In this document: piece by piece, positions 1-32,373 of the stretch
Position numbering within the stretch: the first letter of the stretch is position 1
Layout: each line of letters begins with the position of its first letter
Origin: Solirubrobacteraceae bacterium
GTDB taxonomy: Bacteria; Actinomycetota; Thermoleophilia; Solirubrobacterales; Solirubrobacteraceae
Length of the DNA: 32,373 nt
Assembly: GCA_030690545.1 (NCBI GenBank)
Contig: JAUYGN010000086.1
Span: 1 to 32,373, forward strand
Direction: 5' to 3'
Made by a program: the position numbers and the translations under genes
Notes under the pieces: generated by a model
The model's input: only the letters and a program-made list of their open reading frames with translations
What the model was told of the DNA's origin: nothing
Databases searched by the model: none

Positions 1-1054
1 CGGCGCGCAGCCCGGCGAGCGCGCGTGCCAGCGCCGTCACGTCGCCCGGCGCGACGAGCCGGCCGCTGACCCCGTCCTCGATGATCTCCGGCAGCCCGCC
101 GTGGTCGGCCGCGACGACGCAGCAGCCGGCGGCGGCCGCCTCCAGCGCGGCGTTGGGCAGCGGGTCGGGCTGCGTCGACGGCACCGCGACGACGTCGGCG
201 GCGCCGTAGACGTTCTCGACGTCGGGACGAAAGCCGGCGAAGTGGACCCGGTCGGCGACGCCGAGCGTGCCGGCGAGCGCGTGCAGCTCGGCGAGGCGCT
301 CCTCCTCGCCCCGCCAGGGATCGCCGGCGACGAGCGCGATCGCGGTCCCGTCGTGGACGCCGGCGTTTGCGCCGGTCCGCGCCAGCTCGGCGATCGCCCG
401 GATCAGGATGTCCTGGCCCTTCCAGGTCGAGACGCGGCCGAGGATCGCGACGACGAACGCCTCCGGCGGAAGGTCGAGCGCCGCGCGCGCGCCGGCGCGC
501 TCGGCGCGCTGCGGCTGCAGCGCGAGGCCGTCGTGCAGCACGCTGGCCGTGCTCGTCGGGCCGAGCTGCGCGCGCGTCGCCTGCGACACGCAGGGCACCG
601 CGTCGGCGCTCAGCAGCAGTCGCCGGTAGACCGGCCACCAGCGCTCGAAGCCGGTGTAGATCTCGCGCATGTGCCAGACGTGGGGTACGCGCGCGAGGCG
701 CGCCGCAGGCGCTCCGCCGAGCGTCACCGACGTGTTCGTGTGGATCAGCGCCACGTCATGTGCGCGGGCCAGTCGCGCGAGGCCGCCGGCGTCGCGCGCC
801 AGCGCGCCGCCGACGCCGGCCAGCCCGCTTGGCGACAGCGCGGCGCGGCGCAGCACCGCCAGCGGACGCACGACGACCTGCACGCCCGCGGCGGCGAGAT
901 CCTCGCGCAGCTCGCCGTCCATCGCGAGCACGACGAGCGGGCGGTAGCGCGCCGGGTCCAGCCGGCCCGCGAGCAGCGCGAGCTGGCGGTCGGCGCCGTA
1001 GCGCCCCGCCGAGGAATGCAGGTACAGGACGGTGCGGGGGGAGCCGGTGGACAG
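1..1054 (-). CDS. Glycosyltransferase family 4 protein (3' end outside window)
   Basis: Reverse-strand frame open from about 1054 to the window edge, about 351 residues, C-terminus missing. It shows the two Rossmann domains of GT4 (GT-B) enzymes. The N-terminal half has 'SSAGRYGADRQLALLA' and an 'HTNTSVTLGGAPAARLA' segment. The C-terminal half opens with 'VAILGRVSTWKGQDILIRAI', the usual nucleotide-sugar-domain entry, followed by 'FAGFRPDVENVYGAADV' and 'PDPLPNAALEAAAAG', the EX7E region. The first Glu of EX7E appears as Asp, which is seen in some GT4 branches. Sugar donor and acceptor cannot be told. No ATG, GTG or TTG lies in frame near the N-terminus. The only candidate is CTG at 1054, six bases after the upstream stop, with GGAG about 11 nt before it, so the start is uncertain. 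It is probably co-transcribed with the binding-protein gene upstream. Confidence 0.8.
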   Translation of the reverse strand, partial: MSTGSPRTVLYLHSSAGRYGADRQLALLAGRLDPARYRPLVVLAMDGELREDLAAAGVQVVVRPLAVLRRAALSPSGLAGVGGALARDAGGLARLARAHDVALIHTNTSVTLGGAPAARLARVPHVWHMREIYTGFERWWPVYRRLLLSADAVPCVSQATRAQLGPTSTASVLHDGLALQPQRAERAGARAALDLPPEAFVVAILGRVSTWKGQDILIRAIAELARTGANAGVHDGTAIALVAGDPWRGEEERLAELHALAGTLGVADRVHFAGFRPDVENVYGAADVVAVPSTQPDPLPNAALEAAAAGCCVVAADHGGLPEIIEDGVSGRLVAPGDVTALARALAGLRA

Positions 1055-1059
1055 CGCTT

Positions 1060-1950
1060 CTACAGCTCCACCGCGAGCGCCTCGGCGGGCGCCTGCGGGA
1101 CGCGGTCGGGATGCAGGATGTGCGCCAGCAGCTCGAGGCCGTCGACGAGCCGCGGTCCGGGCCGCGAGAAGTACGCCGACGCGTTGACGGCGACGACCTG
1201 ATCGGCGCCGAGCGTGCGCAGCCGGTCGGCGAAGTCCTCGGCCTCGACGAGCGCGCGCGCCGCGTCGTAGCCGCAGGGCATCACGACCACGACCTCCGGC
1301 TGCGCCGCGGCGACCTCCTCCCAGGTCGCCTCGCGCGACGGCTCGCCGGGGAACCCGAGCACGTCCTCGCCGCCCGCCATCTCGATCAGCTGCGGCGTCC
1401 AGTGGCCGGCGACGAAGACCGGGTCCAGCCATTCGATCGCGGCGACGCGCGGTCGCGGGGCGCCGCGTACGGCCAGCCGCACGATGTCCGCGCGTCGCGC
1501 CGTCCGCGCGATGAGATCGAGCGCCGCGTCCTTGGCGCGGGTCGCCTGGGCGACGGTGCGCACGTCGCCGAGCGTCTCGCCATAGGTCGTCGGGTCGAGC
1601 GCGATCACGCGAGGCGGCCCCGGCAGCGCCTGCGCGAGCGCGCGCACCTCGTCGACCGAGACCGCGCAGACGTGGCACAGCGCCTGGGTCAGGATCAGGT
1701 CGGGCTCGAGCTCGCGCACGAGCTCCTCGTCGAGCTCGTAGATCGACTCGCCGTCCTGCGTGCGGGCGCGCACGGCCGCGTCGACTCCGGCCGGCGGCAG
1801 GCCGGGCTCGAGCACGTCGCGGGTGATCTGCGGCAGGTCCAGCGCGGCGTCGGGGTAGTCGCACTCGTGCGTCACGCCGACGACGTCGTCGCCGAGACCC
1901 AGCGCGAACAGCAGCTCGGTGGCGTGTGGCACGAGGCTCACGATCCGCAT
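1060..1950 (-). CDS. Cobalamin/Fe-siderophore-type periplasmic-binding-fold protein without signal peptide
   Basis: 296 residues starting 'MRIVSLVPHATELLFALGLG', the classic opening of the BtuF/FhuD-like binding fold (COG0614 type). The 'LCHVCAVS' segment near residue 115 is typical of the subgroup usually named cobalamin-binding protein. No signal peptide, lipobox or membrane segment is visible, so it probably acts in the cytoplasm or is not a classical transporter component. No permease or ATPase of the BtuCD type lies nearby. ATG at 1950 has GGAG six bases upstream. It is divergent from the pterin dehydratase gene, with only 49 bp between them, and is followed almost directly by the glycosyltransferase. 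Family is confident; ligand is not. Confidence 0.85.
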   Translation of the reverse strand: MRIVSLVPHATELLFALGLGDDVVGVTHECDYPDAALDLPQITRDVLEPGLPPAGVDAAVRARTQDGESIYELDEELVRELEPDLILTQALCHVCAVSVDEVRALAQALPGPPRVIALDPTTYGETLGDVRTVAQATRAKDAALDLIARTARRADIVRLAVRGAPRPRVAAIEWLDPVFVAGHWTPQLIEMAGGEDVLGFPGEPSREATWEEVAAAQPEVVVVMPCGYDAARALVEAEDFADRLRTLGADQVVAVNASAYFSRPGPRLVDGLELLAHILHPDRVPQAPAEALAVEL

Positions 1951-1999
1951 TCGTGCTCCATCATGCACATCGATCCACGATGAGGCACGAGGAGAGCGT

Positions 2000-2290
2000 A
2001 TGGCACGGCTGAGCGACACCGAGATCGACGAGCGCCTGGCGGGCGGGCAGTGGAGCCGCGACGGCGACAGCATCGTGCGCGACGCGGAGCTGGGCGGCTT
2101 CACGGCCGCGATGGCGCTGGCCAACGCCGTCGCCGGCGCCGCGGAGGTAGCGAACCATCATCCGGACATCCTCGTCCACGACTACAAGCACGTCCGCCTG
2201 ACGCTGTCGACGCACTCGGCCGGCGGCGTCACCGAGGCCGACTTCGCCCTCGCCGCGACGATCGACGGGCTGATCGACGATTCGCGCTGA
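2000..2290 (+). CDS. Pterin-4-alpha-carbinolamine dehydratase
   Basis: 96 residues, the normal size for this family. It carries the diagnostic 'EVANHHPDI' motif (about residues 50-58), whose paired histidines dehydrate 4a-hydroxytetrahydropterin, followed by 'VRLTLSTHSAGGVTEADFALA', the usual C-terminal strand and helix. The enzyme regenerates tetrahydrobiopterin after aromatic amino acid hydroxylases; in many bacteria without a hydroxylase its role is unclear. ATG at 2000 follows AGGAGAG at good spacing. No phenylalanine hydroxylase is in the window, so the pathway partner is unknown. Confidence 0.93.
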   Translation: MARLSDTEIDERLAGGQWSRDGDSIVRDAELGGFTAAMALANAVAGAAEVANHHPDILVHDYKHVRLTLSTHSAGGVTEADFALAATIDGLIDDSR

Positions 2291-2340
2291 CCGCCGCCTC
2301 GACGCCCGCGGCGCAAGTTCTGCGATCCGGCTGCGTTGTC

Positions 2341-2443
2341 TTCCTCACGGCCCCGCCCGTGGGAAGGCGGAGGCCAGGCGAGGTGGATCGGGGTGGGTCC
2401 GCCGGGCCACAAACATGACGGGCCCGCTGATCGCGGGCCCGTC
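2341..2443. ncRNA. Structured intergenic segment, possible small RNA ending in a hairpin
   Basis: Three helices follow one another between the convergent genes at 2290 and 2530. The first is TTCC-CACGG/CCGTG-GGAA (2341-2365, one bulged T, loop CCCCGC). The second is GGCGGA (2366-2371) with TCCGCC (2398-2403). The third is the strong hairpin at 2417-2443. The tight packing could mean a small RNA of about 100 nt or simply stacked transcription stops. No promoter-like hexamer is seen just upstream on the plus strand and no known RNA family was recognised. Confidence 0.25.
2417..2443. terminator. Strong hairpin between convergent genes
   Basis: Perfect 11-bp stem (GACGGGCCCGC with GCGGGCCCGTC) and five-base loop TGATC. 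Read on the minus strand it is followed by ATGTTTG, a weak T-rich tail. It probably ends transcripts of the hydroxyacyl-CoA dehydrogenase, and perhaps those from the plus-strand pterin gene. Confidence 0.65.
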
Positions 2444-2529
2444 GTGTGCATCTGGGAGGAGGCGCGAGGTACGTTCGCCGGGCGTATGGTCACGAGCCGA
2501 TCTGAACGGTCGCTAAAGCGCCGCCTGGC

Positions 2530-3339
2530 TCAGCGCGCGTAGAACTCCGGCGGGTACAGGCCGCGGCCGGCCTTGCGGCCCAGCGCTCCCGCGGCGCAGA
2601 GGTCGCGCAGCGACTGCGGCACGCCGGCTCCGATCGCGTCGCCGATCGCCACCGACACGTCGAGGCCGATGTAGTCCAGCAACGCGATCGGACCCATCGG
2701 GTGCGCCGCGCCGAGCTGCATGCAGGTGTCGATCGACGCCGGCGGCAGCCCCGTCTCGTGCATGAAGTCGACGGCGCTGAAGAGGTAGGGAAACAGCAGC
2801 CGGTTGACGACGAAGCCGGCCAGGTCAGGCACCTCCACGGCCTCCTTGTCGAGCGCTGAGCACAGCGCGGCGGCCCGCTCGCGGCTCGCCGCCGTCGCCT
2901 CGGCGGGGTAGGCGAGCTCGACGAGCTTCATCCGCGGGACGGGGTTGAAGACGTGCAGGCCGACGAAGCGATCGGGCACGCCGGAGGCCGCCGCGAGGTC
3001 GCTGATCGACAGCGACGACGTCGTCGTGCTGAGCACCGCGCTCGGATCCGCCAGTGCCCCGAGGCGGGCCAGCAGCTCGCGCTTGAGCGCCGCGTCCTCG
3101 GAGATCGCCTCGACGAGGAACGTGGCGCCGCGCAGCTGCTCGACGTCGGTCGTCACCGTCACGTTGGCGGTGTCGAACTCCTCGCCGAGGCGCTCGCAGG
3201 CCTTCGCGATCGCCTTCGTGGCGCGCGCGGCCGAGGCGTCCGAGCGTGCCCACAGCAGGTGGCCGGATGTCCTTGTCGCGCAAGCTGCCAGTCCTGTCGC
3301 GATCGCTCCGCTGCCCGCGATACCGAGCTTCTCTTCCAC
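2530..3339 (-). CDS. 3-hydroxyacyl-CoA dehydrogenase, short monofunctional type
   Basis: 269 residues. The N-terminal Rossmann motif is 'LGIAGSGAIATGLA'. 'VEAISED' and 'TTTSSLSISDLAAASG' match the NAD-binding half, 'GLHVFNPVPRMKLVEL' carries the catalytic His and the FNP signature, and 'GFVVNRLLFPYLFSAV' with 'HPMGPIALLDYIGLDV' forms the C-terminal helical domain. The enzyme oxidises (S)-3-hydroxyacyl-CoA to 3-ketoacyl-CoA with NAD+, in beta-oxidation or butyryl-CoA type metabolism. Start is GTG at 3339 after GAGAGGA. It is divergent from a thiolase that would use its product, which supports a fatty-acid or short-chain acyl-CoA role. The 3-hydroxybutyryl-CoA and longer-chain forms cannot be told apart here. 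Confidence 0.88.
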   Translation of the reverse strand: MEEKLGIAGSGAIATGLAACATRTSGHLLWARSDASAARATKAIAKACERLGEEFDTANVTVTTDVEQLRGATFLVEAISEDAALKRELLARLGALADPSAVLSTTTSSLSISDLAAASGVPDRFVGLHVFNPVPRMKLVELAYPAEATAASRERAAALCSALDKEAVEVPDLAGFVVNRLLFPYLFSAVDFMHETGLPPASIDTCMQLGAAHPMGPIALLDYIGLDVSVAIGDAIGAGVPQSLRDLCAAGALGRKAGRGLYPPEFYAR

Positions 3340-3377
3340 GTCGTCCTCTCCCGCACATCGTCGCCTGAACGCTCGGG

Positions 3378-3383
3378 TACCTT
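3378..3383 (+). promoter_or_regulatory. -10 hexamer TACCTT of the thiolase gene
   Basis: TACCTT ends 7 nt before the ATG at 3391, so transcription should begin at or within a base or two of the start codon. No Shine-Dalgarno sequence is present. Confidence 0.55.
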
Positions 3384-3390
3384 AGTCGTC

Positions 3391-4563
3391 ATGAGCGCAC
3401 AGCAGGGCCGCGAGGTCGTGATCGTGCAAGCCGTCCGGACGCCGGTCGGTCGCGGCCATCCGCAGAAGGGCTACTACAGGGACACGCATCCCAACGAGCT
3501 GCTCGGCACGTGCTTCACGGAGGTCATCGAGCGGGCGGGCATCGACCCCGCCGAGGTGGAGGATGTCATCGCCGGCTGCGTGCAGCAGATCGGCGAGCAG
3601 TCCTGGAACGTCGCGCGCAACGCCTGGCTGCAGGCCGGGCTGCCGATCGAGACCGCCGCGACGACCGTCGATCGTCAGTGCGGGTCGGCCCAGCAGGCCG
3701 TGAACTTCGCCGCCGCGCTGATCGCTGCGGGCGTCCACGACGTCGTCATCGGCTCCGGCGTCGAGCACCTCGGCCACATCCCGATGGGCGTCGGCTTCTC
3801 GCTGGTCGAGCAGGTCGGCACGCCGTTCCCGCCCGCGCTGATGGCCAAGCACGACCTCATCCCGCAGGGGTTGAGCGCCGAGCTGATCGCCGAGCAGTGG
3901 GAGATCCCGCGCTCGGAGCTCGACGAGCTCGCCGTGCGCTCGCACCGGCTCGCCCACCGGGCCACCGAGGAGGGCCGCTTCGAGCGCGAGATCGTCCCGG
4001 TTCAGACCAACGGCACCACGCAGATCGTCGACCAGGGGATCCGCCCCGACACGAACCTCGTGACGCTCGCGCAGCTCGGGCCGGCCTTCAAGCCCGGCGG
4101 GCGGATCACGGCGGCGACCTCGTCGCAGATCTCCGACGGCGCCGCGGCGGTGCTGCTCATGTCGCGTGCGAAGGCCGACGCGCTCGGCCTGAAGCCGCGC
4201 GCGCGGATCGTCGACCAGACGACGGTCGGCGTCGACCCGGTGACGATGCTCACCGGACCGATCCCGGCAACGCGCAAGCTGCTTGAGCGCAACGCGATGA
4301 CGATCGACGACATCGACCTGATCGAGATCAACGAGGCGTTCGCGTCGGTCGTCGCCGCCTGGCGGCGCGAGCTCGAGCCCGACATGGAGCGCGTCAACGT
4401 CAACGGCGGAGCGATCGCGCTCGGCCACCCGCTCGGCTCGACCGGCGCGCGGCTCGTCACGACGCTGCTGCACGAGCTCGAGCGCTCCGGCGGACAGACG
4501 GGCCTCGTGACGATGTGCTGCGGCGGCGGGCTCGGCACGGGGACGCTGATCGAGCGCCTGTAG
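3391..4563 (+). CDS. Acetyl-CoA C-acyltransferase (thiolase)
   Basis: 390 residues, the usual thiolase length. Nucleophile Cys97 lies in 'TTVDRQCGSAQQAV', the 'NGGAIALGHPLGSTGA' motif carries the catalytic His, and 'MCCGGGLGTGTLIERL' at the C-terminus has the second active-site Cys. 'EINEAFA' is also present. The enzyme cleaves 3-ketoacyl-CoA to acetyl-CoA and a shortened acyl-CoA, or condenses two acetyl-CoA. It is divergent from the hydroxyacyl-CoA dehydrogenase, the preceding step of beta-oxidation. ATG at 3391 is chosen because a -10 hexamer ends 7 nt before it; an upstream in-frame extension would run through the promoter and the neighbouring gene. Chain-length preference is not readable from sequence. 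Confidence 0.93.
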   Translation: MSAQQGREVVIVQAVRTPVGRGHPQKGYYRDTHPNELLGTCFTEVIERAGIDPAEVEDVIAGCVQQIGEQSWNVARNAWLQAGLPIETAATTVDRQCGSAQQAVNFAAALIAAGVHDVVIGSGVEHLGHIPMGVGFSLVEQVGTPFPPALMAKHDLIPQGLSAELIAEQWEIPRSELDELAVRSHRLAHRATEEGRFEREIVPVQTNGTTQIVDQGIRPDTNLVTLAQLGPAFKPGGRITAATSSQISDGAAAVLLMSRAKADALGLKPRARIVDQTTVGVDPVTMLTGPIPATRKLLERNAMTIDDIDLIEINEAFASVVAAWRRELEPDMERVNVNGGAIALGHPLGSTGARLVTTLLHELERSGGQTGLVTMCCGGGLGTGTLIERL

Positions 4564-4663
4564 ACGAACGCCCGAGGGGGTCGGGTCGTGCGCATGCCGG
4601 CGAGTTGCGGCGGGTACTGCCGAGCCACCGGTTTTCTGCCCGCCGGCCAACGAGGAGTGTCAC

Positions 4664-4822
4664 ATGATCGGAATCCTGATTGCCATCCTGCTCGCGGCGC
4701 TCGCGTACTGGGTCTGCCTGATGCTCGGCCTGCCGGCGATCGTCGCGATCGTCGCGGCGGTGCTCGTCCTGCTCAGCGGTGTCGGAACCGGCGGATACGG
4801 GTACGGCCGTCGCGGCATCTAA
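4664..4822 (+). CDS. Small two-helix membrane protein, unknown function
   Basis: 52 residues beginning 'MIGILIAILLAALAYWVC'. There are two hydrophobic stretches (about 1-22 and 24-40) and a Gly/Tyr/Arg-rich tail 'GGYGYGRRGI'. ATG at 4664 is preceded by GAGGAG at good spacing and the frame ends TAA, unusual in this GC-rich DNA. The clear ribosome site, the hydrophobic pattern and the terminator hairpin just downstream argue that it is real. Similar tiny proteins occur in actinobacteria without a known role. It sits alone between the thiolase and the convergent enolase-family gene. Confidence 0.7.
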   Translation: MIGILIAILLAALAYWVCLMLGLPAIVAIVAAVLVLLSGVGTGGYGYGRRGI

Positions 4823-4870
4823 CTGGTCAAGTGCATGCCACGCGGCGAGCAGCACGCTCGCCCTCCCACG

Positions 4871-4897
4871 CGAAGCCCGGCCCCGCGCCGGGCTTCG
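4871..4897. terminator. Bidirectional terminator hairpin
   Basis: Perfect 10-bp inverted repeat CGAAGCCCGG / CCGGGCTTCG with a 7-base loop, between the end of the small membrane gene and the end of the convergent enolase-family gene. No long T tract, as is common in high-GC actinobacteria. Confidence 0.7.
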
Positions 4898-4913
4898 TCG
4901 TTGCCGGGCTCGG

Positions 4914-5963
4914 TCAGCCCCAGCGAAAGCCGGTCGGCGTCGGTGCCGGCTCCAGCGGGCTGGACGGCAGGCCGGGCGGCGGGTCCATGACGTGAAAGCC
5001 GCTCGGCGACGTGTCGTTCGGCGTGTCGGGATGGAAGATCGAGGCGAGGTACTGGATCTGGCCACGACCGACGCCGAGCTCGAACTGCCCGCCGCCGTAG
5101 GCGCCGATCCCATGCTCGGCGGTGTAGTCGTAGGCGTCGAAGAGCGGCTTGACGCCGCCGAGCCGTGACGGCTTGAGGTTCACCATCCGCGGTGCGAACG
5201 GCAGCCCCTCGATGTCGGCGATCGAGTGGATGTTCGCGTCCCACGTGATTCGGTCGCGATGGGGCACGAGCAGCTCGTCGATCTCGGTCGTCAGCTTCGG
5301 ATCCTCGATCCAGGCGTCGGGGAACGCATCGATGACGCGCACGTAGAGCGCCGGGTCGGCTGGGGCGTCGACGATCGTCCCGGAGTAGAGCCCCTTGAAG
5401 TCGACCGAGTCGACGGCGCCCGTGGCGACGAGGCCCGCGATCAGCTCGTCGTCCCAGGAGGGAGTCGGATCGAGCTTGAAGCGCAGCGTCGGGTAGCGCT
5501 CCAGGCGTCGCGCGACGGGCTCCAGCGTCGGCGGCTCGCCGAGTCGCAGCGAGACGACGAACGTCAGCGGCTGCGGCTCGCGGCCGAGCACCGCGTGCAG
5601 CGGTTCGCCGGCCTGGCGCAGCGCGAGGTCCAGCGCCGCCGACTCGTAGGCCCAGGTGCGATACAGGCGCGAGACGTCGCGCACCGGCTCCTCGGGGAAG
5701 AGGTCGAGCGTGGCGAGATGCTCGGACAGCGAGCGGATCGTCCAGTCGCCCGCGAGCGCCAGCACCGGCCCGGCCCGCTGGGCGATCTCGTGGTCGACGG
5801 CGTCGTAGACGACGTCCTCGCCGAGCCCCTCCTCGCCGTCGCCGTGCAGGCGGATGATCGTCGACTTGCGCTCGAAGTCGCTGGATACGCTCTGCGCGAG
5901 GCCCTCGAGTGCGTAGCCCTCGATCCGGACCGGCAGATCTGCCACGAGGTCATAGGTGCTCAT
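4914..5963 (-). CDS. Enolase-superfamily protein (mandelate racemase / muconate-lactonizing type)
   Basis: 349 residues. The N-terminal capping domain is followed by a TIM barrel with likely catalytic-site segments 'TLRFKLDPTPSW' (Lys strand), 'DAWIEDPKL', 'ITWDANIHS' and 'MVNLKPSRLGG' (Lys near the C-terminal side), plus a glycine-rich 'GIGAYGGGQFELGVGR'. These fit the Lys/Asp/Glu/Lys arrangement of the o-succinylbenzoate synthase and muconate cycloisomerase subgroups, but the metal ligands are not canonical enough to name a substrate. ATG at 5963 is selected because TAGCCT ends 7 nt upstream. It is divergent from the glycosidase lipoprotein (31 bp between starts). No menaquinone or catechol genes are nearby. 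Confidence 0.75.
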   Translation of the reverse strand: MSTYDLVADLPVRIEGYALEGLAQSVSSDFERKSTIIRLHGDGEEGLGEDVVYDAVDHEIAQRAGPVLALAGDWTIRSLSEHLATLDLFPEEPVRDVSRLYRTWAYESAALDLALRQAGEPLHAVLGREPQPLTFVVSLRLGEPPTLEPVARRLERYPTLRFKLDPTPSWDDELIAGLVATGAVDSVDFKGLYSGTIVDAPADPALYVRVIDAFPDAWIEDPKLTTEIDELLVPHRDRITWDANIHSIADIEGLPFAPRMVNLKPSRLGGVKPLFDAYDYTAEHGIGAYGGGQFELGVGRGQIQYLASIFHPDTPNDTSPSGFHVMDPPPGLPSSPLEPAPTPTGFRWG

Positions 5964-5970
5964 GCTTTCG

Positions 5971-5976
5971 AGGCTA
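5971..5976 (-). promoter_or_regulatory. -10 hexamer TAGCCT of the enolase-family gene
   Basis: On the minus strand TAGCCT is followed by 7 nt and then ATG at 5963, the leaderless arrangement seen repeatedly in this window. Confidence 0.5.
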
Positions 5977-5994
5977 CTCGGGCAGGCTGTCGTC

Positions 5995-6945
5995 GTGCAC
6001 CCCGCTCGTCGCCGAACCGCGCTCATCGCTCTGCTCGGCGCGTTCGCGCTGACCCTGAGCGCCTGTGGCGGCGGCGAGGACGATGCGAGCACCGCCACGA
6101 GCGCCGGCGGCGCGACGACGACCGCGCCGGCACCCGGTGGGCTCGTCGTCGGGATCGGCGAGCAGAACTCGCCGATGTTCGCCGACCGGCGCTTCCGCGC
6201 GCTCGGCTTGCGCCACGCTCGCCTCGTGGCGCCCTACGACGTGACGAGCGTGCGCTCCGATCGCGACCTCGTCGATCTCTGGCTGCACAGCGCCCGCAGC
6301 GCGGGCGTCGAGCCGTTCATCACCTTCGGGCACTCCTACCGCGATCCCGACAAGCTGCCGAGCACGACCGAGTTTCGGCGCGCGTTTCGCGCGTTTCGCG
6401 CGCGCCATCCGGACGTGCGGGTGTACGCGCCCTGGAACGAGATCAACCACGCCAGCCAGCCGACGGCGACCGCTCCTCGCCAGGCGGCGGAGTACTACAA
6501 CGTCGTGCGGGCCGAGTGTGCCGACTGCGTCGTGCTGGCGGGTGACGTGCTCGACCAGGCCGGCATGACGCGCTACATCGAGCAGTACCGTCGCCACCTC
6601 GACGGCGAGCCGGCGATCTGGGGACTGCACAACTACGCCGACACGAACCGCTTCCGCTCGACCGGCCTGCGCGACCTGCTGGACGCCGTCTCGGGCGAGG
6701 TCTGGCTGACCGAGACGGGTGGCATCGTGCGCTTCGGCCGCAACTTCCCGTACGACGAGCAGCGCGCCGCGCGCGCCATCGATCAGACCTTCAAGCTCGC
6801 GCTCGCCAGCGAGCGCGTCACGCGGATCTACCTCTACAACTGGACGGGCGCCCAGCCCGACGGCCGCTTCGACGCCGGTCTGACCGGACCCGACGGCTCG
6901 ACACGTCCGGGTCTCGTCCGGCTGCGCGCCGCGCTGCGGCGATAG
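5995..6945 (+). CDS. Lipoprotein with glycoside-hydrolase TIM-barrel fold
   Basis: 316 residues from GTG at 5995. A short signal peptide ends in the lipobox 'LSAC' with Cys24 as lipidation site, followed by a Thr/Ala/Gly-rich linker to about residue 48. The barrel shows 'VYAPWNEINHAS' with candidate acid/base Glu149 and 'EVWLTETGGIV' with candidate nucleophile Glu240. Their spacing and context fit clan-A retaining glycosidases such as the Asl1/PslG-like families. 'YLYNWTGAQPDGRFDAG' near the end is typical too. It is probably anchored outside the membrane and acts on a polysaccharide; the substrate is unknown. A 9-nt tandem repeat around 6376-6402 encodes the Arg/Phe/Ala stretch 'RRAFRAFRARHP'. 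It converges on xseB with a hairpin between. Confidence 0.78.
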   Translation: MHPARRRTALIALLGAFALTLSACGGGEDDASTATSAGGATTTAPAPGGLVVGIGEQNSPMFADRRFRALGLRHARLVAPYDVTSVRSDRDLVDLWLHSARSAGVEPFITFGHSYRDPDKLPSTTEFRRAFRAFRARHPDVRVYAPWNEINHASQPTATAPRQAAEYYNVVRAECADCVVLAGDVLDQAGMTRYIEQYRRHLDGEPAIWGLHNYADTNRFRSTGLRDLLDAVSGEVWLTETGGIVRFGRNFPYDEQRAARAIDQTFKLALASERVTRIYLYNWTGAQPDGRFDAGLTGPDGSTRPGLVRLRAALRR

Positions 6946-6971
6946 CGGCGGCGGCCTGTCAGGCGCCGCCG
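6946..6971. terminator. Terminator hairpin between glycosidase gene and xseB
   Basis: CGGCGGC plus GCCT pairs with AGGC plus GCCGCCG around a 3-base loop (one bulged G), 11 bp in all. It begins right after the glycosidase stop and includes the xseB stop codon, so it can serve both convergent transcripts. Confidence 0.55.
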
Positions 6972-7231
6972 GTGCCGGTGCCGGCCTCCAGGCGCGCGAC
7001 GAGCTCGCCGAGGCGCAGCTCCTCGAGGCCCTCGCCGACGGCTTCGAGCTCGGCCGCGCAGTGCTCGACGAGCGCGCGTCCCTCGCGACAGAGGTCGAGC
7101 GTCTCGCGCAGCCCGGCCGCGCCGGAGTCCAGGCGCTTGATGATCTCCTCCAGGCGCGCCGTCGCGTCCTCGTAGGTCGGGGGCGTCACCGGCTCGGCGG
7201 GCGCTGCGGGCTCAGGCTCGTGCATCGTCAT
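6959..7231 (-). CDS. xseB: Exonuclease VII small subunit
   Basis: About 90 residues. 'TYEDATARLEEIIKRLDSG' followed by 'LRETLDLCREGRALVEHCAAEL' is the helical hairpin of XseB, which wraps the large subunit in the complex that degrades single-stranded DNA into oligonucleotides. The gene overlaps the 3' end of xseA by about 20 bp, showing translational coupling. Start choice is uncertain: ATG codons in frame lie at 7246, 7231 and 7225, none with a strong ribosome site. 7231 gives 'MTMHEPEPAAPAEP' and a moderate overlap. A Pro/Ala/Glu-rich lead precedes the conserved part. Confidence 0.85.
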   Translation of the reverse strand: MTMHEPEPAAPAEPVTPPTYEDATARLEEIIKRLDSGAAGLRETLDLCREGRALVEHCAAELEAVGEGLEELRLGELVARLEAGTGTGGA

Positions 7232-8531
7232 CCGTGATCGTCGCATCCAGCTCGGCGTCGCCGAAGCGCAGCCGCACGTCGCCGGCGCGGCGGGCGGCGC
7301 GCGCGCTCGTCAGCACGTCGCCGCTGCGGTCGGTGACGAGCGCGTAGCCGCGCTCGAGCGCACGCTCGGGGTCGTGCGCGGCGAGCGCCAACGCGAGCGC
7401 GTCCAGCCGCCCTCCGCCGCGTGCCTCGACGGCGCCGGCGTGGGCCTTGCGGTCGAGCACGATCGCCTTGCGCGCGCTGCGCGCATGCTCGGTCTCCAGC
7501 CGCCGCCGGCCGGCGGCGCGGATCTCCCGCAGGCGCTGATGCAGCCGCCGCCGCTCGCCGGCGAGATGCTCCCCGGGTGCGCGCGACAGCCGCGCGAGCG
7601 CCTGCGCGCGATGCAGCAGCGCGCGCCGACCGTGGACGTCCAAGCGCCGTGCGATCGCCAGCACGTCGGCACGCGCCTGTGCGCAGTGGACGGGCAGCGC
7701 CGACTCCGCGGCATGCGTCGGGGTCGAGCAGGACAGCGCCGCGACGTCGTCGATCAGCGTGCGGTCGGTGTGGTGGCCGACGGAGGCGATCACCGGCACG
7801 CCGAGCAGCGCGACGGTGCGGCAGAGCGTCTCGTCGCAGAAGCAGAACAGGTCGGCCAGTGAGCCGCCGCCGCGCGCGACGATGATCACGTCGACCGCGC
7901 CCGTGGCGGTGAGGTCCTGCAGCGCGGCACCGATCCGCGGCGCCGCATGGCGGTCCTGGACGGGCGCGAAGGCCCACACGAGCCGGCCCTGCCAGCCGCG
8001 CCGGCGCAACCCGGCGAGCACGTCGTCGCGCGCCTTGCCGCTCTCGCCCGTGACGACGCCGATCGTGCGGGGCAGCGGCGGGCGCGGCAGCAGCTTCTGC
8101 GGCGCGAACAGGCCTTCGGCGTGCAGCGTCTTGCGCAGGCGATCGAGCTGCGCCAGCAGGTCGCCCTCGCCGGCGACGCGCAGCGCCGTGATCGCGAACG
8201 AGAACGACGGCGACGAGGTGCGGCTGCCGGCGTAGTAGTCCGGCCCGCCCGCGACGACGACCTGCGCGCCGTCGGTGAGCGCCTGGTCGCCGAGCCGCAG
8301 GGCGTCGAAGTCCGTGCGCCACATCGAGCAGGGCACGGCGCCGTCGGCGTCGCGCAGCTCGCAGTAGACCTTCGTCGGACTGACGCGCAGGTTCCAGATC
8401 TCGCCGAACAGCTGCACGCGCGAGCGTGCGCGCAGGTACTCGCGCAGCTTCGCCGCGTATGCGCCGACGCCGAACGGGCCAGGCAGCGGGCTGCCGTCGA
8501 TCCCCGCGGGGCGCGTGCGCGAGTCGGCCAT
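7212..8531 (-). CDS. xseA: Exonuclease VII large subunit
   Basis: 439 residues. An N-terminal OB-fold ('VQLFGEIWNLRVSPTKVYCELRD') is followed by the exonuclease domain with 'TIGVVTGESGKARDDVL', 'VDVIIVARGGGSLADLFCF' and 'GVPVIASVGHHTDRTLIDDVA', all XseA hallmarks. Next comes a long Arg/Ala-rich helical region (about 275-380) that holds the small subunits, and a C-terminal 'ERALERGYALVTDRSGDVLTS' segment. Together with XseB it degrades single-stranded DNA in both directions during repair. ATG at 8531 has TAGACT ending 8 nt upstream and no Shine-Dalgarno. Confidence 0.95.
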   Translation of the reverse strand: MADSRTRPAGIDGSPLPGPFGVGAYAAKLREYLRARSRVQLFGEIWNLRVSPTKVYCELRDADGAVPCSMWRTDFDALRLGDQALTDGAQVVVAGGPDYYAGSRTSSPSFSFAITALRVAGEGDLLAQLDRLRKTLHAEGLFAPQKLLPRPPLPRTIGVVTGESGKARDDVLAGLRRRGWQGRLVWAFAPVQDRHAAPRIGAALQDLTATGAVDVIIVARGGGSLADLFCFCDETLCRTVALLGVPVIASVGHHTDRTLIDDVAALSCSTPTHAAESALPVHCAQARADVLAIARRLDVHGRRALLHRAQALARLSRAPGEHLAGERRRLHQRLREIRAAGRRRLETEHARSARKAIVLDRKAHAGAVEARGGGRLDALALALAAHDPERALERGYALVTDRSGDVLTSARAARRAGDVRLRFGDAELDATITDDDARA

Positions 8532-8539
8532 CGTGCGTC

Positions 8540-8545
8540 AGTCTA
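8540..8545 (-). promoter_or_regulatory. -10 hexamer TAGACT of xseA-xseB
   Basis: Minus-strand TAGACT, 8 nt, then ATG at 8531. It predicts a leaderless xseAB transcript. Confidence 0.55.
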
Positions 8546-8583
8546 GGTTCGCCCCCGCAGCGGCGGCGAGGCCGGGCGGACGG

Positions 8584-8889
8584 CTAGTGCGCCGCGGGAT
8601 CGCCGTGCGGATCGCCCTGGCCGGTGACCGAGGCGAGCGTCTTCATGCCCGGCTCGGCGGCGTGGCCGCGCAGCTCGCCGAGCAGGCCGAGCTCGGTCAG
8701 GCGCGCGATCTCGCGCTCGCCCTCGATCCGCGCCGGGTGGCCGGCGGGCAGGCCGCGCACGAGCTTGGCGATGCGGTTGCGCAGCTGCAGGGCGAAGTGC
8801 GGCGTGGACGCGCCCATCAGCTGGCGCACGTCGTCCAGCGTGACCTCGTGGCCGGGGCGCTGGCGATCGGGATGCTCGGCTTGGCTCAT
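8584..8889 (-). CDS. Conserved-looking small protein of unknown function
   Basis: 101 residues from ATG at 8889. The middle section 'VTLDDVRQLMGASTPHFALQ' followed by 'LRNRIAKLVRGLPAGHPARIEGEREIARLTELGLLGE' reads as alternating amphipathic helices and has normal coding character. The tail is Gly/Asp/His-rich. There is no signal peptide, membrane segment or recognised motif. It lies between the cell-wall-binding lipoprotein (55 bp upstream) and xseA (52 bp downstream), all on the minus strand. A TAACCT hexamer at about 8966-8971 inside the end of the lipoprotein gene could start its transcript. No function is proposed. Confidence 0.6.
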   Translation of the reverse strand: MSQAEHPDRQRPGHEVTLDDVRQLMGASTPHFALQLRNRIAKLVRGLPAGHPARIEGEREIARLTELGLLGELRGHAAEPGMKTLASVTGQGDPHGDPAAH

Positions 8890-8944
8890 GGCGCGAGGAC
8901 TGCTGCCCGAGGCATGCTGACTGCCGTGCCGTGCCGGCGCGACA

Positions 8945-10138
8945 TCAGCCCGTCGGGGGATCATCGAGGTTACCTGGAAGCTGCTCCTGGACGATCTCCA
9001 GCAGCGCGTCGATCCGCGCCTGCGCGGCGACGGAGACCGATTCCGTGGTGCCGATGATCCAGCCGTGGTTGTAGACGCCGGCGACCGGATCGGTGCGAAA
9101 CGCGGGCTGGGTGTCGAGCAGCTGGCTGAGCAGCGGCTGGGGCAGGCGGACCGCGTCGTCGAGCAGGAACAGCGGGCCGTAGCTGCCGGCGCCCGACAGC
9201 GGTGCCGCCGCGGCGGCGTTGAGCGGGCGGCCGGTGCGCATGAAGACCATCCCGTGACCGGGGTTCGCGACGCCCCAGCCGAACGTGTCGTTGCGATAGC
9301 GCGCGAACTCGATCGCGTTCGTGACCGGATCCTGTCCGCCGGTGCGCTCGACGGTGCCGAAGCGCCTGAGCTGCCTGGTCACTGCGGGCGAGATCAGCTT
9401 GGACGGGCCGAGGATGAAGATCCGCGGCTTGGACGCCAGGCCGGAGAGCGCGGTCAGCGCCGCGCGCGTCTCGGGCGGGATCTCGTCCTTGGTGACGAAC
9501 AGGATCGGGTCGCCGGACTTGGCGGCGTACCCGGCGGCGGGCATCGCGAACGCCGGGTCGTCGGAGCTGGCGATGATGATGTCCGACGCGGTGCCCGGTC
9601 GCGACGAGCGGATCAGCTCGGCGATCGAGCGCGTCAGCGCAAGCGGGTTCGCACCCGCCAGATCGGTCGCCTTGTAGCCGGCCGGCTGGGCGACGTCGCC
9701 GACGCGGATCACCTGTCCGTTGCCCGCTGCCCGCGAGCCGGTCGGTGCGAGCACGCGGAGCGCGTCGAGCGACGGGCCGGGCAGGGTCGTGCCGTTGCTG
9801 AAGAGGATCGGCGCTCGGAACGGCTCGGCCATCAGCGCGGAGGCGGCGAGCGCGACGCGCCAGTCGCTGCTGTCGACGATCGTCACGGCGCGCGGCTTGC
9901 GGGCCGGGTCGGGAAAGACCGCCCGCGCGATCGCGGCGGCCGTCTGCGTCGGATCGGTGCTCGGCACGCGGGTCGTGTTCTTCGTCGCGGCCTCCGGGAA
10001 GCCGAGGTTCTCCTTGGCCTGGCTCGGCGGCGCCAGCAGCGCCGGCTGCGCGGGGTCGTCGGAGCGCACCTCGCGGCCACAGCCGGCCACGACAAGCGCG
10101 GCGAGCAGCAGGAGGACGACGCGGCTCGGTCGAGGCAT
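8945..10138 (-). CDS. Lipoprotein with cell-wall-binding-repeat-2-like domains
   Basis: 397 residues. Signal sequence 'MPRPSRVVLLLLAALVVAGC' ends in lipobox VAGC with Cys20. After a linker, 'DPTQTAAAIARAVFPD' is followed by three similar alpha/beta blocks, each ending in a phrase such as 'RAPILFSNGTTLP', 'GDPILFVTKDEIPP' or 'YGPLFLLDDAVRLP' and a later 'RIFILGPSKLISPAV'. This is the pattern of the CW_binding_2 family found in actinobacterial and clostridial surface proteins that attach to cell-wall polymers. Being lipidated, it is probably membrane-anchored rather than a free S-layer protein. ATG at 10138 follows TAATGT by 7 nt. The family call rests on pattern, so moderate confidence. Confidence 0.65.
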   Translation of the reverse strand: MPRPSRVVLLLLAALVVAGCGREVRSDDPAQPALLAPPSQAKENLGFPEAATKNTTRVPSTDPTQTAAAIARAVFPDPARKPRAVTIVDSSDWRVALAASALMAEPFRAPILFSNGTTLPGPSLDALRVLAPTGSRAAGNGQVIRVGDVAQPAGYKATDLAGANPLALTRSIAELIRSSRPGTASDIIIASSDDPAFAMPAAGYAAKSGDPILFVTKDEIPPETRAALTALSGLASKPRIFILGPSKLISPAVTRQLRRFGTVERTGGQDPVTNAIEFARYRNDTFGWGVANPGHGMVFMRTGRPLNAAAAAPLSGAGSYGPLFLLDDAVRLPQPLLSQLLDTQPAFRTDPVAGVYNHGWIIGTTESVSVAAQARIDALLEIVQEQLPGNLDDPPTG

Positions 10139-10145
10139 CGGCGGC

Positions 10146-10151
10146 ACATTA
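10146..10151 (-). promoter_or_regulatory. -10 hexamer TAATGT of the cell-wall-binding lipoprotein gene
   Basis: Minus-strand TAATGT, 7 nt, then ATG at 10138. Confidence 0.55.
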
Positions 10152-10311
10152 GCGGGAGCCGCGGCTCCAGAACTCCACCCGGAGCCTCGACGCGTTCGCC
10201 CGCTCCGTGCTCGTCGCCGGTCCTCCTGCCGGCGTCGCCGGTTCGCCTCCTGCGCGGGCGGGTGCCTCGCGCCTGCTAGAAAGATCACAACCACCACCCC
10301 CAGGAGGCACG

Positions 10312-11070
10312 ATGGCCGGTATGGCCGGGCGGATGTCCACCGTCATCAAAGCGAAGATTTCCAAGCTGCTCGACAAGGCAGAGGATCCGGGCGAGACCCT
10401 CGACTACAGCTACCAGAAGCAGCTCGAGTCGCTGCAGAACGTCAAGAAGGGCATCGCGGACGTCGTCACCGCGAAGAAGCGCCTCGGAATGCAGGCCCAG
10501 AAGCTCGAGCAGTCCGTCGTCAAGCTCGACACGCAGGCGCGCCAGGCGCTCGCCGCCGGCAACGAGGAGCTGGCCCGCACCGCCCTGGAGCGCAAGCAGC
10601 TCGCCCAGACCGAGCTGCAGTCGCTCGATCAGCAGGTCGCCGAGCTGCAGGCCCAGCAGGAGAAGCTGACCGAGTCCGAGAAGCGCCTGCGCACGAAGAT
10701 CGAGTCCTTCCGGACGAAGAAGGAGGTCATCAAGGCCCAGTACTCCGCCGCGGAGGCGCAGGTGCGCATCTCCGAGGCGGCGACCGGCGTCGGCGAGGAG
10801 ATGGCCGACGTCGGCCTCGCGATGCAGCGCGCCGTCGACAAGACCGAGGACATGAAGGCGCGAGCCTCGGCGGTCGAGGAGCTCGAGGCGGCGGGGACGT
10901 TCGAGGACCTCACGCAGCTCGGCGAGGGTCAGGACGACATCGATCGCGAGCTCGCGGCGCTCGGCGGCGGCGGGATGGTCGACGACGAGCTCTCCAAGCT
11001 CAAGGCCGAGCTCGGCCAGGGCTCGGAGGCGACGCCCGGTGAGCTCGAGTCCGGTGAGGAGAAGGCATGA
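10312..11070 (+). CDS. pspA: PspA/IM30 family envelope-stress protein
   Basis: 252 residues, almost entirely helical and charged. It starts 'MAGMAGRMSTVIKAKISKLLDKAEDPGE', the amphipathic N-terminal helix that binds membrane lipids. 'LDYSYQKQLESLQNVKKGIADVVTAKKRL' follows, as in IM30 proteins, then a long coiled coil to about residue 190 and an acidic C-terminal tail. PspA polymerises on damaged membranes as an ESCRT-III-like scaffold. A strong AGGAGG lies 4 bases before ATG 10312. The gene overlaps pspAA by ATGA, so the two are translationally coupled. No PspF- or ClgR-type regulator is in the window. Confidence 0.93.
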   Translation: MAGMAGRMSTVIKAKISKLLDKAEDPGETLDYSYQKQLESLQNVKKGIADVVTAKKRLGMQAQKLEQSVVKLDTQARQALAAGNEELARTALERKQLAQTELQSLDQQVAELQAQQEKLTESEKRLRTKIESFRTKKEVIKAQYSAAEAQVRISEAATGVGEEMADVGLAMQRAVDKTEDMKARASAVEELEAAGTFEDLTQLGEGQDDIDRELAALGGGGMVDDELSKLKAELGQGSEATPGELESGEEKA

Positions 11071-11345
11071 TCGTGCGGATCATGGGCGAGGGCCAGTACC
11101 GCCTCGCGGACGACGTGCGCCAGCGCGTCAACGCGTTCGACAACGCTGTCGTGACGGCGGTCGACGCGAACGACGAGGATGCGTTCCACGCCTCGTTTCA
11201 GGAGATGCTGCACGTCATCCGCACGGAGGGCGAGCATCTCGGCGACGAGGAGATCGAGACCTCCGACGTGATCGTGCCGCCCTCGGACACGTCGATGGCC
11301 GAGGCGACCGCGGAGTTCAGCGGCGAAGGGCTGATCCCGGACTGA
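11067..11345 (+). CDS. pspAA: PspA-associated protein PspAA
   Basis: 92 residues, 'MIVRIMGEGQYRLADDVRQR' then 'LNAFDNAVV'-like helices and 'FHASFQEMLHVIRTEGEHL', ending in 'EIETSDVIVPPSDTSMAEA'. This is the small PspAA domain that accompanies PspA in actinobacteria; its exact role is not settled, with membrane-stress signalling or PspA binding suggested. The start overlaps the pspA stop (ATGA). The same cluster holds PspAB and HtpX on the opposite strand. Confidence 0.85.
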   Translation: MIVRIMGEGQYRLADDVRQRVNAFDNAVVTAVDANDEDAFHASFQEMLHVIRTEGEHLGDEEIETSDVIVPPSDTSMAEATAEFSGEGLIPD

Positions 11346-11366
11346 TCGACCGGTCCGGCCGGTCGA
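11346..11366. terminator. Hairpin after the pspA-pspAA operon
   Basis: TCGACCGG / CCGGTCGA, a perfect 8-bp stem with loop TCCGG, immediately after the pspAA stop and before the convergent pspAB stop. Confidence 0.55.
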
Positions 11367-11422
11367 GTGGCGACGAGCGTGCGCAGGACACGGTCGGACG
11401 CCGCTCGACGAGTCGTGACCAG

Positions 11423-11995
11423 CTAGATCGGGATCCCCCAGAGCGGAAACCAGCGCTCCAGCTCGGGCTCGATCGGCAGCTCGCCGTCGACGATCGCCTT
11501 GATCTGCAGCTCGCGCTCGCCGTCGCGCGCCTGCTGGCCGGCCGGCACGAACGGGTACCAGTAGCCGCGCTTGTAGTTGTAGATGAAGTAGACGGGCCGG
11601 CTCTTGGAGTCCTTGAAGGCGAAGACCGCGGCGAGCACGCGGTCGCCGTAGCCGCCGACCATCAGCCCGTCGCTGACGGCGTTGACGCCGACGACGAGGT
11701 CCTCGATGTCGCCGTCGCGCAGGATGACCCAGCGGTAGCCGTGGGAGTCCTCGCTCGTCGACACGTTGGTCCCGGTCTCCTCGCCGGTGCCGCGCAGGAT
11801 CTCCTCCATCTCGTTGACGATCGACTCGAAGTCGGCGGTCCCCAGTGGCTGGAAGACGATCGCCGCGAGGCCCTTCGTGTCGACGCCGTGGCCCGTCGAC
11901 AGCGTCACATATGCGGTCGACAGCGCGAACAGCCGGTCGGGCGCCGGGGCCTTGAGCTTCTTCTTGCCGCCCAGGATCGAGTCGAGGAACCCCAT
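11423..11995 (-). CDS. pspAB: PspA-associated protein PspAB
   Basis: 190 residues beginning 'MGFLDSILGGKKKLKAPAPD'. 'RLFALSTAYVTLSTGHGVDT' and a later 'GYWYPFVPAGQQ' followed by a helix ending 'PELERWFPLWGIPI' match the PspAB family, a soluble alpha/beta protein found beside HtpX and PspA in actinobacteria. Biochemical function is unknown. It follows htpX with a 26-bp gap on the same strand, so the two should form an operon facing pspA-pspAA. No signal peptide or membrane helix. Confidence 0.82.
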   Translation of the reverse strand: MGFLDSILGGKKKLKAPAPDRLFALSTAYVTLSTGHGVDTKGLAAIVFQPLGTADFESIVNEMEEILRGTGEETGTNVSTSEDSHGYRWVILRDGDIEDLVVGVNAVSDGLMVGGYGDRVLAAVFAFKDSKSRPVYFIYNYKRGYWYPFVPAGQQARDGERELQIKAIVDGELPIEPELERWFPLWGIPI

Positions 11996-12021
11996 CGCCG
12001 TGTTCGCTCGTGCCGCGCCGG

Positions 12022-12927
12022 CTACGTCGCGGCCAGCGTGCCGCGCTGCAGGTCGCCCTCGAGGCGCATCAGCTGCTCGATGCGCTGCTCCATCGGCGGG
12101 TGCGTCGAGAAGAGCCCGGCGATCTTCTTGCCGGGCGATGCGATGAAGAACGCGCTCATCTCGTTGGCCACGCGCAGGTCCTTCTGCGGCAGGCGATCCA
12201 TTCCGGAGGCGATCTTGCGCAGCGCCGACGCCAGCGCGCTGGGCCGGCCGGTGACGAGCGCAGCGCCGCGGTCGGCGACGAACTCGCGGTAGCGCGACAG
12301 CGCCATCATCAAGAAGAACGAGACGACGTAGACGACGAGCGAGACGAGCAGGATCGCGAGGATCCCGGGACCGCTGTCGTTGCTCTGGCGGCCGCCGCCG
12401 AAGAGGAAGCCGAACTGCAGGATCATCGCCGCGATCGAGGCGAAGAACGAGGCGATCGTCATGATCATCACGTCGCGGTTCTTGACGTGCGCGAGCTCGT
12501 GCGCCATGACGCCCTCGAGCTCGGCGGGCGACAGCAGCTTCATGATCCCGGTCGTCGCGCAGACCGTTGCGCTCTTCTGCGAGCGACCGAGCGCGAAGGC
12601 GTTGGGCATGTCGGTGTGGGCGACGGCGACCTTCGGCTTGGGCAGGTCGGCTTGGATGCAGAGCCGCTCGATCATCGCGTGCAGCTCGGGAGCTTCCTGG
12701 GGCGTCACCTCGCGGGCGCCCATCGCATGCAGCGCCAGCTTGTCGGAGCTGAACAGCTGCGCCGCGGCGAGACCGACGGCGACGATCACGATCAGGCCGG
12801 CGTTGACGCCCGCGGCGAACAGCACGCCGACGAACACGACGTACACCGCACCGAGCAAGAACAGCGTGAGCAGCATCCGGACCTGAAGCCCGGTATCGCG
12901 CGAGAACGTCGTCTTGGTGACAGCCAT
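12022..12927 (-). CDS. htpX: Membrane zinc metalloprotease HtpX
   Basis: 301 residues. Two N-terminal membrane helices (about 15-37 and 42-58), then 'HAMGAREVTPQEAPELHAMI' and the M48 zinc site 'VMAHELAHVKNRDV' (His143, Glu144, His147). Two further membrane segments (about 155-175 and 188-210) precede 'YREFVADRGAALVTG' with the third zinc ligand Glu215. It degrades misfolded membrane proteins during envelope stress. Start ATG at 12925-12927 has no good ribosome site, and an imperfect CAGAAT lies just upstream, so it may also be leaderless. It is first gene of the htpX-pspAB pair and divergent from the M23 endopeptidase. Confidence 0.95.
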   Translation of the reverse strand: MAVTKTTFSRDTGLQVRMLLTLFLLGAVYVVFVGVLFAAGVNAGLIVIVAVGLAAAQLFSSDKLALHAMGAREVTPQEAPELHAMIERLCIQADLPKPKVAVAHTDMPNAFALGRSQKSATVCATTGIMKLLSPAELEGVMAHELAHVKNRDVMIMTIASFFASIAAMILQFGFLFGGGRQSNDSGPGILAILLVSLVVYVVSFFLMMALSRYREFVADRGAALVTGRPSALASALRKIASGMDRLPQKDLRVANEMSAFFIASPGKKIAGLFSTHPPMEQRIEQLMRLEGDLQRGTLAAT

Positions 12928-12979
12928 GCATCCATTCTGCCAAACGCGCAGCGGTGGCTCGCCGCACGCCGGTCGCTGC

Positions 12980-13092
12980 TAGGGTCCGGTCACGGATCTC
13001 CCTGCAGGTGGGGGACGACGAGCCCGCTGTTTTCCGCGAGACGCAAGGGCGCTCGCAAGGCTCCATAACCCGAGGTGACGGTTTGATCCGCT
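12980..13092 (+). promoter_or_regulatory. Promoter plus structured 5' leader ahead of the M23 gene, candidate riboswitch-like RNA
   Basis: TAGGGT at 12980-12985 resembles the -10 elements of this window but has no start codon close behind it, so it should make an untranslated leader. The RNA can fold into a closed junction. Outer stem GTCAC (12989-12993) pairs with GTGAC (13075-13079). A hairpin forms from TCTCCC (12997-13002) with GGGGGA (13010-13015). A third helix pairs GAGCCC (13020-13025) with the segment at 13048-13054. The unpaired 'ATAACCCGAG' stretch precedes the closing strand. Cell-wall hydrolase genes in actinobacteria often sit behind c-di-AMP riboswitches, and GGGGGA and AACCCGA recall that class, but its conserved GCTAAC element is missing. 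Identity is open. Confidence 0.4.
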
Positions 13093-13106
13093 GTGCAGCG
13101 CGAACC

Positions 13107-13112
13107 TAGACT
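13107..13112 (+). promoter_or_regulatory. -10 hexamer TAGACT of the M23 endopeptidase gene
   Basis: TAGACT, 10 nt, then ATG at 13123. It would allow a second, leaderless transcript that bypasses the structured leader. Confidence 0.5.
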
Positions 13113-13122
13113 CAGCGGTCGC

Positions 13123-14325
13123 ATGCGCGTCCGCATCCTCCTGACAGCCGTCGCGCTGCCGCTGCTGCTGTGGGCGGTGCTGCCGCTGCCGTCCGCCGGC
13201 CAGTCCAAGCAGCAGGAGCTGCAGGAGCTGCAGTCGAAGATCAACGACGCGCGCTCCAAGATCGGCAAGAAGCGCGGCACCGAGCGGGCGCTGAACGCCG
13301 AGATCGCGGGCTACGACCGGCGCATCAAGCGCCTGCAGGGCAGGATCACGACGCTGCAGGTCCGCCAGCAGCGCGTTCAGGTCGACCTCGACGCCAAGCG
13401 CTCGGAGCTCGAGAGCCTGCGCGGCGATCTGCGCGGCGAGCGCGCCCGGCTCGTGCGCCTGCGCGCCCGTCTGACCGAGACGCGTACGCAGCTGCGCAAG
13501 CGGCTGGTGGAGATCTACAAGGCCGAGCCGCCGGACATCGTCACCGTCGTGCTGAACTCCGACGGCTTCACGGACCTGCTCGAGCGCAGCGAGTTCATCA
13601 AGCGCATCTCCGACCAGGACCGCAAGATCGTGACGATCGTGCGCGACGCGAAGGCCGACTCGACCGCCAGCGAGAAGCGCCTGGCAAAGCTCGAGCGCCG
13701 CCAGCGGACCGTCACGGCGATCGTCGAGAAGCGCCGCGACGAGATCTCCGACGTGCGGATGGAGCTCGTCGGCACGCGCGTCGGCTACACCCGCACGAAG
13801 GACGGCAAGGCGGCGGCGCTGAGCAACGTGCGCTCCGAGCGCAAGCAGCTCGAGAGCCACGTCAGCGGTCTCGAGGCGGCGTCGCGGAAGATCGCCGGCC
13901 AGCTCAACGCCGCGCAGGGCCAGTACGCGGGCGAGCTGCCGCGGCGCGGCAGCGGCAGCATGATCTGGCCCGTCAATGGTGCCCTGACGTCGCCGTTCGG
14001 CCCGCGCTGGGGACGCCTGCACGCCGGGATCGACATCGGCGCGGCCGAGGGCACGCCGATCCATGCCGCGGACTCCGGCCGCGTCGTGCTGATGCAGAGC
14101 ACCGCCGCGTCGGGCGGCTACGGCAACTACACCTGCGTGCAGCACACGTCGACGATGTCGACGTGCTACGCGCACCAGTCGCGCTTCAGCACGAGCCTCG
14201 GCGCGAGCGTCAGCCGCGGGCAGGTGATCGGCGCCGTCGGCAACACCGGCAACTCGTTCGGCGCGCACCTGCACTTCGAGGTGCGCGTCAACGGCTCGCC
14301 CGTGAACCCGATGGGCTACCTGTAG
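13123..14325 (+). CDS. Secreted M23 endopeptidase with coiled coil (EnvC/NlpD-like)
   Basis: 400 residues. A signal peptide (about 1-26, 'LLTAVALPLLLWAVLPLPSAG') is followed by a coiled coil from about 28 to 275, rich in Lys/Glu/Gln/Arg. The C-terminal LytM/M23 domain contains 'RLHAGIDIGAAEG' (zinc ligands His300 and Asp304) and 'GAHLHFEVRVNGSPVNP' (His382, His384). All ligands are present, so it may be an active peptidoglycan hydrolase; coiled-coil relatives act with or activate other hydrolases at division. ATG at 13123 is chosen because a -10 hexamer lies at 13107; an upstream GTG at 13093 would read through it. Divergent from htpX, followed by lgt. Confidence 0.92.
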   Translation: MRVRILLTAVALPLLLWAVLPLPSAGQSKQQELQELQSKINDARSKIGKKRGTERALNAEIAGYDRRIKRLQGRITTLQVRQQRVQVDLDAKRSELESLRGDLRGERARLVRLRARLTETRTQLRKRLVEIYKAEPPDIVTVVLNSDGFTDLLERSEFIKRISDQDRKIVTIVRDAKADSTASEKRLAKLERRQRTVTAIVEKRRDEISDVRMELVGTRVGYTRTKDGKAAALSNVRSERKQLESHVSGLEAASRKIAGQLNAAQGQYAGELPRRGSGSMIWPVNGALTSPFGPRWGRLHAGIDIGAAEGTPIHAADSGRVVLMQSTAASGGYGNYTCVQHTSTMSTCYAHQSRFSTSLGASVSRGQVIGAVGNTGNSFGAHLHFEVRVNGSPVNPMGYL

Positions 14326-14366
14326 CGAGCGAACCCGCTACGGCGACCGGCCCGCGGGCGACCGGC

Positions 14367-14372
14367 TAGCGT
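14367..14372 (+). promoter_or_regulatory. -10 hexamer TAGCGT of lgt
   Basis: TAGCGT, 9 nt, then ATG at 14382, without a Shine-Dalgarno sequence. Confidence 0.5.
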
Positions 14373-14381
14373 TCGCCGTCG

Positions 14382-15173
14382 ATGCAGCCTGAGATCGATC
14401 TCCTCGGCCTGCCCCTGAAGACGTTCGGCCTCTGCTTCGGCCTGGCGTTCATCGTCTCGGGGGCGATCGTCTCGCGCCGCCTGAAGGAGCTCGGCCGCCC
14501 GCAGGACTGGGCCTACGAGATGGTCTTCGCGGCGCTCATCGGCGGGCTGATCGGAGCGCGGCTGTACTGGGTGCTGGGCAACCTCGACACGGTCCAGGAG
14601 GATGTCGTGGGCAGCCTCTTCGGCGGCTCGGGCCTGGTCTGGTTCGGCGGCGGCCTGGGCGGTGCGGCGGGCGTCCTGCTGTGGGCGCGCCGGCGCGGGA
14701 TGTTCAACCTCGCGCTGCTGGACATGTGCGCTCCGGCGCTGGCGGCCGGCTATGCCGTCGGCCGGATCGGCTGCCAGATCTCCGGCGACGGCGACTACGG
14801 CATCGCGACCGGCCTGCCCTGGGGGATGGCCTATCCGGACGGCGTCGTGCCGACGACCGAGGTCGTGCATCCGACGCCGATCTACGAGTCGGTCTCGATG
14901 CTGCTCGTCGCCTGGGCGCTGTGGCGCTCGCGCGACCTGCTGCGGCCGGGCGTGGTGTTCGCCTTCTACCTGCTGCTGTCGGGCGCCGAGCGCTTCCTCG
15001 TCGAGTTCGTCCGCCGCAACGACGCCGTCGCCGCCGGGCTCACCGAGGCGCAGCTGCTGAGCCTGGTGCTGATCATCGCGGGCATCGTCTGGCTGTCGCG
15101 CGCCAAGCGCTCGGGCGGCTGGCGCGTCGACGATGCGGGCTCCGTGAAGCCCGCCGCGCCGGCACCGGCATAG
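14382..15173 (+). CDS. lgt: Prolipoprotein diacylglyceryl transferase
   Basis: 263 residues with about seven hydrophobic segments. 'GLVWFGGGLGGAAGVL', 'GYAVGRIGCQISGDGDYG', 'VVHPTPIYESV' and 'AERFLVEFVRRND' are Lgt landmarks. The signature reads GRIGCQISGDGDYG rather than the GRxGNFxNxE of proteobacteria; that variant occurs in other Lgt branches. The enzyme moves diacylglycerol from phosphatidylglycerol to the lipobox cysteine, needed for the four lipoproteins in this window. It has its own promoter hexamer 56 bp after the M23 gene and converges on an ABC permease. Confidence 0.9.
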   Translation: MQPEIDLLGLPLKTFGLCFGLAFIVSGAIVSRRLKELGRPQDWAYEMVFAALIGGLIGARLYWVLGNLDTVQEDVVGSLFGGSGLVWFGGGLGGAAGVLLWARRRGMFNLALLDMCAPALAAGYAVGRIGCQISGDGDYGIATGLPWGMAYPDGVVPTTEVVHPTPIYESVSMLLVAWALWRSRDLLRPGVVFAFYLLLSGAERFLVEFVRRNDAVAAGLTEAQLLSLVLIIAGIVWLSRAKRSGGWRVDDAGSVKPAAPAPA

Positions 15174-15190
15174 CTGGCGAGCGGCGGGAG

Positions 15191-15205
15191 GCTCAGCCGC
15201 TGAGC
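15191..15205. terminator. Short hairpin at the lgt / ABC permease junction
   Basis: GCTCAG / CTGAGC with loop CCG, overlapping the stop codon of the minus-strand permease and 18 bp after the lgt stop. It is short, so only a weak candidate. Confidence 0.35.
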
Positions 15206-16035
15206 GTCTCGACGAGCGAGCGCCGTGGCCCGGTCGCGCGCGGTCCCGGCGGCCGTACGAGCGTCGCGAGCACGTAGAGCGCGATCGCCGCGAGGGCGAC
15301 CGAGGCGCCGGCGGCGACGTCGAGCTCGGCGCTGGCGACGAGCCCGAGCAGGCCGCTCAGCGCGCCGACGCCGGCCGCCAGCGCGATCTGCCCGCCGACG
15401 CTGCGCCCGAGCCGGATGCCCGCCGACGCAGGCGCGACGATCAGCGCCAGCACGAGCAGGTTGCCGAGCGCCTGGACGGCGGCGACGATCGCCAGCGCGA
15501 GCAGCGCCAGCAGCGCCAGCTCGACGCGGCCTGGGCGCACGCCGAGCGACGGTGCCGCGAGCGGATCGAAGACGGCGGCGGACAGCGGCCGGTGGCCGGC
15601 GACGAGCGCGAGCGCGACGAGCCCCGCCAGCCCGCCGGCGACGAGCAGGTCCGTCGTGTTCGTGCCGAGCAGGTCGCCGAACAGCAGCTCGCCGAGCCGG
15701 GCCGGCACGTCGGGCGCGAGCGCGAGCAGGGCCCCGAGCCCGAACGCCGTCGTCACGGTCACGCCGACGGCGACCTCGGCGCCGACGCGCGTGTCGCGGG
15801 CGGCCAGCGCGATCAGGGCGGCGGCGGCGAGCACGCCGCCGGTCGCGCCGAGCAGCAGCGGGGCGCCGACGAGCGCGGCCACGACGAGCCCCGGCAGCAT
15901 CGCGTGAGCGAGCGACTCGGCGGCGTAGGTGTGGTGCAGGTGCAGCAGCCAGACGCCGAGCGCGCCGCAGGTCGCGCCGACGACCACGACCTCGAGCAGC
16001 GCGCGCTGCAGCAGCCCTGAGTCGAGGATCTCCAT
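15193..16035 (-). CDS. Zinc/manganese-type ABC transporter permease (second permease)
   Basis: 280 residues with 8-9 hydrophobic helices. 'LGVWLLHLHHTYAAESLAHAMLPGLVVA' is the family's conserved first cytoplasmic turn (His-rich, Ala-Glu-Ser). 'FDPLAAPSLGVRP' and 'VQALGNLLVLALIVAPASAG' match the ABC-3 permease family (ZnuB/MntB). It probably pairs with the other permease of the operon as a heterodimer. It is the third gene, 43 bp after the ATPase. ATG at 16035 was taken, without a convincing ribosome site. Metal could be zinc or manganese; the upstream operator favours zinc. Confidence 0.87.
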   Translation of the reverse strand: MEILDSGLLQRALLEVVVVGATCGALGVWLLHLHHTYAAESLAHAMLPGLVVAALVGAPLLLGATGGVLAAAALIALAARDTRVGAEVAVGVTVTTAFGLGALLALAPDVPARLGELLFGDLLGTNTTDLLVAGGLAGLVALALVAGHRPLSAAVFDPLAAPSLGVRPGRVELALLALLALAIVAAVQALGNLLVLALIVAPASAGIRLGRSVGGQIALAAGVGALSGLLGLVASAELDVAAGASVALAAIALYVLATLVRPPGPRATGPRRSLVETLSG

Positions 16036-16078
16036 CAGTCGCCGTCCCCGTGCGTGCGGTGCGTATGCGCGTGGGCGA

Positions 16079-16861
16079 TCACGACGAGTGCGAGTGCGAG
16101 TGGTGCTGCACGGCGATCGCGCGCTCGCCGCCGTCGATCACGACGATCTCGGCGCCGTAGGTCGACTCCAGCACCGTGGTCGTGAGCGTCTGCGCCGGCG
16201 GCCCGTAGGCGACCTGCGTCGTGCTGAGGCACAGGACCTGGTCCCAGCGGCGCGCCTGCTCGATGTCGTGCGTGGCGATCAGCAGCACGCGGCCTTCGGC
16301 GCGCAGCTCGTCGAGGATGCTCATGACCGCCTCCTCGCTGGATCGGTCGACGCCGGCGAACGGCTCGTCGAGCAGCACGATGCCCGCGTCCTGCACGAGC
16401 GCGCGGGCGATCAGCGCGCGCTGGCGCTGGCCGCCCGACAGCGCCCCGAAGCGCGTCCCGGCACGCTCGGCGAGCCCGACCCGCTGCAGCGCGGCACGGG
16501 CCAGCGTTCGGTCGGCGCCTGCGATGCGGCGATACCAGGGCGTGCGCGCGTAGGCGCCCATCAGCGCGACGTCGAGCGCGCTGACGGGGAAGTCCAGCCG
16601 TGAGCGCTCGGTCTGCGGCACGTAGGCGATCGTCCCGTGCGCGCGCGCCGAGCCGGTCGTCGCGGGCAGCTCGCCCAGCAGCGCGCGAAACAGCGTCGTC
16701 TTGCCGCCGCCGTTGGGTCCGAGCACGGCCACTGCCTCGCCGCCCGCGGCGGTGAACGTCACGTCGCGCACGGCGACGTCGCCGCTGCCGTAGGCGGCCG
16801 CCAGGCCGGCGACCTCGACGCGCGCGGCGCCGGCGTCCGCGGTCACGGCGCTCGCGTTCAT
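16079..16861 (-). CDS. Zinc/manganese-type ABC transporter ATPase with His-rich tail
   Basis: 260 residues. Walker A 'GPNGGGKTTL' (about 48-57), Q-loop 'AYVPQTERSRLDFP', signature 'LSGGQRQRALIARAL', Walker B 'GIVLLDEPFAGVD' and H-loop 'LLIATHD' are all present and intact. The order and 'VDRSSEEAVMSILDELR' fit the ZnuC/MntA-like group. The last residues 'AVQHHSHSHSS' form a histidine-rich tail that could bind zinc. The start ATG overlaps the stop of the upstream permease (ATGA), and the second permease follows. Confidence 0.9.
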   Translation of the reverse strand: MNASAVTADAGAARVEVAGLAAAYGSGDVAVRDVTFTAAGGEAVAVLGPNGGGKTTLFRALLGELPATTGSARAHGTIAYVPQTERSRLDFPVSALDVALMGAYARTPWYRRIAGADRTLARAALQRVGLAERAGTRFGALSGGQRQRALIARALVQDAGIVLLDEPFAGVDRSSEEAVMSILDELRAEGRVLLIATHDIEQARRWDQVLCLSTTQVAYGPPAQTLTTTVLESTYGAEIVVIDGGERAIAVQHHSHSHSS

Positions 16862-17676
16862 CGCACGGCCCTCGTCCGCGACGCGAGCGCCGCGAGCGCG
16901 AACCCGGCCCCGCCGATGACCGCGATCGCGGGCCCCGGCGGCAGATCGAGGTGGTAGGCGAGCAGCAGCCCGCCGACGCCCTCCAGCGCGGCGATCGCGA
17001 CGGCGGCGCCGAGCAGCGTCGCCAGTGAGCTCGTCAGCAGCCGCGCGGTCGCCGCGGGCACCACGAGCAGCGTGCTGACGAGCAGCGCGCCGACGGCCGG
17101 CAGCACGGCGACGACGGTCATCGCGAGCAGCGCCAGCAGCAGCCAGTCGCCGCGCGCCGCAGAGACGCCGAGCGCTCGTGCGCCGGCAGGGTCGAAGCCG
17201 GTCGCAAGCCAGGTGCGCGCCATCGCCGCGGTCGCGAGCACCGCGGCGGCGGCCGCTGCGGCGGCGAGCGCGAGGTCGCCGTCGCTCAAGCCCAGCAGCG
17301 TCCCGAACAGCAACCGGTCGACGCCCGCTCCGGAGCGGTAGACGTCGCTGGCGAGGATCGCGCCGAGCGCGAGCGCCGCGGTCAGCAGCAGGCCGGTCGC
17401 GGCGTCGGCGCTCGTCGTGCCGCGCCGCGTCATCCGTGACAGCAGGCCGGCGAAGCCGAGTCCGGCGCCGAGCGCGGCGACCGGCGGCGCCAGGCCCCAA
17501 GGACCCGCGACGACGAGCCCGGGGAAGGTGGCGGTCCCGACCGCATGGGCGAAGAAGGCGAGCCGCCGTAGGACGATCCAGACGCCCAGCAAGCCCGCCG
17601 CGACGGCCAGCAGCAGCGTGGCGAGCAGCGCGCGCTGCATGAAGGGCACCGCAAGCGGATCGGTCAGCCAGCGCAC
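16858..17676 (-). CDS. Zinc/manganese-type ABC transporter permease (first permease)
   Basis: 272 residues from GTG at 17676. About eight membrane helices. 'LGVWIVLRRLAFFAHAVGTATFPGLVVAG' is the conserved loop of the ABC-3 permease family, and 'DPAGARALGVSAARGDWLLLALLAM' followed by 'LPAVGALLVSTLLVVPAATARLL' is the C-terminal half. GTG at 17676 is preferred over the in-frame TTG at 17700 because TAAGCT ends 8 nt before it and the TTG lies inside the Zur-like operator. First gene of a three-gene operon, overlapping the ATPase gene by ATGA. No substrate-binding protein gene is in the operon; its partner must lie elsewhere. Confidence 0.87.
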   Translation of the reverse strand: MRWLTDPLAVPFMQRALLATLLLAVAAGLLGVWIVLRRLAFFAHAVGTATFPGLVVAGPWGLAPPVAALGAGLGFAGLLSRMTRRGTTSADAATGLLLTAALALGAILASDVYRSGAGVDRLLFGTLLGLSDGDLALAAAAAAAAVLATAAMARTWLATGFDPAGARALGVSAARGDWLLLALLAMTVVAVLPAVGALLVSTLLVVPAATARLLTSSLATLLGAAVAIAALEGVGGLLLAYHLDLPPGPAIAVIGGAGFALAALASRTRAVR

Positions 17677-17684
17677 GGCGGCGG

Positions 17685-17690
17685 AGCTTA
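17685..17690 (-). promoter_or_regulatory. -10 hexamer TAAGCT of the metal ABC operon
   Basis: Minus-strand TAAGCT, 8 nt, then GTG at 17676. Confidence 0.55.
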
Positions 17691-17691
17691 T

Positions 17692-17706
17692 CGAAAACAA
17701 TTCTCA
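17692..17706 (-). promoter_or_regulatory. Zur/Fur-like operator
   Basis: Minus-strand TGAGAATTGTTTTCG agrees at 11 of 15 positions with the actinobacterial Zur box TGAAAATCATTTTCA and is unusually AT-rich for this DNA. It lies one base upstream of the -10 hexamer of the ABC operon, where a bound repressor would block RNA polymerase. Zinc repression is inferred from the operator and transporter type. Confidence 0.55.
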
Positions 17707-17748
17707 TCAGTGAGGCGCTGCGTGAGCTGGACGGCAACGGGCTCTCGC

Positions 17749-17754
17749 TATTCT
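17749..17754 (+). promoter_or_regulatory. Candidate -10 hexamer TATTCT ahead of the MpsC-family gene
   Basis: TATTCT would start a transcript with a leader of about 90 nt, which contains the hairpins at 17755-17829. No clear -35 element. Confidence 0.35.
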
Positions 17755-17772
17755 GGGGCAACTGCGCTTCTG

Positions 17773-17809
17773 GCTCGCGAGGTGTTGCTCTCCCCGGTGC
17801 CTCGCGAGC
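17773..17809 (+). promoter_or_regulatory. Leader hairpin before the MpsC-family gene
   Basis: Perfect 10-bp inverted repeat GCTCGCGAGG / CCTCGCGAGC with a 17-nt loop. Two other pairings compete with it. GCAAC (17758-17762) can pair with GTTGC in the loop (17784-17788). CCCCGG (17792-17797) can pair with CCGGGG (17824-17829), close to the ribosome site. Mutually exclusive folds of this kind suggest an attenuator or riboswitch-like control, but no known class was recognised. Confidence 0.35.
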
Positions 17810-17849
17810 GGCGCCACCTTCCCCCGGGGATGAGAACGGAGCGGGCTTC

Positions 17850-18284
17850 ATGCCCGACAGCCCCGCAGCACCCGCCCCAGCTGAGCCCCGCGCAAACGGG
17901 ACCCTGTCGGCGGCGATCTCCAACGCCGTCGTCGGCCTGCTGCATGACTACACCGGTCGCGGACCGACCCGAGCCCGCACGACGATCGGGGCCGACACGA
18001 TCGTCGTCACCCTGCGCGACAGCCTCACGAAGGCCGAGCGCACGCTCGCCGACCGTGGTCAGTCGACCGAGGTGCTCGCGATGCGCCGCGCGTTCCAGGA
18101 GACGATGCGCGTCGATCTCGTTGCCGCCGTCGAGGGTCTGACGGGCCGCACCGTCGAGGCGTTCCTCAGCGACAACCTGCACGATCCCGACGTGGCGGTC
18201 GAGATCTTCCTGATGGCGCCGCTCGACGGTCAAGGGCGGCGCGAGCGGGCGATGGGCGACGGGCAGACGCTGCCCGAGGCCTGA
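17850..18284 (+). CDS. MpsC-family protein (DUF2294)
   Basis: 144 residues. A Pro/Ala-rich N-terminal 17 residues is followed by 'LSAAISNAVVGLLHDYTGRGPT' and 'RARTTIGADTIVVTLRDSLTKAERTL', then 'VLAMRRAFQETMRVDLVAAVEGLTGR' and 'AFLSDNLHDPDVAVEIFLM'. This is the DUF2294 domain, named MpsC after its presence in the Na+-translocating membrane-potential-generating MpsABC system. Here it stands alone, without mpsA or mpsB, and has no membrane helix, so the role in this organism is unknown. ATG at 17850 follows GGAG at 8-9 bases. Divergent from the metal ABC operon. Confidence 0.8.
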   Translation: MPDSPAAPAPAEPRANGTLSAAISNAVVGLLHDYTGRGPTRARTTIGADTIVVTLRDSLTKAERTLADRGQSTEVLAMRRAFQETMRVDLVAAVEGLTGRTVEAFLSDNLHDPDVAVEIFLMAPLDGQGRRERAMGDGQTLPEA

Positions 18285-18336
18285 CGCACGGCCGAGTCAA
18301 GCCAACGACGTGCTCGTCGCTCGTCTGCGCGCGCCG

Positions 18337-18405
18337 ATGCACGTGCGCGGGGCCCGGGCGGCCCTTCGCGCTGAGGCGGGGCGACGTATCTAGCCCTACG
18401 TGCAT
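18337..18405. repeat. 8-bp inverted repeat in the gap before lysA
   Basis: ATGCACGT (18337-18344) and ACGTGCAT (18398-18405), separated by 53 nt, in the 262-bp gap between the MpsC-family gene and lysA. It could close a stem-loop in a transcript or be an operator pair. Nothing else is recognisable in this gap apart from the lysA -10 hexamer. Confidence 0.25.
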
Positions 18406-18531
18406 GACTCGCCTGGGCCCATCGTTCACGTGTCGAGATCGGCTCGCATCGCGCTGTGACCTGCCATGTGCGCCCGAGCGGCCGGTGGGCGACGCCTGGC
18501 CGCGGCCCGGTCTCGAGAGCTCGGACTCGCA

Positions 18532-18537
18532 TACGCT
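18532..18537 (+). promoter_or_regulatory. -10 hexamer TACGCT of lysA
   Basis: TACGCT, 9 nt, then ATG at 18547. Confidence 0.5.
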
Positions 18538-18546
18538 GCGCTGCGC

Positions 18547-19812
18547 ATGCCCGCCACCCGCACCCAGCTCTCGCAGGCCTATCCGATCGGCAGCGCGATC
18601 GACGCCGACGGGCGCCTGCAGCTCGGCGGCTGCGACGCCGTCGAGCTCGCCCGCGAGTTCGGCACGCCGGCCTACATCGTCGCCGAGGACGACCTGCGCG
18701 CCCGCGCGCAGACCTTCGTCGAGGCGTTCCGCGCGCGCACGAAGGACTTCGACGTGCTGTTCGCCTCGAAGGCCTTTCCCTGCACCGCGATCTATCGCGT
18801 GCTCGCCGAGGAGGGGATCGCCTGCGACGTCGCCTCCGGCGGCGAGCTCGCGCTGGCGCTGCGCGGCGGCTTCGATCCGGCGCGAATCTACCTGCACGGC
18901 AACGCGAAGTCCGTCGACGAGCTGCGCTTCGCGCGCGAGTCGGGCGTCGGGCACATCGTGATCGACAACGCCGACGAGATCGAGCGGCTGGAGGCGGTCG
19001 TCGGCGACGGCCCGGCGCAGCCGGTCCTGCTGCGCGTCACGCCCGGCGTGCGCGGCGAGACCAACGACAAGATCTCGACCGGCCAGGCCGACTCGAAGTT
19101 CGGCTTCTCGATGGTCGACGCGCCGGCGGCGATCGCCCGCGTGCAGGACAGCCCGCAGCTCGACCTCGTCGGGCTGCATATGCACATCGGCTCGCAGATC
19201 CTCGAGCTCGACCCGTTCCGGCGCGCGATCGAGGCGATCGCCCCGCTCGGCGACTTCGGCACGTACAACCTCGGCGGCGGGCTCGGCGTCGCCTACACGA
19301 GCGCGCAGGAGCCGCCGCGGATCGCCGACTACGTCGCGGCGAAGGTCGACACCGTCGACCGCGTGCTCGGCCCCGGCAAGCGGATCCTCGACGAGCCGGG
19401 CCGCGCGCTCGTCGCCAACTCGACGGTCACGCTCTACACGGTGCAGAGCGTCAAGCGCAACGTCTCGACCTGGGTCGCCGTCGACGGCGGGATGTCCGAC
19501 AACCTGCGCCCGATGCTCTACGGGTCGGTCTACGAGGCGCAGATCGCCGACCGCTTCGGCGGTGGCACGCGCTCCAGGCTGACCGGCAAGCACTGCGAGT
19601 CCGGCGACGTGATCGTGCGCGACGTCGAGCTCGCCGACCCGCGCGTCGGCGACGTCATCGTCACGCCCGCGACCGGCGCCTACGGGCACGCGATGGCCAA
19701 CAACTACAACGGCGTTCCGCGCCCGCCGGTGATCATGGTCGCCCACGGCGACGCCCGCGTCGTCGTGCGGCGCGAGACCTACGACGACCTGACCGCGCGC
19801 GATGTCGACTAG
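18547..19812 (+). CDS. lysA: Diaminopimelate decarboxylase
   Basis: 421 residues. PLP-binding Lys75 in 'VLFASKAFPCT', 'LHMHIGSQI' (about 210-218), 'GTYNLGGGLGVAYT', 'EPGRALVANST' and 'KHCESGDVI' with active-site Cys350, then 'GAYGHAMANNYNG'. These are the fold-III decarboxylase marks. It converts meso-diaminopimelate to lysine, the last step of lysine synthesis, and competes for a peptidoglycan precursor. ATG at 18547 is chosen because of the -10 hexamer at 18532; an in-frame upstream start near 18466 would run through it. hom follows 12 bp downstream, so the two share aspartate-semialdehyde metabolism and probably a transcript. Confidence 0.96.
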   Translation: MPATRTQLSQAYPIGSAIDADGRLQLGGCDAVELAREFGTPAYIVAEDDLRARAQTFVEAFRARTKDFDVLFASKAFPCTAIYRVLAEEGIACDVASGGELALALRGGFDPARIYLHGNAKSVDELRFARESGVGHIVIDNADEIERLEAVVGDGPAQPVLLRVTPGVRGETNDKISTGQADSKFGFSMVDAPAAIARVQDSPQLDLVGLHMHIGSQILELDPFRRAIEAIAPLGDFGTYNLGGGLGVAYTSAQEPPRIADYVAAKVDTVDRVLGPGKRILDEPGRALVANSTVTLYTVQSVKRNVSTWVAVDGGMSDNLRPMLYGSVYEAQIADRFGGGTRSRLTGKHCESGDVIVRDVELADPRVGDVIVTPATGAYGHAMANNYNGVPRPPVIMVAHGDARVVVRRETYDDLTARDVD

Positions 19813-19824
19813 GACGCGGTGGTC

Positions 19825-21063
19825 ATGACGCCGACCCCGGACGCGCAGCCGTTTCGGATCGGGCTGCTCGGCCACGGCACCGTCGGCGGCGCGTTCGAGA
19901 CGCTGCTGCGCGAGCGCGCAGCACACGTCGCGGCGATCACCGGCCTGCAGCCGCGGATCGCCGGCGTCCTGACGCGCTCGCGCGGGGACTTCGACGAGAT
20001 CCTCGCCGGCTGCGATCTCGTCGTCGAGCTGATCGGCGGCGTCGAGCCAGCGCGCGACTACGTGCTGCGGGCGATGCGCGCCGGCAAGCACGTCGTGACC
20101 GCCAACAAGCAGCTGCTCAGCCAGCACGGCGAGGAGCTGTGGGCGGCGGCGCGCGAGCACGACGTCCAGCTGCGCTTCGAGGCGGCGGTCGCCGGCGTCG
20201 TGCCGGTGATCCGCGTGCTGCAGGAGTCGCTCGCCGGCGCCCACGTCGACCGCGTCCACGGGATCGTCAACGGGACGACGAACTACATCCTGACCGAGAT
20301 GGCGCGGACCGGCTGCTCCTACGACGAGGCGCTGGCCGGGGCGCAGCGGCTCGGCTACGCCGAGGCCGACCCGACCGAGGACGTCAACGGCAGGGACGCG
20401 GCGGCGAAGATGGCGATCATCGCGCGGCTGGCGTTCGACACGCCCGTGCATCTCGACCAGGTCACCTACGAGGGCATCGAGCGGATCACCGCCGACGACA
20501 TGGAGTACGCCCAGGAGCTCGGGCTCGGCCTGAAGCTGATCGGCACGGCCGAGCGGATCGACGGCATGCTCGCGGTGCGCGTGCATCCCGCGTTCCTGTA
20601 CTCCGGCCATCCGCTGGCCAGCGTGCACGGTCCGTTCAACGCGGTGACGGTCGAGTCCGAGGCGATCACGGAGATCACGATGTCCGGCCCGGGCGCCGGC
20701 GGCCCGCAGACCGCGAGCGCCGTGCTCGGCGACGTCATCAGCGCGATGATCCCGCCCGCCTCGACGCCGGAGACGACGCAGGCGCTCCAGGTCGTCGACG
20801 ACGTGCAGTCGTCGTTCTACCTGCACATGGAGGTCGCCGACCGGCCCGGCGTGCTCGCGCAGGTCGCGACGATCCTCGGCGAGCACGGCGCATCGATCAA
20901 GTCGGTCGTGCAGAAGGGGCTGGACGAGCGGGCGCGCCTGGTCATGGTCGTCCACCCGGTGCTCGAGTCGCGGTTCTTCGCCGCCGTCGAGCAGATCGCC
21001 GTGCTCGACTTCCTGCGCTCGCCGCCGCGCGCGATCCGCGTCATCGACGAGGAGTTCGTGTAG
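19825..21063 (+). CDS. hom: Homoserine dehydrogenase with C-terminal ACT domain
   Basis: 412 residues. N-terminal NAD(P) motif 'RIGLLGHGTVGGAF', then 'VTANKQLLSQHG', 'FEAAVAGVVPVIRVLQESLA', 'VHGIVNGTTNYILTEM' and 'ADPTEDVNGRDAAAKMAI', all homoserine dehydrogenase markers. The ACT domain begins at about residue 330 ('FYLHMEVADRPGVLAQVATI'), consistent with feedback inhibition by threonine. It reduces aspartate semialdehyde to homoserine. ATG at 19825 has AGGA 10 bases upstream; an in-frame GTG at 19819 is less likely. Probably co-transcribed with lysA. thrC and thrB lie 1.1 kb downstream, separated by two unrelated small genes. Confidence 0.96.
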   Translation: MTPTPDAQPFRIGLLGHGTVGGAFETLLRERAAHVAAITGLQPRIAGVLTRSRGDFDEILAGCDLVVELIGGVEPARDYVLRAMRAGKHVVTANKQLLSQHGEELWAAAREHDVQLRFEAAVAGVVPVIRVLQESLAGAHVDRVHGIVNGTTNYILTEMARTGCSYDEALAGAQRLGYAEADPTEDVNGRDAAAKMAIIARLAFDTPVHLDQVTYEGIERITADDMEYAQELGLGLKLIGTAERIDGMLAVRVHPAFLYSGHPLASVHGPFNAVTVESEAITEITMSGPGAGGPQTASAVLGDVISAMIPPASTPETTQALQVVDDVQSSFYLHMEVADRPGVLAQVATILGEHGASIKSVVQKGLDERARLVMVVHPVLESRFFAAVEQIAVLDFLRSPPRAIRVIDEEFV

Positions 21064-21121
21064 GCGCGGGCGCGGGCGCGGCGCGGGTGGCCGGCCGACC
21101 GGCGGGGTACGCCGACCACAG

Positions 21122-21376
21122 ATGCTCGACTGGACGCACGGACTGGTGCTGCGGGCCGTCGCCCAGGGCGATCACGGCGATTGTCCGGCGTTGCGGACCC
21201 TGATCGCGGCTGGCCTCGTGGCGCAGCAGCCCGATGGCAGCCATGTCGTCACGCCCGCCGGCGAGGTCGCACTGCAGCACGATCAGCCGACGCGATCGGA
21301 GCGGATCGTCTGGGCGGTCGCCGCTGTCGGCGGTGCGCTGCTTGTCGTCGCGACCATCGGTGAATGGGTCAGCTGA
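21122..21376 (+). CDS. Small protein with winged-helix-like head and one membrane helix
   Basis: 84 residues. Residues 1-53 ('VLRAVAQGDHGDCPALRTLI' then 'AAGLVAQQPDGSHVVTPAGEVAL') resemble the recognition helix and wing of a winged-helix domain ('L..AGLV..DG.Y.LTPAG'). Residues 62-80 form a hydrophobic helix, 'IVWAVAAVGGALLVVATIG'. A membrane-tethered DNA-binding protein is possible, but the head is short and lacks a clear first helix. It lies 58 bp after hom behind a GC-only repeat stretch, with TACGCC in the -10 position but no final T. Confidence in function is low. Confidence 0.6.
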   Translation: MLDWTHGLVLRAVAQGDHGDCPALRTLIAAGLVAQQPDGSHVVTPAGEVALQHDQPTRSERIVWAVAAVGGALLVVATIGEWVS

Positions 21377-21431
21377 CGCCACCCCAAGACCACTGCCCGC
21401 GATCCACGATCCGGCGGCGGTGCGGCTTCGC

Positions 21432-21866
21432 TCAGCCGGCCTGCTCGAGCGCGTTGAGGCGCTCCCAGGTCTGCGGTCCGACGATCCCGTCGACGTCGAT
21501 CCCGGAGCGCTCCTGAAACGCCCTGACGGCGGCCTCGGTCTGCGGTCCGAAGCGGCCGTCGATCTCGAGCTCGAAGCCGGCCGCGGTCAGGCGGCGCTGC
21601 AGGCCGCGAACGGCGACGCGCTCGTCGCCGTTGCGCAGCATCGGGTCGGACATGTCGGCGAGGTCGAGCTTCTCCCAGGTCGCCGGACCGACGATGCCGT
21701 CGACCACGATCTGCGCCCAGGTCTGAAACGACTTCACGGCGCTCTGCGTGTAGACGCCGAAGATGCCGTCGACCTCGCCGGGCTTGAAGTCGAGCTCGAT
21801 CAGGGCCCGCTGCAGATCCTTGACGGCGGGCCCCTCGGATCCGCGCTGAAGCGTCGGCTGTGCCAT
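21432..21866 (-). CDS. Two-domain peptidoglycan-binding protein without signal peptide
   Basis: 144 residues made of two PG_binding_1 domains. The first runs about 5-70 ('EGPAVKDLQRALIELDFKPG', 'VDGIFGVYTQSAVKSFQ', 'VDGIVGPATWEKL'). The second runs about 75-140 ('RVAVRGLQRRLTAAGFELE', 'IDGRFGPQTEAAVRAFQ', 'VDGIVGPQTWERL'). There is no catalytic domain. ATG at 21866 follows GGGAGGAA, a good ribosome site, and no signal peptide precedes the domains. The protein may stay inside the cell or leave by an unusual route. It is convergent with the winged-helix-like gene and divergent from thrC. Confidence 0.85.
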   Translation of the reverse strand: MAQPTLQRGSEGPAVKDLQRALIELDFKPGEVDGIFGVYTQSAVKSFQTWAQIVVDGIVGPATWEKLDLADMSDPMLRNGDERVAVRGLQRRLTAAGFELEIDGRFGPQTEAAVRAFQERSGIDVDGIVGPQTWERLNALEQAG

Positions 21867-21992
21867 GAAAGTGGTTCCTCCCGGAGATCGCGTTCGAAGA
21901 AGTGTCTCGGCCGCTGGCTCGCAGCCGGCCCTGCACTGGGTGCATGCCCGCAAACGCCGCCGAGCATACGCGTGAGCGCAGCGGACGCCCGT

Positions 21993-22072
21993 GATCTCGT
22001 ACACGGCGATCGCGTGGGGTGTGGCGGATCGTCCTTGCCCGCCGAGGCTCATCCGCCACACCCCCTGAGATC
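21993..22072. repeat. Perfect 14-bp inverted repeat with outer GATCTC/GAGATC arms
   Basis: GGGGTGTGGCGGAT (22016-22029) and ATCCGCCACACCCC (22051-22064) are perfect complements around a 21-nt loop. Outside them GATCTC (21993-21998) and GAGATC (22067-22072) can pair further. It ends 97 bp before the thrC -10 element, so it is not an obvious terminator. An operator, a small RNA or a mobile palindrome are possible. Confidence 0.6.
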
Positions 22073-22168
22073 GGCGGCGTCTCACGCCTGTGGCGCTGTG
22101 CGCCACGATGCCGGTCGCCCGTCACCTGGCTGGAGCGCCGCTCGCGACGGAATCGGCAGCGGCGCCAG

Positions 22169-22174
22169 TAGGGT
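22169..22174 (+). promoter_or_regulatory. -10 hexamer TAGGGT of thrC-thrB
   Basis: TAGGGT, 9 nt, then ATG at 22184. Confidence 0.55.
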
Positions 22175-22183
22175 CACGGCCCT

Positions 22184-23194
22184 ATGTCCGGCCTGATCGA
22201 GCGCTACCGCGACCGCCTGCCCTTCGCTGCCGACGACCCCGTCGTCACGCTCGGCGAGGGCGGCACGCCGCTCGTCCACGCGCCGCACCTCTCGGCACGT
22301 GTCGACGCCGAGGTCTGGCTCAAGCTCGACGGGACGAATCCGACGGGCTCGTTCAAGGACCGCGGCATGACGTGCGCCGTCAGCGCCGCCGTGCGCGAGG
22401 GCGCCAAGGCGGTCATCTGCGCGTCGACCGGGAACACCGCGGCGAGCGCCGCCGCCTACGCCGCCCGCGCCGGCCTGACCTGCGCCGTGATCGTTCCCGA
22501 GGGCAAGATCGCCGCCGGCAAGCTCGCCCAGGCGCTCATGCACGGTGCGCGGGTGATCGCGCTGCGCGGCAACTTCGACCAGGCGCTGACGCTCGTGCGC
22601 GCGCTCACCGACCGCCATCCGATCGCGCTCGTCAACTCCGTCAACCACTTCCGCCTCGAGGGCCAGAAGACGGCCGCCTTCGAGATCATCGAGCAGCTCG
22701 ACGAGCTCGACGCGCTCAGCATCCCGGTCGGCAACGCGGGCAACATCACCGCCTATCACAGGGGCTTCGGCGAGCTCGGCATTGCGCCGCGGCTGTTCGG
22801 CTTCCAGGCCGAGGGTGCCGCGCCGCTCGTGATCGGCAAGAAGGTCGACCAGCCCGAGACGATCGCCAGCGCGATCCGGATCGGCAACCCCGCCCGCTGG
22901 GAGGAGGCGATGGAGGCGATGACCGCCTCGCGCGGCATGGTGCGCGCCGTCTCCGACAGCGAGATCCTCGCGGCCTACCGCCTGCTCGCCGCGCGCGAGG
23001 GCGTCTTCTGCGAGCCGGCCAGCGCGGCGTCGGTCGCCGGCCTGCTGCGCTACGGCGCCGGTGGCGCGCGCCGCGTGGCCTGCGTGCTGACCGGCCACGG
23101 CCTGAAGGATCCCGACACCGCGCTGAACCAGGCCGGCGGCGTGATCCCCTGCGAGCCGAACCTCGGTGCCGTCGAGGAGGCGGTGCTCGGGTGA
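22184..23194 (+). CDS. thrC: Threonine synthase
   Basis: 336 residues. '[17 protein letters not shown]' and '[20 protein letters not shown]' with PLP Lys58, '[16 protein letters not shown]' binding phosphate, '[16 protein letters not shown]'-type segment near residue 190, and '[15 protein letters not shown]'. This is a short class of threonine synthase that converts O-phosphohomoserine to threonine. Leaderless start from the hexamer at 22169. The stop overlaps the thrB start (GTGA), and hom lies upstream on the same strand. Confidence 0.95.
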
Positions 23195-24048
23195 CCACCC
23201 GCCGCCGGCTCGTTCGCGTCCCCGCGTCGTCGGCGAACCTCGGTCCCGGCTTCGACGTGTTCGCCGCGGCGCTCGCGTTGCACGTCGAGGTCGAGGTGAT
23301 CGAAACCGGCCGCTTCGCGGTCGAGACGAAGCTCGACATCGCGCGCGACCGGCGCAACCTCTGCGTTCGCGGCTTCGCCAGGCTGCACTCGCCGGAGGGC
23401 TTCACCTTCCGGATCCGCTCGGCCGTGCCGCTGTCCGGCGGGCTCGGCTCGAGCGCGGCGGCATACACCGCGGGGGTGCTGGCGGCGGCGCACATCTTCG
23501 AGCTGCAGGAGGACGTGCTCGGCCATGTCGCCGAGCTCGAGGGCCATCCCGACAACGCCGCCGCCGCGCTGCTCGGCGGCTTCGTCATCGTGACCGGCGG
23601 CGGCGAGGTCGCGCGCTTCGAGGCGCCGGCCGGACTCGAGGCCGTGATCGTCGTCCCGCGCGCCGCGGTACGCACCGCCGTGGCGCGCAGGGCGCTGCCC
23701 GCGCAGGTGCCGATCGCCGACGCCGTCGCGAACGTCGGCCGCGGCGCGCTGCTGACGCTGGGGCTGAGCACCGGCGACTTCAGCCTCGTCGGGCGTGGCC
23801 TGCACGACCGCCTGCACCAGCCCTACCGCGCGCACCTCTTCCCGCAGTCGATGGCGCTGCTCGAGCGCGCCCGCGAGCTCGGCGCGATCGGCGCGACGAT
23901 CTCCGGCGCGGGGCCGACGGTGCTCTTCTGGACGCAGGCCGACGCGACCGACGCCGTCGTCGGCCGGCTGCGGCGCGAGGCCGCGGGCTGGGCCGACGTG
24001 CTGCGCGCGCCGTTCGAGTCCCAGGGCGCCGACGTGCGCGAGCTCTGA
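23191..24048 (+). CDS. thrB: Homoserine kinase
   Basis: 285 residues. '[21 protein letters not shown]' at the N-terminus, GHMP-kinase ATP loop '[16 protein letters not shown]' (about 80-95), '[18 protein letters not shown]' and C-terminal '[18 protein letters not shown]'. It phosphorylates homoserine for ThrC. Start GTG overlaps the thrC stop, with GGAGG about 10 bases upstream inside thrC, indicating translational coupling. It ends 42 bp before the convergent parA gene. Confidence 0.96.
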
Positions 24049-24090
24049 CGCAGCCGCGGTGCCGGCCGCGCGCCCGTGGGCGAGGATCGC

Positions 24091-24870
24091 CTACGACGTG
24101 GTGAGTGCCTGCAGCCGTGCCCGAGCGTCCGGCAGCTTCAAGCGCTCGAGGATCTCGTCGGTCAACGCGAGGTAGTCGGCGCCGAGATCGGGCCGGTGAT
24201 CGAGGATCGAGACCGCCCGCTCGGCGGCCTCGGCGTAGGCGATCGACGAGCGGATCGAGGTCGCAAACAGCTTGCGCCCGACGTGCTCGCGCAGCGAGTC
24301 GTAGGCCTCGCGGCTGTGGCGCGTGCGCATGTCGGCGATGTTGAAGACGACGCCGAGCCAGCCGAGCTCGGGGTTCAGCCCGTCGCGCGCGAGCTCGATG
24401 ACCTCCAGCGCCTGCTCGACGCCCTGCAGCGCGAAGTACTGCGCCTCGGTCGTCAGCAGGGCCTGGTCGGCGGCGACGAGCGCGTTGACGGTCAGCAGGC
24501 CGAGCGACGGCGGGCAGTCGAGCACGATCAGGTCGTAGCGCTCGCGCAGCGGCTTGAGCGCGCGCTTGAGCGTCAGCTCGCGCCCCATCTTGCCGGCCAG
24601 CAGCAGCTCCGCCTCGGCGAGCGAAAGGTTCGCCGGGATGACGTCGCCGTGCACCGCCTGCCCCGCCTCGGCGCGACCCGCGAGCACGTCGGCGATCGAG
24701 GGAGAGGCCTCCGGATCGACATCGAAGTAGTCCGACAGGTTGCCCTGCGGGTCCATGTCGACGGCGAGCACGCTGAGCCCGACGCGCCGGAAGACGTCCG
24801 TCAGGGTGCGTACCGCAGTGGTCTTGCCGGTGCCGCCCTTCTGGGAGAGGACTGCGATCGTGACGCCCAA
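24091..24870 (-). CDS. ParA/Soj-family ATPase, no ParB partner seen
   Basis: 259 residues. Deviant Walker A 'QKGGTGKTTAVRTL' (Lys11, Lys16), 'VLAVDMDPQGNLSDYF' (Walker A'), 'YDLIVLDCPPSLGLLTVNAL' (Walker B) and 'TEAQYFALQGVEQALEVIEL' place it in the Soj/ParA group that moves cargo on the nucleoid or membrane. Start is TTG at 24870 with TAGCCT 8 nt upstream. No parB or parS-type site is seen, so it is probably not the chromosome-partition ParA, which normally sits with parB, gidB and rnpA. It follows the zinc-ribbon/FHA gene after 11 bp, suggesting a shared process. Confidence 0.88.
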   Translation of the reverse strand: MGVTIAVLSQKGGTGKTTAVRTLTDVFRRVGLSVLAVDMDPQGNLSDYFDVDPEASPSIADVLAGRAEAGQAVHGDVIPANLSLAEAELLLAGKMGRELTLKRALKPLRERYDLIVLDCPPSLGLLTVNALVAADQALLTTEAQYFALQGVEQALEVIELARDGLNPELGWLGVVFNIADMRTRHSREAYDSLREHVGRKLFATSIRSSIAYAEAAERAVSILDHRPDLGADYLALTDEILERLKLPDARARLQALTTS

Positions 24871-24878
24871 GGCGCCAC

Positions 24879-24884
24879 AGGCTA
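24879..24884 (-). promoter_or_regulatory. -10 hexamer TAGCCT of parA, overlapping the upstream stop
   Basis: Minus-strand TAGCCT; its TAG is the stop codon of the FHA gene. 8 nt, then TTG at 24870. Confidence 0.55.
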
Positions 24885-25448
24885 CTCGGCTTGCAGCGGC
24901 GCGCCGGTCGACGGCGCGGGCAGCGTGGAGCGGTCGGCGAAGCGCAGGCGGTAGCGGCCGATGACGATCTCGTCGCCGTCGGCGAGCATGCGCGAATCGG
25001 TGCGCTCGCCGTTGACGAAGACGCCGTTGAGGCTGCGGTCGTCGAGCACCCGCACGCCGTCGGACTCGGCGAGCAGCACGGCGTGGCGGCGGGAGACGGT
25101 CGGATCCTCGAAGCGCAGGTGAGCCGACAGGCTGCGGCCGATCCGCATCGACTCGCCGGGCATCGCGACGGTGCGGACCTCGCCGGCGTCGTGAAAGACG
25201 AGGTAGCGGCCGGGCGCGTCGATCGCGTCGCGCGCGGCGTCGAGCGCGTCACCGTGCGTCGGTGCGTCGGGCTCGGCGCGCTGGAAGCGCGCGGACCCCG
25301 CGAACAGCGAGGCACGAGTGAAGCTGGCGCCGTCGCAGCCGGGACATGCGGGCAGGACATCGGCGGTGGTCATCTCGACGACATGACCACAGATCTCGCA
25401 GCGGAACGTGCCGGTACCGGCCAGCGTTCCCGACGTGAGCGACTCCAT
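24882..25448 (-). CDS. Zinc-ribbon plus FHA-domain protein
   Basis: 188 residues. An N-terminal zinc ribbon ('FRCEICGHVV' and 'LPACPGCDG', Cys17, 20, 35, 38) is followed by an Asp/Ala-rich linker and an FHA domain (about 95-185). The FHA part has 'MRIGRSLSAHLRFEDPTVSR', 'RHAVLL' and 'DDRSLNGVFVNGER', the phosphothreonine-binding residues Arg, Ser and Asn. It probably reads a Ser/Thr-kinase signal. ATG at 25448 is preceded by AGGGAG at 8 bases. A minus-strand TATCAT near 25505-25510 could be its -10. It lies directly upstream of parA. Confidence 0.85.
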   Translation of the reverse strand: MESLTSGTLAGTGTFRCEICGHVVEMTTADVLPACPGCDGASFTRASLFAGSARFQRAEPDAPTHGDALDAARDAIDAPGRYLVFHDAGEVRTVAMPGESMRIGRSLSAHLRFEDPTVSRRHAVLLAESDGVRVLDDRSLNGVFVNGERTDSRMLADGDEIVIGRYRLRFADRSTLPAPSTGAPLQAE

Positions 25449-25650
25449 ACGACACTCCCTTCGCCAAATGTTCAGCAGCCGAACGGCACCCAAGGCTTGT
25501 GCGAATGATAACGATCCCGCCAACCACAAGCTCGGCGATGTCGCGATCGGCCCAGGGGCTGCGCCTCTACCCATCTTTGCATCCACCGTAAACGCTTGCT
25601 CAACGATCGTCGCGGGAGGAGGCCGGCGACGGGCGGCGAATGGGGCGAGC

Positions 25651-25914
25651 ATGCCGCTGCGACCGATCGTCACCGTCGATGAGCAGGATCTCGAGCGCGC
25701 GCTGCTGCGCAAGAGCGTCGACGCGCTCACCGACGGGCGCCACGACTGCGCGGACTGCGGTCGCACGCCGCTCGTCGGCGAGATGGTCTATCGCTACGCG
25801 GCGGGCTCGACGGTCTGTGAGCTGTGTCGCCCGCTGCGCCGTGGCGAGCCGGTCGAGTCCGAGCTCGTGCGCCACGGCGAGTGGGGCAACTCGGTTCGCG
25901 TGCGCCGCGTGTAG
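25651..25914 (+). CDS. Small CxxC zinc-finger-like protein
   Basis: 87 residues. After a helical N-terminus ('VTVDEQDLERALLRKSVDAL') come 'HDCADCGRTPLVGEMVYRYA' and 'GSTVCELCRP', two CxxC pairs spaced as in a zinc ribbon or treble clef. Function is unknown; nucleic-acid or protein binding is possible. ATG at 25651 was chosen; a weak GGGGCGAG precedes it and the true start could lie slightly upstream. Divergent from the FHA gene. Its TAG stop forms part of the promoter of the next gene. Confidence 0.65.
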   Translation: MPLRPIVTVDEQDLERALLRKSVDALTDGRHDCADCGRTPLVGEMVYRYAAGSTVCELCRPLRRGEPVESELVRHGEWGNSVRVRRV

Positions 25915-25917
25915 ATT
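25912..25917 (+). promoter_or_regulatory. -10 hexamer TAGATT of the SRPBCC gene, overlapping a stop codon
   Basis: TAGATT includes the TAG stop of the CxxC gene. 9 nt, then ATG at 25927. Confidence 0.55.
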
Positions 25918-25926
25918 GCGGCTCCC

Positions 25927-26454
25927 ATGGAGCCGATCACCCTGACGACGACGATCGCCAAACCGCGCGAGGCGGTCTTCGAGTACCTCGCCGACGTGGC
26001 CAACCACGCCGAGTTCAGCGACCACTGCATGGTCGAGTGGCATCTGACCCGTGAGGACTCCTACGGACGCGGTGCCGGCGCGCGCTTTCGCGTCAAGTCG
26101 CGCTTCGATCGCTTCTCCTACGGCGACGTCACGCTCGCCGAGGTGACGCCCCCGCAGCGGATCCTGGCGACCGGTCGCTCCGGTCGCTTCAATCGGATCC
26201 GCACGCGCTCGACGTGGACGCTTGAGGAGGCGGGACCCGGGCGGACGAAGGTCACGTTCGAGACCGAGTCGACGCCGGTCCTGAAGTCCGACGAGCTGAT
26301 GGAGAAGGCGCTGCGCGTGCGCGTCGCGACGACGCGATGCCACAAGCGCGCGCTCGAACGGCTGCGCTCGATCCTCGAGTCCGGTGACGGCCGCGGCGAG
26401 CGCACGACGGTGGCCGGCGGGGCACGCAAGCCCGCCAGCGGCTTCAGGCTGTAG
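25927..26454 (+). CDS. SRPBCC (START-like) domain protein, polyketide-cyclase/dehydrase type
   Basis: 175 residues. 'ITLTTTIAKPREAVFEYLADVANHAEF' is the typical first strand and helices of the SRPBCC fold, followed by 'GAGARFRVKSRFDRFSYGDVTLAEVTPPQRI' and a strand-rich 'STWTLEEAGPGRTKVTFE'. Next comes the long C-terminal helix 'RVRVATTRCHKRALERLRSILES'. The fold makes a deep hydrophobic pocket for lipids or polyketides; the ligand cannot be told. Start ATG at 25927 with its -10 on the previous stop codon. Its own TAG stop supplies the -10 of the next gene. Confidence 0.82.
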   Translation: MEPITLTTTIAKPREAVFEYLADVANHAEFSDHCMVEWHLTREDSYGRGAGARFRVKSRFDRFSYGDVTLAEVTPPQRILATGRSGRFNRIRTRSTWTLEEAGPGRTKVTFETESTPVLKSDELMEKALRVRVATTRCHKRALERLRSILESGDGRGERTTVAGGARKPASGFRL

Positions 26455-26457
26455 ATT
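26452..26457 (+). promoter_or_regulatory. -10 hexamer TAGATT of the lipoprotein gene, overlapping a stop codon
   Basis: TAGATT includes the TAG stop of the SRPBCC gene. 11 nt, then GTG at 26469. Confidence 0.5.
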
Positions 26458-26468
26458 TCGCGACCCTC

Positions 26469-27044
26469 GTGTCCTGCCTGCGCCGTCCTCTCGTCCTGCT
26501 CGTCGTCCTGCTCTGCAGCGGCGGCCTCGCCGCGTGCGGCGTCCATCACGACAAGAGCGCGCCGATCCAGCACATCGAGAGCGAGGGGTTCTACCTCTCG
26601 CTCGGCGATCTGAAGTACCAGGTCCAGATCTCGCGCCAGCTCAACCCCGACGACATCCAGGACCGGGCGTTCCTCAACGGCGTGAACCCGTCCGAGCGCG
26701 AGCTTGGTGAGAACGAGGTCTGGTTCGGCGTCTTCATCCAGGTCGAGAACGAGGCCGACCGGCCGCTGCGACCGTCCGGCGAGATCGAGATCACCGACAC
26801 GCAGGACGAGGTCTTCGCGCCGCTCGCGCTCACCGAGGCGAACGCCTTCGCCTACCGCTCGACGGAGGCGATCCCGCCCGGCGAGATCCTGCCGCTGCCC
26901 GACACCCCGGCCTACGACACCGCGATCCGCGGCTCGCTGCTGCTCTTCAAGCTGACTCTCGAGTCGCTCGACAACCGGCCGCTGGAGCTGAAGATCGAGA
27001 GCTCGACGACCCGGCAGACGGGGATCATCGACCTCGACGTCTGA
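26469..27044 (+). CDS. Lipoprotein of unknown function
   Basis: 191 residues. Signal sequence 'MSCLRRPLVLLVVLLCSGGL' with lipobox LAAC (Cys23). The mature part has 'EGFYLSLGDLKYQVQISRQLN', 'GENEVWFGVFIQVENEADRPL' and 'EIEITDTQDEVFAPLAL', a strand-rich immunoglobulin-like pattern similar to DUF4352-type extracellular domains. There are no catalytic motifs. GTG start at 26469 fits the hexamer on the SRPBCC stop. It ends 12 bp before the convergent penicillin-binding protein gene. Confidence 0.72.
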   Translation: MSCLRRPLVLLVVLLCSGGLAACGVHHDKSAPIQHIESEGFYLSLGDLKYQVQISRQLNPDDIQDRAFLNGVNPSERELGENEVWFGVFIQVENEADRPLRPSGEIEITDTQDEVFAPLALTEANAFAYRSTEAIPPGEILPLPDTPAYDTAIRGSLLLFKLTLESLDNRPLELKIESSTTRQTGIIDLDV

Positions 27045-27056
27045 CGGTCTCGGCGG

Positions 27057-28790
27057 CTACCGCGTCGCCTCGAGCCCTGCGCGCAGCACCTGCTGGGCGA
27101 CCGGCGCCGCGGTCTGGCCACCGGCTCCCGACTCGGCGAGCAGCACGCCGACCGCGACGCGCGGCTCGACGACGGGCGCGTAGGCGGCGAACCACGCCGA
27201 GGTGTCGGTCGGGTCGTTGGGCTCGGTGGGTGGGCAGGGAGGGACCTCCGGGTCGGGGCTGGGCTCGCACCTCGGTTGGGTCGTGTCGCGCAGCTCGGCG
27301 GTGCCGGTCTTGCCGGCGACACGCACCCCCGGGACCGCCGCCAGCCCGCCGGTGCCCTCGTTCACGACCGCCTCCATGTAGCGCCCGACCATTCGCGCGA
27401 TGCCGGCGTCGACGACCTGCGTGCGCTTCGGCTCCAGGCCGCGCTGCAGCGTCAGCCGGGGACGCTTGCCGCCGCCGGCGATCGTCGCCGCGACCCAGGC
27501 CATCTGCAGCGCGGTCGCCTGCAACCGGCCCTGGCCGATCGCCGAGGAGCCGACCGCGAGGGCGTCGCCGATCTCGTCGGCAGGGGGGATCGTGCTCGTC
27601 GCGGCGCCGGGGATCCCGGGATCGCTGTTGAAGCCGAAGCGCTCCGCGACCTGCACGAGCCGTTCGGCGCCGAGCCGCACGCCGAGCGGCGCGAAGACGG
27701 AGTTGCAGGAGTGCGCGAAGGTCTGGCGCAGCGTTCCACCGCAGCTCTCGCCGTTGGCGTTCTCGATGTCGCGGCCCTCGATCGTCGTCTTCGTCTCGAC
27801 CGGGTAGGTCGAGTTCGGTCCCGCCAGCCCGGCTTCGAGGACGCCCGCCAGCGTGACGATCTTGAACGTCGATGCCGGCGGCTGCAGGCCGGAGAAGGCG
27901 ATCCCGGCGAGCGCGAGGATCTCGCCCGTGCGCGGACGCACGACCGCGACCCCCCCGAGGCGGGCTCCCTTGGCCTCGACCGCGGCACGCTGGACGGGCG
28001 GGTCGATCGACGAGCGGACCGGCGTCGCAGGTCGCGCGACCGTCTTGGCCAGCACGCGCGAGCCGGCGCGCAGCTGACCTCCGGGCGTGCCTGCGATCCG
28101 CTCCTCGAAGACGCGCTCCAAGCCGGAGATGCCGACCAGCGCGTCCGCCGGATAGCCGAGCTCGTCGAGCCGAGCGAGCCGCTCGGGCGGCGGCGCCCCG
28201 AGCTCGCCGACGATCGACGACGCGATGTCGGCGATCGGCGACGTGCGATCCGGCCCCTGCGCGAGCGGGCTGCCGTCGCGCGCGATGATGTCTGCGCGCC
28301 GCGGTAGCTGGGTGCGGCGCGTCAGGAGCTCGCCGTCGGCGAGGCCGGGGAACGCCAGGCGCGCCGACCACTTGACGCGCCAGGCGTCGTCGTCCTGGGA
28401 GAACGACAGGCGCAGCGGCGCGCGGATCGTCCCGAAGACGCGTGTGGCGATCGTCATCGGCACGCTGACGACGCCGTTGCGCGGCTTGTCGACCTCGCCG
28501 TGGCGAAACGCCGTCGCGGTGGCGATCGTGGCGGCCTCGCGGTAGCGCTCGGTGAACGCGGTCAGCGGCAGCGCGCGCCGGTCGGCCTCGGTCAGCTCGG
28601 CATGCATCGCCGGGAAGTCGCCGCGCGCCCACGCCGTCACGAAGCGCTCGGCGGCGGCCTGCTCGGGCGGCGGACCGCCTGTCAGCGCGAGCAGCAGCGC
28701 CACGACCGCCACGCCGGCCGCGAGGGCGCCTGCGAAGATCAATCCCCGGGCAGGAAGGGACCGGCGTGAAGGCGAGGAGGCATCGAGCAT
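27057..28790 (-). CDS. Penicillin-binding protein, class B transpeptidase with NTF2-like N-terminus
   Basis: 577 residues. An N-terminal membrane anchor (about 17-38) is followed by an NTF2-like domain (about 45-145, 'AAERFVTAWARGDFPAMHAEL'), then a linker with 'ADIIARDGSPLAQG'. The transpeptidase domain has 'PASTFK' (Ser307, Lys310), 'SCN' (361-363) and 'KTGT' (494-497), all intact, so it should cross-link peptidoglycan and bind beta-lactams. A Pro/Glu/Asp/Cys-rich insertion follows KTGT ('PRCEPSPDPEVPPCPP'), possibly a disulfide loop. ATG at 28790 is divergent from the MarP-like protease. The NTF2 domain resembles PBP2a/PBP3-type proteins. Confidence 0.92.
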   Translation of the reverse strand: MLDASSPSRRSLPARGLIFAGALAAGVAVVALLLALTGGPPPEQAAAERFVTAWARGDFPAMHAELTEADRRALPLTAFTERYREAATIATATAFRHGEVDKPRNGVVSVPMTIATRVFGTIRAPLRLSFSQDDDAWRVKWSARLAFPGLADGELLTRRTQLPRRADIIARDGSPLAQGPDRTSPIADIASSIVGELGAPPPERLARLDELGYPADALVGISGLERVFEERIAGTPGGQLRAGSRVLAKTVARPATPVRSSIDPPVQRAAVEAKGARLGGVAVVRPRTGEILALAGIAFSGLQPPASTFKIVTLAGVLEAGLAGPNSTYPVETKTTIEGRDIENANGESCGGTLRQTFAHSCNSVFAPLGVRLGAERLVQVAERFGFNSDPGIPGAATSTIPPADEIGDALAVGSSAIGQGRLQATALQMAWVAATIAGGGKRPRLTLQRGLEPKRTQVVDAGIARMVGRYMEAVVNEGTGGLAAVPGVRVAGKTGTAELRDTTQPRCEPSPDPEVPPCPPTEPNDPTDTSAWFAAYAPVVEPRVAVGVLLAESGAGGQTAAPVAQQVLRAGLEATR

Positions 28791-28863
28791 GCGAGATAAC
28801 TATGGCCTGCTCGCGGACGTACCCGCGCCATTTATTGTCAGCGTCGCCTGAACGAGCATTCGC

Positions 28864-30003
28864 GTGACTGCAATCGACATCGCCATCATCATCTTCGCTG
28901 CGTTCTTCGCGTTCGTCGGTTTCGCGCGTGGGTTTCTCATCGGGGCGCTCTCGCTGGTCGGGTTCGCGGGCGGCGCCTACCTCGGCACGCGGTTCGGTCC
29001 GCACCTGCTCAGCGAGGGCAATGCGTCGCCGTTCGCACCGCTCTTCGGCCTGCTCGGAGCACTGATCGGCGGCGTCATCTTGTCAGCCGGCGCGGAGGGC
29101 ATCGCGGGCGCCATGCGGTCGGGCATCCGCTCACCCGTCTTCGGTGCCGTCGACGGCATGCTGGGCAGCGTGCTGGCGATCGGCCTCGCGCTCGGCCTGG
29201 CGTGGCTCGTCAGCGTGATCGTCCTGCAGACGCCCGGCATCCGCGACTGGCGCGAACCGATCCAGCGCTCGGTGATCCTCAAGGAGCTCAACGCCGTCCT
29301 GCCGTCGGATCGCGTGCTCAAGGCGCTCGCCCGCTTCGACCCGTTTCCGACGATCGACGGTCCGGGCGTCGACGTCGAGCCGCCGCGCGAGTCGGTCGCC
29401 CGCGATCCCGACGTGGAGCGCGCGAGCCGCTCGATCGTGCGCGTGCTGAGCAACTCGTGCGGGCTGGGCGTCGCCGGCTCGGGGTGGGTCGCCGGGCCGG
29501 GAATCGTCGTCACGAACGCGCACGTCGTCGCCGGGTCTCGCAGGACCTCGGTCGAGCCGAACGGCTCCAGCAGCCGCCTCGACGCGACGGCGATCACCTT
29601 CGACGTGCGCAACGACCTCGCGATCCTGCGCGTGCCGTCGCTCGACCGCCCGGCGCTGCGGTTCTCGCGTGACGTCGCGGTCAGCGAGCCGGGCGCGGTG
29701 CTCGGCTTCCCGCTCAACGGGCCCTTCAAGATCCTCCCGGCGCGCGTCGGCAGGACCTCGTCGGTGTTCGCCAACGACGCCTACGGGCGGCGCCTCGTGC
29801 GGCGCACCGTGACCGCCTTCCGCGCCGACGTGCAGCCCGGCAACTCGGGCGGGCCGATCGTCGACGTCGCCGGTCGCGTGTCGGGAACGGTCTTCTCCAA
29901 GCTCGTCGGTCGCAACGCCGGGTACGCGATCCCCAACGGCGTCGTGCGCGAGCGGCTGCGCACGGCCGGCGGCCCGGTCGACACCGGTCGCTGCGTGAGC
30001 TGA
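28864..30003 (+). CDS. MarP-like membrane serine protease (CvpA domain plus trypsin fold)
   Basis: 379 residues. Four hydrophobic helices in the first 122 residues form a CvpA/colicin V domain ('DIAIIIFAAFFAFVGFARGF'). The extracellular chymotrypsin-like domain has His220 ('VTNAHVVAG'), Asp251 ('RNDLAIL') and Ser328 ('QPGNSGGP'). Cys199 and Cys377 match the disulfide that controls mycobacterial MarP. MarP protects against acid and oxidative stress and processes the peptidoglycan hydrolase RipA in mycobacteria; a similar role here is inferred. Start GTG at 28864; TATTGT near 28833-28838 could be the -10. Divergent from the penicillin-binding protein gene. Confidence 0.9.
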   Translation: MTAIDIAIIIFAAFFAFVGFARGFLIGALSLVGFAGGAYLGTRFGPHLLSEGNASPFAPLFGLLGALIGGVILSAGAEGIAGAMRSGIRSPVFGAVDGMLGSVLAIGLALGLAWLVSVIVLQTPGIRDWREPIQRSVILKELNAVLPSDRVLKALARFDPFPTIDGPGVDVEPPRESVARDPDVERASRSIVRVLSNSCGLGVAGSGWVAGPGIVVTNAHVVAGSRRTSVEPNGSSSRLDATAITFDVRNDLAILRVPSLDRPALRFSRDVAVSEPGAVLGFPLNGPFKILPARVGRTSSVFANDAYGRRLVRRTVTAFRADVQPGNSGGPIVDVAGRVSGTVFSKLVGRNAGYAIPNGVVRERLRTAGGPVDTGRCVS

Positions 30004-30053
30004 TCGCGCGGGCGATGCGGAGCGGACCCCGCGAGCTGGCCCGGGGATACCGC

Positions 30054-30059
30054 TACCCT
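30054..30059 (+). promoter_or_regulatory. -10 hexamer TACCCT of the topoisomerase gene
   Basis: TACCCT, 7 nt, then TTG at 30067. Confidence 0.5.
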
Positions 30060-30066
30060 GCGGCCC

Positions 30067-32319
30067 TTGTCCGAGTCAGCATCCAAGACGCTCGTCATCG
30101 CCGAGAAGCCATCCGTCGGCCGTGACCTCACGCGCGTCCTGCCTGGACCGTTCCAGAAGCAGGAGGGCTACCTCGAGGGTCCCGAGCACGTCCTGACGTG
30201 GGCCGTCGGTCACCTCGTCCAGCTCGCCGAGCCCGACGAGTACGACGCGAAGTACAAGAAGTGGCGCATGGCCGACCTGCCGATCGTGCCCGAGAAGTTC
30301 AAGCTCGTCGTGCGCGACGAGCGCTCCAAGAAGCAGATGACGGTCGTCTCCAAGCAGCTCAAGCGCAGCGACGTCGCGACCGTCGTCAACGCCTGCGACG
30401 CCGGTCGCGAGGGCGAGCTGATCTTCGCCTACCTGTTCGAGAAGGCGGGCGCGAAGAAGCCCGTCCAGCGGCTCTGGCTGTCGTCGATGACGAAGGCCGC
30501 GATGCAGCGCGCCTTCACCGAGCTGCGTCCCGCCGCGGAGTTCGCCCAGCTCGAGGCCGCCGCTCGCTCGCGCTCGGAGTCCGACTGGATCGTCGGCATG
30601 AACGCGACGCGCGCGGCGACGATCCGCCTGCGCTCGTCGTTCGACGGCGCCGTCTCGCTCGGCCGCGTGCAGACGCCGACGCTGGCGATCATCACGCGCC
30701 GCGAGGAGGAGATCCGCGCCTTCGTGCCCGAGCCGTACTGGCTCGTCGACGCGCTCTTCGAGGCGCCCGGTGAGCGCAAGTACGAGGGCCGCTACCACGA
30801 TGGCTCCAAGCCGCGGGTCAAGACCGCCGCGGACGCCGACGCGATCGTCGCCGCCGTCCTGGACCAGACCGGCGAGATCACGCAGCTCGAGCGCAAGAAG
30901 CGCTCCGAGCGCGCGCCGCTGCTGTACGACCTCACGTCGCTGCAGCGCGAGGCCAACAGCCGCTTCGGCTTCACCGCGCGCCGCACGCTCGGCGCCGCGC
31001 AGCGCTGCTACGAGGAGCACAAGGTGCTCACCTATCCGCGCACGAGCTCGCGCTACCTGACGAGCGACATGGTCGCCGAGCTCAAGCCGATCGCCGGCCA
31101 CGTCGGCGCCGCCTCACGCGACTACCAGTCCGCCGCCGCCTACGTGCAGGGCCTGGACATGCTGCCGCTCGGACGCGTCGTCGCCGACGACAAGGTCGGC
31201 GATCACCACGCGATCATCCCGACGAACTCCGCGCACGGCCTCGACAAGCTGTCCGACGACGACCGCCGCATCTTCGATCTCGTCGCGCGCCGCTTCCTGG
31301 CCGTCTTCCATCCCGAGGCGGTGTTCGAGAACACGAAGGTCGAGACGACCGTCGCCGGCCACGTCTTCCGCACGCGGGGAAAGGTCCTGCTCGTCCCCGG
31401 CTGGCGCGGCGTCTACGGCGAGCTGGCCGAGTCCAGCAGCGCGACCGACGACGACGAGGGCCGCGACCAGCAGCTGCCGAAGCTCGAGCTCGCCGAGCAG
31501 GTCCGCACGCTCGACGTCAGCTCGGCCGAGAAGGAGACGCAGCCGCCGCGGCGCTACTCCGACGCCTCGCTGCTCGGCGCGATGGAGACCGCCGGCAAGC
31601 TCGTCGACGACGACGAGATGCGCGAGGCGATGAAGGAGTCGGGGATCGGCACGCCGGCGACGCGCGCCTCGATCATCGAGCGCCTGATCGACGTCGGCTA
31701 CGTCGAGCGCGACGCGCGCGCGCTCGTCGCGACCGAGAAGGGGCTGAACGTCATCCGCCTGCTCGGCGCGCACCCGCTGACGTCGCCGTCGCTGACCGGC
31801 GACTGGGAGCAGCGGCTCGGCAAGATCGAGCGCGGTGAGGAGCCGCGCAAGACGTTCATGGCCGACATCAAGGGCTTCGCCGAGTCGACCGTGGCCGAGC
31901 TCGACGCGAAATTGAAGGACGTGCGCATTCCGCGCGCGAACCTCGGTCCATGTCCCGTCTGCGGCAACGACATCGTCGAGAACCGCAAGGGCTACTCCTG
32001 CTGGTCGCGCGAGGATCCCGGTTGCGGATTCGTGATCTGGAAGGCGAAGGCCGGCAAGACGCTGGCGCTCGCGGTCGCCAAGGAGCTGATCGCGACGGGG
32101 CGCACGGCCAAGCCGGTCACGGGCTTCAAGGGGCGCAGCGGGCGCTCGTTCCGTGCCAAGCTGGCGCTGCAGCAGAGCGAGGAGGGCAAGTGGCGGGTGG
32201 AGTTCGATGAGCCGTGGGCGCGGGAGGGCGCCAAGAGCGCGCCCGACCCGGCCGAGGCTGGAGCTGACCCGGCAGAGCAGCGCGCCGCAGCGTCCACAGC
32301 GGCCGAAGCGGCGGCGTAG
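30067..32319 (+). CDS. topB: DNA topoisomerase III (type IA)
   Basis: 750 residues. The Toprim domain starts 'TLVIAEKPSVGRDLTRVL' (Glu13) and has 'NACDAGREGELIF' (Asp111, Glu116). Active-site Tyr323 lies in 'VLTYPRTSSRYL', and 'GIGTPATRASIIERL' is the usual C-terminal-domain motif. A four-cysteine zinc finger ('CPVCGNDIVENRKGYSC' then 'DPGCGFVIW', about 629-658) and an Ala/Glu-rich tail follow. The N-terminal form is that of topoisomerase III, which decatenates DNA and relaxes negative supercoils, rather than TopA. TTG at 30067 is taken as start because of the hexamer at 30054. The gene lies 63 bp after the MarP-like gene. Confidence 0.92.
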   Translation: MSESASKTLVIAEKPSVGRDLTRVLPGPFQKQEGYLEGPEHVLTWAVGHLVQLAEPDEYDAKYKKWRMADLPIVPEKFKLVVRDERSKKQMTVVSKQLKRSDVATVVNACDAGREGELIFAYLFEKAGAKKPVQRLWLSSMTKAAMQRAFTELRPAAEFAQLEAAARSRSESDWIVGMNATRAATIRLRSSFDGAVSLGRVQTPTLAIITRREEEIRAFVPEPYWLVDALFEAPGERKYEGRYHDGSKPRVKTAADADAIVAAVLDQTGEITQLERKKRSERAPLLYDLTSLQREANSRFGFTARRTLGAAQRCYEEHKVLTYPRTSSRYLTSDMVAELKPIAGHVGAASRDYQSAAAYVQGLDMLPLGRVVADDKVGDHHAIIPTNSAHGLDKLSDDDRRIFDLVARRFLAVFHPEAVFENTKVETTVAGHVFRTRGKVLLVPGWRGVYGELAESSSATDDDEGRDQQLPKLELAEQVRTLDVSSAEKETQPPRRYSDASLLGAMETAGKLVDDDEMREAMKESGIGTPATRASIIERLIDVGYVERDARALVATEKGLNVIRLLGAHPLTSPSLTGDWEQRLGKIERGEEPRKTFMADIKGFAESTVAELDAKLKDVRIPRANLGPCPVCGNDIVENRKGYSCWSREDPGCGFVIWKAKAGKTLALAVAKELIATGRTAKPVTGFKGRSGRSFRAKLALQQSEEGKWRVEFDEPWAREGAKSAPDPAEAGADPAEQRAAASTAAEAAA

Positions 32320-32333
32320 CCGCCGTCACCGCG

Positions 32334-32354
32334 GGCGCCACCGCGCGGGGCGCC
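32334..32354. terminator. Possible hairpin after topB
   Basis: GGCGCC (32334-32339) and GGCGCC (32349-32354), self-complementary, 9-nt loop, 15 bp after the topB stop. Short and GC-only, so tentative. Confidence 0.3.
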
Positions 32355-32373
32355 TGCTGGCGGGCGGCGCGCT

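What the first reader, a model, noticed from the sequence alone, without database searches (positions are those of the whole stretch)
12980..13122. Structured leader between htpX and the M23 endopeptidase gene
A TAGGGT promoter-like hexamer is followed not by a start codon but by about 95 nt that folds into a closed junction (stems 12989-12993/13075-13079, 12997-13002/13010-13015, 13020-13025/13048-13054). A second TAGACT sits at the gene start. Actinobacterial cell-wall hydrolases are often controlled by c-di-AMP riboswitches, but the diagnostic 3' GCTAAC element is missing, so this may be a divergent or distinct regulatory RNA. Two transcripts, one with and one without the RNA, are predicted.
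Basis: partly seen in the sequence, partly recalled or inferred. Interest (0 to 1): 0.55.

Follow-up and report, generated by a model that had tools for sequence, protein, structure and literature searches.

The report
Decayed c-di-AMP riboswitch at cell-wall gene
The leader before this cell-wall hydrolase gene looks like the worn-down front end of a known RNA switch (the c-di-AMP riboswitch) that relatives still carry intact at the same place, next to a second promoter that lets the gene do without it.

Summary
It is not a working c-di-AMP riboswitch. The same htpX–M23 gap in relatives shows what it probably is. Intact RF00379 riboswitches precede the same M23 gene in many relatives, 9 of 50 inside this gap. 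The genus leaders retain the riboswitch's 5' hairpin domain just after the first −10: joint score 82.6 against 53.6±3.2 for column shuffles, 0/1000. The window's own copy is the most eroded (24/1000). All later aptamer parts, including GUCAGCUAAC, are gone; in two congeners the whole leader is deleted. Downstream lies a second, near-leaderless promoter (CATAAC, TTGATC-18-TAGACT, ATG) that also sits behind intact riboswitches in relatives, plus a GCA-N9-GCA repeat in 30 of 45 gaps. A sister family shows intact, degraded and truncated riboswitches around one nearly unchanged hairpin.

The parts
12022..12927 (-). htpX (Peptidase_M48), divergent neighbour; conserved anchor of the gap
   Evidence: PF01435, E 7.4e-38; divergent htpX next to M23 in 50 of 80 GTDB loci
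12980..12985 (+). TAGGGT, likely -10 of the upstream promoter P1 (riboswitch promoter in relatives)
   Evidence: Congeners TAAGGT and CAGGGT at the same place; TACCCT / TAGGTT 8-16 nt before the intact riboswitches in L236 and L301. No consensus -35
12990..13026 (+). Remnant of the 5' hairpin domain of a c-di-AMP riboswitch (hairpin arms 12997-13002 / 13010-13015, loop TGCAGGT)
   Evidence: Joint column-shuffle test of four congeners 0/1000, 0/1500 with the first reference set; G000 alone 24/1000; R2 best hit in the gap is 12997-13015, 2.0 bits, E 0.39, not significant alone
13043..13057 (+). GCA-N9-GCA direct repeat (13043-13045, 13055-13057), candidate regulator site
   Evidence: GCA-N9-GCA in 30 of 45 gaps; the other 21 spacings from 3 to 24 in 0-8 of 45
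13064..13069 (+). CATAAC, start of the conserved P2 block
   Evidence: ATAA-N10..14-TTG(A/G)-N14..21-TAnnnT in 14 of 79 upstreams, shuffles mean 0.01, max 1; pattern drawn up after seeing the sequences
13083..13112 (+). Promoter P2: TTGATC (13083-13088), 18-nt spacer, TAGACT (13107-13112)
   Evidence: Conserved in five of seven genus members within the P2 block; best-conserved part of the gap by DNA search (positions 83-171 of the query)
13123..14325 (+). M23 peptidase (Peptidase_M23 plus PcsB-type coiled coil), ATG about 4-5 nt after the P2 start expected by spacing
   Evidence: PF01551 E 4.1e-30; PF24568 E 1.8e-07

Best explanation
The leader is the decaying remains of a c-di-AMP (ydaO-type, RF00379) riboswitch. 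The ancestral layout was promoter P1, riboswitch, then a second promoter P2 whose transcript starts almost at the ATG and so bypasses the riboswitch, then the M23 gene. In this genus everything after the 5' hairpin domain has been deleted; in the window the remaining hairpin is eroded, and in two congeners the whole leader is gone. Shown: intact riboswitches at the orthologous place in relatives; significant similarity of the genus leaders, as a set, to those riboswitches' 5' domains and not in neighbouring stretches of the same gaps; loss of every later aptamer element; conservation of the P2 block. Inferred: that P2 drives most expression, that P1 transcripts no longer respond to c-di-AMP, and that bypass by P2 made the riboswitch dispensable. 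c-di-AMP signalling itself remains: the genome has five other RF00379 riboswitches and one diadenylate-cyclase domain.
For: RF00379 at the same gap: L124 69.5 bits, L089 52.1; L302 66.1, L236 64.7, L225 61.0, L301 60.0. Family model R1: 12 of 60 upstream regions; 24 of 80 GTDB loci at 54 bits or more plus degraded L232 at 25.4; setting side by side, 9 of 50 htpX-M23 gaps intact (L178, L205, L219, L221, L222, L225, L227, L229, L236). Similarity: sum of mean local scores of G000, G003, G002, G005 to 11 locus-linked 5' domains 82.6 against 53.6 +/- 3.2, 0/1000; against 26 riboswitches of other places 67.6 against 57.9 +/- 2.8, 2/1000; htpX-proximal and ATG-proximal stretches of the same gaps score 54.6 and 57.0. 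G005 aligns to an intact 5' domain over 31 nt starting at GCTGA. Independent parallels: Conexibacter L236 intact against L237 remnant with the same P2 block; in family f2, ten loci share a nearly identical hairpin CCTGCATAA..GGTARAC before M23, 2 intact, 1 degraded, 7 truncated. Bypass promoter behind intact riboswitches: L205, L219, L229, L236. Other riboswitches and a DAC domain in G000.
Against: For the window's own sequence alone the signal is weak: local alignment of the whole gap 75/200 by mean and 190/200 by maximum, per-sequence 24/1000 on the shorter leader, R2 2.0 bits with E 0.39, nhmmer no hit, R1 nothing. R2 also fails to reach significance in G002 (5.1 bits, E 2 in 6.9 kb) and reports nothing inside the gaps of G003, G005 or L090 at E <= 5. 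The claim therefore rests on congeners plus synteny. CCTGCA in the hairpin also resembles an inverted half of the GCA repeat, so part of the likeness could come from operator sequence. The four leaders and the references were chosen after inspection.
Confidence: 0.72

Rival explanations
1. Ordinary upstream promoter region: the gap holds only DNA elements (GCA-N9-GCA repeat, CATAAC block, two promoters); the hairpins are chance in GC-rich DNA and there is no riboswitch ancestry in this genus.
For: Fold no better than shuffles; window copy not significant by covariance model; most conserved part is the P2 promoter block; GCA-N9-GCA strongly phased.
Against: The joint column-shuffle test, 0/1000, with controls in neighbouring stretches at null level; G005 and G003 individually at 0/1000; intact riboswitches at the same place in relatives.
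Confidence: 0.2
2. A divergent but working c-di-AMP riboswitch, or another ligand-sensing RNA.
For: c-di-AMP riboswitches control cell-wall peptidase genes in Actinobacteria (PMC9960051, passages seen); same genomic place; third stem kept in two congeners with one two-sided change.
Against: No RF00379 at E <= 10; the unfiltered R1 scan shows no aptamer; GUCAGCUAAC, GGGGYGAAUC and the middle hairpins are absent; closing stem not kept in congeners; leader deleted in G001 and G004.
Confidence: 0.05
3. The 5' hairpin is a kept, reused element (mRNA 5' stabiliser or protein site) rather than a fading relic. This does not exclude riboswitch ancestry; it is a rival only to 'decaying'.
For: Family f2 keeps a nearly unchanged hairpin in 7 truncated loci, five of which fold clearly better than shuffles (z -2.65 to -4.56).
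Against: In the window's genus the hairpin sequence drifts, folds at z +0.68, -1.34, +0.55 and +0.01 in G000, G003, G002 and G005, and is lost in others.
Confidence: 0.1

Closest known systems
c-di-AMP riboswitch (ydaO/yuaA leader, Rfam RF00379)
   Same: Same place before the same M23 gene in relatives; 5' domain (GCCGA/GCTGA, hairpin with CCCTGCA loop, GGGAA) recognisable across the genus
   Different: Window copy lacks every later aptamer part and scores at noise level; no RF00379 hit
C. glutamicum nlpC c-di-AMP riboswitch (PMC9960051, passages seen)
   Same: c-di-AMP riboswitch in front of a cell-wall peptidase gene that is also under several transcriptional regulators
   Different: Working, ligand-responsive, peptidase of NlpC/P60 type; here the riboswitch is broken down and the peptidase is M23
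Direct-repeat operators of OmpR/PhoB-type response regulators (recalled, not tested)
   Same: Phased short direct repeats near the promoter of cell-wall hydrolases
   Different: 12-nt period and GCA core match no motif I could name; regulator unknown

Membership tests
c-di-AMP riboswitch RF00379 | Covariance-model match at or above the curated score (38 bits) | tested here: not met
   none in the window; five elsewhere in the genome (49.5-77.5 bits)
c-di-AMP riboswitch RF00379 | 5' domain: GCCGAA, hairpin, G-rich strand GGGGGACC | tested here: inconclusive
   Genus set significant (0/1000); window copy alone 24/1000, and 2.0 bits with R2
c-di-AMP riboswitch RF00379 | Middle core GGGGYGAAUC and following hairpins | tested here: not met
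   Absent from the sequence; unfiltered R1 scan finds nothing
c-di-AMP riboswitch RF00379 | 3' GUCAGCUAAC strand and closing stem | tested here: not met
   Absent; CATAAC is a separate element, both occur in L236, L219 and L205; closing stem not kept in congeners
c-di-AMP riboswitch RF00379 | Specific binding of c-di-AMP | not testable with these tools
   needs in-line probing
Descendant (remnant) of RF00379 | Orthologous position: between htpX and M23, just after the first -10 | tested here: met

The most novel reading that the evidence does not exclude
Loss of this riboswitch stops repeatedly at the same point: the 5' hairpin outlives the aptamer, and in family f2 it is kept nearly unchanged inside newly formed closing stems. 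The shortened hairpin may then be a new, compact regulatory RNA (a mini-riboswitch, a protein site or a 5' stabiliser) derived from a riboswitch, and the window's genus would hold a late stage of the same process.
Probability: 0.2. Interest if true: 0.65.

Novelty: new variant of a known kind. Interest (0 to 1): 0.42.

Why it matters
How riboswitches disappear is rarely seen step by step. This locus offers intact, degraded, truncated and deleted states of one riboswitch in front of one orthologous gene, with a built-in bypass promoter that could explain why loss is tolerated. It also warns that leaders near riboswitch-regulated genes may be relics rather than new RNA classes.

Tried and rejected
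Rfam at gathering score and at E ≤ 10 for the gap: nothing relevant. Thermodynamic fold as evidence: rejected, no better than shuffles. First riboswitch alignment A2: discarded, because loci of minus-strand matches were not oriented; redone as A3. nhmmer with the 5' domain: no hits in the genus. R1 and R2 covariance models on the window gap: not significant; told as evidence against. R2's structure came from RNAalifold and includes three outer pairs that I doubt. Idea that CATAAC is the degenerate GCUAAC: rejected, both occur together in L236, L219 and L205. Idea that the whole gap is a coding extension of the M23 gene: rejected, in-frame TGA at 13084 (sequence; the ORF starts at GTG 13093). 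Two-mismatch pattern search in the window's family: 23 of 146 genomes, about as many as the reversed-pattern control, taken as chance. Row L256 of A6 and L217:1400-1440 were wrong stretches and were not used. Literature; these searches listed no held paper on decay of a c-di-AMP riboswitch or on riboswitches of Solirubrobacter beyond one Mycobacterium genome paper; only open-licence PMC papers are held.

Full report
What is there. The window lies in a 3.53-Mb, 149-contig genome (G000, contig 39); relatives found by its M23 protein are mostly named Solirubrobacteraceae / Solirubrobacterales MAGs. Between divergent htpX (12022-12927) and an M23 peptidase gene (13123-14325) lie 195 bases.

Is the fold special? 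No. Three stretches of the leader fold no better than dinucleotide shuffles (z +1.22, +1.24, +0.68). Rfam gives no match at gathering score for the whole window, and for 12900-13250 at E ≤ 10 only an irrelevant miRNA family at E 7.

Genus comparison. A DNA search finds only positions 13042-13130 well conserved in congeners. The gap is 195, 191, 195, 178, 126, 68 and 68 nt in the seven genus genomes (G000, G002, G003, G005, G006, G004, G001). The junction as drawn is therefore not conserved.

What stands there in relatives. RF00379 is present in 146 of 146 genomes of the family; G000 has five (49.5-77.5 bits) and one diadenylate-cyclase domain (6 of 7 genus genomes). In front of the orthologous M23 gene, a model of 28 family riboswitches (R1) finds hits of 64 bits or more in 12 of 60 upstream regions and of 54 bits or more in 24 of 80 GTDB loci, plus a degraded one at 25.4 bits (L232). 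The two sets overlap in genomes: L089 and L178, and L124 and L205, are the same loci. L089 and L124 were in the training set, but Rfam's own model confirms them (52.1 and 69.5 bits), as it does L225, L236, L301 and L302 (60.0-66.1 bits). Setting beside the list, nine of 50 htpX-M23 gaps hold an intact riboswitch. R1 sees none in the window gap.

Remnant test. The congeners' leaders line up with the riboswitch's 5' domain where it should be, just after the first −10 (shuffles scoring at least as high by mean: G002 1/200, G003 18/200, G005 31/200, G000 75/200). Because congeners share ancestry, I permuted whole alignment columns of the four leaders together: observed 71.2 against about 54±3 for the first reference set (0 of 1500 over three block sizes), and 82.6 against 53.6±3.2 for 11 riboswitches linked to this locus (0/1000). 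References from 26 riboswitches of the general set give a weaker signal (67.6 against 57.9±2.8, 2/1000), and the htpX-proximal and ATG-proximal parts of the same gaps stay near null (54.6 and 57.0). Per sequence: G000 24/1000, G003 0, G002 2, G005 0. By a covariance model of the 5' domain (R2) the best hit in the window gap is the right hairpin, 12997-13015, but at 2.0 bits (E 0.39), and G002 reaches 5.1 bits (E 2). The window copy alone would not prove descent; the genus set plus position does, in my judgement.

Parallel cases. Conexibacter L236 has −10, intact riboswitch, P2 block and ATG; Conexibacter L237 has −10, a CCCCTGCAAA hairpin remnant, P2 block and ATG (RF00379 in L236 only). In sister family f2, the pattern CCTGCATAAMNNNGGTARAC (≤ 1 mismatch) occurs in 10 of 31 genomes and in 0 of the other 201 of the order (the reversed control hits 2 genomes). 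All ten lie before M23 next to htpX: two inside intact riboswitches (L301, L302), one in a degraded one (L295, R1 25.4 bits, probably the same locus as L232), seven in leaders with no RF00379 at E ≤ 1. Of the seven, five fold clearly better than shuffles (z −2.65 to −4.56), two do not (L300 −0.73, L296 +1.09).

The rest of the gap. Two DNA elements are conserved. GCA-N9-GCA (13043-13057 in the window) occurs in 30 of 45 gaps shorter than 400 nt; the other 21 spacings tested occur in 0-8. The P2 block, ATAA-N10..14-TTG(A/G)-N14..21-TAnnnT shortly before ATG, occurs in 14 of 79 upstream stretches (78 of the 80 GTDB loci plus the window; two loci without upstream sequence were left out) against a shuffle mean of 0.01 (pattern written after seeing examples). 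It lies behind intact riboswitches in L205, L219, L229 and L236. P2 would start transcription about 4-5 nt before the ATG by normal spacing, hence without the riboswitch. The consensus promoter scan finds nothing at its strict thresholds, so promoters rest on conservation.

Mechanism. Most likely P1 once made a c-di-AMP-controlled leader transcript and P2 an uncontrolled one. c-di-AMP riboswitches act on cell-wall peptidase genes in Actinobacteria, for example nlpC of C. glutamicum, a gene with several further regulators (PMC9960051, passages read). With P2 in place the aptamer could be lost: in this genus down to its 5' hairpin, or altogether. Use of the promoters and loss of the c-di-AMP response are inferred, not shown.

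Verdict. Not a new RNA class and not a working riboswitch at this place; a decayed variant of a known one, with an instructive series of states in relatives.

Noticed in passing
L293, L294, L296-L300 (family f2), near locus position 1501: Seven truncated leaders keep an almost unchanged 20-nt riboswitch hairpin (CCTGCATAA..GGTARAC) before M23; outer stems of differing sequence seem to have formed around it, and five of seven fold clearly better than shuffles. Candidate compact RNA derived from a riboswitch.
   Followed up: partly
window 13043-13057 and 30 of 45 htpX-M23 gaps: GCA-N9-GCA direct repeat with sharply fixed spacing; in many loci its second half lies about 20 nt before the -10. In the L203-L208 type riboswitches the repeat overlaps the riboswitch's 3' end. 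Regulator unknown.
   Followed up: partly
L219, L236, L234, L205 upstream of M23: The P2 block contains what looks like an 11-nt-period direct repeat (e.g. GTGAACC-N4-GTTGACC) over the -35, as for a PhoB/OmpR-type regulator (likeness recalled, not tested).
   Followed up: no
L150:1501-1646 and downstream; window 5000-10200: In G066 (L150) a c-di-AMP riboswitch precedes an NlpC/P60-like gene (named by eye) about 8.6 kb upstream of M23; several other relatives have riboswitches 4-8 kb upstream of M23. That protein has no match in the window, which holds no RF00379 at all.
   Followed up: partly
L240:1366-1408: A gap that keeps only the riboswitch's 5' domain plus GGGGGACCC (R2 19.8 bits, E 0.0064) directly before the gene's -10: another truncation state.
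   Followed up: no
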